This document shows positions 1 to 64,000 of a stretch of 64,000 bases of DNA, piece by piece. How positions within the stretch are numbered: the first letter of the stretch is position 1; each line of letters begins with the position of its first letter. The notes beneath the pieces are model-generated. The model was not told the DNA's origin, did not search any database, and was given only the letters and a program-made list of their open reading frames with translations. Both the position numbers and the translations under genes were made by a program. Source of the stretch: Corynebacterium canis (lineage in GTDB: Bacteria; Actinomycetota; Actinomycetes; Mycobacteriales; Mycobacteriaceae); the NCBI RefSeq assembly GCF_030408595.1, contig NZ_CP047080.1, positions 2,383,685 to 2,447,684 of the forward strand, given 5' to 3'.

Positions 1-483
1 GACGACGTCTTCGAGGAGTTCGGCCTGTTGTTCGTCTTCGACTGCGGCCGCGAAATCCTCTAATTGCTTATTGACCTTTTGTTCGATCTGCCGGATCTCA
101 TTGGCAACGTTCTTTTCCACCCGATGCCGCAGCTTCTCCTGATCTTCGGCGGCTTCTGCTACCGGGGCCTCTTCCACTGCACCTTGTTTCGCCGCATCTT
201 GTTCCGTAGCGGCCTCTGCTGCGCTCGCCTCTTCCGACGGTGCCGCTGCTGCCGGTGCCGGTTCGCTAGGCTCCGCGGCGGGCGTAAGGGCATCCAACAA
301 GAGGTTCGCTTCGGACAGGCTGAGGGTGGATTGCGCCACCTTAACCAAGCCGAGTCGATCGAGTTCGATGACGAGTGTTCGGGAAGGCACGCCAAGCATC
401 TTGGCCAATGCGTGCACCCTTGTTTTCGCCCCCAATTGGGAACGATCAAAATTCTTCAAATTATCTCCAGTGGTGTCAGCCAC
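1..483 (-). CDS. rne: Ribonuclease E/G, N-terminal part (runs off the window)
   Basis: Only the first 161 codons are inside the window. RNase E/G cleaves single-stranded RNA in rRNA and mRNA processing. The start is GTG at 481-483, preceded by AAGGAG at the usual distance; the first residues read VADTTGDNLKNF. The stretch with AKTRVHALAKMLGVPSRTL resembles the IF2 N-terminal-like module that precedes the catalytic core of actinobacterial RNase E. It is followed by an Ala/Glu/Pro-rich low-complexity region (about residues 55-115) and a charged helical stretch. The S1 and catalytic domains lie beyond position 1. Assignment rests on this N-terminal architecture and on the adjacent ndk, the order I know from C. 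glutamicum. No stop appears in this frame up to the edge. Confidence 0.8.
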   Translation of the reverse strand, partial: MADTTGDNLKNFDRSQLGAKTRVHALAKMLGVPSRTLVIELDRLGLVKVAQSTLSLSEANLLLDALTPAAEPSEPAPAAAAPSEEASAAEAATEQDAAKQGAVEEAPVAEAAEDQEKLRHRVEKNVANEIRQIEQKVNKQLEDFAAAVEDEQQAELLEDVV

Positions 484-882
484 CGTTTCTCCTTTAACCA
501 CGCGCATGCAAAAATTCCCCGGGCGCGAGGCACACAAACCTAGATCGCGAGCCGCACAGGGAATGAACTTTTTCAAGCTTCACGCAAGGTGCTTGGCACC
601 TCGCCAAACCCATTGTTTCACACCGCACCCCCAGAACCTTGCCAGATTGCGTAACTGCCGCGGCGTCGATAAGCGTTATCAGTAAGACCCTAGGGCGTCG
701 CATGGTGGCTCAAGCTCGCGCGTAAGCTTGGTCAGACCTCCGCTCACCCAGGGTCGAACGGGAGCGCCCCCGCACCCCAATACGGGGGTATAAACAAGTC
801 CACCGCATTCGATACTCAGTGCCCACAACCAAAACGAAAGCCGCCCCTCGGCGGAGCGGCGAACACGCGGTGCGTTGGCAAA
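484..882. other. Intergenic region between rne and ndk
   Basis: No convincing gene. The part next to 484 must hold the rne promoter and leader. The part next to 882 holds the likely ndk terminator (831-860). Short open frames on both strands here have no ribosome binding site or recognisable composition. Confidence 0.6.
831..860 (-). terminator. Likely rho-independent terminator of ndk
   Basis: On the minus strand an 8-bp GC-rich stem (GCCGCTCC paired with GGGGCGGC, one G·T pair) with a five-base loop is followed by TTTCGTTTT. It lies about 22 bases after the ndk stop. Confidence 0.6.
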
Positions 883-1293
883 TTACAGGTTTGGGAACCA
901 GATTGCGATCTCGCGGGCGGCGGACTCCGGCGAATCGGAACCATGCACAACATTGGCGGCAACCTCAAGAGCAAAGTCGCCGCGAATGGTGCCGGGGGTC
1001 GCCTTCGCCACGGGGTCGGTGCCGCCGGCGAGCTGACGCCAAGCCTCGATGGCGCGCGGGCCTTCGACCACACCTGCGACGAGGGGTGCGGACGTAATGA
1101 ACTCGACAAGCTCGCCGAAGAACGGCTTATCCACGTGCTCCGCATAGTGCTTTTCGGCGGTGGCCTTGTCCGCAACGCGCAGGTCCATGGCGGTAATCTT
1201 CAGGCCCTTGCGCTCGATGCGGGAAATGATTTCGCCGATAAGGCCGCGTTCGACGCCATCGGGCTTGATCAGAATCAGGGTACGTTCAGTCAT
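883..1293 (-). CDS. ndk: Nucleoside diphosphate kinase
   Basis: Cytosolic enzyme that transfers the gamma-phosphate of a nucleoside triphosphate to nucleoside diphosphates through a phosphohistidine. The 136-residue protein is full length for the family. It starts [20 protein letters not shown], the standard N-terminus, so the upstream in-frame extension to 1338 was not used. The active-site histidine is His117 in [12 protein letters not shown], with the family-typical substrate residues around it. It is read towards rne. A hairpin terminator follows. In C. glutamicum, as I recall, ndk is adjacent to the DUF4233 gene and folC; here about 7.7 kb with the putrescine and symporter genes lies between them. 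Confidence 0.97.
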
Positions 1294-1531
1294 GGTTAAT
1301 AACTTACCTTGCTTTTCTGGCGCGCCGTCAGCGCCCAACAGGCGAATCTACAAAGTGGACAAATTGATGCGGAAAATTCGCCACCATGACTAAAGACGGA
1401 TACCACTGTGACAGGCACCATAGCAACCATGTTGCACAGCTAACACCCTCTCATACTCGGTGAGGTGACGCACTATCCCCGCCCGGTCGGCGATTGCGGC
1501 CACCCGCCCGCACACGGTAGGAGCAAGTTCA

Positions 1532-2959
1532 ATGTCCAGTTTTTATAAACAAAACTTTATCAACAACGAGTTCTGCGACGCCCACGGCACGGAACGCATC
1601 ACGCTGATCAGCCCGGTCACGGAGGAACCCGTTGGCGAAAGCCCGATCTCAGACAAGACCGACATAGACCGCGCCGTCACGGCCGCCGCAAAAGCCTTCG
1701 AAAGCTGGCGCAATATCACGCCCGGCGAACGGCAGAAATACCTCCTTGATATCGCGGACGCCGTGGAGCAGCACGCCGACGAACTCGCCGAAATCCAGTG
1801 CGAAGAGACCGGCCAATTGGTGGCCATGGTGAAATCCGAAGAGGTACTCGCGGGCGCCAACCAATTGCGGTTCTTCGCGGGCGCGGCGCGAATGCTCCAC
1901 GGCCTCGCAACGGGGGAATACATGGCGGGCCACACCTCTTCCATTCGCCGCGAGCCGCTCGGGGTGATCGCCCAGGTGGCGCCGTGGAATTATCCGCTGA
2001 TGATGGCGTTTTGGAAGCTCGGCCCGGCCCTCGCGGCGGGCAATACTGTGGTGCTGAAACCCTCCGACACCACCCCGAGCTCCACGCTCAAACTTGCGGA
2101 ACTCATCGGCGGGATCCTGCCGCCAGGGGTGGTCAATATCGTGCTTGGCGACGCCAGCACCGGCGCCGCCCTCGTCGAACACCCGGTGGTTCGCATGGCC
2201 GCCATTACCGGTTCCGTCCCCGCCGGGCGCGCCGTCGGGCGTTCTGCCGGGGAAAACCTGAAACGCAGCCACCTCGAGCTGGGCGGCAAAGCGCCGGTGA
2301 TCGTGTGCGCCGACGCCGATTTGCCCGCCGCCGCGGAAACCATCGCCGCCACCGGCATTTTCAATGGCGGCCAGGACTGCACCGCAGCCACTCGAATCAT
2401 TGTTCAGGCGAGCGTGGCGGCTGAATTCGTGGACCTGCTGGTCGCCGAGGCGGAAAAACTCAAGCCCGGCCACCCCAAGGACGAGGACGCGTTCTACGGC
2501 GCCATGAACAACGCCAAGCACTTTGCCAAGGTGCAGCGCATACTCGCGGAACTGCCGCCGCACGCCACGGTTCGCACCGGTGGCAACCGCGTCGGCGATA
2601 AGGGCTACTACTTGGCCCCGACGGTGATCACGGGGCTGCGGCAGGACGATCGGGAGATCCAGGAAGAGATCTTCGGCCCCGTCCTTACCGTGCAAACTTT
2701 CGACACGATCGACGAGGCGCTGCACATGGCGAACGACGTCGCCTATGGCCTCGCGTCCTCCGTATGGACCACCGACCTGCATACCTCCGAGCGAGCCAGC
2801 CGCGAACTCGAGTTCGGTTGCGTGTGGGTGAACTGCCACATCCCGCTGGTGGCCGAGATGCCGCACGGCGGGTTCAAGGATTCCGGTTACGGAAAGGACC
2901 TTTCCCTCTACAGCGTGGAGGAATACACCCGCATCAAGCACGTTATGGTCGCACACTAA
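1532..2959 (+). CDS. Aldehyde dehydrogenase, probably 4-aminobutyraldehyde dehydrogenase
   Basis: NAD(P)+-dependent aldehyde dehydrogenase of 475 residues, full length. Catalytic elements are visible: Asn153 in APWNYP, Lys176 in LKPSDT, Glu249 in LELGGK and the nucleophile Cys283 in GGQDCTAA. The start at 1532 has GGAG nine bases upstream. The gene is 16 bases before putrescine oxidase, which produces 4-aminobutanal, so oxidation of that aldehyde to 4-aminobutyrate is the likely role; the substrate is inferred from context, since family motifs do not fix it. First gene of an apparent four-gene operon ending near the terminator at 6895-6925. Product would feed GabT and GabD encoded further on. 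Confidence 0.88.
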   Translation: MSSFYKQNFINNEFCDAHGTERITLISPVTEEPVGESPISDKTDIDRAVTAAAKAFESWRNITPGERQKYLLDIADAVEQHADELAEIQCEETGQLVAMVKSEEVLAGANQLRFFAGAARMLHGLATGEYMAGHTSSIRREPLGVIAQVAPWNYPLMMAFWKLGPALAAGNTVVLKPSDTTPSSTLKLAELIGGILPPGVVNIVLGDASTGAALVEHPVVRMAAITGSVPAGRAVGRSAGENLKRSHLELGGKAPVIVCADADLPAAAETIAATGIFNGGQDCTAATRIIVQASVAAEFVDLLVAEAEKLKPGHPKDEDAFYGAMNNAKHFAKVQRILAELPPHATVRTGGNRVGDKGYYLAPTVITGLRQDDREIQEEIFGPVLTVQTFDTIDEALHMANDVAYGLASSVWTTDLHTSERASRELEFGCVWVNCHIPLVAEMPHGGFKDSGYGKDLSLYSVEEYTRIKHVMVAH

Positions 2960-2975
2960 TTCGAGGAGAACACTG

Positions 2976-4352
2976 ATGACTGAACCTAACCACACTGTCG
3001 AAGTCGCGATCGTCGGCGCGGGTCCCGCCGGCCTTTCGGCCGCATACCGGCTCCAACAGCAGGGCATTTCCTGCCACGTTTTGGAGGCGCGGGACCGCGT
3101 CGGCGGACGCACTCGAAGCGACGTCATGGACGGCGCATGGTACGAAATCGGCGGCCAATGGGTGTCCCCCGACCAGACCGAGTTAAAAGTGCTGCTTTCG
3201 GAACTGGGTTTGGAGACCTACCAGCGCTACCGCGAGGGCGATTCCATCTACCTTGCGCCGAACGGTGAGGTGCGCCGTTACACCGGCGAAATTTTCCCCT
3301 GCGCCCCCGAGACGCAACGCGAAATCGAACGCCTGATCAAGATTCTCGACGACCTGACCGCCGCCATGGACCCCGAGGCACCGTGGGATCACCCGCAGGC
3401 CCGCGAGCTGGACACCGTCAGCTTCAAGCATTGGCTGGAGCAAGAATCCGACGATGCGGAGGCTCGCAATAATATCGGCCTGTTTATCGCCGGCGGCATG
3501 CTCACCAAGCCTGCGCACGCGTTTTCGGCGTTGCAGGCGGTGCATATGGCGGCGTCGGCAGGCAGTTTCTCCAACCTCGTGGACGAGGATTTCATTCTCG
3601 ACGCCCGCGTCATCGGCGGCATGCAGAAAGTTTCGCTGGCACTGGCTGAGCGCATCGGTTCCGAACACATCACGCTGGGAACCCCAGTGCGAACCATCGA
3701 TTATTCAAACCCCGAATTCGTAACTGTGTACGGAGACAACGGCGTCACGGTGCGCGCCAAATACGTCATCTTGGCGGTGCCACCCACCCTGTATCACCGC
3801 ATCAGCTACGTACCGGAAATGCCACGCCTGCAACACCTGATGCACCAATACCAATCCATGGGTCTGGTAATTAAGGTGCACGCCACCTATGACACGCCGT
3901 TCTGGCGGGACAAGGGCCTTTCCGGCACCTGTTTCTCAGCGGCACACCTAGTGCAGGAGATCTACGACAATACCAACCACGGCGACCAGCGCGGCACCCT
4001 CGTGGGCTTTGTGGCGGACGAGAAGGCCGACGAGATGTTTAAGCTCAGCGCCGCGGAACGCAAGGCGACCATCCTCGCCGCAATGGCCGAGATGCTGGGC
4101 GAGGAAACCAAACATCCTGTCGCCTACTACGAGTCGGACTGGGGTTCGGAAGAGTGGACGCGGGGCGCATACGCCGCTTCCTACGATCTGGGTGGATTGA
4201 GCCGCTTCGGCCGCTATAACAACGACCCGGTGGATCGCATCCACTTCGCCTGCGCCGATATCGCGGGAGCGGGCTACCAGCACGTCGACGGTGCGGTCCG
4301 CATGGGGCACCGGGTTGCCGCAACTTTGAGCGAATTGTTGCGGGAGCAATAA
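2976..4352 (+). CDS. puo: Putrescine oxidase (FAD-dependent amine oxidase)
   Basis: Oxidises putrescine with O2 to 4-aminobutanal, ammonia and hydrogen peroxide. The 458-residue protein begins with the FAD dinucleotide-binding motif (VAIVGAGPAGLSAAYRL, residues 10-26), followed by the flavin-contact motifs VLEARDRVGGRT and EIGGQWVSPDQTEL. It closely resembles from memory the Rhodococcus/Micrococcus putrescine oxidases through blocks such as LFIAGGMLTKPAHAFSALQ and ESDWGSEEWTRGAYAASYD, and ends with the second FAD segment (GYQHVDGAVRMG). The start has GAGGAG upstream. Its stop TAA shares one base with the next ATG, indicating translational coupling. Peroxide production may explain the neighbouring stress protein. 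Confidence 0.93.
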   Translation: MTEPNHTVEVAIVGAGPAGLSAAYRLQQQGISCHVLEARDRVGGRTRSDVMDGAWYEIGGQWVSPDQTELKVLLSELGLETYQRYREGDSIYLAPNGEVRRYTGEIFPCAPETQREIERLIKILDDLTAAMDPEAPWDHPQARELDTVSFKHWLEQESDDAEARNNIGLFIAGGMLTKPAHAFSALQAVHMAASAGSFSNLVDEDFILDARVIGGMQKVSLALAERIGSEHITLGTPVRTIDYSNPEFVTVYGDNGVTVRAKYVILAVPPTLYHRISYVPEMPRLQHLMHQYQSMGLVIKVHATYDTPFWRDKGLSGTCFSAAHLVQEIYDNTNHGDQRGTLVGFVADEKADEMFKLSAAERKATILAAMAEMLGEETKHPVAYYESDWGSEEWTRGAYAASYDLGGLSRFGRYNNDPVDRIHFACADIAGAGYQHVDGAVRMGHRVAATLSELLREQ

Positions 4353-5194
4353 TGAAGTGCATCGTTGGCTACGAGGCCACCCCCACTGGCATCGATGCCA
4401 TCACCGCCGGCATAGATCTGGCGCGTTGCCTCAGACTCGAGCTGGATATCGTGCTGGTGCTGCGGCACCACGACGAATTCAATCAGGCATACCCGCCCAC
4501 CGGCCACAACGACGATATCTTTGTTCGACAGGGATTCACGTGGCTTGAGGGCGCGCTCAAGATGATCCCGCCGGATGTGACGGCAACCGGACATCTGGTA
4601 TCAGCGCATTCCACCGCCGCAGGTTTGGTCCGGGCGGCGGAACACGCCGGGGCGAGCATGATCGTGGTGGGCGCGGCGTCGACAAGCCCGTTAAAGCGGC
4701 ATCGGTTGGGCACCGTGGCGCAGGATTTGCTGTACGGTTCGCCGGTGCCGATCGCGTTGGCGCCGCGCGGGCATCGCAGCACAAAAATCGAGCGTTTAAA
4801 TTGTGCGGTCGGACGGCTTCCCGGCGCGAATCCCCTGGTAGGCGTGGGTTTGACGCTGGCGGAGCATTCGGGCCTTCCGCTGCGTTTGGTGGCCTTGGCT
4901 ACCGATTCCGGCACCGCCCAAACGCACACCGAACACGTGCTCAAACAAGCTATCGAAACCACGGGGATTGACTTGCCGGTTGAGATCAAAATCGGCGAGG
5001 GTGAAGACGTTGCGGAAGCGGCACGCAGCGTGGGTTGGCACGACGGCGATCTGCTGTTCGTGGGCTCCTCCCGGGTGGCCACATCGCGCACCGTATTCCT
5101 CGGGGCGGTGTCCATGAAAATCCTTCGTGAGCTGGAAGTTCCAATGATCGTCGTGCCGCGCGATTACACCATATCCCATGGAGGTTCACCATGA
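4352..5194 (+). CDS. Universal stress protein, tandem UspA domains
   Basis: 280 residues with two UspA-type alpha/beta domains. Each ends with a recognisable nucleotide-binding loop: VVGAASTSPLKRHRLGTVAQ in the first half and VGSSRVATSRTVFLGAVS in the second. Such proteins bind ATP or other adenine ligands and accompany stress or growth-arrest states. The start overlaps the putrescine oxidase stop by one base and the stop overlaps the permease start by four, so it is embedded in the putrescine operon. A role linked to amine uptake or peroxide stress is inferred only from this position. Confidence 0.85.
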   Translation: MKCIVGYEATPTGIDAITAGIDLARCLRLELDIVLVLRHHDEFNQAYPPTGHNDDIFVRQGFTWLEGALKMIPPDVTATGHLVSAHSTAAGLVRAAEHAGASMIVVGAASTSPLKRHRLGTVAQDLLYGSPVPIALAPRGHRSTKIERLNCAVGRLPGANPLVGVGLTLAEHSGLPLRLVALATDSGTAQTHTEHVLKQAIETTGIDLPVEIKIGEGEDVAEAARSVGWHDGDLLFVGSSRVATSRTVFLGAVSMKILRELEVPMIVVPRDYTISHGGSP

Positions 5195-6774
5195 GTGACT
5201 CCTTTGTTCAAAAAGGCCTATCCAGCAATTCCGTCGGCATGATTTCGGCGGCCGTTATCGGCATCAGCTGCATCGCCCCGGCGTACACCCTTTCGGGCGG
5301 TTTAGGTCCCACGGCGAGCGAGGTGGGCGAACACCTCCCGGCCATTTTCCTCGTGGGTTTTATCCCCATGTTCTTGGTGGCCATCGGGTACCGGGAACTC
5401 AATTCCTCGATGCCCGATTCGGGCACCACCTTCACCTGGGCCACGCGCGCATTCGGGCCGGTCATCGGCTGGCTCGGCGGGTGGGGGTTGCTTGCGGCGA
5501 CGGTGCTGGTGCTCTCAAACCTGGCTGGCATTGCGGTCTCGTTCTTCTACCTACTGCTCGCCCAAGTGTTCGGAAAACCGGAGCTTGCGGACCTTGCGAA
5601 TAACACCGCTGTCAACGTTGCCACCTGCTTCGTATTCATCGTGATCGCGGCGTATATTTCCTACCGCGGCATGGACACGACCAAGACCCTGCAATACGCG
5701 CTCGTGGGTTTCCAACTCGTGGTGCTGGTGCTCTTTAGCTGCATGGCGCTCTTCAAAGCCAATACCGGACAAGCGTTCGACGCTACCCCGATTTCGCTCG
5801 AATGGTTAAACCCCTTCGGCGTGGAAAGTTTCTCCGCCTTTGCCGCGGGGATCGCCCTTTCGGTTTTTATCTATTGGGGCTGGGACGTGGTGCTCACCAT
5901 GAGCGAGGAGACGGAAGGCGCGCACTCCACACCGGGCAGGGCGGCCACCGCCACGATCCTGGTGATCGTCTTTTTGTACCAATTAATCGCATTCGCAACT
6001 GTGAGCTTTTCCGGCACCAGCGATGGGCGCTATGGATTGGGCAACCAGGCGATTCAAGCAAATATTTTCGCCGAGCTGGCGGGGCCGGTGATGGGGCCGC
6101 TTGCGATCCTGATGTCGCTGGCCGTGCTTGGATCCTCCGCGGCGTCGCTCCAATCCACCTTTATTAGCCCGGCGCGCACGCTGCTGGCGATGGGCTACTA
6201 CAAAGCACTTCCGAAAAGCTTTGCGCATATTTCCCCGAAGCATCAGAGTCCGGACGTAGCCACATGGGTTGCCGCCGGAATCTCCTTCGCCTTCTACGCG
6301 ATCATGCGCGTGATCAGCGAGGCCGTGCTGTGGGACACGATTACGGCATTGGGCATGATGGTGTGCTTCTATTACGCGATCACCGCCTTCGCCTGCGTGT
6401 GGTATTTCCGCAAGGAAAGCTGGCGCAGCGCAAAGACCCTGGTAAGCCAGCTGGTGTGCCCGCTTATTGGGGGCATCCTGCTCCTGGTGTTCTTTGTGCA
6501 AACCTCCTATGACGCAATGGATCCGAGTTATGGCTCCGGCTCCTCGCTATTCGGCATCGGCCTGGTGTTTATCCTGGGCGTGGCCGTGCTGGTCAGCGGA
6601 TTACTGGTGCTGGCCGTCACCTGGATTCGCAGCCCCGATTTCTTCCGCAGCAAGGGGTTGCGGCGCGGGCTGCCCACCGACGATGTGGTGCTTATGGAGG
6701 ACACAACCATCAGCGTCTTCGACCACCCCGCCGAGACGGAGACCGTGGCCTCGACGGCGCAGCGAAAACCCTAA
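5191..6774 (+). CDS. APC-family amino acid/polyamine permease, probable putrescine importer
   Basis: 527-residue polytopic membrane protein with about 12 hydrophobic segments and the APC superfamily signature early in the protein (GISCIAPAYTLSGGLGPTA, then FLVGFIPMFLVAIGYREL). It resembles PuuP-like and other amine permeases. It is the last gene of the operon with putrescine oxidase, its ATG overlapping the stress-protein stop (ATGA). Import of putrescine or a related amine is therefore the best guess; substrate is inferred from context. The C-terminal cytoplasmic tail is charged and has no domain I recognise. A terminator hairpin follows about 120 bases later. Confidence 0.85.
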   Translation: MSDSFVQKGLSSNSVGMISAAVIGISCIAPAYTLSGGLGPTASEVGEHLPAIFLVGFIPMFLVAIGYRELNSSMPDSGTTFTWATRAFGPVIGWLGGWGLLAATVLVLSNLAGIAVSFFYLLLAQVFGKPELADLANNTAVNVATCFVFIVIAAYISYRGMDTTKTLQYALVGFQLVVLVLFSCMALFKANTGQAFDATPISLEWLNPFGVESFSAFAAGIALSVFIYWGWDVVLTMSEETEGAHSTPGRAATATILVIVFLYQLIAFATVSFSGTSDGRYGLGNQAIQANIFAELAGPVMGPLAILMSLAVLGSSAASLQSTFISPARTLLAMGYYKALPKSFAHISPKHQSPDVATWVAAGISFAFYAIMRVISEAVLWDTITALGMMVCFYYAITAFACVWYFRKESWRSAKTLVSQLVCPLIGGILLLVFFVQTSYDAMDPSYGSGSSLFGIGLVFILGVAVLVSGLLVLAVTWIRSPDFFRSKGLRRGLPTDDVVLMEDTTISVFDHPAETETVASTAQRKP

Positions 6775-6894
6775 CTCCTTGGGGTGTATTCATGGGGTGT
6801 TCTCTGACCCCGCGCGCGAACGCCTGTCCAAGTGCGGCGCAAAGGAGAACCGCTCTGTGACCGACCTCTCCGAAAGATAAGCTTAAGCGCTTGA

Positions 6895-6925
6895 AAAATG
6901 CCCCCGAAAGGGGCGTTTTTGTGTT
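6895..6925 (+). terminator. Rho-independent terminator of the putrescine operon
   Basis: Hairpin GCCCC-CGAAA-GGGGC at 6900-6914, flanked by AAAAAT on the left and GTTTTTGTGTTTT on the right. This is a textbook plus-strand terminator, about 120 bases after the permease stop. Between 6926 and 7053 I see only the leader of the next operon, with no further gene. Confidence 0.85.
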
Positions 6926-7053
6926 TTAGGCCACACCTATAAGTGCTGCTCCTCCCCCTCTTTTAAAAAATGCATCGCGCAGACCTCTTCTCAGCAGCAC
7001 CTAAAAAGGTTTCAATTCCTTAAAAGTGATCCAGACCACTTGAGAGGAGAATT

Positions 7054-7377
7054 GTGTCCCCGATTATAGAATCCGAGTCCTTCGTGGCTGAGCAGAACAG
7101 CCCCGAATTCCAGCAATTGCGAAAAACCTTCCGAGGTTTCGCCTTCCCCGTCACCATCGGCTTTCTTGGCTGGTACCTCTTCTACATTGTTACGGCTACC
7201 TTTGCCGCCGATTTTGTGAAAACCCCTGTCCTCGGAGTCATCAACATTGGGATGATCCTGGGCCTCGCCCAGTTTGTCACCGCAGGCCTGGTCACTTGGG
7301 CCTATGTTCGCTTCGCTGACAACAAAATTGACCCCGCCACCGAGGCAATTCGCAACCGCTTGGAGCTCTCCCCATGA
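7054..7377 (+). CDS. DUF485 membrane protein, partner of the downstream symporter
   Basis: 107 residues with two transmembrane helices (about residues 32-52 and 64-86) and the DUF485 pattern FRGFAFPVTIGFLGWYL. Such small proteins are almost always encoded directly before acetate permease-type sodium symporters (YjcH–ActP in E. coli, the gene before mctC in C. glutamicum). The start is GTG at 7054 with GAGAGGAGA immediately upstream. Its stop overlaps the symporter ATG by four bases (ATGA), giving translational coupling. The precise role in transport is not established in what I know. Confidence 0.85.
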   Translation: MSPIIESESFVAEQNSPEFQQLRKTFRGFAFPVTIGFLGWYLFYIVTATFAADFVKTPVLGVINIGMILGLAQFVTAGLVTWAYVRFADNKIDPATEAIRNRLELSP

Positions 7378-8975
7378 ACCAAAACGTAGATACCGGCAAT
7401 CCGATTCTCAATATTTCCATCTTCGCGATCTTCATTGTCGCTACCCTCACAGTGGTCATCCGCACCACCCGCAAGACTTCCCAAAAAGGTTCCGATTTCT
7501 ATACCGGCGGTGCTGCCTTTTCCGGCTGGCAAAACGGCTTGGCTATCTCTGGGGACTACCTTTCCGCAGCAGCTTTCCTCGGCGTCACTGGCGCCATCGC
7601 GATGTACGGCTACGATGGCTTCATCTACTCCATCGGATTCCTCATCGCGCTACTCGTTGCACTCGTGCTAGTAGCCGAGCCACTACGCAATACCGGGCGC
7701 TTTACCATGGCGGATGTTTTGTCTTTCCGCCTCAAGCAACGACCAGTTCGCACCGCAGCGGCAATCACCACCCTCGCAGTTTCCCTGTTCTATCTCATCG
7801 CCCAAATGGCTGGCGCCGGCGGTTTGGTTGCTCTTCTTTTGGGGCTCGAAGGCAAAGCCGCCCAAGCAGCCGTGGTTGCAATCGTTGGAATTTTGATGAT
7901 CGTCTATGTCCTCGTCGGCGGAATGAAGGGCACCACATATGTGCAGATGATTAAAGCCGTGCTACTGGTTGGTGGTTCTGCGATCATCACCCTCCTCACT
8001 TTCGTAGCCATCCAGGGAGGTTTCCAAGCAACACTCGAGGCGGCAGTGAGCCAGCACCCCCGCGGCGAGGAAATCCTAGGTCCTGGCCTGCGCTACGGGG
8101 CTAACACCCTCACCAAGCTTGATTTCATGTCCTTGGCCATTGCCTGCGTTATGGGCACCGCTGGCCTGCCGCATGTGTTGATGCGCTTTTACACGGTTCC
8201 TTCCGCGCGCGTCGCCCGTCGCTCAATGACCTGGACCATCGCTATCGTTGCATTATTCTTCCTACTTACCGTGGTCATGGGGTACGGTGCCACCGCACTG
8301 GTAGGCACGGAAGCTATTCAAAACGCTCCGGGTGGTAGCAACTCCGCCGTCTTGCTACTCGCAGCCAGGGTTGGCGGCTCCTTCTTTATGGCGGTGATCT
8401 CCGCTATTGGCTTCGCTACAATCCTCGCGGTGGTTGCTGGTTTGACTATCTCCGCATCCGCTTCTGTCGCACATGATCTTTATAACTCCGTCCTGCGCCA
8501 TGGAAAGGCAACAGAAGAAGAGCAAGTTCGTGTTTCCCGCATCACCGTTGTGGTTATCGGTATCGCCTCCATTTTCTTAGGGATCGGTGCAATGGGGCAA
8601 AACATCGCTTTCTTGGTCACCCTCGCGCTGGCCATCGCGGCGTCCGCAAATCTGCCCACCATCATTTACTCGCTGTACTGGCGCAAGTTCAACACCACCG
8701 GCGCACTATTTTCAATGTACGGCGGCCTACTCACTGCGATTATCCTCATCGTTTTCTCTCCCGCAGTGTCAGGCGTACCGACGGCCATGCTTCCGAACCT
8801 AAATTTTGCATGGTTCCCACTCACCAACCCAGCCCTTATTTCCGTACCAGCGGGATTCCTTTTGGGAATCATTGGTAGCAAGATCGGCAAACCTGATAAT
8901 TTGGACGACCTAGCCGCTGAAATGGAGGTTCGTTCCCTCACCGGTGCCGGAGTAGCGAAAGCTATCTCCCACTAA
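7374..8975 (+). CDS. mctC: Sodium:solute symporter, MctC/ActP-type monocarboxylate transporter
   Basis: 533-residue SSS-family transporter with about 13 membrane segments. Conserved blocks include SDFYTGGAAFSGWQNGLAIS, GDYLSAAAFLGVTGAI and GTAGLPHVLMRFYTV, typical of ActP and of C. glutamicum MctC, which takes up acetate, pyruvate and propionate. Substrate range here is inferred from similarity and from the DUF485 partner upstream. The codon use of both genes looks more like that of highly expressed genes and less GC-rich than the flanking putrescine operon. RamA/RamB control is known for C. glutamicum mctC, but I could not identify sites with certainty. Convergent with the DUF4233–folC–valS operon. 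Confidence 0.88.
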   Translation: MNQNVDTGNPILNISIFAIFIVATLTVVIRTTRKTSQKGSDFYTGGAAFSGWQNGLAISGDYLSAAAFLGVTGAIAMYGYDGFIYSIGFLIALLVALVLVAEPLRNTGRFTMADVLSFRLKQRPVRTAAAITTLAVSLFYLIAQMAGAGGLVALLLGLEGKAAQAAVVAIVGILMIVYVLVGGMKGTTYVQMIKAVLLVGGSAIITLLTFVAIQGGFQATLEAAVSQHPRGEEILGPGLRYGANTLTKLDFMSLAIACVMGTAGLPHVLMRFYTVPSARVARRSMTWTIAIVALFFLLTVVMGYGATALVGTEAIQNAPGGSNSAVLLLAARVGGSFFMAVISAIGFATILAVVAGLTISASASVAHDLYNSVLRHGKATEEEQVRVSRITVVVIGIASIFLGIGAMGQNIAFLVTLALAIAASANLPTIIYSLYWRKFNTTGALFSMYGGLLTAIILIVFSPAVSGVPTAMLPNLNFAWFPLTNPALISVPAGFLLGIIGSKIGKPDNLDDLAAEMEVRSLTGAGVAKAISH

Positions 8976-9026
8976 GGAAAGCCCCGCGCACCTGACCCGG
9001 TAGCCCTTCCCGGCCGCCGGGTCCGA

Positions 9027-9452
9027 TCACGTGTGTTGGGTGGTCAGCAGCCCGCGCTTCATCCTGGCGATAAGGTTGCGCCGCAGGTGCAGGATGTACC
9101 ACCACACTGCGATAAAGATCAGGGCCATGATCCCCATCGAAGGGTGCACGATAAAGCCGATCAGTGCGAATGCCTGCAGCACCAAGTTGACGGACATCGC
9201 CCACGGTCGGCTTTGCACGAATGCCGCTAGCAGCATGGCCACGCCGACTGCGGTGACATACACCCAGTTGAAGGTGGTCCAGTATGCGCCGTTGTCCACT
9301 CGGGCGATCACGGTGAGCACGAGCAGAATGGCGATCGCTTCCATGACCAGCGTCCCAGCGATCACCCCGCGCAGCCCTTTGAGCGGGTCTTTTTCCGGCG
9401 CGTGGCCGGGCCCGAGCGGACCGTATTCAACCTGTTCGTTGGACTCGCTCAT
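9027..9452 (-). CDS. DUF4233 membrane protein
   Basis: 141 residues with four hydrophobic segments (about residues 28-50, 60-80, 83-100 and 103-120) after a short polar N-terminus. The PLKGLRGVIAGTLVMEAIAI pattern is typical of the actinobacterial DUF4233 family, regularly found next to folC. Its start overlaps the folC stop by four bases, and it is the last gene of the valS–folC–DUF4233 operon. Function unknown. Confidence 0.85.
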   Translation of the reverse strand: MSESNEQVEYGPLGPGHAPEKDPLKGLRGVIAGTLVMEAIAILLVLTVIARVDNGAYWTTFNWVYVTAVGVAMLLAAFVQSRPWAMSVNLVLQAFALIGFIVHPSMGIMALIFIAVWWYILHLRRNLIARMKRGLLTTQHT

Positions 9453-10924
9453 GCGGGGTCCTTTCCAAAGAGTGTGCGAGCTTCACCGGCGGTGACTACC
9501 GAACCTGTGATCACCACGCCGGAGCCTGATACTGGTTCACCATAGTCGGAAACTTCCTCCGCGAGGGACACTCCGAGGGCTACGGCGTTCGGCAGTTCGT
9601 CCGCCACATGCACGCGCTCCTCGCCGAAGATTTCCCGCGCGATTTCCGCGAGATCTTCCGCGGGGAGGGCGCGTGGCGAGCATGTTTGCGTGCACACCAG
9701 CTCCGTGAGATACGGCTCCAATTCCTTGACGACGCCGCGTGCATCCTTGTCTCCAAGCACCCCAACGACCCCGATCAACCGCCGAAAGTCGAAATCCCTA
9801 TCGAGTGCAGCGCCGAGGGCTCGGGCGCCATGTGGGTTATGCGCGGCGTCGATAAACACGGTGGGCGCGGATCGCACACGTTCGAGTCGTCCCGGGGATT
9901 GCACGGTAGCAAAACCTTGGCGCACGGTATCTATATCCAAGGTGCGGCCGGAACCGGCACCGAAAAAAGCTTCGACGGCCGCGAGGGCGCAGGCCGCATT
10001 GCGCGCTTGGTGCTCCCCGGACAGCGGCAGGAAGATGTCCTCGTAGGTGCCGCCGAGGCCGCGCAAGGTGAGCTGCTGGCCGCCGACGGCGATGGTGGAT
10101 TGCACCACCCCGAACTCGGATCCCGCCCGTGCGACGGCCGCATCGACCTTGACCGCTTGTTCGAGGATCACGCGCATGGCCTCGGGATCTTGTTCCGCGA
10201 CAATCGCCACGTTATCCGGGGGAGCAAGCAAATCCGTGGCGTCCCAACGCGACTTAATAATGCCGGCCTTTTCGCCCGCAATTTCGGTGAGCGAATCGCC
10301 CAAATAATCGGTGTGATCCACGCCCACGGGGGTGATCACAGCGACATCGGCATTGATCACATTGGTGGCGTCCCAACGCCCGCCCATGCCTACCTCCACG
10401 ACGGCGACGTCCACGGGGGCGTCGGCAAACGCCGCGTAGGCCATGGCGGTAAGCACCTCGAACTTGCTCATCTTCGGCCCGCCCTGGCGTTCGGATTCGG
10501 CGTCAACCATTTCCACATAAGGCTGGATTTCACGCCAGATGCGCACGTAATCGCGCGGATGCAGCGGCACGCCATCAATGGAAATACGTTCGGTAACCAG
10601 CTGGAGGTGCGGGCTCGTCGTGCGGCCGGTGCGGCGATGAAACGCCCGCAACAGCGACTCGATCATACGTACGGTCGAGGTTTTGCCATTGGTGCCGGCG
10701 ACATGTACGGCGGGAAAGGAACGCTCGGGGTTACCCAGCAGGTCCATAAGCATTTCCATGCGGCGCAGCGTGGGGTCGATCTTCACCTCCGACCAGCGCT
10801 GATCCAGCTCCGCCTCCACCGCGGCGAGCTCCTGCAAATCCTCCGGAGTCACCTCCAGCGGCGGCGGCGCCGCGGGCTCCTCGCTGAGCGGCAAGGTGAG
10901 GCCGTCTTCATCGAAAGAAATCAT
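9449..10924 (-). CDS. folC: Bifunctional folylpolyglutamate synthase/dihydrofolate synthase
   Basis: 491 residues. It adds glutamate to dihydropteroate and to folates with ATP. Visible motifs: the P-loop [19 protein letters not shown] (about residues 75-93), [16 protein letters not shown], the Mur-ligase-type [11 protein letters not shown] and [20 protein letters not shown], and the C-terminal domain beginning [15 protein letters not shown]. The N-terminus carries an acidic/proline-rich extension before the Mur-ligase fold, common in actinobacteria. The ATG overlaps the valS stop (ATGA), so it is translationally coupled to valS. Confidence 0.95.
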
Positions 10925-13614
10925 GAACCCAACTCCTCCAAGCGAGCGCTGATACGTTCGAATTCTTCGCGGGCGACCTGCTGGCGCTTACGGATCTTGG
11001 CCACCACGGCCTCCGGCGCCTTGGACAAGAACGCCTCATTGGCAAGCTTCTTGGCGGTGCCATCGAGCTCCTTCTGCGCGGCCGCCAGATCCTTTTCCAA
11101 ACGCTTGCGCTCGGCGGCAAGGTCCACGGTGCCGGAGGTGTCCAATTCCACCACGATGGTGGCTTGGCTCAACCGCACCTCGATGGCGGCGGAAGGCGTA
11201 AACCCGGCATCCGGGGCAGTGACCCGCACCAGGGAACGGGTGATCGCTTCCTGCCCGGCAAGGTCGGCGGCGGCGAAATCCAAGCGGGCGGGAACCCGCT
11301 GGGAAGGCTTCACGCCCTGATCGGAACGGAAACGACGGATCTCCGTGACAAGCTTCTCCAGGTCTGCCATGCGGCGCGCGGCCACGGCATCGTCCTCCCG
11401 CGGGGTGCGGGCGGCGGGCCAAGCTGCGACGACGAGCGACTCGCCGTCGGTAAGCGCACGCCACAGCGACTCGGTGACAAAGGGCATCACGGGGTGCAGC
11501 AGGCGCAGCAGGTTATCCAACACATGTCCGAGCACTAGGCGGGTATTCGTGCCGCAGGTCAGCTCTTCTGGGGCGGCGGCGGCCGCGTCGCGCGGAATCT
11601 GCACCTTGGCGATTTCTAGGTACCAGTCGCAGAATTCGCCCCAGGCAAATTGATACAGCGCCTCGAATGCCTTTGCGAATTGATAGCGGTCCAGGCAATC
11701 GTCAACGTGGGCGCGCACGGCCTCTAGGCGGTCCAAGATCCAACGGTCCGCATCCGTCAGTTCGGCAACCTCCGGAAGCTCGCCCACCTCGGCCCCATTC
11801 AGCAACGCGAACTTCGTGGCGTTGAAAAGCTTCGTGGCAAAGTTGCGGGAGCTTTGGGCGGCGTCCTCACCCACCGGCAGGTCCACGCCGGGGTTCGCGC
11901 CGCGGGCCAGGGTGAAACGCAGGGCGTCGGCACCGTAGCGCTCCACCCAATCCATCGGGTCGATGCCATTGCCCAGCGACTTGCTCATCTTGCGGCCTTT
12001 TTCATCGCGCAACAGGCCGTGCAAATAAACATCGAGGAACGGAATCTGCGGGCGGCCCTGCGAAGTGGCGCCCAACGGCGAATCGGGCAGCGACGCGGCG
12101 AACGTGGCGAACATCATCATGCGCGCCACCCAGAAGAACAAAATATCGTATCCCGTGACCAGCACGGAGGTGGGATAGAACTTAGCCAAATCCGCGGTGG
12201 CGTCCGGCCAGCCCATCGTGGAAAACGGCCACAGGGCGGAGGAGAACCAGGTATCCAGCACGTCTGGGTCCTGCACATACCCCGCCGGGGGCTGCTCGTC
12301 CGGGCCGACGCACACCACTTCCCCCTCGGGACCGTACCAAACTGGGATTCGATGCCCCCACCAGAGCTGGCGGGAAATGGTCCAGTCATACATATTGTCC
12401 ACCCAGTCGAAGTAGCGCGGCTCCAAGGAGGCCGGGTGGATCTTGGTATCGCCTTCGCGGATGGCGTCGCCGGCCATCTTGGCCAAGCTTTCAACCTTTA
12501 CAAACCACTGTTCGGAAAGCCGCGGCTCGATGGGCTCGCCAGAACGTTCGGAATGGCCAACGGAATGCACATAGGGGCGCTTCTCCGCCACGATCCGGCC
12601 CTGCGCAGCCAAGGCCTCCCGCACCTGCACCCGCGCCGCAAAGCGATCCAGGCCATCAAATTGCGTACCCGTGCCCGCGATCCGGCCGGAAGCGTCCATG
12701 ATCGTCGGCATGTCCAGGCCGTGGCGCAACCCCAACGCATAGTCATTGGGATCGTGCGCCGGGGTAATTTTCACCGCGCCCGTGCCGAACTCGGGGTCCA
12801 CATATTCATCGGCTACCACCAGCAATTCACGGTCCGGGATAAACGGATGCGGCAAGCGCTGGCCCACGAGGTGCGAGTAGCGGGCGTCCTCGGGGTGGAC
12901 GGCCACCGCGACGTCGCCAAGCATGGTTTCCACGCGGGTGGTGGCTACGATCACGTGCGGCTCGGCGTCATCCAAGCTGCCGTAGCGGATGGACACGAGC
13001 TCGCCTTCGACGTCCTTGTACACCACCTCAATATCGGACACGGCGGTTTCCAGCACCGGCGACCAGTTCACAAGCCTGTTCGCCCGATAGATCAACCCGC
13101 GATCGAACAACTCTTTGAATATTGTCTGCACGGCGCGGGACAGACCCTCATCGAGCGTAAACCGTTCGCGCGACCAATCCACGGAATCGCCGAGCGCGCG
13201 CATCTGCCCACCGATGCGGCCGCCGTACTCCCGCTTCCACTCCCACACCTTGGCCACGAATTCTTCGCGAGTGTAATCGAAACGGTCCTTGCCTTCCGTT
13301 TCTTTCAGCATCGCCTCCACCTTGGTTTGAGTGGCGATGCCGGCGTGGTCCATGCCCGGCAACCACAACACCTCAAAACCCTGCATGCGCTTACGGCGGG
13401 CAATGGTATCCATCAGCACATGATCTAACGCGTGCCCCATATGCAGCTGGCCGGTCACGTTCGGCGGCGGCAGCACAATCGAAAACGCTGGCGCATCTGA
13501 AGCCGCGTCGGCGGTAAAGTACCCGCGGCTCACCCACTCCTCGTACAGCGTCGCTTCAACGGCTTTCGGATCCCATTGTGCGGGCAATGCATCGGCACGG
13601 CGTTGTTGAGTCAT
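10921..13614 (-). CDS. valS: Valine–tRNA ligase
   Basis: Class I aminoacyl-tRNA synthetase that charges tRNA-Val. I chose the start [20 protein letters not shown], which matches the usual N-terminus; an upstream in-frame ATG at 13635 would add seven residues without a better ribosome site. About 897 residues, normal length. HIGH motif as HMGHALDH in [25 protein letters not shown] motif as [17 protein letters not shown]; a CP1 editing domain lies between them; the C-terminal coiled-coil arm typical of ValRS is at the end. First gene of the valS–folC–DUF4233 operon. Confidence 0.97.
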
Positions 13615-13688
13615 GCAATCTATCTTAAGCAGCACCGCAACTCGCCCCGCCGACTAGGTACTAAGCGCCGACGCGGCTTACACATCTC

Positions 13689-15155
13689 CTAGGTCCAAGC
13701 AATATATCGGGGGCTCAGGTATTCCTCGATCCCTTCGGTGCCGCCTTCCCTGCCATACCCGGACGCCTTGATGCCGCCAAAGGGCGCCGCAGGGTCGGAA
13801 ATCGCGCCGCGATTGATGCCGACCATGCCCGCCTTGAGGTGCTGCGCCAGGTATTGCGCGGTGTGCACGTTTTCGCTGAACCCATAGGCCGCCAGCCCGA
13901 AGGGCGTAGCGTTCGCCCGCTCCACGCCCTCCTCAAGGGTTTTGAACGTGGTTACGGTGGCTACAGGCCCGAATATCTCTTCGCTCAAGATCGCGGAGTT
14001 CTCCGGCAGGTTTACCAATACCGTTGCGGGATAGAAGTATCCGGGCCCCTCGGGGACGCTGCCGCCGGTGGTTGCCGTGGCGCCCTTGGCCAGCGCGTCT
14101 TCAACGAGCGTGGCAATGCGGTCGCGTTGGGTGGCGGTAATTACGGGACCCAGCTTCGTGCCCTCGTCGAACCCGTCACCCAAGGTGAAACCGGACATGT
14201 GTTCGGTAAGGCGCTCGACGAACGCCTCTGCGATGGATTCGTCCACAAGGAAACGGTTGGCGGCGATGCACGCCTGGCCGCCATTGCGCAGCTTGGCCTG
14301 CAGCGCGCACCCGAGGACGAGGTCGAGGTCGGCATCCGCGGCCACGACGAAAGGCGCATTGCCCCCGAGCTCCATGGACGCGCGTTGCAGGTGCTCGGCG
14401 CTTTGCTTGACCAGCAGGCGGCCTACCGGCGTAGACCCGGTAAAGGTAATCTTGCGCAACCGCGGATCGCTCATAAGTTCGCTAGACAATCCGGCGGCGT
14501 CCGTGGTGGTCACGATACTGACCACCCCCTCCGGAACCCCAAACTTGCGGAACGCATTTGCTATTACTTCGCCGAGCAAGAGCATGGTCAATGGCGTCTC
14601 CGCCGCGGGCTTCACAATAATGGGGCAACCGGCGGCCAAGGCGGGCGCGATCTTACGCGTAGCCATGGCGAGCGGAAAGTTCCACGGCGTGATGGCAAGC
14701 ACCGGCCCCACTGGGTCGCGGGTAACCAAAATGGTGCCATTACCTGCGGGTGCGGCGGCCATCCTGCCCGGGATCCGGACGGCTTCCTCCGCGAACCAGC
14801 GGAAGTATTCGGCGCCGTAGGCCACCTCGCCGAGGGCCTCCGCAACGGGTTTGCCCATTTCGGCCGTCATCACATCGGCGAAATCTTGTGCCCTTTCGGT
14901 GACCTGGGTAAACACCTCGTACAGGATTTCCTGCTTGCGGCGCGGCGGTACGCTCGCCCATTCGGTCTGCGCGGCGTCGGCAAGGTCGAGCGCATGCTGC
15001 CAATCCGCGCTGGTGGCGTCGGCAACCTCTGCGAGCATCTGTTCGGTTGCGGGGTTGATTACGGGGAAGGTTCCACCATTGGAGCTCGCCTGGCGGGTGC
15101 CCAGCCACAGCTGCGTCGGCACGGCAACCCCGCGCGGCCCAATGTTAGCGCTCAT
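13689..15155 (-). CDS. gabD: Succinate-semialdehyde dehydrogenase
   Basis: NAD(P)+-dependent aldehyde dehydrogenase of 488 residues, second step from 4-aminobutyrate to succinate. Features: AITPWNFPLAM with the catalytic Asn, IVKPAAETPL, MELGGNAPFVV with the general-base Glu, and nucleophile Cys in NGGQACIAANRF. The start MSANIGPRG at 15153-15155 is chosen because GGGGG lies just upstream and it overlaps the gabT stop by only 11 bases; a longer frame to 15209 would run far into gabT. Overlap with gabT and shared strand indicate coupled translation. It differs from the dehydrogenase at 1532, supporting a split of roles between the two. Confidence 0.9.
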   Translation of the reverse strand: MSANIGPRGVAVPTQLWLGTRQASSNGGTFPVINPATEQMLAEVADATSADWQHALDLADAAQTEWASVPPRRKQEILYEVFTQVTERAQDFADVMTAEMGKPVAEALGEVAYGAEYFRWFAEEAVRIPGRMAAAPAGNGTILVTRDPVGPVLAITPWNFPLAMATRKIAPALAAGCPIIVKPAAETPLTMLLLGEVIANAFRKFGVPEGVVSIVTTTDAAGLSSELMSDPRLRKITFTGSTPVGRLLVKQSAEHLQRASMELGGNAPFVVAADADLDLVLGCALQAKLRNGGQACIAANRFLVDESIAEAFVERLTEHMSGFTLGDGFDEGTKLGPVITATQRDRIATLVEDALAKGATATTGGSVPEGPGYFYPATVLVNLPENSAILSEEIFGPVATVTTFKTLEEGVERANATPFGLAAYGFSENVHTAQYLAQHLKAGMVGINRGAISDPAAPFGGIKASGYGREGGTEGIEEYLSPRYIAWT

Positions 15156-16491
15156 CGCTGCCCCCAGCATGGCGTTCGATGGCGGCGCGCAACACCTGAA
15201 GGCCGTCACGCAGCAGCGCCTCTGGGATCACCAGCGGCGGCAGCAGGCGGATCACGTTCCCATCCAAACCGCAGGTAAGAATCAGCACGCCAGCTTGTTT
15301 GCACTCCGCAGCAACGGCGCTGGTCAAAGCGGCATTGGGCGCGCCGTCTTCGGTAATAAATTCGAGGGCTATCATGCCGCCGCGGCCACGGATTTCGGCC
15401 ACCACATCGAGCTCCACCACGGGCGCGAGTTCCGTGCGAATAATGGCCTCGATCTCCCGCGCGCGGCCGCACAGATCGAGGGTTTCCATTTGTTCCAACG
15501 ACGCCAGCGCTGCCGCACATGCGACCGGATTGCCGCCGTAGGTGCCGCCCAACCCGCCGACACCTGGGGCGTCCATGATCTCGGCGCGACCGGTCACCGC
15601 GGACAGCGGCATGCCCGCAGCGATACCCTTTGCGGTGGTGACCAAGTCCGCCACTACGCCCTCGTGTTCGGCCGCGAACCAATCGCCAGTACGTGCGAGC
15701 CCGGATTGGATTTCATCGAGGATAAACACCACATTGTTTGCGGCGCACCACTTCGCTATCGCCGGCAGGAACCCATCCGCGGGGACGATAAAGCCGCCCT
15801 CGCCCTGGATTGGCTCGATCACCACGCAAGCGAGGTTTTCCGCCCCTACTTCCTGCTCAATCATGGTGATTGCCCGCGCCGCCGCCTGCTCGCCGGTGCG
15901 GCCATCGCGCAGCGGGTAGGACATGGGTGCGCGGTACACTTCGCTGGCAAACGGCCCGAATCCGGATTTATATGGTTTGTTTTTCGCCGTCATGGCCATG
16001 GTGAGGTTGGTCCGCCCATGATAGGCGTAATCGAACACCACAACGCCCGTTTTCCCGCTGTACGTACGTGCGATTTTCACGGCGTTTTCTACGGCTTCCG
16101 CGCCGGAATTCAACAGCACGGTTTTCTTTTCGTGATCGCCGGGGGTGCGCCGGTTAAGCTCCTCGGCGACCTTCACATACGCCTCGTACGGGGAGACCAT
16201 AAAACATGTGTGCGTAACGTGGCTGGCGGCTTCGGCCACGGCACGGGCCACGGCGGGGTTGCTGGCGCCTACGGTGGTCACCGCGATGCCGGAGGCGAAG
16301 TCGATAAACGAATTTCCATCCGCGTCGACCAGGACGCCGCCATCCGCGTCGACGATAAATCCGGGCAGCCCGGGCGACAGGGCGCGCGCCACGGCAGCTT
16401 CCCGCCGCTTCCCGAGCGCCGCGCTTTTCGGCCCAGGCAGCGGGGTTTTTATGCGACGTTCCTGAGGTAGCCTATATTCTAGGTCAAACAT
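15145..16491 (-). CDS. gabT: 4-aminobutyrate aminotransferase
   Basis: PLP-dependent class III aminotransferase converting 4-aminobutyrate plus 2-oxoglutarate to succinate semialdehyde plus glutamate. About 448 residues. Motifs: NSGAEAVENAVKIAR, the cofactor Asp in FILDEIQSGLARTG, and the PLP lysine near residue 288 in VTTAKGIAAGMPLSAV. Two ATG codons lie in tandem (16494 and 16491); AGGAG is three bases from the first and six from the second, so I chose the second. It is followed by gabD with an 11-base overlap. The divergent regulator at 16610 shares the 118-base promoter region. Confidence 0.92.
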   Translation of the reverse strand: MFDLEYRLPQERRIKTPLPGPKSAALGKRREAAVARALSPGLPGFIVDADGGVLVDADGNSFIDFASGIAVTTVGASNPAVARAVAEAASHVTHTCFMVSPYEAYVKVAEELNRRTPGDHEKKTVLLNSGAEAVENAVKIARTYSGKTGVVVFDYAYHGRTNLTMAMTAKNKPYKSGFGPFASEVYRAPMSYPLRDGRTGEQAAARAITMIEQEVGAENLACVVIEPIQGEGGFIVPADGFLPAIAKWCAANNVVFILDEIQSGLARTGDWFAAEHEGVVADLVTTAKGIAAGMPLSAVTGRAEIMDAPGVGGLGGTYGGNPVACAAALASLEQMETLDLCGRAREIEAIIRTELAPVVELDVVAEIRGRGGMIALEFITEDGAPNAALTSAVAAECKQAGVLILTCGLDGNVIRLLPPLVIPEALLRDGLQVLRAAIERHAGGSDER

Positions 16492-16609
16492 CATGGGCTC
16501 CTTTCGGCGATATCTAATTCACCGAACATCATGTATTGTGACGAACAACGCATGCCATGTGCACAAGGGCGAAAGAATCGCGCGCGAATAGCCACTTGGG
16601 AGGGTCATT

Positions 16610-19739
<3,130 letters not shown>

Positions 19740-20465
19740 ATGAACGCCCCACTGACCGATACTGAGGCTGGCGTAGTCACCACAGATAGGGTCGTTGAGG
19801 TCGCTCTCCACAGTTTTGCCACACATGGATTTGACGAAACTAGACTTGAGGCCATCGCCCAAGAATCCGGAATGTCAAAGCGAATGATCCACTACCACTT
19901 TGGCGATAAGAAAGGTTTGTATTTACAAACTTTCTACCTAGCCATTGCGCAACTCCGCCCCGCCCCAGAAGCGCTTGAATTAGAAACGACCGTCCCCGTC
20001 GATGGCGTTCGCAAAGTAGTGGAAGTGATTTATCGGCAATTCGAAACTCACCCGAATGCCGTCCGCCTTTTCCTAATGGAAAACCTGTTCGGTTATGGCG
20101 AAATTGATACCGCAAAGGCGTTTACGGAGCAATCAAGTGTGCTGCTCCAGATGGATAAACTCCTTATGCTGGGCCAGGACGCGGGCGCCTTCCGCCCGGG
20201 CATTTCCGCTCTCGACGTGTACATCCTGATCGCATCGATTTGCATGTTCCGCGTGTCCAACCACGACACCTTCTTGATGCTGTATAAAACGGACTTGCTC
20301 AGCGAGGAAAACACGGACGGCATGCTCCGATTGTGCACGGATGCGGCGTTGTCGTTCCTCACTTCGAACATGCCAAATACGGGCGGCATGAGCTACGTGA
20401 TACCCCACGATGCTCCCGAGGGCGGCGATGACCAAGACGTTTCCGGGGACATCTACGGAATCTAG
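19740..20465 (+). CDS. TetR/AcrR-family transcriptional regulator
   Basis: 241 residues. The N-terminal DNA-binding helix-turn-helix reads ALHSFATHGFDETRLEAIAQ followed by ESGMSKRMIHYHFGDKKGLY, the TetR pattern. The C-terminal ligand domain resembles those with a TetR_C_6-like fold (VYILIASICMFRVSNH). An acidic tail ends the protein. AAGGAAG lies six bases before ATG. Ligand and targets unknown; the mdh-adjacent location is shared with C. glutamicum as I recall it. A GC-rich hairpin follows. Confidence 0.85.
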   Translation: MNAPLTDTEAGVVTTDRVVEVALHSFATHGFDETRLEAIAQESGMSKRMIHYHFGDKKGLYLQTFYLAIAQLRPAPEALELETTVPVDGVRKVVEVIYRQFETHPNAVRLFLMENLFGYGEIDTAKAFTEQSSVLLQMDKLLMLGQDAGAFRPGISALDVYILIASICMFRVSNHDTFLMLYKTDLLSEENTDGMLRLCTDAALSFLTSNMPNTGGMSYVIPHDAPEGGDDQDVSGDIYGI

Positions 20466-20473
20466 CCCAACTC

Positions 20474-20495
20474 ACCCCGCCACCCTCGGCGGGGT
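20474..20495 (+). terminator. GC-rich hairpin after the TetR gene
   Basis: Perfect 8-bp stem ACCCCGCC/GGCGGGGT with a six-base loop starting nine bases after the stop codon. No U tract follows, so termination is only probable. Confidence 0.4.
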
Positions 20496-20780
20496 CGTTG
20501 CAATTGGGGAACCTGCAGCGCCCGTCCCGAGCTCACCGCCGCCCCCGCTTATCGACGCCCCGCCCAAGCCCACCGCACACGCCTACCGAATCGCCGCACG
20601 ATCCCTCAGATGTGTTGCCAGCAAATCAATTTCTTAATACTGAATTTATGCGAGGTTACCTGCGGCTACATCTCTTGATGCGGCGAAAAGCCCAGCATTT
20701 ATGATATCAATATCCGTTTGGGTCGTGTAATTTACTAAATAGTCAGTCAAAGGTTATTTATTACATACACAGGACCTATC
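20496..20780. other. AT-rich leader/promoter region of the VWA gene
   Basis: No gene seen. The last 150 bases are clearly more AT-rich than the surroundings and presumably contain the promoter of the von Willebrand protein. AGGA lies near 20773 as its ribosome binding site. Confidence 0.45.
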
Positions 20781-22682
20781 ATGCGAAGTTTTCGTTCTGC
20801 GGTAGCGGTGGTGGCAACGCTTGGTTTGGCGCTTCTCAGTTCACCCGTCGCTCACGCACAGGGCACTACCCTTGATCCGACCGTGGTCGTTCTAGACGCT
20901 TCGGGTTCCATGACTGCGGAAGACGTTGACGGCACATCCCGCATGGATTCCGCCAAGCAAGCCGTAACGAGGTTCCTAGATCAGGTCCCCGGGGATGCGC
21001 AGCTAGGGCTAGTCACCTATGGCACCGGCACCGGCAGCGGCGAAGAGGAAAAGGAGGCCGGCTGCCGCGATATCACCGTGCTTGCCGAACTCGGCGAGAA
21101 AGACTCCGGCGCGCTCAAGGACGCCGTGAATGGCCTCGACCCGCGCGGCTACACACCCATCGGAAATTCGCTACTACGTGCGAATGAGCTATTGCCCAAG
21201 GAAGGGAAACGCTCCATCGTTTTGGTTTCGGACGGCATAGACACGTGCGCCCCGCCGCCAGTGTGCGACGTCGCAAAGCAATTGAAGGAGCAAGGCACGG
21301 ACCTCGTCGTACATACCATCGGTTTTATGGTCGATGAAGCCGCCCGCGCCGAACTCCAGTGCGTGGCCGACGCCACCGGCGGCACCTATTCCGACGCCTC
21401 CAGCACCGACGGCCTTACGGAAACGCTCACACGCGCGGCCACCCGCTCCGGCACGGAATATCAGCTGCCCACAAAGCAAGTGCAATTTTCGAACACGCTT
21501 CATGACGCCCCGGAAATCAGCGTCGGCGATATCGAGAACCCCACACGCATCCACGCGCTGCTTCCTCCAGGCGGCAAAAAAGAAGCCTATGCCAAGGTAA
21601 AACTGCCGGATAACATGCGCCTTCAGGTAGGCTACACACTCGTTCCGGAGTTTGGCACGCGCAGGGCGCTCGAGGATAACTATGGGTTCTTTATCACTGC
21701 CAACAATCAAAGCGACGGACCTTGCCATGTCGAACGCAGCGGCTTAGTCGATATTGTTGGCGATCACCCATCGTCTGGCTTTATCATTTCCAAAGACAAG
21801 AGCCAAAAAGGGGTTGATTGCGACGAGGACTTTGTTTACTTGCATACCCATGAGACCTTCGACGCTCCCGACGATATGGATATGACCCTCGCCTTTGTTC
21901 CGACAAAACCTTCGAACTACGGCGACGATTCGAACAAAAACGCGTCTGCGGCGCGCACCAAGGAAAGCATCCAAGAACCGAAGCAAACGGATACCGAAGC
22001 CTCGGTGCCGGCGCTCGCTTTTCCGGACCCCACCGGGGAATCGATCAAAAGTTCTATTACTGCGGATATCGTGGAGGGCGAAACCCAATACTTCCCCGTC
22101 GATGTGGAGTGGGGCCAAACCCTAGATGTGAGCGTTGAAGTCATCGAAGACCTCGGCGCGGACAAGGTGGAGCTCAGCCGGCAACCTAGCCGCAAACTCT
22201 CGTTCGATGTGCTCAATGAATTGCAGCAACCCCAAAAATTGGTCGGGGAACAATCGCTCAGAGTTTCGGAGCTAAACTCGCCCACGGTATTTGGCACGGA
22301 GCGGCCGATTTCGTTTGGCAATGCCGAAGCCGGCAGCCCCGCGTGGTACGGCGGCAAGCACTTTATCCAGGTCAGCTTCTCCCATGACAGGCGCGAGGAA
22401 AAAGCCACCGCAGACACGCAATCCATCCCCGTGAAGTACCGCATCACCGTCGCCCCGCGTGGCGACGCCGTGACCGGCCCAACGTTCGAAGCGGGCAGCG
22501 CCACCAGCTCGGAAACCAGCACGCCCCCCCAGTCCAGCGAATCGACCACCGCCACGGATATTGCGCAGACCAGCAACCTGGCGAAGTTGCTGCGCTACGG
22601 CACACTGATCGACATCCTGCTGGCGATCATTATCGTGGCGATCGCCGTGATCGTGTTTATCACGCGACGTCGGCGCCGCTAG
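20781..22682 (+). CDS. Secreted, membrane-anchored von Willebrand factor A domain protein
   Basis: 633 residues. N-terminal signal peptide (about residues 1-27, ending SPVAHAQG). The VWA domain follows at about 33-230 with an intact metal-ion-dependent adhesion site DASGS (Asp39, Ser41, Ser43), a later Thr in YTPIGNSLL and Asp in VSDGIDTC. The central ~300 residues are a beta-rich extracellular region I cannot name. A Ser/Thr-rich linker precedes one transmembrane helix near residues 610-628 and a short Arg-rich tail, so the protein faces outward. The neighbourhood with clpX matches C. glutamicum. Convergent with clpX, overlapping it by four bases. Confidence 0.85.
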
Positions 22683-23968
22683 GCGGTGGTGCGGGAGGCC
22701 TCGTCTTCCGCACTGTGCGGAAGCAATTCCGGCTCGGATTCGCCGCGCACGGCGGATTCGGTGATCAGCACGGCTTTGACGTCCTCCCGATCCGGGATAT
22801 CAAACATCACCGGAACAAGGAGCTCTTCCATGATCGAGCGCAGGCCGCGGGCACCGGTCTTGCGTTCGAGGGCGAGCTCGGCCACTGCGGCGAGCGCCTC
22901 GTCTGTAAACCGCAGATCCACGCCATCCATTTCAAACAAGCACTTGTATTGCTTGATCAGCGAGTTCTTGGGTTCGGTCAATACCGAGATCAGCGAGTCC
23001 TTGTCCAAATTGCCCACCGTTGCCACCACGGGCAGGCGGCCGATGAATTCGGGAATCAGGCCGAACTTCACTAGGTCTTCGGGGCGCACGTCGCGGAAGA
23101 TATCCACCTCATCCTGTTCCGCGCCAGGGGTGATATCTGCACCGAACCCGAGGCCCTTGCGGCCGCGGCGCTCTTGGATCACCTTTTCTAATCCGGCGAA
23201 AGCGCCCGCGACGATAAACAAGATGTTTGTGGTGTCCAACTGGATAAAATCCTGGTTGGGGTGCTTGCGGCCGCCCTGCGGCGGGATCGCCGCCACGGTG
23301 CCTTCCAAGATCTTGAGCAGCGCCTGTTGCACGCCCTCGCCGGAGACGTCGCGGGTAATGGACGGGTTTTCGGACTTGCGGGAAATCTTATCCACTTCAT
23401 CGATGTAAATAATCCCGCGCTGCGCCCGTTGCACATCAAAATCCGCAGCTTGGAGCAGTTTCAGCAGGATATTCTCCACGTCCTCGCCAACATAGCCCGC
23501 CTCGGTGAGTGAGGTGGCGTCGGCGATGGCGAACGGGACGTCGAGAAGCCTGGCGAGGGTCTGGGCGAGGTAAGTCTTGCCGCTGCCGGTGGGCCCCAAC
23601 ATCAGAATGTTCGACTTCGCCAACTCCACATCGTCCTCCGCGCGGCGCGACATGGTGCGCTGTTCCTCCGCACGGAGACGCTTGTAGTGGTTGTACACGG
23701 CGACGGAAAGGACCCGTTTCGCGGCCGTCTGTCCGATCACGTATTTGTCTAGAAAAGCGGAGATTTCCGTCGGGCGCGGCAGTTTTTCGCTGTGCTCATT
23801 TTCCGCTGCGGCGTTGTTGAGTTCTTCTTCAATGATTTCATTGCATAGGTCAATGCACTCATTGCAGATGTACACGCCGCCGCCGGCGATGAGCTTTTTC
23901 ACCTGCTTTTGGCTCTTTCCACAGAACGAGCACTTCAACAGGTCTGCGCTTTCTTGCATGTGTGCCAT
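22679..23968 (-). CDS. clpX: ATP-dependent Clp protease ATP-binding subunit ClpX
   Basis: AAA+ unfoldase that feeds tagged substrates to ClpP. About 429 residues. The zinc-binding domain has Cys13, Cys16, Cys35 and Cys38; Walker A GPTGSGKT at 125-132; Walker B as [11 protein letters not shown]; the pore loop [11 protein letters not shown] and sensor motif [11 protein letters not shown] are present. I start at [11 protein letters not shown] rather than at the ATG 21 bases upstream because this is the conserved ClpX N-terminus; neither start has a strong ribosome site. It lies downstream of clpP1–clpP2 with a ~150-base gap, so it probably has its own promoter. Confidence 0.95.
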
Positions 23969-24116
23969 GAGGAGCTTTTCGTCTCGCAATCAATTGGGGA
24001 ATATGCACGCCCTTGAAACGGGTCTTCACACACTCTAACCGGTTATACGCCAAGAGTGTGGGTGGCTAGATCGTGTCATAGCCGCGCCCACACCCAATTA
24101 CACGTGTGTTATTCGC

Positions 24117-24743
24117 CTATGCGTTGAGCTTACGGTAGTCGAATACCTGATCAACAATTCCATATTCTACGGCTTCCTGCGCGGTGAGAATCTTATCGCG
24201 ATCGGTATCAATCCGGATCTGCTCGGCGGGCTTGCCGGTGTGGCGCGACAAGGTTTCTTCCATCAGCTTCCGCATGCGCTCGATCTCCGCGGCTTGAATT
24301 TCAAGATCGGAAACTTGACCCTGAATGCCTCCGGTGGCTGGCTGATGAATAAGCACGCGGGCGTTCGGAAGGGCGGCGCGCTTGCCGGGAGCACCTGCGG
24401 CGAGCAAGACGGCGGCGGCGGAAGCCGCCTGACCCAGGCATACGGTTCGCACGTCTGGTCGAACGTATTGCATGGTGTCGTAGATGGCCATCAAGGAGGT
24501 AAAAGAACCGCCGGGCGAATTAATATACATGGTGATGTCGCGGTCGGGGTCGAGGCCCTCGAGCACCAATAATTGCGCCATGACATCGTTGGCGGACGCA
24601 TCATCGACTTGGGTGCCCAAGAAAATGATGCGCTCTTCGAAGAGTTTGTTGTAGGGGTTGGATTCCTTGGCGCCGAATGCGGAATGCTCCACGAAGGAGG
24701 GCAGCACGTAGCGGGAGGAAGGCAATTGCATACCGTTGCTCAT
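24117..24743 (-). CDS. clpP2: ATP-dependent Clp protease proteolytic subunit 2
   Basis: Serine protease subunit, 208 residues. Catalytic Ser108 in [11 protein letters not shown] and His133 in LIHQPATGG are visible; an Asp follows in the [13 protein letters not shown] region (DRDKILTA). The N-terminal ~30 residues are longer than in ClpP1, as usual for ClpP2 of actinobacteria. It lies 24 bases after the clpP1 stop; in actinobacteria ClpP1 and ClpP2 form a mixed tetradecamer that works with ClpX or ClpC. GGAG lies 12 bases upstream of the ATG, a little far. Confidence 0.95.
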
Positions 24744-24767
24744 GATGGTGTATTTCTCCTTCGGGGA

Positions 24768-25346
24768 TTAGTTCGAAATGTCGCCCTTGGCGGCGGTGAT
24801 CACGTGGTCAACGAAACCGTATTCTTTGGCCTGCGCTGCGGTAAACCAGCGGTCACGGTCAGAATCCTTGGTAATCTGCTCCACGGTCTGGCCAGTGTGC
24901 TCGGCAATCAGTTCGGCCATTTCCCGCTTGGTGTGAGAGAACTGCTCCGCCTGGATAGCGATGTCCGCCGCGGTACCGCCGACGCCCGCGGAAGGCTGGT
25001 GCATCATAATGCGGGCGTGCGGCAGGGCATAGCGCTTCCCCTTGGTGCCTGCGGAAAGCAGAAACTGGCCCATCGATGCGGCCAGGCCCATGCCATAGGT
25101 GGCGATATCGCACGGGGAGTATTTCATGGTGTCGTAAATAGCCATACCGGCCGTCACGGAACCACCGGGAGAATTAATGTACAGTGAGATGTCGCGCGTG
25201 GGGTCTTCCGCCGAAAGCAGCAGGATTTGCGCGCACAGTTTGTTGGCGATTTCATCGTCAACGGCGCTTCCCAGGAAGATAATGCGTTCTCTGAGGAGTC
25301 GCTCGAACACTGAGTCGCTGAGGTTCATGCCAGCCGGTGAAGTCAT
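24768..25346 (-). CDS. clpP1: ATP-dependent Clp protease proteolytic subunit 1
   Basis: 192-residue serine protease subunit. Catalytic Ser91 in [11 protein letters not shown] and His116 in [12 protein letters not shown] start at [12 protein letters not shown] because AGGAG is seven bases upstream; a longer open frame to 25460 crosses the likely regulatory site and lacks a ribosome site. First gene of clpP1–clpP2. A ClgR-type palindrome lies 78 bases before the start, matching the known ClgR control of this operon in C. glutamicum. Confidence 0.94.
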
Positions 25347-25423
25347 GAAAATGCTCCTAATTCGATTGATGTTTTTTATGCTGTCACCCAATGTAACGCA
25401 GGTTGTGGCCAAAGATGCCTTCT

Positions 25424-25441
25424 GTTCGCTGTCAGCGTAAC
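25424..25441 (-). promoter_or_regulatory. ClgR-type operator upstream of clpP1
   Basis: Minus-strand GTTACGCTGACAGCGAAC. Against the published corynebacterial ClgR motif WNNWCGCYNANRGCGWWS, as I recall it, only the first base differs. ClgR activates clpP1P2 in C. glutamicum. Position 78 bases before the ATG is suitable for an activator site. Confidence 0.65.
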
Positions 25442-25484
25442 GCCCCTGCTGCGTATCCACGCCGCGCGCCCCACCGCGCCCACA

Positions 25485-25514
25485 AACAAGGCCCAGCCGA
25501 AGCTGGGCCTTGTT
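25485..25514 (-). terminator. Rho-independent terminator of tig, possibly bidirectional
   Basis: Perfect 13-bp inverted repeat AACAAGGCCCAGC / GCTGGGCCTTGTT with a four-base loop, about 35 bases after the tig stop codon. On the minus strand the stem ends in CTTGTTTGTG, a short U-rich tail. Confidence 0.85.
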
Positions 25515-25547
25515 CAGGTTAACGCGCCGTTGTGGCTAGTCCGCCTG

Positions 25548-26948
25548 CTAGGCGTTCTCGCCGTGATCGTGGTCGTGGTCGTGATCGTCATGATCGTGGT
25601 GCTCGTGGTTCTCGGCGGGGGTTTCGTCCTCTTCGCCGAAGAATGCCTTAGCGTCCACGGGAGCGCCATTGGAGTCGGTGACGGTGGCCTTGCAGATGGA
25701 GGCCGCGAGCGCCTTGCCGCGACGCAGATCCGCGAACACGTTTGCGATCTGACCGCTCTGCTGCAATTGGCTCACAAATTGCATCGGCTCCATGCCGTAG
25801 CTCTGGGCGGTAAACACGATGTGGTCGGTAAAGTCCTGCTGCGTCACCGTCGGCTCGAGCTCATCGGCCAGCGCATCGAGGAACAGCTGGGTGCGCACGG
25901 CTTCCTCGGCGTTCCGGCGGGAATCCTCGTCGAATTGTGCACGGGTGGTACCCTGCGCCTCGAGCATACTGTTAAGGATCGCTTCCTCGCCGCCAACCTG
26001 GGCCAGCAGCTGCTGCAGCTGACCCTCAACCTGGGACTGCACATAGCCTTCGGGCAGCGGGAACTCGGTCTTATCGAGGGCGGCCTTCAGCACATCATCG
26101 CGGATATTGCCGGCCTGGGAGCTCTTGCGATCCTCCTCGATGGAAGCGGTCAGGCTTTCGCGCAACTCTTCGATCGAATCGAACTCGGAGGCAAGTTGTG
26201 CGAACTCATCGTCGGCCTCCGGCAGCTCCCGCACCTTCACGCTCTTGACAGTAATCTTCACGGCGGCTTCTTTGCCTTCGTGCTCACCGGCGAGCAGAGT
26301 GGTGTTGAATTCCTTTTCCTCGCCCTTGGACGCGCCGACCAAAGCCTCGTCGAGGCCTTCCATCAGGTTGCCGGAGCCAACTTCGTGGGACAGGTCTTCG
26401 GTCACGGATTCTTCAACGACCTGGCCGTCGACGATCGCCGCCAAATCGATGGAAACAAAGTCGCCGTTCTCCGCCGCGCGGTCAACCTCGACAAGGGAGG
26501 CGAAACGGGACCGCAAGTCATCCAATTCGGATGCGACATCCTGTTCGGTTACCTCGATGGCGGGGACCTCAACGCTGATCTCAGCGAAGTCGGGGACGGT
26601 GATCTCCGGGCGGATATCAACTTCGGCGACGAATTCGATAAATTGGCCGTCCTCTACCTTGGAGAGGTCCCAGTGAGGGGTGCCCAAGACAACTAGCTTG
26701 TGTTCGTCGACCGCCTGCGAATAGCGGGACGGAACCACATCGTTGAGCACTTGCTCCAAGATGGGGCCGCGACCAACGCGGGCCTCGATCAGCTGGCGGG
26801 GTGCCTTGCCCTTGCGGAAACCGGGGACGGAAATTTGCTGCGCGATAGCCTCGTAAGCCTGGTCGAATTCCGGCTTCATCTCGTCGAAGGGAACCTCGAC
26901 GGTGAGCTTCACGCGTGTGTCGTTCAGGTGCTCGACGGAACTCTTCAC
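25548..26948 (-). CDS. tig: Trigger factor (ribosome-associated chaperone and prolyl isomerase)
   Basis: 466 residues. N-terminal ribosome-binding domain with the signature VPGFRKGKAPRQLIEARVG (about residues 37-55), a central FKBP-type peptidyl-prolyl isomerase domain (from about 160) and an alpha-helical C-terminal chaperone domain. The last ~20 residues form an unusual His/Asp-rich tail (runs of HDHDHDHDH) that could bind metal ions such as Zn or Ni. Full length otherwise. The gene follows tRNA-Pro on the same strand, separated by a terminator at 26980-27018. Confidence 0.95.
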   Translation of the reverse strand: MKSSVEHLNDTRVKLTVEVPFDEMKPEFDQAYEAIAQQISVPGFRKGKAPRQLIEARVGRGPILEQVLNDVVPSRYSQAVDEHKLVVLGTPHWDLSKVEDGQFIEFVAEVDIRPEITVPDFAEISVEVPAIEVTEQDVASELDDLRSRFASLVEVDRAAENGDFVSIDLAAIVDGQVVEESVTEDLSHEVGSGNLMEGLDEALVGASKGEEKEFNTTLLAGEHEGKEAAVKITVKSVKVRELPEADDEFAQLASEFDSIEELRESLTASIEEDRKSSQAGNIRDDVLKAALDKTEFPLPEGYVQSQVEGQLQQLLAQVGGEEAILNSMLEAQGTTRAQFDEDSRRNAEEAVRTQLFLDALADELEPTVTQQDFTDHIVFTAQSYGMEPMQFVSQLQQSGQIANVFADLRRGKALAASICKATVTDSNGAPVDAKAFFGEEDETPAENHEHHDHDDHDHDHDHGENA

Positions 26949-26979
26949 GAGCCACTCTCCTGGATATATTGCTGTGATG

Positions 26980-27018
26980 AAAAAGAGACGACGCGGAATA
27001 CAGTAACCGCGTCATCTC
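26980..27018 (-). terminator. Terminator between tRNA-Pro and tig
   Basis: On the minus strand a 12-bp stem (GAGATGACGCGG with CCGCGTCGTCTC, one G·T pair, ten-base loop) is followed by TTTTTC. It lies just after tRNA-Pro and before the tig leader, so the tRNA appears separately terminated. Confidence 0.8.
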
Positions 27019-27043
27019 CAAGACTCTGTTGCGTGAGTCCTAG

Positions 27044-27117
27044 TCGGGGCGACAGGATTTGAACCTGCGACCCCCTGCTCCCAAAGCAGGTGCGCTACCA
27101 AGCTGCGCCACGCCCCG
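27044..27117 (-). tRNA. tRNA-Pro (anticodon TGG)
   Basis: 74 bases. The acceptor arms CGGGGCG and CGCCCCG pair perfectly, with discriminator A. The anticodon stem CCTGC/GCAGG encloses TTTGGGA, giving anticodon TGG. The T arm contains GGTTCAAATCC. No CCA is encoded. Confidence 0.95.
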
Positions 27118-27685
27118 TTATTTAACTGTCCGACCACCACTGCTTGGCGGTTCGGATGTCAAGTGTACCCACACGATATATGTAGGCCCACTTAGGGGTC
27201 CCGTTAACACGAAACAAGCAGGTAACAGGCAGGTTTTCAGCAGGTTTTACGGGGCCTGTAACGGCCACCCTCCGCAGACCCGCCACACACCCGCGCACGT
27301 GCACACTCGGGGGCAGGTGAAACCGTCACCCCCGATGCGTGAAAAACCAACATTTCTTTCCGGTTTTTAAGTAACGAAACCACCGTGGGGGAAGCGCGAG
27401 AGAGAAAGAATAAAGCGTGCAATTATTAAGCGTACATTAGGTTTAAACTTAAAACGGACATAATTAAAAGCTTCAATATCGATTTGTCGCACCAATCCTA
27501 CTTGACAGATTCATCTTTTATGTTATCGGGCAATAGTGACCTTGATACTGGTACCTTGCTTTAGATTCTAGAAAAGCACATTTGCAGGTTTTTCGCGCGT
27601 TACACTTTTGGTCAAAACGTAACGGGATCATAAATCCCCTCACCAGCACCGATCCCCGACCCGCCCCACCATGGCCCAAGCGCTG
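27118..27685. other. Gene-free region between two tRNA genes
   Basis: About 570 bases. It should hold the promoter of tRNA-Pro. The middle part (27410-27560) is AT-rich and differs from its surroundings. I see no gene with a ribosome binding site and no recognisable insertion-sequence end. Confidence 0.5.
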
Positions 27686-27732
27686 GAAAAACAAAAACCC
27701 TCCGCCTGGAAGTACATCTTCCGGGCGGAGGG
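27686..27732 (-). terminator. Terminator after tRNA-Gly
   Basis: Minus-strand stem CCCTCCGCC/GGCGGAGGG with an inner GGAAG/CTTCC pairing, followed by TTTTTGTTTTT. It starts seven bases past the tRNA 3' end. Confidence 0.85.
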
Positions 27733-27738
27733 CCAGAG

Positions 27739-27810
27739 AGGGAACGACGGGAATCGAACCCGCGTCTTCAGCTTGGAAGGCTGAGGTATTAGCCACTATA
27801 CGACGTTCCC
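27739..27810 (-). tRNA. tRNA-Gly (anticodon TCC)
   Basis: 72 bases. Acceptor arms GGGAACG and CGTTCCC pair perfectly with discriminator T. The anticodon stem TCAGC/GCTGA encloses CTTCCAA, giving TCC. The T arm contains GGTTCGATTCC. No CCA encoded. Confidence 0.95.
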
Positions 27811-28020
27811 ACAACGCCAACTTAAGTGACGCTCGGCCCACTACGTTACCCCAACGTAACCAAAACGCCAAATCCCCAGGAAAAATCCAATCCTTCAAAT
27901 TCGGGGGTATCACCTCAAGATGTGAATTTGCTCACTTAATAGGTTTGGATGCTTGGTTTTTTTCTAAATTTTCATGCTTTCACTTATGCCCCAATTGTGT
28001 TGTCCCGTAATGTACCCCCC

Positions 28021-28263
28021 ATGCAACCGAAGATTATTGACGCCGATACCGGCACCGAACTCTGGACCGCCATTGAGTGCGCCACCTTCTCAGGAACCGC
28101 GCGGGGCACCTTTACGAGCTACGCGGGGCGCGGCCGCGCCCCCAAACCTGTGGCGAAATTACACGGTCTCACCCTATGGGACTCCAACACTGTTCGCGAG
28201 TGGACGGACGAGCGCCGGGAGAAAGCCCGCCGCCGCGCCGCAGAGCTCGCGGGAGAGGCTTAA
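28021..28263 (+). CDS. Small AlpA/MerR-like helix-turn-helix protein
   Basis: 80 residues from the ATG at 28021. The pattern ELWTAIECATFSGTARGTFT, then GRAPKPVAKLHGLTLWDSNT and VREWTDERREK matches small actinobacterial AlpA/excisionase-like DNA-binding proteins (wing-helix with conserved Trp and 'P.PV...G...W'). No clear ribosome binding site is visible, so the start is uncertain; a longer frame to 27949 is possible but its added part looks non-coding. No integrase is nearby. Role unknown; a transcription factor or relic of a mobile element are both possible. Confidence 0.65.
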   Translation: MQPKIIDADTGTELWTAIECATFSGTARGTFTSYAGRGRAPKPVAKLHGLTLWDSNTVREWTDERREKARRRAAELAGEA

Positions 28264-28461
28264 CCAACCCAAACCACTACGACAGGCACCCACCCGCCGC
28301 GCAACGCCACTACACGGCATCTAGCGCGGCCATAGGCAAGGCTGTGCAGTACGCTGCCACGTCGCGCGGTCGCGGCGTCGATAAGCGGCCGGAACAATTC
28401 CGCCTTGTGGGGCGTTTTACAGGTAACCCTGTACGCCCACTTGGAAAGAGAGTTCGTCTCC

Positions 28462-29292
28462 GTGGAAGTCCTTCTGCTCATCGCCATCACCGTCGGTGCC
28501 GCCGTCTTTATCGTCTCGCGCAAGAGCCAGTCGAATCAGCAGCAGCTCGAAACCGCCAAGCTTGATGACGCCGTCGCAGACGCCCGCCGCTGGATTGACC
28601 GCCTCGGCTCCCAAGTCCTCACTATCGCGGGTACCGACGCCGCGTCGACACAGGCCATCGCAGACGCTTCCGAACGTTTCAACGCAGCGTCTTCGCAGAT
28701 CAGTACCGCATCTACCGTGCGTCAAGCCGAACTGGCACGCGAATCCGCGCTCGAAGGTTTGCACTACATGAACGCCGCGCGGGAAATCATGGGCATGCCC
28801 GCCGGTCCGGAATTACCGCCGCTTGAGGGGCAGCGGGCCGCCGGCAAAGTCACCGAGGAACGCACAATTACCCACGAAGGCCAGCAGATCACCGCATCTC
28901 CGGTTGCTACGGCTGATACGCCGAACTACTACCCCGGCGGTATGGTCGCTGGGCGCCCTGTCCCCGCGGGTTGGTACTCCCGCCCGTGGTGGGCAGACGC
29001 GCTGCAAACAGGTATTTGGACCGCCGGTTCGGTCATGCTGTTTTCCGCGATGTTCCAAGGCATGGTCGGCGTCACCTACCCCGCCGCGGCATTCGAACAA
29101 GGTTACGCCGAGGGGCTTAGTGACGCAGCTGCGGGCGCCGAAGGCGCTACCGAACAGCTGAGCGGTGACGAGGGTGGCTTCTTCGATGGCATTTTCGGGG
29201 GCGGCGACTGCGGGGGTGACAGCGGCGGGGACGACGGTTTCCTCGGCGGCCTGTTCGACGGCGAGGGTGGCATGGACTTCGACGTGTTCTAA
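28462..29292 (+). CDS. Hypothetical membrane protein with N-terminal anchor and Gly/Asp-rich C-terminus
   Basis: 276 residues from GTG at 28462, with GGAAAGAGAG ten bases upstream. One N-terminal transmembrane helix (VEVLLLIAITVGAAVFIV), an alpha-helical Ala/Gln-rich region (about 25-115), a middle part with a Trp/Tyr-rich patch (PAGWYSRPWWADALQTG), a second hydrophobic stretch and a C-terminus rich in Gly and Asp (GDCGGDSGGDDGFLGGLF). Resembles corynebacterial DUF1542-type or TPM-like surface proteins only in layout; I do not recognise a function. A strong terminator follows. An ATG-free extension to 28405 is open but unlikely. Confidence 0.65.
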   Translation: MEVLLLIAITVGAAVFIVSRKSQSNQQQLETAKLDDAVADARRWIDRLGSQVLTIAGTDAASTQAIADASERFNAASSQISTASTVRQAELARESALEGLHYMNAAREIMGMPAGPELPPLEGQRAAGKVTEERTITHEGQQITASPVATADTPNYYPGGMVAGRPVPAGWYSRPWWADALQTGIWTAGSVMLFSAMFQGMVGVTYPAAAFEQGYAEGLSDAAAGAEGATEQLSGDEGGFFDGIFGGGDCGGDSGGDDGFLGGLFDGEGGMDFDVF

Positions 29293-29320
29293 CACCCCCG
29301 CCCCACCCCCAAAAATACGG

Positions 29321-29356
29321 CAACGCCCACGCAAAGTTTTGCGGGGCGTTGTTTTT
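29321..29356 (+). terminator. Rho-independent terminator, probably used from both sides
   Basis: Stem CAACGCC..ACGCAAA with TTTGCG..GGCGTTG, followed by TTTTTGTTG. It sits 28 bases after the membrane protein gene and 62 bases after the rpiB stop on the other strand. Confidence 0.85.
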
Positions 29357-29417
29357 GTTGAAAAGGCTACTAAATTCCGCCGCACTTGTTTTTGCAAATG
29401 GCGTGCGGCGGCGAATT

Positions 29418-29888
29418 CTATTCCGGAATTGCGGGCGCAATACCCGTCTTCTCATAATCGGCTAGGACATCAATGCGGCGCTGGTGGCGTTCCGCCTTGC
29501 TCCACTCCTGATCCAGGAACGCGTCCACGATTTCCAGCACTTCCGCCTCCGAATGCATGCGCGCACCGACGCCAATCAATTGCGCATTATTGTGTTCGCG
29601 GGCGAGGCGGGCGGTTTCCACGGACCAGGCCAGCGCACAGCGGGCGCCTTTGACCTTGTTAGCTGCGATTTGCTCACCGTTTCCGGAGCCGCCTAGGACA
29701 ATGCCGAACGATCCAGGATCGTTGACGGTGCGCCATGCGGCTTCGATACAGAACGCTGGATAATCATCCTCCGCGTCGTACACGTGTGCGCCGCAATCAA
29801 TCACCTCATGTCCCTTGTCTTTCAGATGCTCCGCAAGAGTGTTTTTCATCTCGAAACCGGCGTGGTCTGCTCCTAGGTAAACGCGCAT
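29418..29888 (-). CDS. rpiB: Ribose-5-phosphate isomerase B
   Basis: Interconverts ribose 5-phosphate and ribulose 5-phosphate in the pentose phosphate pathway. 156 residues from MRVYLGADHAGFEMKNTL, the conserved N-terminus; the start has AGGA eight bases upstream. Visible family motifs: GADHAGFE, ECGA-like IDCGAHVYDAEDDYP, and GIVLGGSGNGEQIAANKVKG, which forms the phosphate/anomer-binding loop. In the RpiB fold the general base is Cys or Ser; here the Ser of GGSGNGE is the equivalent, typical for actinobacterial RpiB. C-terminus slightly extended compared with E. coli. Confidence 0.94.
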   Translation of the reverse strand: MRVYLGADHAGFEMKNTLAEHLKDKGHEVIDCGAHVYDAEDDYPAFCIEAAWRTVNDPGSFGIVLGGSGNGEQIAANKVKGARCALAWSVETARLAREHNNAQLIGVGARMHSEAEVLEIVDAFLDQEWSKAERHQRRIDVLADYEKTGIAPAIPE

Positions 29889-30003
29889 ACTAGCTATCCT
29901 ACCCGCAGTCTGAGCGGCTCGGAGTTGGATCACAGAATCCAACTTTCGGTTGATATGTGTTTAGCTTAGAGGGCAAAGATTTTCTCACCCAGAGGAGCTA
30001 CTC

Positions 30004-31149
30004 ATGTCCCACGCACCAGTGGTCCGCAAGGTTCGACATGACATCAACGTAAAACCCTTTATCGTGATTTGGGAGGTCACGCGCGCCTGCAGCCTGGTGT
30101 GTAAACACTGTCGCGCGGACGCCCAGCACGAACCGAATCCGCTGCAACTCACCACCGCACAGGGGCGGGCGCTGCTGGAAAACTTGGCGGCATACGACAA
30201 GCCCCGCCCCTTGGTCGTGCTTACCGGCGGCGATCCGTTCGAACGCGAGGATTTGGAAGAGCTCACGGCGTACGGCACGTCCTTGGAGCTCAATATTTCC
30301 TTGTCCCCCTCCGTCACCCCGCGCCTGACCGTGGAACGCATCGCACGTTTGCGCGAGGCCGGCGCTAAGGCGATGTCCATGTCTCTCGACGGCGCGACGG
30401 CGGCCACCCACGACGCCTTCCGCGGCTTCCCCGGCACCTTCGATCAAACAATCGCGATGGCTCCGGAGATTACCAAGCTCGGCTACCGGCTGCAGATCAA
30501 TTCCACGCTCACCCGCGGCAATATCCACGAGGCCCCGGCGCTGCTCAAGCGCGTCATGGATATGGGCGCGAAGATGTGGTACGTGTTCTTCCTGGTGCCC
30601 ACCGGCCGGGGCGCGGCGCTGAATTGCTTGGACCCATTGGAGCGGGAGGATGCGCTGCACTGGCTCGCGGACATCTCGAACAGAATTGCTATTAAAACGA
30701 CAGAGGCCCCGCAGTACCGGCGCGTGGTTATCCAAAACAAACAGGGCGTGCCCTTTGTGGGCGGCAAGCTGTACCGCGAGCTGACCGAGGAGACCACCCG
30801 CCTGCTCGGCGCGAAGCCGGAACGCCCCCGCCCGCCGCGCGCGCCAATGGCCGTAAACTCCGGCTCCGGTTTCGCGTTTATCGACCATATTGGCGATGTC
30901 TACCCGAACGGTTTCCTACCCCTGCACTGCGGCAATGTGGCGGAAACGGACTTCCACGATATCTACACCAATTCCCCGGTGTTCAAGCGCCTGCGGGATC
31001 CCGATAACTGGCACGGCAAGTGCAGCGTTTGCGAGTTCCACGGCGTGTGCGGTGGTTCCCGCTCCACCGCCTACGCGCTGACCGGCGATTATCGCGCCTC
31101 CGACCCCACGTGCGCCTACATTCCCCCCGCATGGAAGGCGGCAAGTTAG
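30004..31149 (+). CDS. Radical SAM/SPASM protein (TIGR04053-like)
   Basis: 381 residues. Cluster-binding motif CSLVCKHC (Cys29, Cys33, Cys36) near the N-terminus, then LTGGDPFERED (the GGE-like SAM-binding motif) and SLDGATAATHDAFRG. The C-terminus carries a SPASM-type set of cysteines (HCGNVAE, CSVCEFHGVCGG, PTCAYIP) for a further iron-sulfur cluster. It looks like the actinobacterial family often labelled 'heme biosynthesis-type radical SAM', related to AhbD/NirJ enzymes. Reaction unknown. AGGAG precedes the ATG. It is 25 bases before the HNH lipoprotein and about 780 bases from the end of the sactipeptide operon, but on the opposite strand, so membership in that system is not shown. Confidence 0.8.
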   Translation: MSHAPVVRKVRHDINVKPFIVIWEVTRACSLVCKHCRADAQHEPNPLQLTTAQGRALLENLAAYDKPRPLVVLTGGDPFEREDLEELTAYGTSLELNISLSPSVTPRLTVERIARLREAGAKAMSMSLDGATAATHDAFRGFPGTFDQTIAMAPEITKLGYRLQINSTLTRGNIHEAPALLKRVMDMGAKMWYVFFLVPTGRGAALNCLDPLEREDALHWLADISNRIAIKTTEAPQYRRVVIQNKQGVPFVGGKLYRELTEETTRLLGAKPERPRPPRAPMAVNSGSGFAFIDHIGDVYPNGFLPLHCGNVAETDFHDIYTNSPVFKRLRDPDNWHGKCSVCEFHGVCGGSRSTAYALTGDYRASDPTCAYIPPAWKAAS

Positions 31150-31173
31150 GCCGGTGGCGTAACATCATGGCCC

Positions 31174-32010
31174 ATGAGGTTTGCGTGGATTTGCGCTTTA
31201 ACGTTGCTGCTCACGGGCTGTGCCGGCTCCCAAATCATAGATACCAAACCCCTCCCACAACCCGAACAAGAGTTCCCCGAATTGAACGCGCTGCCGGTGA
31301 AGGGCCGCGCGCCAAAAACGGGGTATTCACGCGAGGCGTTTGGGGAGCGTTGGTCGGATAACGTCACCGTTGATGGCGGCCATAACGGCTGCGATACCCG
31401 CAACGATATACTCGGCCGCGACCTGGTGAACATCACTTTTAAGCCGGGCACGCGGGATTGCTTGGTGCTCAGCGGCACGTTGCAAGACCCGTACACGAAC
31501 ACCCAGATCGCCTTCGAGCGCGGCGAGGCCACTTCCCCGCTCGTGCAAATCGACCATGTGGTCTCCCTTTCGAACGCTTGGCAGACCGGTGCGCAGCAAC
31601 TTACGCCCGAGCAACGCCAGGATTTTGCCAACGACCCGCGCAACCTACTCGCCGTGGATGGCCCCACCAACCAGCAAAAAAGCGATGGCGACGCCGCGAC
31701 CTGGCTCCCCCCGAACGCCGCGTTCCGCTGCGAGTACGTGCAGCGCCAGATCGAGGTCAAGGCCAGTTACGGGCTGTGGGTCACCCCGCCGGAAAAGGAA
31801 GCCATGGCCCGCGTTTTGGCCTCCTGCGGGCAGCAGCAGATGCCCGCCGATCCCACCCCCGCGCCTTCGCAAGAAGATTCGGATGTGCTGTATCCGGATT
31901 GCAAGGCAGCGCGCGCGGCGGGTGCCGCCCCGATCTACCGCGGCCAGCCGGGGTACCGCCCCGAAATGGATGGCGACGGCGACGGCATTGCTTGCGAATC
32001 CGCGCGGTGA
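31174..32010 (+). CDS. Secreted HNH-type nuclease lipoprotein with Excalibur domain
   Basis: 278 residues. A lipoprotein signal peptide ends in the lipobox LLLTGC (Cys16). The central DUF1524/HNH-like domain has the catalytic-type motif VQIDHVVSLSNAWQTGAQQL, a following Asn in DPRNLLAVDGPTNQQKSD, and structural Cys residues. The C-terminal 35 residues form an Excalibur motif (YPDCKAARAAGAAPI … MDGDGDGIACE), a short Ca-binding element linked to extracellular nucleases. It should be exported and anchored, and may degrade external DNA. Its 3' end overlaps the convergent membrane-protein gene by 76 bases. Confidence 0.85.
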   Translation: MRFAWICALTLLLTGCAGSQIIDTKPLPQPEQEFPELNALPVKGRAPKTGYSREAFGERWSDNVTVDGGHNGCDTRNDILGRDLVNITFKPGTRDCLVLSGTLQDPYTNTQIAFERGEATSPLVQIDHVVSLSNAWQTGAQQLTPEQRQDFANDPRNLLAVDGPTNQQKSDGDAATWLPPNAAFRCEYVQRQIEVKASYGLWVTPPEKEAMARVLASCGQQQMPADPTPAPSQEDSDVLYPDCKAARAAGAAPIYRGQPGYRPEMDGDGDGIACESAR

Positions 32011-32804
32011 CGTCCCGCCTTTGCGTGTCGACGCCGCGCCGGCCGCGCTATCGTCGCATCCACCTCGCACAGGTGGTTGCCCGTGATAAGCCCGGCCAGT
32101 GAAATAAAAACCACCAGGCTAAGGCCCAGTATGGTCATGGTTCGTGTCTCAAACACACCAGCCGCGACGGTCAGCAACCCCCATAAAAACGTGCCGTGCA
32201 CACTAACCATCAGGTAGGTCTTTAGCCCGCCCGGCGGAATGCCCAGGATGCCCAGCAACCACGCGACTGTCAGGCCGGGGATCAGCAGGAACAGGTCGCC
32301 CGCGGTCAGGGAGGATCCCAGGTACGCAGACCCCAGAAAGGCCGCCGCCACCATCGCACAATATTTCCATTGCGTCATGCGTTCCCGGGTGGGTGGCATG
32401 CCTTTGAAAAACACGAGCATATTTACCACGCCCACCAGCCAGGGAAACAGGTCCGGCGGGATGGGCAATCGGGGCGGCTCTATACCCAGCGCGCGAAACA
32501 GAATAAAGGTAAGACTCGGCGCAATTAATCCCATCGGTATCACCGAGGCAAGGGCCTGCGCGATGCTAATTGGGTCGGCATTACGCATATTTCCCATCAA
32601 CCAAAACAGCACGCAATACACCAGGCCGCTCAAACAGGAGGCACACATCAGGCAACCGATTATGGAAAGCAATGCAAAGCTGGATAGTTCGCCCGCATCC
32701 TGTTTCGGAAAGTTCATTCGGACGGATGCAATGGAAAGCACAAAGGCGCACGCCACAAACCCGAAGTATCGCAGGCGCATTAGCAACCGGCTACGCCTGT
32801 CCAT
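31935..32804 (-). CDS. Polytopic membrane protein of the sactipeptide cluster (AlbG-like by position)
   Basis: 289 residues starting at an ATG inside the last codons of the upstream M16-like gene (14-base overlap), which argues for translational coupling. About eight hydrophobic segments alternate with short loops (for example FGFVACAFVLSIASV near residues 14-28 and LFLLIPGLTVAWLLGILGI). The final ~45 residues are polar and Arg/Ser-rich and lie in the part that overlaps the convergent nuclease gene by 76 bases, so the natural end may matter less. No enzyme motif. In subtilosin clusters the last gene, albG, also encodes a membrane protein of unclear function; I assign this only by position and topology. 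Confidence 0.65.
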   Translation of the reverse strand: MDRRSRLLMRLRYFGFVACAFVLSIASVRMNFPKQDAGELSSFALLSIIGCLMCASCLSGLVYCVLFWLMGNMRNADPISIAQALASVIPMGLIAPSLTFILFRALGIEPPRLPIPPDLFPWLVGVVNMLVFFKGMPPTRERMTQWKYCAMVAAAFLGSAYLGSSLTAGDLFLLIPGLTVAWLLGILGIPPGGLKTYLMVSVHGTFLWGLLTVAAGVFETRTMTILGLSLVVFISLAGLITGNHLCEVDATIARPARRRHAKAGRHRADSQAMPSPSPSISGRYPGWPR

Positions 32805-33534
32805 CGCGCACCAACTCCAAAAGCACTTGCACCAGCTGGAAGGGTTGTTGCAACGCAGTTTCGAAATCCGCCTGCACCACCGGACGGCCCACCAGGCCGG
32901 TATCCTCGGGATCCCATTGTGCGCCGTAGATGCGCTGGCCGAGGCGTTGCGCCACCGCAGCGTTCGCGCAGCACACGGCGACAACCTCGGAGAGATCCAC
33001 CCACATACGTTCGTTCGCGCTATGATCCGCCTCCACCACCACGCATTCCCGCAGCGCGTGGGCGCGCAACGCCTCAAGGTGCGGCACGCGCACCGCCGCG
33101 AGTTCGCTCGCACGCCCGAGAACCCGCGGGTCCTTGAGCCCGCGATACCGTTCCAGCTCCGCGGCAAGGATCCGTTGCTCCTTGCGCCAGGCTTCCGGCG
33201 CACAACGCTTGGTCAAAAACTCCGACACGTCGAGGTCAAACCCGGCGGGCAGCACGAAAAAGAACTGCATACCGGCAGTGGTGGTAAAGGCATTGCAGGT
33301 ACCACCGGCGTTATATATCCGGGCCAGGGAGTCCTCGTTGCTCCGCAAGATGTAATGCTCGAGGAAATGAAGGCGGGTGGGATGCGCGGCGTCGATAGGC
33401 AAACGCAGGTCTATGATCACGACCTTGCATTCGCACGGCCACGCGATGCGGCAAGCTGTGATGGGGCCGAGGCCGCGTTCGTCGGCGTCTCGGAATTCGC
33501 TGGCGCGGCGCTGAAGTAATGCGGAGATGCTCAT
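32791..33534 (-). CDS. M16-type zinc metallopeptidase subunit with HFLEH (AlbF-like)
   Basis: 247 residues. The inverted zinc motif HXXEH appears as HFLEH at residues 56-60, followed by GGTCNAFTTTAGMQFFF, the M16 'GG..NA.T......Y/F' block, and a candidate third ligand Glu126 in EQRILAAELERY. The protein is about half the usual M16 length and shorter than B. subtilis AlbF. The start overlaps the stop of the upstream gene (ATGA). Likely role by analogy with AlbF: removal of the leader peptide and perhaps help in head-to-tail cyclisation. Identification as a peptidase is firm from motifs; the role is inferred. Confidence 0.8.
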   Translation of the reverse strand: MSISALLQRRASEFRDADERGLGPITACRIAWPCECKVVIIDLRLPIDAAHPTRLHFLEHYILRSNEDSLARIYNAGGTCNAFTTTAGMQFFFVLPAGFDLDVSEFLTKRCAPEAWRKEQRILAAELERYRGLKDPRVLGRASELAAVRVPHLEALRAHALRECVVVEADHSANERMWVDLSEVVAVCCANAAVAQRLGQRIYGAQWDPEDTGLVGRPVVQADFETALQQPFQLVQVLLELVRDGQA

Positions 33535-34331
33535 ACAAAATCCAATGAACAATCTGTCGAATACAGCTCGGCGCACAGCGTTTCGGCCGTCATGGTCTGG
33601 ATTTCCGCGAGGAGCGTGTCCCAGGTGCAGCGGGGTTCCATGAGCCGATACGGAAGCAGCGCTGTACCCCTGAAATGGGGTGGCTGGAAGCGCAGGTTTA
33701 ACACCATGCCCGCTTTCGTACCGGCTAGCGAATCTGCGATCCAATCCGGATGCCGCAGGCTGGCGGCCACGCAATCGGCGATCGGATCGAATCCGGTGGG
33801 CTTTCGGAAGCGAAATGAAAGGCGCAATGCGAGTGTGATTTCGTCGAAGATCACTTCACAGTCGTAACACAATCCGTTTTCAATAACGCTTCTGATTGGG
33901 GAATGCGGATTGTTGTTTTGAAACATTCTCTCCAGCATTCGCCACGCAATCAGGCGTTTTAGGGAGAAAAACCCAAGTGGCTCAAACATCAGCGCCCCAG
34001 AAGTGTGTGCCGTGCCGGCGAGATTGGTCTTTGCTACCAGACCAATATTCGCCTCGGGCGGTTCGTGGTGGGCAAAGAATTCTTCCTCAGAGACGTATCT
34101 CAACTCTTTGCCCACTGGCGTAACTACCGTAGGCACAAACCCCAGTTCGGATGAGAAAGCCACTGGGTAATATCCAGTATAATAGTTGCCAACGATTCCG
34201 TACCTCACCTGAGTTTTATTCTTTCGATAAGGGCTCGTATATGCGGCCGAGCACCGCCGCAGAAACGGCATCACGCTCAGGTATTGCGGATACGTGAATC
34301 GCGTGGGGGAAATGGTCACGTGTTGCGCCAT
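33531..34331 (-). CDS. M16-like non-catalytic partner protein (AlbE-like by position)
   Basis: 266 residues starting MAQHVTISPTRFTYPQ; GGAG is eight bases before this ATG, so the GTG nine bases further up was not used. I see no HXXEH. Its size, the VVTPVGKELRYVSEEE-like beta/alpha pattern and a neighbour with HFLEH fit a second, inactive M16-type half, as in AlbE/AlbF or the two-subunit bacterial M16 proteases, where catalytic and substrate-binding halves are separate chains. This is an inference from position and layout; primary similarity alone does not settle it. It follows the radical SAM gene after 15 bases. Confidence 0.6.
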   Translation of the reverse strand: MAQHVTISPTRFTYPQYLSVMPFLRRCSAAYTSPYRKNKTQVRYGIVGNYYTGYYPVAFSSELGFVPTVVTPVGKELRYVSEEEFFAHHEPPEANIGLVAKTNLAGTAHTSGALMFEPLGFFSLKRLIAWRMLERMFQNNNPHSPIRSVIENGLCYDCEVIFDEITLALRLSFRFRKPTGFDPIADCVAASLRHPDWIADSLAGTKAGMVLNLRFQPPHFRGTALLPYRLMEPRCTWDTLLAEIQTMTAETLCAELYSTDCSLDFV

Positions 34332-34346
34332 AGCAATCACTCCGCC

Positions 34347-35717
34347 TTACACGGACTTTGCAAACAACGTAACCAGCGCTTCGGCCCGATTGTCGCGCAC
34401 CCAGGCGCAATAATTCTCGGCGCGATCCACCGCATTCACATTGAGCGCATGCAACAAACATCCGCGGCAATACGTGAGATGTTCGCATTCCGGCGGGCAC
34501 CCAGTCTCCTCGCTGGGTGCGGGGGTTTCCCGCAATTTCAGCGCCATAGGCTGGGCAAAGAGATCCTCCCAGGAATCGCGGTGCACATTTCCAAATGAAA
34601 ACGATTCTGGAAATAGATTGCACGGACGCAGATCACCATTGGCGCTCACCACAACGGAATTCGAACCGGCGCCGCAATTATCCCGCACGGCTATTTCGGA
34701 GCGTTGCTCCTCCTCCACGATGGGCAGAATGTGCTTGTATTTCTCTACCACTTCGGCGAGATAATCCAGGTATTCTTGGCCGCCTTGGCCCGCCTGCTGT
34801 TCCACCATGTCTTTGCCACGGCCGAACCCTTCGATGAAATTAAACACAAACATTTTGGCGCCGAGTTCGTGGGCCTGCTGCGCCATCGCTTCGAGTTCCC
34901 ACATGTTTTCATCGAACAACACAGCGCTGATGCGCACGAAAATTCCTGCATTGGTGAGCCTGCGAATATTCGCCACGGTTTTCTCGTAGGCGCGCCGATG
35001 ATTCCGCAACCTATTGTGCGTTTCCGGATTCGCGGAATCCAACCAAATGGATAGGGTGATGCGTTCGCGATGCGCCACCAAGAGTTCCAGCACGCGTTCG
35101 GTAAGAATCGTGGCGTTTGTAAACACCGCTACCTCGGAGAATTCCGCCAGCGCCACCTCCAGCATTGCCGGAAACTTGGGGTGCATAAACACTTCCCCAC
35201 CGGTGAGTTGCATGCGATACACATGGGCTTTGCGCATCTGTTGGCACAGCGAAGTAAACGCCGCAAGATCCATTTTGTCCAAACGTTTCGGCCCCGCAGC
35301 GAGGTAACAATGCGCGCACGCTTCATTGCAGGTGTTTGTGATTTCTACAATCACCGAACGCGGCGAGGAGGCTTTCGCGGACTTCAGCACGGGGATTTCC
35401 ACGGCGGGTGCTTTGCCACGCCCCGCCGACTCACTCACCGTGATTGCCTTGCGCTCCACCATTTGGAGGACGAAGCGTTCGATCCAATCGCGAGCCTTCG
35501 CCTCATCGAGGTGATGCTTTGTGCAAAACGAAGAAACAAATGTTGATGCTTGCTGGCACTCTTGGAGGTGTTGTAACAGCAATACCGCTGAATCGTTGAC
35601 GTCGAAACCGTCCCATACCTGGGCGCCTTGATCATTGGGTTTCTTGTACGCAACGGTATTTCCGTTTGTGGTGGAATATATCTTTAGTTCGGGGGCTGGT
35701 TCGAGTAGAAGCGGCAT
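34347..35717 (-). CDS. Radical SAM/SPASM sactipeptide maturase (AlbA-like)
   Basis: 456 residues, close to B. subtilis AlbA. The first ~95 residues look like a PqqD-type peptide-recognition element (DVNDSAVLLLQHLQECQQ then helices). The radical SAM core has Cys130-x3-Cys134-x2-Cys137 (CNEACAHC), followed by LTGGEVFMHPKF. The C-terminal SPASM region has seven cysteines including NCGAGSN, LRPCN, GCPPEC, YCRGC and YCAW, enough for two auxiliary iron-sulfur clusters. Such enzymes join Cys sulfur to alpha-carbons of acceptor residues. With the subtilosin-like precursor 2 kb upstream, a role as thioether synthase is strongly supported; the chemistry itself is inferred. GAGG precedes the ATG. Confidence 0.88.
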   Translation of the reverse strand: MPLLLEPAPELKIYSTTNGNTVAYKKPNDQGAQVWDGFDVNDSAVLLLQHLQECQQASTFVSSFCTKHHLDEAKARDWIERFVLQMVERKAITVSESAGRGKAPAVEIPVLKSAKASSPRSVIVEITNTCNEACAHCYLAAGPKRLDKMDLAAFTSLCQQMRKAHVYRMQLTGGEVFMHPKFPAMLEVALAEFSEVAVFTNATILTERVLELLVAHRERITLSIWLDSANPETHNRLRNHRRAYEKTVANIRRLTNAGIFVRISAVLFDENMWELEAMAQQAHELGAKMFVFNFIEGFGRGKDMVEQQAGQGGQEYLDYLAEVVEKYKHILPIVEEEQRSEIAVRDNCGAGSNSVVVSANGDLRPCNLFPESFSFGNVHRDSWEDLFAQPMALKLRETPAPSEETGCPPECEHLTYCRGCLLHALNVNAVDRAENYCAWVRDNRAEALVTLFAKSV

Positions 35718-35743
35718 AAGGTTACCTCGGTCGGGATGGTGTG

Positions 35744-36889
35744 CTACACCATCGCCCCAAAGGTGAACTCGTAGGCGACGATCACCGCGCCGGCGATCAC
35801 GGGTGCGATGTATTTGCGGGGATGCCGAAACACATCACGTTCCGTCTTGACGTTCACCAAGGGGAACTTGATTTCGAGAAACACGCTGATCGCCGTGGCA
35901 AGCAGCGCGATAAACAAACCAAATGCAATGTCGAGCGGTTGGAAGATCCCCAACCACGCCGCAACAGTATTTAGAAACGCAATGCCAATAACAAAGATCG
36001 GGAAGATCGCAAGACCCATGCGCAGCGCGCTTCCCCGCTCATCACCGATAAGATGAATCTGGTTGCGGGTATCGTCCTCACGGCTCAAGATCGAGGTCAG
36101 TGGGGTATTCACGCAGGCCAGGATCCAGAACAATCGCACCGGACCGTCCTCCTTGCCAATGACGTATACGACCATGGCCGCAAACGCATTAATAAGCAGG
36201 AAGCTGCTCCACGCACGGGTATCCAAAAGCCCATTGACCACAAAGTAGTTATTGACCTTGGTGCGCACAAACCTCGAAACCGCGGATTCTTTCCCCGTGC
36301 GCAATCGCGGAATCCTGCACGGAAGCAGAGATAATGCAACCAACGCGATCACGCACAACGCAATACCCAACCAGGGATGTACGTATTGCGCCGCCAAGCC
36401 GATAGCAGCAACTATCCCGAACCCAATGTATCCTGCGCGCCGCACGGGAATAGTTTGGGTGAGGAACAAGACGGCGTCGATAAGCAAAAGGTACAGCATA
36501 AGTGCGGCAAACGCGCCGGCCGTACCTTTGCCCACCATGAACAGCAGTGCTAACAGTGGAATCCAGACTTCGAGAATAAACACCCCGCTCGCGACGAGAA
36601 CATACGCCGCGACCAGTGTCTTTTCGCTGAAGGGGTACAGCAGCAGGCGCTCCAGACGCCCTTCGGCAAGCCAGCCGTTTTGAATCGTACGGACGAAAAA
36701 CACCGCGCTCAGGCTCAGCCCGAGATACAGGGCGTTATATTCCATGGACGGAATCATGTCCGACAGGAAATACAGCAAAATCAGGACCGAAGCGCACGTA
36801 ATAAGAACGCTACGGTTCAAAAATTCGCCGATAACGGCGTGGATACTCCACCGCAGATCGAGGTTTTTCAGAGAGGAGCTGGACAACAT
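35744..36889 (-). CDS. ABC-transporter-type membrane protein of the sactipeptide cluster (AlbD-like by position)
   Basis: 381 residues with about ten hydrophobic segments, no nucleotide-binding motifs, and a fold layout like ABC-2-type or AlbD membrane subunits. The ATG lies 80 bases inside the ATPase gene; GGGAAG sits six bases upstream and the hydrophobic first helix (VLITCASVLILLYFL) needs this N-terminus, so I keep the overlap. It would pair with the ATPase encoded just before to export the mature peptide or give self-protection, as AlbC/AlbD are thought to do. Substrate is inferred from the cluster. Confidence 0.75.
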   Translation of the reverse strand: MLSSSSLKNLDLRWSIHAVIGEFLNRSVLITCASVLILLYFLSDMIPSMEYNALYLGLSLSAVFFVRTIQNGWLAEGRLERLLLYPFSEKTLVAAYVLVASGVFILEVWIPLLALLFMVGKGTAGAFAALMLYLLLIDAVLFLTQTIPVRRAGYIGFGIVAAIGLAAQYVHPWLGIALCVIALVALSLLPCRIPRLRTGKESAVSRFVRTKVNNYFVVNGLLDTRAWSSFLLINAFAAMVVYVIGKEDGPVRLFWILACVNTPLTSILSREDDTRNQIHLIGDERGSALRMGLAIFPIFVIGIAFLNTVAAWLGIFQPLDIAFGLFIALLATAISVFLEIKFPLVNVKTERDVFRHPRKYIAPVIAGAVIVAYEFTFGAMV

Positions 36890-37580
36890 CTTTAGCTTCC
36901 CGCGGCACCGCGAACGGGCCGCTGAGTTGACCTTCTTTCAGTACGTACAACAGGTCGCAACAGCGAGTAAACGACTCCGCAATATGCGAGCTCAAAAACA
37001 CCGAATGGCCCTGATCGGAATAGGCATTGATGCACTGATACAAAAACTCCGTGCCAACGAAATCCAAGAAATCCACCGGTTCGTCCAAGATCAGCAACGG
37101 CCTGCCTAGCACAAACGCACAGATCAGGCGCGCCTTCTTATTGTTGCCGCTGGACAGGTCCCGCATCTGCTTATCCTTGTGCGGTGCAAAGTGAAAGCCC
37201 TCCACCAAGGAGCTAATAAACTCCTCCTGCGGTTCGACTCGATACACGCCGCACAAATAATCCAAGAATTGGCGGAAACTCCAGGTGAAAAAACTACGAT
37301 CGTCGGCGAAGACGGTATAGCGCTGCGCCTTGAACGCACGATCGGCTGGGGAGGTGAGCTTGGCATCCACGGAAAACTTGCCGCACTGCCAGCCGGGCAG
37401 GATACCCGAAATCCCCTTGATCAAAGTTGTCTTCCCGGCACCGTTGCCGCCCAATAATCCGACGACCTTGCCTGCTGGGATTTCAAGCCGCGCAGCCGAG
37501 GCGATAATCGTGTCCGGTTGGTACCAGACCTTAATATCCTCGGCCGCCAACCTGGGAGCCTTGAGTTCCTCCGGTGCCAT
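36810..37580 (-). CDS. ABC-transporter ATPase of the sactipeptide cluster (AlbC-like)
   Basis: 256 residues from MAPEELKAPRL, starting four bases after the preceding stop. Walker A GGNGAGKT at 44-51, a variant signature LSSGNNKKA at about 142-150 in place of LSGGQ, Walker B LLILDEP ending at 168, and H-loop His in FLSSHIAESF. The N-terminal ~25 residues precede the first strand of the domain. A single-domain ATPase with a separate membrane partner downstream. Likely energises export of or immunity to the peptide. Upstream in-frame codons to 37664 overlap the small membrane-protein gene and were not used. Confidence 0.85.
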   Translation of the reverse strand: MAPEELKAPRLAAEDIKVWYQPDTIIASAARLEIPAGKVVGLLGGNGAGKTTLIKGISGILPGWQCGKFSVDAKLTSPADRAFKAQRYTVFADDRSFFTWSFRQFLDYLCGVYRVEPQEEFISSLVEGFHFAPHKDKQMRDLSSGNNKKARLICAFVLGRPLLILDEPVDFLDFVGTEFLYQCINAYSDQGHSVFLSSHIAESFTRCCDLLYVLKEGQLSGPFAVPREAKDVVQLLSEKPRSAVEYPRRYRRIFEP

Positions 37581-37584
37581 TGGG

Positions 37585-37764
37585 CTACTCGGCGTTCTTG
37601 GGTTCACTCGAACGCTTCGCCGCCGCCTGAATGGTGGCCACGGCCAGCACGACTGTACCTGCACCCATGATTAAACTATCTGGGCCTACCCCATTGCGCA
37701 CGAACAGCATGACAGTAATAGCAGCGAAAATAAGGGTCAGAATTGCTTTGATGACGAAGTTCAT
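37585..37764 (-). CDS. Small two-helix membrane protein of the sactipeptide cluster (AlbB-like by position)
   Basis: 59 residues from MNFVIKAILTLIF; AAGGAG lies six bases before this ATG, whereas the first ATG 18 bases upstream overlaps that ribosome site. Two hydrophobic helices (about residues 4-22 and 31-49) and a charged tail KRSSEPKNAE. B. subtilis AlbB is also a ~50-residue membrane protein needed with AlbC and AlbD for immunity to subtilosin. Here it sits before the AlbC- and AlbD-like genes in the same order B-C-D. Function inferred from this. Confidence 0.7.
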   Translation of the reverse strand: MNFVIKAILTLIFAAITVMLFVRNGVGPDSLIMGAGTVVLAVATIQAAAKRSSEPKNAE

Positions 37765-37827
37765 GATCCTCTCCTTGTGCATCTTTACACTGTGCGAAAC
37801 AATGATTTGGTATCATTGCCCCTAACA

Positions 37828-37872
37828 CCACCGAGCGCTCAGACTCTCGGAAAATAAACGAACGCTCGGTGG
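37828..37872 (-). terminator. Stem-loop between precursor gene and the modification genes (possible attenuator)
   Basis: Perfect 10-bp inverted repeat CCACCGAGCG/CGCTCGGTGG enclosing 25 bases, 23 bases after the precursor stop. The following minus-strand bases (TGTTAGGGG) are not a strong U tract, so partial rather than full termination is expected. Such hairpins between a precursor gene and enzyme genes usually keep precursor mRNA more abundant. Confidence 0.55.
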
Positions 37873-37894
37873 GGTTGGAGGATTGGGGCTTGCA

Positions 37895-38035
37895 CTAATT
37901 CAGATGAAAGAGTGCGAGCCCCAGTCCGAACTCAAAGTCCGGAATTGGACCGGTAAGTGCACAGATTGCTCCTGCAGAGCAGGCAGAGCACCGCGATCCA
38001 TTAACAACCTCAGCCGGTGTTAAATCGGTGTACAT
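37895..38035 (-). CDS. Subtilosin A-like sactipeptide precursor
   Basis: 46 residues, too short for routine gene calls. A near-perfect ribosome site AAAGGAGG ends five bases before the ATG. Probable leader MYTDLTPAEVV; the core starts at Asn12 or Gly13. Cysteines at 16, 19 and 25 (C-x2-C-x5-C), then GPIPDFE at 29-35 and Phe43. B. subtilis subtilosin A has the same three-Cys spacing, the same GPIPDFE at the same distance, and Phe31 in the place of Phe43. I count 16 identities over 34 aligned core residues. By analogy, thioethers would link Cys25 to Phe34 and Cys16 to Phe43, and Cys19 to Leu40 where subtilosin uses Thr28. Core length is 34 or 35 residues, as in subtilosin (35). The AlbA-like enzyme lies downstream on the same strand. 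Confidence 0.9.
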   Translation of the reverse strand: MYTDLTPAEVVNGSRCSACSAGAICALTGPIPDFEFGLGLALFHLN

Positions 38036-38040
38036 TTTCG

Positions 38041-38048
38041 CCTCCTTT
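38041..38048 (-). promoter_or_regulatory. Ribosome binding site of the sactipeptide precursor
   Basis: AAAGGAGG on the minus strand, an almost complete complement to the 16S rRNA 3' end, five bases from the start codon. It is the strongest translation signal in this cluster and supports the short gene. Confidence 0.85.
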
Positions 38049-39155
38049 CTTTCGACACAACCGACCGTACGCGACGCATATTTTTTGCGCTAGCTCATTT
38101 TTCATTTGCGGCTGTAAGATATTTCATATTGCCGCCCGAAAAAACCTCATGTTATTTTCATTTTTCTTATTCTGAGCGGGCGAAATGCCGCAAATTCGGG
38201 GCCAAACAGGGGGGGAGATCACGCTTCCGAAACGGCTTTGACCTGCGCAAAAGCCGCGAGATCAATGCCTGCCGCACGCTTTACCTTGGCGCAAGGTGTA
38301 GTTATTGCGAGGAAATCACAAACCAACACTTTGAAATCACATTGACATAAAGAACGCGCAAACTTCGTTACACACCCAGGCGACATAGAACGGTAGGTTA
38401 GCAAATATTTACCAAAATGAGTCATTTTGCAAAACGTGGTTCTTACATGCATAAACAAACTCTAAAAATCGCCCACCAAGAGACACCAATGCAAACCAAC
38501 ACCAAATGCCGTGTATTTCAGGCACGCGAACGGCGATGCACCGTTAGCCGACCATTTAATTCGAACACTCCTTAACTGCCACATACACCACACGCCAAGC
38601 GAAATAGATTCGCACAACGTAAGTTTGTTTTTGCTGGGAGTGCGTTTCGTTTAAGTAGGAATATTGCAGCACTCACTACGCCCACGATAAAAGGCGCAAG
38701 CCATCTAAAGTTTCGCTCATCCGTTCGGGAAATCGGGGCATCCAGCAAGGTTTAAGCAAAACCAAACTTTAACAATATGCACAGATAATCCGCCGCCCCC
38801 GAATGCTCGATCCAACGAGACAGCCCAAGCTCCGTTTAACACCCCCGAAATGGGCTAAGCTCGCGCAGCGGATCGGCGGGCAATGCGGCGCACCGCGGAA
38901 CACACGAGCCCCAATCGCAAACGCCCCCATTTTAGGGGACTACGTAACACGCCCGAGCGCGCCCGCGATAGTTCCCCGAGCGTTTCAAGGAGGGAATGGC
39001 GGGCCCGAAGATGCCTCATCGGGGACGTGAAACGGCTAAAAATGACGGCTGCGGAGGGGGCCGCGGCGTCGAAAACCGGTACAACAGGCTCGGTGCAACC
39101 TCCACCGCGAACCCGCGCGCATTGCTACAGTGCAAAGTAAAAAGAGGTGGTACCG
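38049..39155. other. Gene-free, AT-rich region upstream of the sactipeptide cluster
   Basis: About 1.1 kb with lower GC than its surroundings, at least between 38090 and 38800. It must contain the promoter for the cluster on the minus strand and, near 39155, that of the Panacea-like gene. Open frames at 38129-38350 (+) and 38219-38458 (-) overlap each other, have no ribosome site and match no family I know. A run of seven G lies near 38210. No integrase or transposase relic was found. Confidence 0.5.
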
Positions 39156-39629
39156 ATGGAATACGCCCCCACGTTCATAGCAAACAATGTATTACGGCGA
39201 GCATTCGCAGAAAACAACGCCATCAACCCGGCAAAACTGCAAGCCATCCTGTACTTCATTGCCAGCGAATACCAAAAGGAAACACACGAACCGCTGTTTG
39301 ATGAACCCTTTGAAACCCTGCAATACGGCTCGCGATTACGCAGCGTGCTGTATGAATTCCGCGAGTTTCAACGCGACAACATCACACGCTTTGCCAGCGA
39401 CGGCGGCACCGAGCCACCCATGATCCACGAAAGCGCAGACCCAGCGTTACACCGCGCAATCGAACGCGTGTGGGATGCGGCGAAAGCGCGAAGCGTCGAA
39501 GAACTCTCGCACATTATCCAGCTGGAAAACTCGGCCTGGCACAAATCATTTCAGGCGGAAAACCCGTATGTAACCTCGGCGAACATCGCGGCGGACACGA
39601 CGTATTCCCGCGAGCTCGGGTTGGTGTAG
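39156..39629 (+). CDS. Panacea-domain (DUF4065/SocA-like) protein
   Basis: 157 residues from MEYAPTFIANNVL; AGAGG lies eight bases before this ATG. The pattern 'A..VAN.ll..a......i...KLQ.ILYF..s.Y......PLF.E.FE...YG' is the Panacea domain (here INPAKLQAILYFIASEYQKE … EPLFDEPFETLQYG). Panacea proteins serve as antitoxins in many toxin–antitoxin pairs and occur also alone in phages and bacteria. No toxin-like partner is seen beside it: upstream is gene-free and downstream is a thioredoxin-fold gene on the other strand. So either it is solitary or acts on something elsewhere. Confidence 0.75.
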   Translation: MEYAPTFIANNVLRRAFAENNAINPAKLQAILYFIASEYQKETHEPLFDEPFETLQYGSRLRSVLYEFREFQRDNITRFASDGGTEPPMIHESADPALHRAIERVWDAAKARSVEELSHIIQLENSAWHKSFQAENPYVTSANIAADTTYSRELGLV

Positions 39630-39729
39630 CGCGGGCGTGGCCACAGCGGGCGGTCGGCGCGGACCAGCGGCAAGCGGACCGGCACCCCCACCGGCCCAGC
39701 CGAACGCACCGGCCCGCCCCGCCTACTAC

Positions 39730-40350
39730 CTAGTCAAACTTGTACTCCTCGTTGCGCGTGCGCTTGATTTCAAAGAAGTGCGGGTACGCGGCGAGCTGCA
39801 CGGCGGCGTCGAAGATTTTGCCGGCGTCTTCGCCGCGCGGGATCCGGGTCAGCACGGGCCCGAAGAAGGCCACGTCGCCGACCTTCACCACTGGGGTTCC
39901 AACGTTATCTCCGACCGCGTCCATTGCTTCGTTGTGGTAGGAGCGCAATTGGCCGTCGAAGGTGGTGGTGTAGGCGGCGTCGAAACGTTCGGCGGGCAGC
40001 CCGCACGCCTCAAGTGCGGCGATGAGCGTTTCTTGGTATCCAGACTTGCTGAATTTCGGTGCCACTCCGCCGTTGTGGATGCGGGTGCCCAGTTCAGTGT
40101 AGAACTTGTCCAGAACGTCCAGCCCGTCGTTGACGGCTACGGCTGCGGAGACGCGGGCGGGTGCCCATGCTGCTTCCATCATGCGCTGGTAGTCGCCGGG
40201 CAGGTCGCGCCCGTGGTTGAGCACGGACAGGCTCATGGGCCGCCATTCCACTGTGACGTCGCGGACTTTTTCCACTTCTTTGATCCAGCGTGACGTGATC
40301 CAGCAATACGGACAGGTTGCGTCAAACCAGAACGTGACATTTGTGGTCAT
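39730..40350 (-). CDS. DsbA-like mycothiol-dependent nitroreductase (Rv2466c family)
   Basis: 206 residues from MTTNVTFWFDATCPYCWITS. Thioredoxin-fold active site Cys13-Pro-Tyr-Cys16, with an alpha-helical insert; the blocks PMSLSVLNHGRDLP, GTRIHNGG, GTPVVKVGDVAFFGPVL, IPRGEDAGK and YPHFFEIKRTR closely match from memory Mycobacterium Rv2466c, an enzyme that uses mycothiol as electron donor. Cytosolic thiol-dependent reductase is therefore the likely function. Beside pepN as in C. glutamicum. The start follows the stop of a small upstream gene by five bases, with GGTGAG as ribosome site. Confidence 0.85.
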   Translation of the reverse strand: MTTNVTFWFDATCPYCWITSRWIKEVEKVRDVTVEWRPMSLSVLNHGRDLPGDYQRMMEAAWAPARVSAAVAVNDGLDVLDKFYTELGTRIHNGGVAPKFSKSGYQETLIAALEACGLPAERFDAAYTTTFDGQLRSYHNEAMDAVGDNVGTPVVKVGDVAFFGPVLTRIPRGEDAGKIFDAAVQLAAYPHFFEIKRTRNEEYKFD

Positions 40351-40355
40351 TTTTC

Positions 40356-40577
40356 TCACCATGCTTCCGAGGATCGATGTGTTTTCATTGAGTCTGCTGC
40401 TAATCCCATCAGTTCATCCATGTACGCGCCTTGTGGTAGCGGTACGGTTCGCAGCGTTCGCAATGTACGTTGCTCGAACCCGTTTGCAATTTTCAAGGGG
40501 GCAACGGTGTCCTGCGGCAAGGTCGCACCTTCTGTATCGATCACGGCGACGGTGCGCCTTGCGGTGGCTTGGGTCAT
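40356..40577 (-). CDS. Small hypothetical protein upstream of the nitroreductase gene
   Basis: 73 residues from MTQATARRTVAVIDTEG. Not recognised. It contains an even mix of polar and hydrophobic residues without membrane segments and ends in a Ser/Arg/Glu/Trp tail. Its stop is five bases before the nitroreductase ATG, which takes its ribosome site from these last codons, so the two would be co-translated. An upstream ATG at 40637 in the same frame would add 20 residues and lie 27 bases from the divergent pepN ATG. GAGGGA precedes the start I chose but very closely. A real gene is likely but not certain. Confidence 0.5.
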   Translation of the reverse strand: MTQATARRTVAVIDTEGATLPQDTVAPLKIANGFEQRTLRTLRTVPLPQGAYMDELMGLAADSMKTHRSSEAW

Positions 40578-40664
40578 TCCCTCATAGTAATCACCGGTGG
40601 GCCCGCGCGGGAGGGCTCTAGGCCAATTCTCGGTCACATTTTGGGCTTACTACGCTAGGTAAGT

Positions 40665-43217
40665 ATGACCTCTCTTAACCTCACGCGGGCGGAGGCTCGG
40701 GCCCGCGCGGCACTCGTCAAAGTGCAGCATTACGATATTTCGCTCGACCTTTCCGAAAGCGAATCTACGTTCTCTTCGATTACCGTTGTGCGCTTCCATT
40801 CCGGCGCCGGCTCCACCTTTATTGACCTGCGCGCCGCGAAAGTCTCCGAAGTGCTTCTCGACGGCCGCGACATCACTCCCACCGTATATTCACCGGAAGC
40901 GGGCCTTCCGCTCGACCTTACGGAAGGTGAACATGCCCTTCGCATCACCGCCACCTGCGAATACACGCACACGGGTGAGGGCATGCACCGTTTCGTGGAT
41001 CCGGCCGACAATGAGCCATACCTATATACTCAGTTCGAAACGGCCTTTGCCAAGCAAGTGTTCGCATGCTTCGATCAGCCGGACATGAAGGCCACCTATT
41101 CCCTGCAGGTGATCACGCCCCAGGGGTGGCGGGTGATCGGCAATGGTGCGCAGCAGGTGGATTCCTCAGGCGAGCGCCTGATCCACACCTCCCAGGTGGA
41201 TTACCCGCTGTCCACCTACCTCGTTGCCGTATGCGCCGGCCCCTATCACGAGGTAACGGATACCTGGCGCGGCACCCTGACGCACCACCCGGAAACCCCG
41301 GCCGATCAGCCGCACGAGCTGGAGGTCCCGCTGGGCATCTACTGCCGCAAGTCCCTGGCCGAGCACCTCGATGCGGAACGGCTCTTTACCGAGACCAAAC
41401 AGGGTTTCGACTGGTACCACGAGCACTTCGGCATGGCGTACCCCTTCCACAAGTACGATCAGATCTTCTGCCCCGAATACAACTGGGGCGCCATGGAAAA
41501 CGCGGGCTGCGTCACCATTCGTGATGAATACGTGTTCGCCTCCAAGGTCACCGGATACCTGTACGAACGCCGCGCCGATACCGTGCTGCACGAGCTCGCC
41601 CATATGTGGTTCGGCGACCTCGTCACCATGGAATGGTGGGACGATCTGTGGCTCAACGAATCCTTTGCCACCTGGGCCGCAGCGCTGAGCCAATCCGAGG
41701 CGACCGAGTACCGCAACGCCTGGGTGACCTTTGCCAATGTGCAAAAGTCCTGGGCCTATCAGCAGGATCAGCTCCCCTCCACCCACCCCGTTTTCGCCGA
41801 CGCGGCCGACGTCCAAACGGCCGAACAGAACTTCGATGGCATCACCTATGCGAAGGGTGCCTCCCTGCTCAAACAGCTCCAAGCATACGTGGGCCGCGAC
41901 GCATTCTTAGCGGGCGTGCGCAGCCACTTTGCCAATCATGCGTTCAGTAATGCAACGTTTGCGGACCTGCTGAGGACGTTGGCCGCGGCGTCGAAACGCG
42001 ACCTGTCGGGGTGGGCAAACCAGTGGTTGACCACGACGGGCATCACCACGCTACGCCCACAATTCACAGTACAGAACGGCTGCTACCTCACCTTCGATGT
42101 GGCGCAATCCGGGGGTGAGCCGCGCGACCACCGCATCGCAATCGGCCTCTACTCGCTTATCGACGGCCGCGTCCAACGCACCCACCGCGTCGAACTCGAC
42201 GTCGCCGGTGCCACGACGCCGGTCCCGGAACTCAAGGAAGTTCCCGTGGCGGATCTCGTGCTGGTCAATGACGACGATCTCACGTATTGCACCATCGGCC
42301 TCGACCCCGAATCGCTCCGCTTTATCACCGAACACATTGGCGATATTAGCGATCCGATGCCGCGCACCCTGTGCTGGTCGGCCGCCTGGGAAATGACCCG
42401 CAACGCGCAGCTGCGGGCGCGCGACTTCCTCGAGTTGGTGATCCGTGGAGCGGGTGCGGAAACCGAAATCTCTGTATTGGAACGGCTGCTGGATCAGGCG
42501 CGCATCGCCGTCACCTCGTACGCCGACCCCGAATGGGCGCGGGAGGTCGGCAACGCCCGGCTATCGCGTTTCCTCCTCGCCGGTGCCCGCGCCGCCGAGC
42601 CAGGATCGGACTTCCAGCTAGCCTTTGTCAAGGCCTTGGCCAGGGTCCAGCTGCACGAAGAGGCGCTGGACTTCTTCCGCGACTTGGATCTGGCTGGTCT
42701 GGTTGTGGACCGGGATCTGCGGTGGCTGGCGCTGACGGCGTTGATCGCGCACGGAAAAGTGAAGGATGTCACGTCCACCATTTCGGGGGAACTTTCCCGT
42801 GACAATTCCTCCACAAGCCAAATGTTTGCTGAGCGTGCGCAAACAGCCGTCAACACCGCTGCGGCGAAACTCACCGCCTTCGAATCGTTGACCTCTGGCA
42901 CGCTCAGCAACCTCCAATTGCGCCATCAGCTGGAGGGCTTCACATGGGCTGGATCGAGTCCGAATCTTCAGCAATTCAATGAGCGTTTTTTCGAGTTGGC
43001 CCCAAGCATTTGGGCTGGCGGCTCCTCCGAAATCGCACTGAAAACGCTCGTGGGCCTCTACCCATCGTGGGACATTTCCGACGCAGGCCTCGCCCGCGCG
43101 GACGCATTCCTCACATCTGCTACCCACCCGGCGGGGTTAGTTCGCGTGATCTCGGAAGAGCGTTCTAGAGTCGAACGCGCGCTAAGAAACCGCAGGTACG
43201 ACGGCCAGAAACCTTAA
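40665..43217 (+). CDS. pepN: Aminopeptidase N (M1 zinc metallopeptidase)
   Basis: 850 residues. Cuts N-terminal residues from peptides in the cytoplasm. The exopeptidase motif GAMENAG is near residue 275, zinc motif HELAHMWFGDLVTM near residue 309, with the third ligand Glu in LWLNESFATWAA, and the catalytic Tyr in the region DGITYAKGASLLK. The C-terminal ERAP1-like helical domain completes the normal length of actinobacterial PepN. ATG follows AGGTAAGT closely; the leader is very short, so a leaderless or short-leader mRNA is possible. Confidence 0.96.
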   Translation: MTSLNLTRAEARARAALVKVQHYDISLDLSESESTFSSITVVRFHSGAGSTFIDLRAAKVSEVLLDGRDITPTVYSPEAGLPLDLTEGEHALRITATCEYTHTGEGMHRFVDPADNEPYLYTQFETAFAKQVFACFDQPDMKATYSLQVITPQGWRVIGNGAQQVDSSGERLIHTSQVDYPLSTYLVAVCAGPYHEVTDTWRGTLTHHPETPADQPHELEVPLGIYCRKSLAEHLDAERLFTETKQGFDWYHEHFGMAYPFHKYDQIFCPEYNWGAMENAGCVTIRDEYVFASKVTGYLYERRADTVLHELAHMWFGDLVTMEWWDDLWLNESFATWAAALSQSEATEYRNAWVTFANVQKSWAYQQDQLPSTHPVFADAADVQTAEQNFDGITYAKGASLLKQLQAYVGRDAFLAGVRSHFANHAFSNATFADLLRTLAAASKRDLSGWANQWLTTTGITTLRPQFTVQNGCYLTFDVAQSGGEPRDHRIAIGLYSLIDGRVQRTHRVELDVAGATTPVPELKEVPVADLVLVNDDDLTYCTIGLDPESLRFITEHIGDISDPMPRTLCWSAAWEMTRNAQLRARDFLELVIRGAGAETEISVLERLLDQARIAVTSYADPEWAREVGNARLSRFLLAGARAAEPGSDFQLAFVKALARVQLHEEALDFFRDLDLAGLVVDRDLRWLALTALIAHGKVKDVTSTISGELSRDNSSTSQMFAERAQTAVNTAAAKLTAFESLTSGTLSNLQLRHQLEGFTWAGSSPNLQQFNERFFELAPSIWAGGSSEIALKTLVGLYPSWDISDAGLARADAFLTSATHPAGLVRVISEERSRVERALRNRRYDGQKP

Positions 43218-43327
43218 CAAATCGTGGTCTTTCCTAAACGCGAAGGGTTGAGCGGGGGTAGTAAAGATGAAGAGCATTTCATTTAAATCTCACGCGAGCT
43301 TCACCTTCGCGTTTCATACTGAAATGT

Positions 43328-43717
43328 ATGAAAAATCTTGGTCGCTTTGTGCCTCTCGTCGGAGCACTCGGAGGTCTCGTGGTGCTCGCGGTGGGTGGCA
43401 CGGCACTCGCGGGTGGCACAGCCGAACCCAAGATTGATCCCAAGCCCGTCACGTTTAAGGTAACCACAACTCCCCCAGAAAAAACGGAGGAAACACTGAC
43501 CTCGGAGCCCGCGCCGGAACCCCAACCTGACCCCGCGCCGGCGCCGGAGCCCATTCAAAACAATCCGGCGGCGCCGGCCCCGCAGCAGCAGGCGCCTCCA
43601 CCGGCGGCGCCCCCTCCCCTACCTCCACTGCCTCAAATCGAAATCCCCATCCATATCCCACCTTTCGTTCCACCGGTGGTTCTTGATGATGACGACTTTG
43701 ACTTTGAGGATGATTGA
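43328..43717 (+). CDS. Proline-rich membrane-anchored protein, coupled to a sensor kinase
   Basis: 129 residues. An N-terminal hydrophobic helix (FVPLVGALGGLVVLAVGGTA) acts as signal or anchor. Then come a Pro/Glu/Ala-rich region with PAPEP, PPPAAPPPLPPLPQ and a very acidic end (DDDDFDFEDD). No enzyme motif; it should stick out of the membrane through the cell wall zone. Its stop overlaps the TTG start of the histidine kinase (TTGA), which ties the two translationally and suggests an accessory or sensory role for the kinase. No family recognised. Confidence 0.7.
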   Translation: MKNLGRFVPLVGALGGLVVLAVGGTALAGGTAEPKIDPKPVTFKVTTTPPEKTEETLTSEPAPEPQPDPAPAPEPIQNNPAAPAPQQQAPPPAAPPPLPPLPQIEIPIHIPPFVPPVVLDDDDFDFEDD

Positions 43718-45207
43718 TTTTGAATTGGATTGGCACTTCAGTTCGTTGGCGGATCGTCCTTTGGATTGTGGCGACCGTATTGTTGGCGCTGTTAGCCGTA
43801 ACGCTGACCACGCGTACGATTTTGCGATCCCAAGTCGTCGCCGAAGCGAATTCCTCCGTCGAACTAGAAATCAACGAATTTAGAGCCTTTGTTCAGCAAG
43901 GCACCAACCCTAAGACCTCGAAACCGATTACTGATACCCGCGAGCTGATCGAGCTGTATTTGGCCCGCCAGATGGTGGGCCCGGACGAATTGCTTGTGGG
44001 CCGCGCTAATGACGCATTATTGCAGGTAGACCTGTCCGCCCTCACGGAAAGTTATATCCCTAAAGATAAGGATAAGATCGGCAAGGTTGTCGGCACGATC
44101 ATGGATTCCGATAAGGTTTCCGGCGTTATGCACGACGATGAGCTGGGCACGATTCACTGGGGCCGTGTGGACGTGGTGACCAATAACAAGGAGACCGGTT
44201 CCTTCGCCGTGATGGTGTTTACGGATGAATCGCAACGCCAGGTGACGGAGCAGACCGCGGTGATCGCGAGCGTCGGCGCCGGCGGTTTGGCCATGACGGT
44301 GCTGATCGCGTGGCTGGTGGCCGGCCAGATCCTGGTTCCCATCCGAAATCTGCGGAAGGTGGCGTCCGGCATTACCGATACTGATCTCACCCGGCGCGTC
44401 CCAGTCGCCGGTAATGACGAGATTGCCCAGCTCGCGATTACCTTCAACGATATGTTGGACCGGCTGGAGGCCGCATACCAGGTGCAACGGCAGTTTGTCG
44501 ACGACGCGGGACACGAGCTCCGCACGCCCATTACGGTGATCCGGGGCCAGCTCGAGTTGTTGGAAGTTGCCACCGAGGATCAGCGTGATCGTTCGGTCGC
44601 CCTCGCGATCACCGAGCTGGATCGCATGACCCGCATTGTGACGGATCTGTTAACGCTGGCCATCGCGAATTCCGCAGATTTTATTACCACCGCCAAGGTC
44701 GATGCTGCGGAACTTCTGATCGATATCGAAGAAAAGGCGCTGGTCATGGCCATCCGTGACGTTGTAATTACAGGCGTAGCAGAGGGCCAGGTGGTGTTGG
44801 ATGAGCAGCGCGTCACGCAGGCGATGTTGGAGCTTTACAATAACGCCGTCAGCCACACCATGCCGGGCGACCAGATCGAATTGGGCAGCGCCTTTTTGAA
44901 TACCGGCCCGGACCGCTTGCTGCGCCTGTGGGTGAAGGACCATGGCCCCGGCATCCCGGAGGACAAGCTGCCCACGCTGTTCGACCGCTTTACCCGCGCC
45001 GATGGCGCGAGCCGGGATACCCGCACCCGCAATAAGCACGGTGCCGGTTTGGGCTTGTCCATCGTCCGGGCGATTGCAGACGCCCATAATGGCTGCGCCT
45101 GGGTGGAGTCCACTGTGAATGTGGGGTCCACGTTCGGCCTAGATCTTCCGGCCCCCGAATTCATCGACCAAGACTTAGACCTAGACCCCTTGGAGGACCC
45201 TTCATGA
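43714..45207 (+). CDS. Two-component sensor histidine kinase
   Basis: 497 residues from a TTG that overlaps the preceding stop. Two transmembrane helices (about residues 13-33 and 183-203) frame a ~150-residue extracellular sensor. A HAMP linker follows (IRNLRKVASGITDTDLTRRV), then the dimerisation domain with the phosphorylated His near residue 267 in AGHELRTPITVI, and the ATPase domain with N-box ELYNNAVSHT, G1 DHGPGIPEDKL and G2 GAGLGLSIV. The extracellular ligand is unknown. Forms an operon with the response regulator (four-base overlap) and the transporter and kinase genes after it. Confidence 0.9.
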   Translation: MILNWIGTSVRWRIVLWIVATVLLALLAVTLTTRTILRSQVVAEANSSVELEINEFRAFVQQGTNPKTSKPITDTRELIELYLARQMVGPDELLVGRANDALLQVDLSALTESYIPKDKDKIGKVVGTIMDSDKVSGVMHDDELGTIHWGRVDVVTNNKETGSFAVMVFTDESQRQVTEQTAVIASVGAGGLAMTVLIAWLVAGQILVPIRNLRKVASGITDTDLTRRVPVAGNDEIAQLAITFNDMLDRLEAAYQVQRQFVDDAGHELRTPITVIRGQLELLEVATEDQRDRSVALAITELDRMTRIVTDLLTLAIANSADFITTAKVDAAELLIDIEEKALVMAIRDVVITGVAEGQVVLDEQRVTQAMLELYNNAVSHTMPGDQIELGSAFLNTGPDRLLRLWVKDHGPGIPEDKLPTLFDRFTRADGASRDTRTRNKHGAGLGLSIVRAIADAHNGCAWVESTVNVGSTFGLDLPAPEFIDQDLDLDPLEDPS

Positions 45208-45866
45208 GCCGCATCCTGATCGCTGAAGATGATCACGGCATTGCAGACTTTATCCACCGCGGCCTCACCGCGGCAGGCTTCGCCTGCACGATTACGGAAA
45301 GCGGCGATGAGGCCTTTTCGCTGGCCAATTCGGGTGCCTACGATCTCCTGATCTTGGACTTGGGGCTGCCCGAGGTGGATGGCGGCGAGGTGCTCAGCCA
45401 ATTACGAAAGGCGAAAAACAACCTCCCGGTGATCGTGCTCACGGCGCGCACGAAGATTGAAGACCGGGTGCGTACCCTGGAAGGAGGGGCCGATGATTAT
45501 ATGCCGAAGCCTTTTCAGTTTGCGGAATTGTTGGCGCGCGTAAAGCTGCGCCTGACGGACCGCAATACTCGGGACAGCGATACCAATATTTTGTCCCGTG
45601 GAAATCTTTCCCTTGATTTACGGACCCAACGAGTCCATGTTGCAGGCAAAACTCACGACTTGACCCGCCGCGAAGCCAGCCTGCTTGAAACGTTTTTGCG
45701 GCACCCCGACCAGGTTCTGTCCCGCGCCCAATTGCTCAGCAAGGTGTGGGGCATGGACTTTGACCCAGGCTCGAACGTCGTCGACGTGTACGTGCGCACC
45801 CTTCGCAAGAAGATCGGCGCGAAGCGCGTGGAAACGGTTCGCGGCACTGGGTATCGATTGAGGTGA
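45204..45866 (+). CDS. OmpR-type response regulator
   Basis: 220 residues. Receiver domain with acidic pocket EDD (residues 8-10), phosphorylated Asp52 in LLILDLGLPEVDG, the Thr in VLTARTK, and Lys in MPKPF. The C-terminal winged helix begins after residue 125 and contains TRREASLLETFLRHPDQVLS and VVDVYVRTLRKKIG with the final hairpin GTGYRLR. The start overlaps the kinase stop (ATGA). The adjacent transporter and glycerate kinase genes are the natural first targets, by context only. Confidence 0.92.
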   Translation: MSRILIAEDDHGIADFIHRGLTAAGFACTITESGDEAFSLANSGAYDLLILDLGLPEVDGGEVLSQLRKAKNNLPVIVLTARTKIEDRVRTLEGGADDYMPKPFQFAELLARVKLRLTDRNTRDSDTNILSRGNLSLDLRTQRVHVAGKTHDLTRREASLLETFLRHPDQVLSRAQLLSKVWGMDFDPGSNVVDVYVRTLRKKIGAKRVETVRGTGYRLR

Positions 45867-45870
45867 AACA

Positions 45871-47421
45871 ATGCACGACGACTGTGCAGCTACAGTTCCA
45901 ATAAAAGCAGTCGAACTCCCCGAACAATCCGGCCCCGCCCGGTGGTCCACCAAGCCTCCGAGCACGCAGGAATACGAACGCCCGCGTACCCAATTCTCCA
46001 TGCCCCCATGGCGAAAGATCACGCCGCCGATAGTCGGCTTCCTGATCCTCGTATCGCTGCTCACCCGCATGCCGGAGGACCTCAACTCCGATGCGAAACT
46101 CACGTTGACCACCTTCGCGGCCGCGGTTTGGTTCTGGGTGTTCACGGATATCGACGATACGTATATCGCGCTCAGCGCCGCGACGATCCTCACGGTCGCC
46201 GGTGTCATCCCCGTATCCGAGCTCTATGGCACGCTCGGGGATGACACCGTGTGGCTGCTGATCGGCGCGTTTATCATCGCATCTGCTGTATCCGCCTCCG
46301 GCCTCGCGGAGCGGGGCGCCATCGGTATCACCCGCGGCGTGACCTCGCCGCGCGTCCTTGTCCACCTCATTACCCTGACCATCGTGTGCACCGTGTATGC
46401 GGTGCCCGCCACCTCAGGGCGCGCGGCACTGGTGATCCCAGTGTTCCTCGCCCTCGCCCACGCCCTCGGGGAACGGGATCGCTGGCTGACTCAATCGCTA
46501 AGTTTGATCTTCCCGGTGACCATCCTGTTCTCCGCCGTGGGTTCCCTAATCGGCGCCGGCGCGCACCTGATCACCAACCAGATCCTCACCGCGAACAGCC
46601 TGGAGGCGATCAGCTTCACCCAGTGGTTGCTCTTCGGCCTGCCGCTGGCGCTCATTTCCTCCCACGGGGCGGCGGAGGTGATCCTGTTCCTGACCACCAC
46701 CAAGGAACAGCGCCGCTCCGAGATCGATATCAATGCGGACGCCTTCAGCGAAAACACCCGCGCGCTGACCTCTTGGGAGATCCGCACGCTGCTGGTGTTG
46801 ATTATTTCCGTGGTGCTGTGGAGCACGGAAAACCTACACGGAATCCATCCAGCCCTCGTGGCCCTGATCGGCGGCCTGCTGATCACCTGCCCGTGTTTCG
46901 GTTCCGTCACGCTCAGCGACGCGATCAAAAAGATCCCCTGGTCACTGCTGCTTTTTATGGCATCCACCCTGACCATGAGCCGCGCATTGTCCCACTCCGG
47001 TGCCGCCGAGGTACTGGCGCACGCGCTGCTCAGCACGCCGTCGCACAATGTGTTCGCCGGGATCATCTTTATCGTGACGGTGATCCTGCTCTCCACATTC
47101 GCGCACCTGGTGGTGCAATCGCGATCTGCCCGTTCCGCAGTGCTGATCCCCCTGGTGATCTTGCTGGCCCCCAGCGTGGGCGTGAACCCCATCGCCGCGG
47201 CGTTTATTTCCACCGCCGCCGCCGGGTTCTGCCACACTTTGCCGGCATCTGCTAAGCCGTTGGCCATGTTTAAGGCCGTAGGCAATGAAACCAATGTCGA
47301 TGTATTCGATGAAAAACAGCTGCTCCGCGTAGCCGTATTCCTCCTGCCAATGCACCTAGTGCTGTGCCTAGTGTTTGCCTTTGGCATTTGGCCGCTGCTG
47401 GGACTTCCGGTATTCCAATAA
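45871..47421 (+). CDS. DASS/SLC13-family anion transporter
   Basis: 516 residues. A ~50-residue polar N-terminus precedes about 11-12 membrane segments with the SLC13 pattern (TIDDTYIALSAATILTV-like opening, GLAERGAIGITRG, ATSGRAALVIPVFLALAHAL). SLC13 members move di- and tricarboxylates, sulfate or related anions with sodium. The ATG is four bases after the response-regulator stop and the glycerate kinase starts 35 bases after its end, so uptake of glycerate or a compound that yields it is a reasonable guess. Substrate not shown by sequence. GAGGTGA is the ribosome site. Confidence 0.85.
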   Translation: MHDDCAATVPIKAVELPEQSGPARWSTKPPSTQEYERPRTQFSMPPWRKITPPIVGFLILVSLLTRMPEDLNSDAKLTLTTFAAAVWFWVFTDIDDTYIALSAATILTVAGVIPVSELYGTLGDDTVWLLIGAFIIASAVSASGLAERGAIGITRGVTSPRVLVHLITLTIVCTVYAVPATSGRAALVIPVFLALAHALGERDRWLTQSLSLIFPVTILFSAVGSLIGAGAHLITNQILTANSLEAISFTQWLLFGLPLALISSHGAAEVILFLTTTKEQRRSEIDINADAFSENTRALTSWEIRTLLVLIISVVLWSTENLHGIHPALVALIGGLLITCPCFGSVTLSDAIKKIPWSLLLFMASTLTMSRALSHSGAAEVLAHALLSTPSHNVFAGIIFIVTVILLSTFAHLVVQSRSARSAVLIPLVILLAPSVGVNPIAAAFISTAAAGFCHTLPASAKPLAMFKAVGNETNVDVFDEKQLLRVAVFLLPMHLVLCLVFAFGIWPLLGLPVFQ

Positions 47422-47455
47422 CCCTCCAACGACCTTTCAAGGACTGAGTCACACA

Positions 47456-48673
47456 ATGACTGTATATATGCCCGAGCGTATTCTTGTTGCCCCATCAGGT
47501 TTCAAGGAAAGCCTCTCCGCCATCGAAGTTGCCGACGCCATCGCCGCAGGTGTGCGGCGCGTGTACCCCGGCGTCCACGTGGACACCTACCCGGTTCCCG
47601 ACGGCGGCGAAGGCACCTTGGAGATCCTGGCCACCCGCGCCGAAACCATCCCCCACAGCCTCGAAGTCACCGGCCCGGTCGGGCGCAGCGTGACCGCCAC
47701 CTGGCTGGAATTGCCAAACCACACCGGCGTGATCGAAATGGCCTCCGCCGCGGGCCTGCGCTTGGTTCCGCACGACCAGCGCGACCCCGGCGCGACCACC
47801 ACATTTGGGGTCGGACAGCTCATTGCGGATGCCCTGGACCACGGCATGCGGCACATCATCGTCGGCTGCGGGGATTCCGGCACCAGCGATGGTGGCGCGG
47901 GTGCCCTCCAGGCCCTTGGCGTGCGCATACTCGACGCGCGTGGAGCTGAAATCCCGGCGGGCGGTGCTGCGCTCATCGATGCCGCGGCCGTCGATACGTC
48001 TGGTTTGCATCCGGCGTGGAAATGCGCAAAGGTGCAGCTCGCCTGTAATATGCATAATGTGTTTACGGGACCGCGCGGCGTGGCCGCCGTTTTCGGGCCG
48101 CAGAAGGGGGCTTCTCCGGAGCAAGTGTCGCTTCTCGACGCCGCGCTCACCAACTTTGCTCGCCTGCTTACCGAACACTGCTCCCCCACCGTCGACCTGT
48201 ACACCGGACCAGGCACCGGCGCATCCGGAGGCCTGGGTGCGGGCCTTGCCGCGCTCGGCGCACAGCTAGAAAACCGATTCGATGTGCTGTTGGGTAGCGT
48301 TTCCGCTGGACCGACCGGCTCCTTGGACGAACTCATCGCACAGGCGGACCTCATTATCACCGCCGAGGGCGCCATCGATTTCCAAACGCCACACGGCAAG
48401 GTTCCCGCCGAAATCGCGCGCCGCGCACAAACCACCGGAGTGCCCGTGCTGGCGTTGGCCGGATCGTTGGGCAAAGGGGCGCCGAGCGTGCACGATGTGG
48501 GTATCAGCGCCATCGCTTCCATCATGAACGTACCCATGGATTTCGAACAGGCTGTCAAGAATGGCGGCACCCTGCTTGCCGACGCCACGGAACGCACCAT
48601 GCGGCTCGTGCAACTCGGCTCAGCCATCAATGGGCGGAGCGCGCGCAAGGCCTTAAGGCTTCAAGCTGTGTAA
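47456..48673 (+). CDS. glxK: Glycerate kinase (type I, GlxK/GarK)
   Basis: 405 residues. It phosphorylates D-glycerate with ATP; 2-phosphoglycerate is the usual product of the type I class. Family blocks: ILVAPSGFKESLSAIEVADA at the N-terminus, PVPDGGEGTLEIL, CGDSGTSDGGAGALQALG and GTGASGGLGAGL. Two starts are possible (47456 and 47468); I use the first, which has AGGA about 13 bases upstream, a weak position. Last gene of the two-component–transporter operon. It would carry glycerate into lower glycolysis. Confidence 0.9.
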   Translation: MTVYMPERILVAPSGFKESLSAIEVADAIAAGVRRVYPGVHVDTYPVPDGGEGTLEILATRAETIPHSLEVTGPVGRSVTATWLELPNHTGVIEMASAAGLRLVPHDQRDPGATTTFGVGQLIADALDHGMRHIIVGCGDSGTSDGGAGALQALGVRILDARGAEIPAGGAALIDAAAVDTSGLHPAWKCAKVQLACNMHNVFTGPRGVAAVFGPQKGASPEQVSLLDAALTNFARLLTEHCSPTVDLYTGPGTGASGGLGAGLAALGAQLENRFDVLLGSVSAGPTGSLDELIAQADLIITAEGAIDFQTPHGKVPAEIARRAQTTGVPVLALAGSLGKGAPSVHDVGISAIASIMNVPMDFEQAVKNGGTLLADATERTMRLVQLGSAINGRSARKALRLQAV

Positions 48674-48749
48674 CGAACAACCTTAAAATTCGGCACATTT
48701 TCAAGTTTCCACTAGCGAATATTCAGGAAGCGCGCCTAAGCTTTGCACT

Positions 48750-50255
48750 ATGAAACGCCGTGGATTTATCAAGCTCGCTCTATTCTCATCGGTGCTTGCG
48801 GCCTGCTCAAACAGCGGCACAACCACCGAGGATTCCACTGGTGCCGCCGCCTCCAGTGCCGAATTGCCATCTGAATTGGTGTTTGATTCGAAGGGCTATA
48901 CGGAAAAGACAACCACCATCAACGATGTGGAAGTGGAATACCGGGAATGGTCCGGAGTGGTGTACGTATCCAAGCCCGTGGACACCAACTACCAATGCCT
49001 GAACATCAAGCAACCCACCAAGGTGGGCGGCAAAGATGTGGACCCGTCCGGGATGCCGATCGTGTTCGCCCTGAATATCGGCGGATATATTTCCTCCTCG
49101 CCGAATAATCAGGGCGGCCCTGGTGGCCCCATCGATTCAACGCAGACCCCACCAACCGATAATCCGAGCGGTCCGCCCAACGGTGGTGGTGATGGCGGCG
49201 AGGTACCCTCTGGATCCGGCGAACAAATGGCTCGCGGACAGCGCGTTGATGTCGGTGACTACGCCTTGATCAATGGTTTGACTGTGGTTGTACCAGGGGC
49301 CCGCGGCCGAGACAATCAAGCCGACGATGGCACTTACTATGGAAAAGCACCCGCAGCCATCGTGGATCTCAAGGCCGCAGTTCGCTATCTCAAGGCCAAT
49401 GCGGACACCATCCCGGGCAACACCAACCGCATCGTCTCTTCCGGCAGCTCCGCCGGTGGAGCTCTCTCCGTGCTACTCGGCGCCTCGGGCGACAGCGACC
49501 TCTATACAAATGACCTCAAAGCCATCGGTGCTGCCGAGACTTCCGACGCTATCCACGCAGCCGCCGGATACTGCCCGATTACAGATCTTGAATACGCTGA
49601 CGCCGCCTACGCATGGTGCTTCCTAGAAACCAGCGACGAGGCAAAAGAGCTGGCAGAAGCATTCTCGGCCCGCATGAAAGAACTTGGATTAAAGGATTCA
49701 TCTGGCAAGGAACTCACCGCAGATAACTTGGCAGAACACATCCTGAAGACCCACGTGCAACCGGCCGCGAAACGCTACCTTGAAAATCTCAGCGAGGAAG
49801 ACCGCGCCACGTATGAGGGCGAAAACTCCTGGGTGAAGGATGACTTCAGTTGGGAAGAATACATCTCCTACGTTGGGCACAAAAAGACCTCTCCAGCCTT
49901 TGATAAACCGGATCTCAGTACCGGCGAAAACATCCTTTTCGGCAGCAGTACCGAAAATGCCCGCCACTTCACCGAACGTGGGCAAGGCGGAAAGGTAGAA
50001 GACGACGTCCAAGAAGCAGTAATACGCATGAATCCCATGCGATTCCTTGCGGACGAGTACGAAAAGCGCGCCAAGCACTGGTTCCTACGCGTTGGCACAA
50101 AGGACTCTGACACCAGCCTCACAATAGTAAGCAATCTTGACTCGTTACTGAGAGGTATCGGAGACTCGGTGGACACCGCTTACTATTGGGATGGCGGCCA
50201 CGGCGCCAACGAAGATCCAGACAAATTCATCGACTGGGTCAAATCCCTCGGCTAA
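48750..50255 (+). CDS. Secreted tannase-like alpha/beta-hydrolase lipoprotein
   Basis: 501 residues. A lipoprotein signal peptide ends LAAC (Cys19). A Ser/Thr-rich linker leads to a hydrolase fold with the nucleophile elbow GSSAGGA (Ser near 233), preceded by an oxyanion-region sequence NGLTVVVPGARGRDNQ; the catalytic His is likely in the C-terminal GGHGANEDPDKFIDW. This matches the bacterial subtype B tannase / feruloyl esterase-like family. A Gly/Pro-rich insert near 110-160 (NNQGGPGGPID) is unusual. It should be attached to the membrane outside and hydrolyse esters such as galloyl esters; the substrate is not shown. Its final 21 bases are repeated 27 bases downstream. Confidence 0.8.
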   Translation: MKRRGFIKLALFSSVLAACSNSGTTTEDSTGAAASSAELPSELVFDSKGYTEKTTTINDVEVEYREWSGVVYVSKPVDTNYQCLNIKQPTKVGGKDVDPSGMPIVFALNIGGYISSSPNNQGGPGGPIDSTQTPPTDNPSGPPNGGGDGGEVPSGSGEQMARGQRVDVGDYALINGLTVVVPGARGRDNQADDGTYYGKAPAAIVDLKAAVRYLKANADTIPGNTNRIVSSGSSAGGALSVLLGASGDSDLYTNDLKAIGAAETSDAIHAAAGYCPITDLEYADAAYAWCFLETSDEAKELAEAFSARMKELGLKDSSGKELTADNLAEHILKTHVQPAAKRYLENLSEEDRATYEGENSWVKDDFSWEEYISYVGHKKTSPAFDKPDLSTGENILFGSSTENARHFTERGQGGKVEDDVQEAVIRMNPMRFLADEYEKRAKHWFLRVGTKDSDTSLTIVSNLDSLLRGIGDSVDTAYYWDGGHGANEDPDKFIDWVKSLG

Positions 50256-50284
50256 ACGCGCGCGGTCAGATCCCTCGGCTAAAC
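50237..50284. repeat. Short tandem duplication of the gene end
   Basis: 21 bases GGTCAAATCCCTCGGCTAAA(C) at 50237-50257 recur with one change at 50264-50284 (GGTCAGATCCC…). The first copy contains the last codons and stop of the tannase-like gene; the second lies just after it. This looks like a recent local duplication. Confidence 0.85.
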
Positions 50285-50320
50285 ATCCGCGCCCTGCCCG
50301 GCGATCTCCCTCGCCTGCCG

Positions 50321-50542
50321 GGCGGGGTATAGGCCGAAGCGGCGCAAACCGAGTGGCTTGCTGGCGGTCCCCGCCCGATAAGGATAGGTTGTGTGCTGCA
50401 CATGAAGTTTTTTACACACGACGAAAGCCGATTTCTGTGTAATTTTCATCATTCAGGGCCGCCTGGGGCCGCCGCCGCGATATTTTTTACACAGATTTCT
50501 GGCTTTTGATGTAAAAAATATCGGTAGACACCGTTCAACTCC
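50321..50542. repeat. Long direct repeat, copy A
   Basis: Copy A of a ~220-base unit; copy B is at 50906-51124. They differ by a few substitutions and a three-base indel. Inside are a perfect 13-bp inverted repeat GATATTTTTTACA/TGTAAAAAATATC (50479-50491 and 50510-50522) and an imperfect one around TTACACA/TGTGTAA (50404-50450). The motif ATAGGTTGTG occurs within the unit and again just after it. Confidence 0.9.
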
Positions 50543-50905
50543 CGAAGTTCGAATAGGTTGTGCACTGCCTAACGTATCAAAATGGGGCGATTAACGGAAC
50601 TCGGCCATGGTCGACTAAGGGTAGCGAATTCCAAGGCCTCAGCGAGGCTGCTACGGCGCCATATTTCCATCGGCTTCAATATATGAGGTTATATGTTCTT
50701 CTTGGCTGGAAATGATGCGCCCAAAATTTGGCTTGGCGGGCCTCTGCGTGATGGATTCTTTCGGGTTTCTGGCATCGCCGATCTCACGGCGCCGACCTCG
50801 GCGCCACTTGCTATGGATCCATAGCCATCCTCGAACCCCTCCGCACGCCGTGGCGCCGACAGGGCAAAAGTGCGCAGCACAACCTGCTCCCATGGCAAGT
50901 GAGTC

Positions 50906-51124
50906 GGCGGGGTATAGGCCGAAGCGGCGCAAACCGAGTGGCTTGCAGGCGGTCCCCGCCCGATAAGGATAGGTTGTGTGCTGCGCATGAAGTTTTTTAC
51001 ACACGAAAGCCGAATTCTGTGTAATTTTCATCGCTCAGGGCCGCCTGGGGCCGCCGCCGCGATATTTTTTACACAGATTTCTGGATTTTGATGTAAAAAA
51101 TATCGGTAGACACCGTTCAACTCC
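50906..51124. repeat. Long direct repeat, copy B
   Basis: Second copy of the unit at 50321-50542, same orientation, about 585 bases away. It keeps the 13-bp inverted repeat (51061-51073 and 51092-51104) and the TTACACA arms, so the palindromic structure appears maintained. No open reading frame is conserved between the copies. Confidence 0.9.
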
Positions 51125-51310
51125 AGATGTAGTAATAGGTTGCGGACAACCGAAAGTCCATAATAACGTCACTGTGACGAAATTCGGCCGCCATAGTTAT
51201 AGCACAGCGAAATTCGGGCGCTCAGAGAGGATTTTTAGATCACGCGCAACTAATGGAACCCCGCCGCGCCCGCTTCACCCCCGAAGCATCACATCCCCGC
51301 CGCGCCCGCT

Positions 51311-52150
51311 TCACCCCGGAACCACATCGCCTGCGCATCGCCCGCGCCCCTCCCCCGCAACCTGAGAAACATCCGCGCGGACCATCCAACGGACTAGCAG
51401 GAACAATGCGCCGTCGACAATGAGCATTTTCAGGGCGAGCACGCCGAGCCCATTACCGATCTCCACGGGGGTGTTCCAAAGAAAATGGCACAGGTAGCCG
51501 CAAAACACCAGGGCGATCCCGCTCAACCAACGCCGAGCCAGCAGCAACATCACGCCCACCCCAGCGAAGGCGGAAAATGCCCAGTGGGACGCCAGGGCGG
51601 TAAAGAGCCGCAGCACGGCGGTGATCAGGGCCCCTTCCACATCGCTGTTCGGATCCTCCACAGCACCCCGCGCCACATAGAAAATGTTTTCGGCGGTCTG
51701 GAAACCCAACCCGACGCAGGCCCCGATGCAAAACCCCTGCACGGGATGGCGCAGCCCGCACAGGACGGCGATTAGCAGGATAAGCACGCTTTTTGCCCAT
51801 TCTTCAGTAAACGGCCCAGCGATGGCGGGCTGCCAATCTTCCGCATGGTTCGGGATCACATAATAAAGGAATCCGAACGCCTGATTGCCTTGCATGGCCA
51901 CCCAGGTCGCCCCGCACGCGCCTAGCAGAAACGCCACGCTGGCAACGCTCGGCCGCAAGGGCCGGCTTTGGGAGCAATGCCAGATCACCACCCCGCAAAG
52001 GACTGGCGCGAGCAGCACAACCATCCCGCCGGCCAGCACGGCGGAGTTCACCCGCGCGGCCATGAGTTCCATATAGGAGAGGTACCCGACCACCCCTAAC
52101 GCCAGCATCACCCACCACAGCGCGGATCGCGGCTGGTAAACGCGGTTCAT
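51311..52150 (-). CDS. PrsW-family intramembrane metalloprotease
   Basis: 279 residues from MNRVYQPRSALWW; GGAGGTGAC directly precedes this ATG. About eight to nine membrane helices with the PrsW motifs FTEEWAKS (EExxK type), GLGFQTAENIFYV and the His of CHFLWNTPVE. PrsW-like proteases cut membrane proteins such as anti-sigma factors (B. subtilis RsiW). The start overlaps the stop of the preceding secreted-protein gene (ATGA), suggesting a joint function; target unknown. Confidence 0.85.
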   Translation of the reverse strand: MNRVYQPRSALWWVMLALGVVGYLSYMELMAARVNSAVLAGGMVVLLAPVLCGVVIWHCSQSRPLRPSVASVAFLLGACGATWVAMQGNQAFGFLYYVIPNHAEDWQPAIAGPFTEEWAKSVLILLIAVLCGLRHPVQGFCIGACVGLGFQTAENIFYVARGAVEDPNSDVEGALITAVLRLFTALASHWAFSAFAGVGVMLLLARRWLSGIALVFCGYLCHFLWNTPVEIGNGLGVLALKMLIVDGALFLLVRWMVRADVSQVAGEGRGRCAGDVVPG

Positions 52151-52665
52151 GTCACCTCCACGGTCAGCTCTCGGAGTAGTTCCTCGATGGCCACCGGCTG
52201 GGTCGCATCGGTGCTGGTAGAGGTGATGGCAACCAGGTAGTCCTGGTGTGTGATCACGGTGCATTGTCCCCCGCTCATGGCGTCGGCGTGCAGGCTGCAC
52301 CGGTAGCCTTGGTAGCGGGCGCCGAGGAGGGGGGCGTCGATACGCGCGTTGTCCATGCGGTTGGAAATGTAGCGCTGAGCGCCGGCGTCTGGGTCGCGCA
52401 CGCCGCTGACTATGCGCACAGCAATCCGCTGCGTCCCTCGCTCATATGTTCGAGCGTCGCGATTGGTGCCTAAAACACGCTCAAAGCCTTGGGGCACTTG
52501 GAAGCGCGCGGCGCCTTGGCCCACGCGAACCTCCTCCTGACCTGCGGCTACGGTGTGACGTGGCACGACTGCGTTCAGCGACGCTGGTACTGCCCACGGC
52601 ACGGCTAGCAAAAAGAGGACCAATAATGCGAGTCGAACATCGTGTAGGAATACAGTGGTTGGCAT
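52147..52665 (-). CDS. Secreted hypothetical protein upstream of the PrsW gene
   Basis: 172 residues. An N-terminal hydrophobic signal (LALLVLFLLAVPWAVPASLNA) predicts export; the rest is a single ~130-residue domain with two Cys (YRCSLHADAMSGGQC) likely forming a disulfide. Not recognised. It is translationally coupled to PrsW. Its ATG at 52663-52665 overlaps the ATG of the divergent haemoglobin gene at 52664-52666, so either the leader is absent or one of the starts is downstream. The signal-like N-terminus argues for this start. Confidence 0.65.
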   Translation of the reverse strand: MPTTVFLHDVRLALLVLFLLAVPWAVPASLNAVVPRHTVAAGQEEVRVGQGAARFQVPQGFERVLGTNRDARTYERGTQRIAVRIVSGVRDPDAGAQRYISNRMDNARIDAPLLGARYQGYRCSLHADAMSGGQCTVITHQDYLVAITSTSTDATQPVAIEELLRELTVEVT

Positions 52666-53044
52666 GGAAACCTTCTATGACACGGTCGGCGGCGAGGCAA
52701 CGTTTCGGAGCATCGTCCACCACTTCTACCAGCAGGTACGCACTGATGACATCTTGGGCCCAATGTATCCGGCGGATGATTGGCAGGGCGCCGAGGACCG
52801 CCTCCGCATGTTTCTCGCGCAATATTGGGGCGGCCCGCAGACTTACCAAGCCGAACGCGGTCACCCCCGGCTGCGCATGCGCCACTTCCCGTTTACTATC
52901 GACGCCGCGGCCCGCGACCGCTGGCTGCAACTCATGCGCAATTCCATCGACACCATTGACGCTGACACGCTGGATGACGCGCACCGCGCAGCCTTGTGGG
53001 ATCACATGGAGCGCGTGGCCAATATGCTCGTCAACGTAGAATAA
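52664..53044 (+). CDS. glbO: Group II truncated haemoglobin
   Basis: 126 residues from METFYDTVGGEATFRSIVHH. Group II truncated globin with the heme-ligand His74 (RMRHFPF), distal Tyr22 and Tyr35, and Trp87 (DRWLQLM), equivalent to the conserved TyrB10, TyrCD1 and TrpG8 of mycobacterial GlbO; YWGGP is also present. It binds O2 tightly and may serve in peroxide or NO chemistry. I use this ATG because the sequence matches the known N-terminus; the GTG three codons upstream is less likely. The FAD protein gene starts four bases after its stop, so the two are co-transcribed. Confidence 0.93.
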   Translation: METFYDTVGGEATFRSIVHHFYQQVRTDDILGPMYPADDWQGAEDRLRMFLAQYWGGPQTYQAERGHPRLRMRHFPFTIDAAARDRWLQLMRNSIDTIDADTLDDAHRAALWDHMERVANMLVNVE

Positions 53045-53048
53045 TCGC

Positions 53049-54659
53049 ATGGAAATCGCCATCATCGGGGGTGGCCCGCGCGGGATCTCCATTTTGGAGC
53101 GCCTGACCGCGGTACCGCCCGCCGAGCCCCTCCGCATCCATTTCATCGACGCCATGCAGCCTGGCGCCGGCGAAATCTGGCGCACGGATCAAACACGCAT
53201 TCTGTGCATGAATACCCTGGCCGGCGAGGTCACGCTGTTTACCGAGCCGGGCGCCTCGGTGCGCTTGCCGGTGCGCGAGGGCCCCACGCTGTTCGAATGG
53301 GCGGGCGGCGCCTGGCCCGCCGGGTCGCATCCGGAGCGCGCCGTGTATGGCGAGTATTTGCGCTGGGTCTACGCCTGGGTGCTCGAACACCTGCCCGATC
53401 ACGTGACGGTGATCGAACATACAGACCGAGTCGTGCGCATCGAAGGCGAGACGCTAGAGCTCGCCAGCGGGCGCAGCATTACCGCCTCCCGCATCGTCTA
53501 TGCGGGTGGTTGGCTGCGCACTGAAGATACACCGGTGCCGCGGCGCGTGGCACCGGATAATCCGGTGGACCAGGACTATTCCGGCATCCCCGCCGGTGCG
53601 AATGTGCTGGTGCGCGGGTTGGGCATGGGTTTCTTTGACACGATGGCGTTGCTGACCCTCGGCCGCGGCGGGCGCTTTACCGAAGCTGGCGGCGGCAAGC
53701 TGCGCTATGTGGCGAGCGGGAGGGCACCCAGGCTGATTGTCACCTCGCGGCGGGGCTACCCGTTCCTGCCGAAACCCGAATATGGTGGCGAACTTCCGCC
53801 GCCCGCCGTATTGGCCAATACCCGGCGGGTGACGCGGGAGCTGCGGGATCGACCGAGCATCGATTTCGGCGCGGAGGTGCTGCCCGCGATCATGGAGGAT
53901 GCGCGGCTCGCATACGATCCTCAAGCGAGCGCCGCGGAATTCGCACAGGTATTGGAACGGGTGGCGGCTCCATGGGGTGCCCCGGGAACGCTCGAAAGCA
54001 TTACCGAATTGATCGCGGATGGGCTGCGTGAGGATATTGCCGAAGCGGCACGTGGCGCGGCCTCACCGTTGAAGTCCGCGCTGCGGGAGATCGGTGCCGC
54101 ACGGAAGTCCATAACCCTGTTGGGCGCGGGTGGGCGCTACACCCCGGATTCCATGCGCAGCACGTTCAAGGACTTTATGGCCTTTGCACGGCTGGTGGGT
54201 TTCGGCCCGCCGGCGTTCCGGAGCCGCGAGCTATTGGCGCTGGTGGAGGCCGGGATCGTAAGGTTCGCGGGCCGCGCGGAATCGCTGAGCGGCAGCTTTA
54301 GTTTGCGCTCGCGCGACCTTACTCAGCCGGTGCATGCCGAATATCTGATTGAGGCCCGCCTGCCCGCACCGGATATCCGCCGCACCGCCGACCCCGTGCT
54401 TCGGGACCTTTTGGAGCAGGGGCGAATCCGGCCGTTTTGCCTAAGCAATGGTTCGCCAACCGCTTCGATCGATGTTGAAATATCCACCGGGCGGGTTATC
54501 CACCGCGATGGGACCGTGGACGAGGCATTGCATATGGCTGGCATACCGCTCAATACGCTGATCGGGTTTACCACCATCAGCCCGGTACCCGGCACGGATG
54601 CCCCCATGCTGCAAGAAACCGACCGTGTGGCACGGAGCCTGCTTGGTTGGCAAGGGTGA
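53049..54659 (+). CDS. FAD/NAD(P)-binding protein
   Basis: 536 residues. N-terminal dinucleotide-binding motif IAIIGGGPRGISILERL, FIDAMQPGAGEIWRTDQTRI and a second, partial Rossmann signature ITLLGAGGRYTPDS near residue 355. This resembles the family 'FAD-NAD(P)-binding' (HI0933/NAD_binding_9-like) found next to other genes in actinobacteria; the reaction is unknown. It is four bases after glbO, so a redox partner role for the haemoglobin is conceivable. Long, full-length gene with no break. Confidence 0.75.
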   Translation: MEIAIIGGGPRGISILERLTAVPPAEPLRIHFIDAMQPGAGEIWRTDQTRILCMNTLAGEVTLFTEPGASVRLPVREGPTLFEWAGGAWPAGSHPERAVYGEYLRWVYAWVLEHLPDHVTVIEHTDRVVRIEGETLELASGRSITASRIVYAGGWLRTEDTPVPRRVAPDNPVDQDYSGIPAGANVLVRGLGMGFFDTMALLTLGRGGRFTEAGGGKLRYVASGRAPRLIVTSRRGYPFLPKPEYGGELPPPAVLANTRRVTRELRDRPSIDFGAEVLPAIMEDARLAYDPQASAAEFAQVLERVAAPWGAPGTLESITELIADGLREDIAEAARGAASPLKSALREIGAARKSITLLGAGGRYTPDSMRSTFKDFMAFARLVGFGPPAFRSRELLALVEAGIVRFAGRAESLSGSFSLRSRDLTQPVHAEYLIEARLPAPDIRRTADPVLRDLLEQGRIRPFCLSNGSPTASIDVEISTGRVIHRDGTVDEALHMAGIPLNTLIGFTTISPVPGTDAPMLQETDRVARSLLGWQG

Positions 54660-54695
54660 GCGAATGCGCGCAGCCGTGGCCAGCAACGCAGCGGG

Positions 54696-55826
54696 CTAAG
54701 CCGCGGGGAGCGCGGCGGTGATATCCGCGAGGAGGTCGTCCAGGTCCTCGATGCCCACGGAGATGCGCACTAGGTCACGGGGGACTTCCAGCTGGGATCC
54801 GGCGGCGGATTGATGGGTCATGGTCGCGGGATGTTCGAGCAGGGATTCGACGCCGCCGAGGGATTCCGCGAGGTAGATGAGTTTGGTATTGGTACAGAAG
54901 TGGCGGGCGGCTTCCTCGGAGTGGAAGCGCACGGAGATCATGCCGCCAAAGCCGCTCATTTGGCGGCGCGCCACCTCGTGTCCGGCGCAGGAGGGCAACC
55001 CGGGATAGAGCACTTGTTTGATTTGCGGGAGCCCTTCCAGATATTCGGCGATGGCTTGCGCATTGCGGCAATGCGCGGCCATGCGGACGGGCAGGGTTTT
55101 AATGCCCCGGATGGTCAGATAGGCGTCGAAGGGGCTGGGGATCGCACCGGCGCCGCCCTGCAGGAATGCCAGCTGCTCGTCAAGCTCGGCATCGTTGGTC
55201 ACCACCAAGCCGCCTACAACGTCGGAGTGCCCGCCGAGGTACTTTGTCGACGAGTGGAGCACCACGTCCGCACCCAAGCTTAGGGGTTGTTGCAGGTAGG
55301 GCGTGGCAAAGGTATTGTCCACCACCAAGGTTGGGGCGCTGGCGAGGGCACGGATCCCCGCGATATCGGCGATGCCAAGGGCGGGATTGGTGGGGGTTTC
55401 CACCCAGATTAGTTTCGTATTGGGGCGCAATTCGGCGGCCACGGCATCGAGGTCGGAAAGGTTGGCCACGGAGTATTCCACGCCCCAGGCTGCAAAGACG
55501 GAGTCGATAAGCCGATAGGTGCCGCCGTAGGCATCGTTGCCCAGGATGATATGGTCGCCGGGCCGCAGCACGGCGCGAAGCAACACGTCGGTGGCCGCCA
55601 TTCCGGAGGCGAATGCACGTCCGAATTGGCCGCCTTCCAGCTGGGCGATCAGGGATTCCAGCACGGCGGTGGTGGGATTGCCACAACGGGTGTACTCAAA
55701 ACCCGCGCGTAATTGATTCAGACCATCTTGCACATAGGTCGTGGAAGCGTAGATGGGCGGGTTGACCGCGCCCACTGCGTCGGGATCGTAGCCGGCGTGG
55801 ATGGCGGAGGTGGCAAAACCTGGCAT
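54696..55826 (-). CDS. metB: Cystathionine gamma-synthase
   Basis: PLP enzyme of methionine biosynthesis that joins an activated homoserine with cysteine. 376 residues. PLP-binding Lys195 lies in SSTKYLGGHSDVVGG, with EYTRCGNPTTAVLE, SGMAATDVLL and the loop DNTFATPYLQQPL typical of the Cys/Met-metabolism family. ATG follows GGATTC; the upstream region contains an McbR-type box (55865-55880), which represses metB in C. glutamicum. Cystathionine gamma-lyase is the main alternative, but the neighbour context favours MetB. Confidence 0.9.
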   Translation of the reverse strand: MPGFATSAIHAGYDPDAVGAVNPPIYASTTYVQDGLNQLRAGFEYTRCGNPTTAVLESLIAQLEGGQFGRAFASGMAATDVLLRAVLRPGDHIILGNDAYGGTYRLIDSVFAAWGVEYSVANLSDLDAVAAELRPNTKLIWVETPTNPALGIADIAGIRALASAPTLVVDNTFATPYLQQPLSLGADVVLHSSTKYLGGHSDVVGGLVVTNDAELDEQLAFLQGGAGAIPSPFDAYLTIRGIKTLPVRMAAHCRNAQAIAEYLEGLPQIKQVLYPGLPSCAGHEVARRQMSGFGGMISVRFHSEEAARHFCTNTKLIYLAESLGGVESLLEHPATMTHQSAAGSQLEVPRDLVRISVGIEDLDDLLADITAALPAA

Positions 55827-55864
55827 GGTGGAATCCTTTCGTCGGTAACTAATACCAACGACAA

Positions 55865-55880
55865 TAGACTAAGCAGTCCA
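55865..55880 (-). promoter_or_regulatory. McbR-type operator before metB
   Basis: TAGAC-TAAGCA-GTCCA at 55865-55880. The published consensus of the methionine/cysteine repressor McbR is TAGAC-N6-GTCTA; one base differs. It lies 39 bases upstream of the metB ATG. No other candidate sits in this 86-base gap. Confidence 0.65.
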
Positions 55881-55912
55881 TAGAAGCGACTTGGGGTGCC
55901 ATACCGCTTAGT

Positions 55913-56518
55913 CTAGAAAAGGCTCATGCCTCCCCGCTGGTACCACACCGTGCCAAAGGCCGCATCCAAGCGAACCCACCGACCATTCGCGGACACCCGC
56001 AAATGCCGCGGCACATCCAGCTGCGCACCCGGCACAAACCCCAGATTCACGGCCGCAAAAATCATGCGCATGGGAATCCCAACCTCCACGCCACCACCGG
56101 AAACCTGCAGCACATCCTGGTTCAGCAACGACACCGGCGGGCCCAGCGGGCCGGAAAACTGGCGCACCAAATCCTTCCCCTTGCGCGCAAGGTCCGAAAC
56201 CACACCGGCGGGCACCTCATCTACCAGCTGAAAGCCGGTCTCGGGCGGCAATACCCCCTGCCACAACACTTGCGCATCCGCCACCTCGCCACCCGCCAAG
56301 GCGGTGACCAAATCTTCCGCGCGGGCAACCACCTCGCCGCCCTCCAAGGTGCCCACCGCGGTGCGGGAACCGAACACGCCAAAGGGGGTTTGCACAAAGA
56401 TATCCACATGGTCGCCGCGCTGACGCAGGCGGGCGAGGGTCGCGGCGTCGATACGCAAGGCACGTTGCAGCATCGCCACCGCGCCCTGCTGGCCATCAGT
56501 AAGTGCTACGCGCGGCAT
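55913..56518 (-). CDS. Hypothetical protein
   Basis: 201 residues. No recognised domain. It is likely soluble, with a Gly/Val-rich middle and motifs such as GFVPGAQLDVPRHLRV and LNQDVLQVSGGGVEVG, which suggest a mixed alpha/beta fold. The ATG abuts the thioesterase stop directly, so the two are co-translated; the metB operator region lies beyond its stop. Function unknown. Confidence 0.8.
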   Translation of the reverse strand: MPRVALTDGQQGAVAMLQRALRIDAATLARLRQRGDHVDIFVQTPFGVFGSRTAVGTLEGGEVVARAEDLVTALAGGEVADAQVLWQGVLPPETGFQLVDEVPAGVVSDLARKGKDLVRQFSGPLGPPVSLLNQDVLQVSGGGVEVGIPMRMIFAAVNLGFVPGAQLDVPRHLRVSANGRWVRLDAAFGTVWYQRGGMSLF

Positions 56519-56959
56519 CTACTTTCCCCGCAACAGAATGGCTTTTTCATCGTCGCGGATGGGGCGCGGCATGCCGGTGCCGAGGTCAATAAACACCTGC
56601 GTGCAGATGATCACGCAGCAGGGCTTACCAAACCTGTCCTTGACGCGCTGCGTGGTGGCAAACGACGTTCTGCCCACATAGGTGACCTGTGTGTCGATCT
56701 CCACAAGCTCCGTATCGGGCAGAATCGGGCGCAGGTAATCCACCTCGAGGCGCCGGATATACACCGCCGGCAGCTCCTCGAACACATTGTCGCCGAACCC
56801 GTCGGCCGCGAACTTCGCCCGGGCCTCGTGCGCGAGCTCGATATAGGAAGCATTGTTTACGTGACCAAAGCGATCAAAGTCCGACCAACGTAGCTTCACC
56901 TTGCAGGTGTGAATCAGACCACCTTCAACTTGCCCAGACTTTACGGTAGCTTCAGCCAT
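56519..56959 (-). CDS. Acyl-CoA thioesterase, 4HBT hot-dog fold
   Basis: 146 residues. The hot-dog signature KLRWSDFDRFGHVNNASYIE contains the catalytic-type Asp of the 4-hydroxybenzoyl-CoA thioesterase family; the later VTYVGRTSFATTQRV and CCVIICTQVFIDLGTG follow the YbgC-like pattern. Hydrolyses CoA or ACP thioesters; the acyl group is unknown. The following gene begins at the base after its stop. Upstream (56960-57175) no gene is seen; it contains a 7-bp hairpin GAAGACC/GGTCTTC at 57013-57030. Confidence 0.85.
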   Translation of the reverse strand: MAEATVKSGQVEGGLIHTCKVKLRWSDFDRFGHVNNASYIELAHEARAKFAADGFGDNVFEELPAVYIRRLEVDYLRPILPDTELVEIDTQVTYVGRTSFATTQRVKDRFGKPCCVIICTQVFIDLGTGMPRPIRDDEKAILLRGK

Positions 56960-57175
56960 GCTCTTTCCAATCCTTTCAATGGGGGTCGGCTAACCCTGCA
57001 GGGTACACCGAAGAAGACCCTCAGGTCTTCCAGCTATATATCTTTTGCAAAGGAAATCATAGCAATCTGGGATGGGGTGCCCCCACCCGCCCTTGCATTG
57101 CAGTGAACTTTAACTGAAAAGCGCGGCCGGGCGGGCACCGACATGGAAACCCCGAAAATCGAACAAACTGGCGAG

Positions 57176-58846
57176 CTAGCGGGTGAGTTTGCGGTGAGTC
57201 ACGCGGGACGGGCGAGCCGCGTCCTGGCCCAGGCGCTCCACCTTCTTCTTCTCGTACTCCTCGAAGTTACCTTCGAACCAGAACCACTTGCCTTCCTCGA
57301 CATTGCCTTCCCAGGCGAGGATATGGGTACAGGTGCGGTCCAGGAACCAGCGGTCGTGGGAAATCACCACGGCGCAGCCCGGGAACTTCTGCAACGCGTT
57401 TTCCAGCGAGGACAGGGTTTCCACATCGAGGTCGTTGGTGGGCTCGTCCAGCAGGATCAGGTTGCCGCCCTGCTTCAGCGTCAGCGCCAGGTTCAGGCGG
57501 TTGCGCTCACCGCCGGACAGCACCTTGGCGGGTTTCTGCTGATCCGGGCCCTTGAAACCAAAGGCGGAAAGGTACGCGCGGGAAGGCATTTCGTTCTGGC
57601 CGACGTGGATATAATCCAGCCCGTCGGACACGACCTGCCACACGGTCTTTTCCCCGTCAATGTTTTCGCGGCCCTGGTCCACATAGGAAAGCTGGACCGT
57701 CTGCCCGATTTTCACCTCGCCGGAATCGGGCTGCTCTAGGCCGACAATGGTCTTAAAGAGGGTGGACTTACCAACACCGTTGGGGCCGATCACACCCACA
57801 ATGCCGTTGCGCGGCAAGGTAAAGGAAAGGTCCTTGATGAGGACGCGGCCGTCGAAACCCTTGTTCAGGTTGTGCACTTCCACAACCTGTGCCCCCAGGC
57901 GCGGCGGCGTGGGAATCTGGATTTCCTCAAAGTCGAGCTTCTTGTATTGCTCGGCCTCCGCCACCATTTCCTCATAGCGCTGCAAACGCGCCTTGTTTTT
58001 CGCCTGCCGAGCCTTCGCGCCGGAACGCACCCACGCCAGCTCTTCCCTCAGGCGTTTCTGCAGCTTCTGGTCCTTTTTGCCGGCGATTTCGAGGCGCTCG
58101 GCCTTCTTTTCCAGGTACGTGGAATAGTTGCCCTCGTAGGGGTACAGCTTGCCGCGATCCACCTCGCAGATCCACTGCGCCACGTGGTCGAGGAAGTACC
58201 GGTCGTGGGTGACGGCGAGCACGGCACCGGGGTATTTCGCCAGGTGTTGCTCCAGCCACAGCACGCTTTCCGCGTCGAGGTGGTTGGTCGGCTCGTCCAG
58301 CAGCAGCAGGTCCGGCTCCGAAAGCAGCAGCTTGGCCAGTGCTACTCGACGCCGCTCACCACCAGACAAGTGCGTCACCGCCTCGTCCCCGGGCGGGCAA
58401 CGCAGCGCCTCGAGAGCTTGTTCGATTTTAGAGTCGATCTCCCAGGCGTCGGCGGCGTCCAACTCTTCCTGGAGCTTGCCCATTTCCTCCATGAGCGCAT
58501 CGGTGTAATTGGTCGCCATCTCCTCGGCGATGGCCTCGAAGCGCTGCTTCTTTTGGAAGATTTCGCCCAGGCCCTCCTCCACGTTTTCGCGGACGGTCTT
58601 CTCCTCATTCAGCGGCGGCTCCTGCAGCAGGATGCCCACCGAGGCGCCGGGCTCAAGGTAGGCGTCGCCGTTGGAGGGCTGGTCGATGCCCGCCATGATC
58701 TTCAGGATCGAAGATTTACCTGCGCCGTTCGGGCCCACCACGCCGATCTTGGCGCCCGGGTAGAAGGCCATGGTGACGTTATCAAGGATGACTTTTTCGC
58801 CGTGGGCTTTGCGCACGTTCTTCATCGTGTAGATGAACTCGCCCAT
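57176..58846 (-). CDS. ettA: ABC-F protein, energy-dependent translational throttle EttA
   Basis: 556 residues with two ABC domains and no membrane segment. Walker A GPNGAGKSSILK (first) and GPNGVGKSTLFK (second), LSGGERRRVALAK and LSGGERNRLNLAL signatures, and LLLDEPTNHLDAES / LDEPTNDLDVETL Walker B. The linker and arm fit the EttA type, which binds the ribosomal E site and gates entry into elongation by ATP/ADP ratio. Full length. Stands alone on the minus strand. Confidence 0.95.
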   Translation of the reverse strand: MGEFIYTMKNVRKAHGEKVILDNVTMAFYPGAKIGVVGPNGAGKSSILKIMAGIDQPSNGDAYLEPGASVGILLQEPPLNEEKTVRENVEEGLGEIFQKKQRFEAIAEEMATNYTDALMEEMGKLQEELDAADAWEIDSKIEQALEALRCPPGDEAVTHLSGGERRRVALAKLLLSEPDLLLLDEPTNHLDAESVLWLEQHLAKYPGAVLAVTHDRYFLDHVAQWICEVDRGKLYPYEGNYSTYLEKKAERLEIAGKKDQKLQKRLREELAWVRSGAKARQAKNKARLQRYEEMVAEAEQYKKLDFEEIQIPTPPRLGAQVVEVHNLNKGFDGRVLIKDLSFTLPRNGIVGVIGPNGVGKSTLFKTIVGLEQPDSGEVKIGQTVQLSYVDQGRENIDGEKTVWQVVSDGLDYIHVGQNEMPSRAYLSAFGFKGPDQQKPAKVLSGGERNRLNLALTLKQGGNLILLDEPTNDLDVETLSSLENALQKFPGCAVVISHDRWFLDRTCTHILAWEGNVEEGKWFWFEGNFEEYEKKKVERLGQDAARPSRVTHRKLTR

Positions 58847-58979
58847 GTTTCCCCTTAAGAATGATTGGAATTGCGGTTGAACTGCTAAAAACTTTGGATA
58901 CCCGAGGATAAAACTCAGAGTCAGTCACGTCAAAGGGTACCGCACCACCCGTTGACTCCCCGAATGCAATTCCATAGGG

Positions 58980-58998
58980 TTAGGAAAACCTAACCAAC
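58980..58998 (+). promoter_or_regulatory. DtxR/IdeR-type iron box before the siderophore-interacting protein gene
   Basis: TTAGGAAAACCTAACCAAC. Compared with the DtxR consensus TWAGGTTAGSCTAACCTWA, 14 of 19 bases agree; the inner GGTTAGG-AAAA-CCTAACC is a perfect inverted repeat (58978-58995). It lies 27 bases before the ATG, over the likely promoter, as expected for iron-dependent repression. Confidence 0.7.
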
Positions 58999-59024
58999 TA
59001 TTGCGCGCTTCGGAAGGTCGGATC

Positions 59025-60749
59025 ATGCCGAAACATCAACGGAATATGCAGATGCACCCCATTGTAGTCCGCGAACTCGAAGTGCTCCGCGTGGAAGACA
59101 TTACCTCCGGCATGCGCCGCATTATCTTCGGCGGACCGCAGCTGCGGGCCCACGATTTCGGCCCGCACCGCATCGACCGCCTGCACAGCACGGGGTTTGA
59201 CGACGACGTGCGGCTGATCTTTCCAGACCCCGCCACCGGGGAGCGTCCCCGACCGCAGCTCAATGAGCACGGTACCGTGATCTGGGACGCCACGGTTAAG
59301 GCCCTGTTCCGCACCTATACCGTACGTTGGTTCGACGAATCTGCTCAGGAACTGGCTATCGATTTCGCCCGCCACGGGGTGGGGCTTGCGGAGAACTGGT
59401 CCCAAACCGCCCAGGTCGGCGACAAGCTGTGGGTGGTCGGCCCGAAGGCGTGCCGCGCGCTGCCCACCCACCGTGATTGGCTGCTGCTGGTCGGCGACGA
59501 GACCGCCCTGCCCGCCATCGCGCGCGGCTTGGAGGAATTGCCCGCCGGGTATCCTGTCCACGCCGTGATTGAGGTGGCTCGGCGCGAACATATCTTCGAG
59601 CTGCGAACGGACGCCGACGCCACCATCACCTGGCTGGTGCGCGCCGAGGGTGACGAATTCCAAAAGGCCCTGGAAACCCTCGATTTCCCGCCGCAACCCG
59701 GGTACGCGTGGGTGGCCGGCGAGGCCGGAAAGCTGCGCGCCGCCCGGAAAACGTTGCGGGCCCGCGGTTTTGCCAAAGAGGATTCCGAATTCACGGGCTA
59801 TTGGCGCGATAATCCCGTGACCGTGGAGGAAGACGGTTCCATCACCGGCGGCGGCTTCTCCGTTATGGAACAAGCGCACGAACTCACGGAATTTGCCCCG
59901 GCGTTTTTGATCCGCGCCGCCATTAAGCTCGGCGTGTTTACCGCCATCGACGACGGGATTATCGACGCCCCGAAGCTCGCCGAACACCTCCAACTCGACG
60001 CCGAGCGGCTCGCCCGCCTCCTGCGGTTCCTAGCCGGGGAATCGCTGGTGACCTTGCAGGACGGCCGCGTACGGCTCACGCCATTGGGCCGGGAATTCGC
60101 CGATGAGGAAAGCTTTATGGTGCGGCTGCTGGTTCATGAGGTGGATCGGCGGGGCCTAAGCCTGGCGCACGCGGAACGGGTCATGCGCACCGGGGTGCCC
60201 GTGGCCGAATACGCCGCCACCGACCAAGCATTCGAAGAATTCCAGAGCATTACCGCGCAGTGGAGCGCCGAGCCAATGGCCGGTGCCCTGGGCAAACTCC
60301 CTGATGATGTCCGAATTCTTATTCGAGGCTACGCGGCGGCGGTATATGCGGAAGAGGTGCGGGCAAAACACGGCGGCAACGCCGCGACCTTGGATATCCA
60401 AGTGGAGGCCCCGCACGAGGCACCGCGCACCGAGGGCGCAAATATGGGCATTCTTATCGACCCCGGCGCGACCTGCGCCCCGGCCGCCCTGAGCTCACGG
60501 CTGGCGGAATTTGCCAAGCGGGTCGGCGGCGGCCCCGTGTATGTGGTCACCACCCTCGCCGAACCCGGCAATATCAACGATCACCTTTTCGAAGAAGACA
60601 TGGTGCGCATGTGCTCCTCCGGCGGGCACATCCCCACCCTGGCCGGCATCACGGAAGCCGCCCGGCGCGCCCGCCTGCGCATCACCAGCAATCAACCCAT
60701 AGGCCTCGGTGACGCGCTGCTCCGGCTCGACTCGGCGACCCGCGGGTAG
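59025..60749 (+). CDS. Siderophore-interacting flavoprotein with C-terminal O-methyltransferase-like extension
   Basis: 574 residues from MPKHQRNMQMHPIVVREL (GGAAGG seven bases upstream). Residues ~1-265 form an FAD/NAD(P)-type SIP domain with RTYTVRWF (SIP flavin motif) and GDETALPAIARGLEE. This part reduces ferric siderophores to release iron. It is followed by ~100 residues like the dimerisation winged helix of O-methyltransferases (AIKLGVFTAIDDGIID … LARLLRFLAGESLV) and ~180 residues resembling a degraded methyltransferase-type Rossmann part without a clear SAM-binding GxGxG. The normal SIP is about 260-300 residues, so this is a fusion; such long forms occur in corynebacteria. The iron box upstream supports iron regulation. 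Confidence 0.8.
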   Translation: MPKHQRNMQMHPIVVRELEVLRVEDITSGMRRIIFGGPQLRAHDFGPHRIDRLHSTGFDDDVRLIFPDPATGERPRPQLNEHGTVIWDATVKALFRTYTVRWFDESAQELAIDFARHGVGLAENWSQTAQVGDKLWVVGPKACRALPTHRDWLLLVGDETALPAIARGLEELPAGYPVHAVIEVARREHIFELRTDADATITWLVRAEGDEFQKALETLDFPPQPGYAWVAGEAGKLRAARKTLRARGFAKEDSEFTGYWRDNPVTVEEDGSITGGGFSVMEQAHELTEFAPAFLIRAAIKLGVFTAIDDGIIDAPKLAEHLQLDAERLARLLRFLAGESLVTLQDGRVRLTPLGREFADEESFMVRLLVHEVDRRGLSLAHAERVMRTGVPVAEYAATDQAFEEFQSITAQWSAEPMAGALGKLPDDVRILIRGYAAAVYAEEVRAKHGGNAATLDIQVEAPHEAPRTEGANMGILIDPGATCAPAALSSRLAEFAKRVGGGPVYVVTTLAEPGNINDHLFEEDMVRMCSSGGHIPTLAGITEAARRARLRITSNQPIGLGDALLRLDSATRG

Positions 60750-60750
60750 G

Positions 60751-61542
60751 TCAGGCGGGCAGGTCGGAGGGGACGATCAGCGGGCCGCCGGTGATGGGGT
60801 CCTCGATGATCACCGCCCGCAGACCGAACACCTCTGCGAGCAATTCCGTGGTGATCACTTGTGCGGGGGCGCCGTCGCCCACGATCGCGCCCTCGCGCAT
60901 CACTATCAGGTGGTCCGAATAGCGAGCGGCGAGGTTTAGGTCGTGCAATACCAGCACGATCGTGCGTTCTAATTCCCGATTGAGCCAGGCCACTAGGTTC
61001 AGGATTTCGGTGGCCGCCGCCAGATCCAGATAGGTTGTGGGCTCATCAAGAAATAGAACGTCCGTTTGCTGTGCCAAAACCATGGCGATCCACACCCGTT
61101 GCCGCTGCCCGCCAGACAGCGAATCCACCCGCGACCCGGCTAAATCGGAAACCCCGGCCATATCCAATGCGTCGGCGACCTCGCGTTCGTCCTGGGCGGA
61201 CCATTGTTGCAACCAGCTTTGATGCGGATGCCTGCCGCGGGAAACCAAATCGGCCACTGTCACCCCAGGCGGGGCGAGGGGCGCCTGCGGCAGGAGGCTA
61301 ATGCGGCGGGCGAGGTCGCGGCGTCGAAAAGCGTGCATATCGGCGCCGTCGAGGGTAAGCGTGCCGGAACGCAGCGGCAGCAATCGAGCAAGTGTTCGCA
61401 ATAACGTGGACTTGCCGCAACCGTTCGGGCCGATGATCGTGGTGATGCGGCGGGCGGGAATTGCCACGTCAACGGTGTCGAGAATCAGGCGCTCCTGATA
61501 CCCAGAGCTCACGGACGAACCAAAAATCTTTGCTATTTCCAT
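60751..61542 (-). CDS. Iron-siderophore ABC importer, ATPase
   Basis: 263 residues, FecE/FepC type. Walker A GPNGCGKSTLLRTLARLL near residue 38, LSGGQRQRVWIAM signature, LFLDEPTTYLDLAAATEI Walker B, and H-loop LVLHDLNLAARYSDHL. The start MEIAKIFGSS overlaps the permease stop by ten bases. The long upstream extension to 62202 is only the shadow frame over the permease gene and was ignored. Convergent with the siderophore-interacting protein gene with a one-base gap. Confidence 0.92.
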   Translation of the reverse strand: MEIAKIFGSSVSSGYQERLILDTVDVAIPARRITTIIGPNGCGKSTLLRTLARLLPLRSGTLTLDGADMHAFRRRDLARRISLLPQAPLAPPGVTVADLVSRGRHPHQSWLQQWSAQDEREVADALDMAGVSDLAGSRVDSLSGGQRQRVWIAMVLAQQTDVLFLDEPTTYLDLAAATEILNLVAWLNRELERTIVLVLHDLNLAARYSDHLIVMREGAIVGDGAPAQVITTELLAEVFGLRAVIIEDPITGGPLIVPSDLPA

Positions 61543-62600
61543 GTTGAGGCCAGCATTCGGTTTTGACGAACTAACAGGTACACGAGGAATACGCCGCCCG
61601 TGGCGGAGGTGACAACGCCGACCGGCAATTCGTGCGGCAGGAGCTGCACCACAATGTCCGCAGCCAGCAACAATGCCGCGCCGACCAGCGCCGACGTAAA
61701 CAGTGGCGGGGTGGGACTCCGCAGCAGCCGCAACGCGATCTGCGGGCCGACGAACGCGATAAATTGGATCGGGCCCGCCACGGAAACGGACATCGCCGAC
61801 AGCACAATCGCCACACCAAGCATGGACCATTGTGTGCGACCCATCCCCTGGCCGAGCGCTTGGGCGAGCGTGGGGCCGAGCGAATGCGCCAGGACCAGAA
61901 AACCCAACCACCCCAGCAATAACACGGACACCATGAGCACCAGCGCGGCGGGGCGGAGCCGATCCCAATTCGGGCTGTTCAGCGAACCATGCAGCCAAAA
62001 CGTGGCCTGCCCGGCGTCCGAAATATCGGCGCGGCTGATCAGAAAATACAGGCACGCCTGGAACAGCGCCGAAAGGATAATGCCAAATAGCACCAGCCGC
62101 AGCGGGTCGGTGGTTCGACGCCACGCCAGCAGCCACATGATCGCGCCAGCGAACAGCCCTCCAAACAGTGCCGCAAGCGAAAGCCCAACGCCCGCCAGCC
62201 ACGCGAACACAGTATCGGACTTACCCAAGACAATTGCGGCAACGGCGAATGCGGAGGCGCCGGAAGTGACTCCTAGGATATCCGGACTGGCGAGCGCATT
62301 ACGCGCAACCGATTGTGTGAGCGCACCGGCGATGCCAAGGGCCATGCCTACCACCAGCGCCGTCACCACGCGAGGCATGCGCCACTTCCACACCACCAAG
62401 CGCTCCATCGGCGCGTCGGTGCCTGCGAACACAATGCCGAATACCCGCGGCACGGAAAGCGGATAGTCACCGATGGCTATGCCCGCGGCCATAAGCAGCA
62501 CAATCAGGACCGTGAGCGCGCCGATGACCACCGCAACCCACGGCCGCCGCACGCGGGAAATCGGGCCAAGCCGCAGCGGAGGCAGTTCCCGAACCGTCAT
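61533..62600 (-). CDS. Iron-siderophore ABC importer, permease (FecD/FepG type)
   Basis: 355 residues with about ten transmembrane helices. FecCD signature: RMPRVVTALVVGMALGIAGAL (helix 2 region), NALASPDILGVTSGASAFAV and the coupling-helix GPIQFIAFVGPQIALRLL. The stop overlaps the ATPase start. It overlaps the next upstream permease by four bases (ATGA). Intact and full length, in contrast to its partner. Confidence 0.92.
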   Translation of the reverse strand: MTVRELPPLRLGPISRVRRPWVAVVIGALTVLIVLLMAAGIAIGDYPLSVPRVFGIVFAGTDAPMERLVVWKWRMPRVVTALVVGMALGIAGALTQSVARNALASPDILGVTSGASAFAVAAIVLGKSDTVFAWLAGVGLSLAALFGGLFAGAIMWLLAWRRTTDPLRLVLFGIILSALFQACLYFLISRADISDAGQATFWLHGSLNSPNWDRLRPAALVLMVSVLLLGWLGFLVLAHSLGPTLAQALGQGMGRTQWSMLGVAIVLSAMSVSVAGPIQFIAFVGPQIALRLLRSPTPPLFTSALVGAALLLAADIVVQLLPHELPVGVVTSATGGVFLVYLLVRQNRMLASTWK

Positions 62601-63665
62601 AGTTGCACCACCCTATTGCGCCACAGCAGGTACAGGAACACCGGCGCGCCGACGAACGCCAGTACGATGCCCACCTCTATCTCCCCCGGCTTTGCGACGA
62701 CCCGTCCCACCATGTCCGCAACCAGCAGCAGCGCCGCACCGATCACCGCCGCATATGGGAGCACCCACCGATAATCCACCCCGCAAATCGAACGTGCGAT
62801 CTGTGGGGTAAGGAGCCCAAGGAAGCTGATCGGCCCAGCGGCGGCGGTGGCCACGGCGGCAAGGAACGCGATCACGGCAATGCCGGTCACCCGCGCCCGC
62901 GCCGCATCTACCCCGAGCGATTGCGCGACGTCATCACCCAAATTGAGCAGGTTAAGCTGCGGCGCCATTAGGAAGGCGATGGTAATCCCAATGATCGTGG
63001 CCGGGATCAGGACGTAGAGGGTTTCCAGGTTTCCTTTGTTCACGGCGCCGATTGTCCAGAAGCGCATACGTTCGAGTGCGCCGGCATCGCTGAGGATCAG
63101 CGAGGTGGTAAACGCGCTCAGCACCGCCGAAAGCGCCGCCCCGCTGAGCACTAGGGTCATGGGGTTGAGCTGCCCCGCGCCCACATTCGCCAGCACGAAC
63201 ACCAGTACGGTCGCGCCGATAGCACCCAGGAACGCCGCAATGGAAGTAAACGCCATGCTGGCGATCCCAGTGAAAGCGGTGAAAGCTACCACCCCCAGCG
63301 CCGCGCCTGCGGACACGCCGACGATGCCGGGATCCGCGAGCGGGTTGCGCGTGTGTCCCTGAATCAGCGCCCCCGCGACCCCAATGGCGGCGCCGACAAA
63401 TACGGCGATCAGGGTGCGGGGGATTCTTTGTTCGGAAATAACTCGGAAATCGGCGTTCACGGAAAGGGGATCGTGTACCGCCGCCAGAATATTTGAAAGA
63501 TTACCCATAATTTGTGCGGCACTTATTTGCCCGAGCGCCAATAAACAGACTTATTACGCTGCCCGCCGCTACCGCCAAAACCAATAAGAAAAGCCATATG
63601 CTGCGAGTTTTCCAATGCGTCGGTGGCGCTGAATGCGTGACGATGTTCGTTTCTAACGTTGGCAC
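62597..63665 (-). CDS. Iron-siderophore ABC importer, second permease, with apparent frameshift
   Basis: FecCD permease. The open frame downstream begins TTGGCGCTCGGG near 63541, but in the alternative frame the upstream sequence from GTG at 63663-63665 (AGGGA six bases upstream) encodes a fitting N-terminus: MPTLETN, then the hydrophobic helix FLLVLAVAAGSVISLFIGAR. This ends exactly where the family motif GAR-QIS-type junction continues in the other frame (QISAAQIMGNLSN). One extra G in the GGG of CTCGGGCAA (63530-63532) separates the two. Without it the protein would be about 355 residues, the same length as the partner permease. The rest is intact (RIPRTLIAVFVGAAIGVAGAL, NPLADPGIVGVSAGAAL, GPISFLGLLTPQIARSI). 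Sequencing error, real mutation and frameshifting are not distinguished. Confidence 0.75.
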
Positions 63666-63727
63666 GAATTCCCTACATTCCGGTGTTCAGACTCGGCAAA
63701 AACTATTGACAGCAACCATACGCTAAT

Positions 63728-63746
63728 TTAGGCTAAGCAACCCTAA
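63728..63746 (+). promoter_or_regulatory. DtxR/IdeR-type iron box between the importer genes
   Basis: TTAGGCTAAGCAACCCTAA agrees with the DtxR consensus TWAGGTTAGSCTAACCTWA at 14-15 of 19 positions. It lies 63 bases before the permease GTG on one side and 38 bases before the binding-protein ATG on the other. One dimer could control both directions. Confidence 0.7.
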
Positions 63747-63783
63747 GCAAATTGTATGGCGCACTTAGGAGAGGACCTCCACC

Positions 63784-64000
63784 ATGACGCAGCGTTCCCA
63801 CATTCGAACTAGAATTCTCACAGCAGGTCTTTTCATTACCGTCGGGCTGACCGCCGCCGCCTGCTCCCCGGCCGAAAACTCCACCGAAAGCGCGCAATCC
63901 ACCGCCGCCAGCAGCAGCGCCTCTGACAGCGAAAACCAAGGCCAGTGGCCGCGCACCGTCGATTCGCTGGTGGTGCAGGACGGCAAAGCCACCAAAGAAA
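63784..64000 (+). CDS. Iron-siderophore binding lipoprotein, N-terminal part (runs off the window)
   Basis: The first 72 codons are visible. Lipoprotein signal peptide with the lipobox LTAAAC (about residue 25), then a Ser/Ala-rich linker and the start of the mature part, QWPRTVDSLVVQDGKATKE, typical of FecB/FepB-type substrate-binding proteins. GGAG lies in the leader at about 63768. The divergent permease/ATPase operon and the iron box make this the extracellular receptor of the same importer. Confidence 0.85.
   Translation, partial: MTQRSHIRTRILTAGLFITVGLTAAACSPAENSTESAQSTAASSSASDSENQGQWPRTVDSLVVQDGKATKE

Follow-up and report, generated by a model that had tools for sequence, protein, structure and literature searches.

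A predicted subtilosin-type sactipeptide cluster in Corynebacterium canis with a changed acceptor position and C-terminus

The closest described systems to the locus presented here are the sbo-albABCDEFG clusters of Bacillus, for which we used those of B. mojavensis (L014), B. tequilensis (L015) and B. thermotolerans (L013). According to parts of a review (PMC8172795), each of the exchanges F22A, T28A and F31A in the precursor SboA abolishes its processing by B. subtilis AlbA, although Ala is accepted elsewhere, namely as Ala25 of thuricin CD Trn-beta. An sbo-alb cluster outside Bacillus has been described for Staphylococcus pseudintermedius (PMC12300986), but this host also belongs to the Bacillota, and the relevant part of that paper leaves albB and albG unannotated. 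Within Corynebacterium, a sactipeptide area with bmbF was predicted by BAGEL4 in C. amycolatum ICIS 9 in 2022 (PMC8878833). As far as the main text of that paper goes, the word 'subtilosin' does not appear, and the area is likened to our locus by description, not by sequence. NCBI already names two relatives of the precursor described below, P0003 of C. freiburgense and P0002 of a Corynebacterium sp., 'subtilosin A family bacteriocin'; P0004 is nameless. The subtilosin family is therefore not new to Corynebacterium, and a claim to the first actinobacterial member does not stand. The original prediction, which knew such sactipeptides from Bacillus-type hosts, was too strong in view of these labels and of the predicted C. 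amycolatum area. In the open literature, covered mostly through titles and abstracts, we found no description of a Corynebacterium cluster of the subtilosin type. What is new, within the searches made, is the description of an eight-gene cluster, its chromosomal site, the co-occurrence of its genes and its departures from the Bacillus pathway in acceptor residue, C-terminus, gene order and AlbEF size.

The window analysed here is a stretch of 64,000 nucleotides from C. canis. On its reverse strand, positions 37895-38035 hold an ORF of 46 codons with an ATG start, preceded at a spacing of 5 bases by the ribosome binding site AGGAGG (38041-38046); the 31 bases upstream of the gene are near-identical in two other species (loci L094 and L095). 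The encoded peptide passes the Pfam family Subtilosin_A (PF11420; 32.6 bits against a curated cut-off of 25, E 9.4e-8) and matches the PDB sequence 1pxq (E 4.3e-6), which is subtilosin by its letters although the entry reads 'Subtilisin A'. A search of NCBIfam with the peptide gave no match at E <= 0.1. Orthologues that are 83% identical as peptides (P0003 and P0002) lie at the same place in the two relatives, together with the same eight genes. Differences between the precursor genes fall mostly on third codon positions (25/34, 17/26 and 27/37 in the three species pairs), and between the window and L094 we counted 21 synonymous and 8 non-synonymous codon changes. Because of the PF11420 score, the 1pxq match and this conserved codon pattern, a chance ORF is ruled out; the precursor gene is real and under selection at the peptide level. 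The near-ideal ribosome site that had been predicted for it is present as described.

The peptide carries C-x2-C-x5-C followed by GPIPDFE in the same register as Bacillus subtilosin, in agreement with the original prediction. The 16 identities in 34 core residues given there are confirmed exactly; this figure includes three residues before the first Cys, and from the first Cys on the count is 16/31. In subtilosin numbering, Cys occupies core positions 4, 7 and 13, and the acceptors Phe22 and Phe31 are both present. Cys spacing, Phe22 and Phe31 are common to the Bacillus loci, and so is GPIPDFE between the window's type and Bacillus subtilosin, with GPFPDFE in B. thermotolerans. The latter locus also holds, downstream of the subtilosin gene, a further precursor-like ORF that is degenerate (L013, 495-668): its first Cys has become Tyr and its Phe31 has become Val. 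All five actinobacterial precursors aligned retain the three Cys and Phe22; four of them also retain Phe31, while that of genome G210 has Trp.

Two positions differ. Position 28 is Thr in all four Bacillus peptides aligned, one of them being the degenerate second copy, whereas the five actinobacterial precursors read Leu, Leu, Ala, Ala and Ala (Leu in the window, Ala in C. freiburgense). Three of the four Bacillus peptides have Gly35; all five actinobacterial ones lack it and stop at register position 34, where the residue is Asn, His, Arg, Asn or Phe; the last residue is Asn in the window as against Arg or His in the C. freiburgense and Corynebacterium sp. peptides. The leader is longer in the window's type than in Bacillus. 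Four precursors of this type share VVNGS(R/K)C, and a cut before the Asn of this motif would yield a core of 35 residues, the length of subtilosin.

Seven genes follow the precursor gene on the same strand, encoding a membrane peptide, an ATPase, a permease, AlbA-like, AlbE-like and AlbF-like proteins and a further membrane protein. The order is thus sboA-B-C-D-A-E-F-G, with albA fourth among the alb-like genes, as opposed to sbo-albABCDEFG in Bacillus. The central gene (34347-35717) encodes a protein of 456 aa with the radical SAM and SPASM domains PF04055 and PF13186. Its best NCBIfam model is NF012164 (AlbA; 273.5 bits, E 2.3e-81), but the 850-bit cut-off of that model is not reached, and we therefore call the protein AlbA-like. 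It is 32–36% identical to the three Bacillus AlbA proteins and shares with two of them the CX3CX2C motif and seven C-terminal Cys (Cys130, 134, 137, 348, 366, 407, 411, 417, 420 and 437). By this cysteine set it is predicted to be a radical SAM/SPASM sactisynthase that forms thioethers.

An ABC transporter is likewise common to both systems. The AlbC-like ATPase (36810-37568; PF00005, 65 bits) is 26–33% identical to the ATPases of the three Bacillus sbo loci. The permease (35744-36889), with eight hydrophobic segments, matched no Pfam family and aligned with Bacillus AlbD by hhalign at E 1.2e-4 and a probability of 55%. A peptide of 65 aa with two hydrophobic segments (37585-37782) takes the AlbB position; its match to the corresponding peptides is weak, being equalled by 3 of 500 shuffles for B. 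thermotolerans and 15 of 500 for B. mojavensis. The membrane protein in the AlbG position (31935-32804; 289 aa, five hydrophobic segments) is assigned by position, and hhalign found no similarity to Bacillus AlbG.

The two remaining proteins correspond to the M16 pair of Bacillus, with its AlbF zinc motif. The AlbF-like M16B metallopeptidase (32791-33534; 247 aa) carries HFLEH at residues 56–60, and its E126, aligned by hhalign with a Glu of Bacillus AlbF, is likely the third metal ligand. It matches Bacillus AlbF at the profile level and its predicted fold matches solved AlbF; a PDB sequence search returned two weak matches, one of them a zinc protease. The AlbE-like protein (33531-34340; 269 aa) lacks HXXEH. 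It gave no sequence match to Bacillus AlbE by hhalign and no match in the PDB sequence search, and its low-confidence structural model places solved AlbE first by Z, although other M16 proteins score within 1 Z of it. Both proteins are about 110–180 residues shorter than those of Bacillus, where the longest ORFs give 381–408 aa for AlbE and 378–428 aa for AlbF.

Taken as a subtilosin-type sactipeptide cluster, the locus is well supported by the precursor family and the subtilosin match, the AlbA-like enzyme with its shared Cys, the AlbF metal motif, profile match and fold, the AlbE fold, the gene order common to three genomes, the co-occurrence of precursor and maturase, the codon pattern and the hairpin kept in three species. 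We consider it very probable that the ORF encodes a subtilosin-family precursor, the predicted substrate of the AlbA-like enzyme encoded four genes downstream, whose action on the three Cys would give a cross-linked sactipeptide that is likely a bacteriocin. The N-terminal domain of the enzyme would bind the leader. Thioethers would link Cys13 with Phe22 and Cys4 with Phe31, the pairs known from subtilosin, and Cys7 with Leu28 or a neighbour. AlbF, with AlbE as inactive partner, would then remove the leader, most likely before the Asn of the motif mentioned above, and ring closure may be a further task of the two proteins. Export would be carried out by AlbC/D, which together with the small membrane peptide would likely also provide immunity. 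Several points weigh against the cross-linked sactipeptide reading: the AlbA-like score of 273.5 out of 850 bits, Leu or Ala at position 28, the missing Gly35, the low-confidence AlbE model, the AlbG position without similarity and the absence of an E, F or G match in G210.

The acceptor at position 28 is the most interesting point of the cluster. Since T28A is not processed by B. subtilis AlbA, the Corynebacterium enzyme would need to tolerate a different residue or turn to a different position; otherwise Cys7 would stay free. The original prediction of three thioethers and head-to-tail cyclisation by analogy cannot simply be carried over, as the middle acceptor Thr28 is Leu and Gly35 is absent. 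The peptide might instead be a sactipeptide with two bridges (Cys4–Phe31 and Cys13–Phe22) and an open backbone, Cys7 being free or used otherwise. Phe22 in 5/5 and Phe31 in 4/5 precursors, the residues at position 28, the T28A variant and the lack of Gly35 in 5/5 would fit such a product, which we nevertheless regard as rather unlikely: Cys7 is present in all five actinobacterial precursors and the four Bacillus peptides, three genomes retain AlbE and AlbF, and Trn-beta shows, according to the parts of the review cited above (PMC8172795), that a sactipeptide can take Ala. Returning to the three-bridge product, we can tentatively go further. The actinobacterial AlbA branch may set the middle alpha-thioether on Leu28 or Ala28, and a trimmed AlbE/AlbF pair may cut, and perhaps close, a core of 35 residues that has Asn, His or Arg in place of the terminal Gly. 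The cluster would then be a naturally re-tuned subtilosin pathway, a proposal that we find plausible but short of probable. A subtilosin-type gene set in Actinomycetota offers naturally occurring AlbA and AlbEF variants whose substrate positions differ, and the contrast of Thr28 in Bacillus with Leu28 or Ala28 in Corynebacterium opens the acceptor rule of AlbA to a direct test. The shorter AlbE and AlbF and the peptide without Gly35 bear on ring closure, which part of a 2025 review (PMC12731061) calls unsolved in chemical detail.

The product likely acts against competing bacteria. Short cross-linked peptides of other clusters act as signals, and the peptide could in principle be cross-linked and serve as a signal or an agent of self-competition instead of a bacteriocin against other species. 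This seems improbable to us, as the transporter and the small membrane peptide fit export and immunity. The closest characterised relative, moreover, is antibacterial and thought to act on membranes, as stated in parts of the review PMC8172795.

A predicted RNA hairpin of 17 pairs without a U-tail (37824-37876, reverse strand) separates the precursor gene from the remainder of the operon, and folding of two Bacillus loci also gave a hairpin between the precursor gene and albA in each. The whole intergenic stretch folds at -43.2 kcal/mol (z -5.24). Across the three species 96.1% of the pair cells of the hairpin pair, and when the partner strand is slid, pairing of the main stem falls from 95.8% to 50% or less. 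Two pairs are changed on both sides and two are broken in one species; the double changes are matched by 57 of 500 shuffles, which with three sequences is weak as covariation. A scan for intrinsic terminators, covering loops of 3–8 bases, called none at the hairpin, the loop of which is longer. Rfam gave no family at gathering in 36000-40000, and no sigma-70-type promoter was found in 37500-39200, a result that says little in Corynebacterium. The hairpin likely sets a high precursor-to-enzyme ratio.

A protein search returned four precursors, including the window's own. Among 242 genomes of the genus, one per species, PF11420 (E <= 0.001) was found in four and the AlbA-like protein (E <= 1e-25) in the same four; at these limits no genome had one of the two alone. 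The four precursors keep the three Cys, and none of the 242 genomes retained the radical SAM gene with a precursor that had lost the Cys pattern. Three of the four (the window's genome, G089 and G215) have the full set of eight genes, with a common order and a common site. G210 shows the Bacillus arrangement of precursor, AlbA-like, small peptide, ATPase, permease (L093, 10559-14350), and the 20 kb read from its 36 kb contig gave no match to E, F or G. Judging by eye, we take the genes next to this cluster to be era, recO and uppS at one end and a fur-like gene with glyS at the other. Since both order and neighbours differ, there are two cluster types at two chromosomal sites. An AlbA-like protein of C. 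tuberculostearicum (P0008) is 50% identical and occurs on 85 contigs; no match of this type was seen among the 242 genomes at E <= 1e-25, perhaps because it is strain-variable or because C. tuberculostearicum is absent from the genomes searched. Among 396 sampled Actinomycetota genomes, PF11420 was found in one, the window's own, and the AlbA-like protein (E <= 1e-25) in four, the other three at 26–29% identity.

In the window, 9,832 bases separate rpiB from an Rv2466c-like gene. These two flanking genes lie on one contig in 23 of 24 other genus genomes sampled, 4–2,872 bases apart in 22 of them and 45,245 in one; the 24th had no Rv2466c-like match. The data fit a single gain of the cluster before the three species parted, with no recent copy from Bacillus. 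We rejected recent transfer from Bacillus on the identity of just 32–36% to Bacillus AlbA and on the tree. In an unrooted tree of 20 rows drawn from our own searches (an earlier tree with five distant rows was dropped for long branches), the three Bacillus rows separate from the remaining 17 (100/100), and the nine rows holding both Corynebacterium types cluster together (95/90). Spread by plasmids was also rejected: a tblastn search with the AlbA-like protein against 72,556 plasmid records (E <= 1e-20) gave two distant radical SAM matches (25–28%). That the cluster is a relic without any product in this strain, as its rarity in the genus (4/242) and its G+C content of 56.1% versus 60.3% in the rest of the window might suggest, is highly improbable, given that the eight genes are open in three species, the peptide changes are mostly synonymous and the ribosome site and hairpin are kept.

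We also noticed three genes around the cluster, all on the forward strand. Upstream of the precursor gene, 39147-39629 encodes a SocA/Panacea antitoxin-like protein (PF13274, 29.1 bits); at the corresponding gap of L094 and L095 no ORF of at least 150 aa is listed. At the other end, 31174-32010 encodes a protein with GmrSD_C and Excalibur domains that is likely a secreted nuclease; here and in L094 and L095, this gene and the convergent AlbG-position gene overlap at their ends. Just beyond the cluster, 30004-31149 encodes a TIGR04053 radical SAM/SPASM protein (517 bits) that is probably unrelated to the peptide. It is found at the same place in L094 and L095, and a TIGR04053-like match also lies between rpiB and the Rv2466c-like gene in two of the sampled genomes (G001 and G023).
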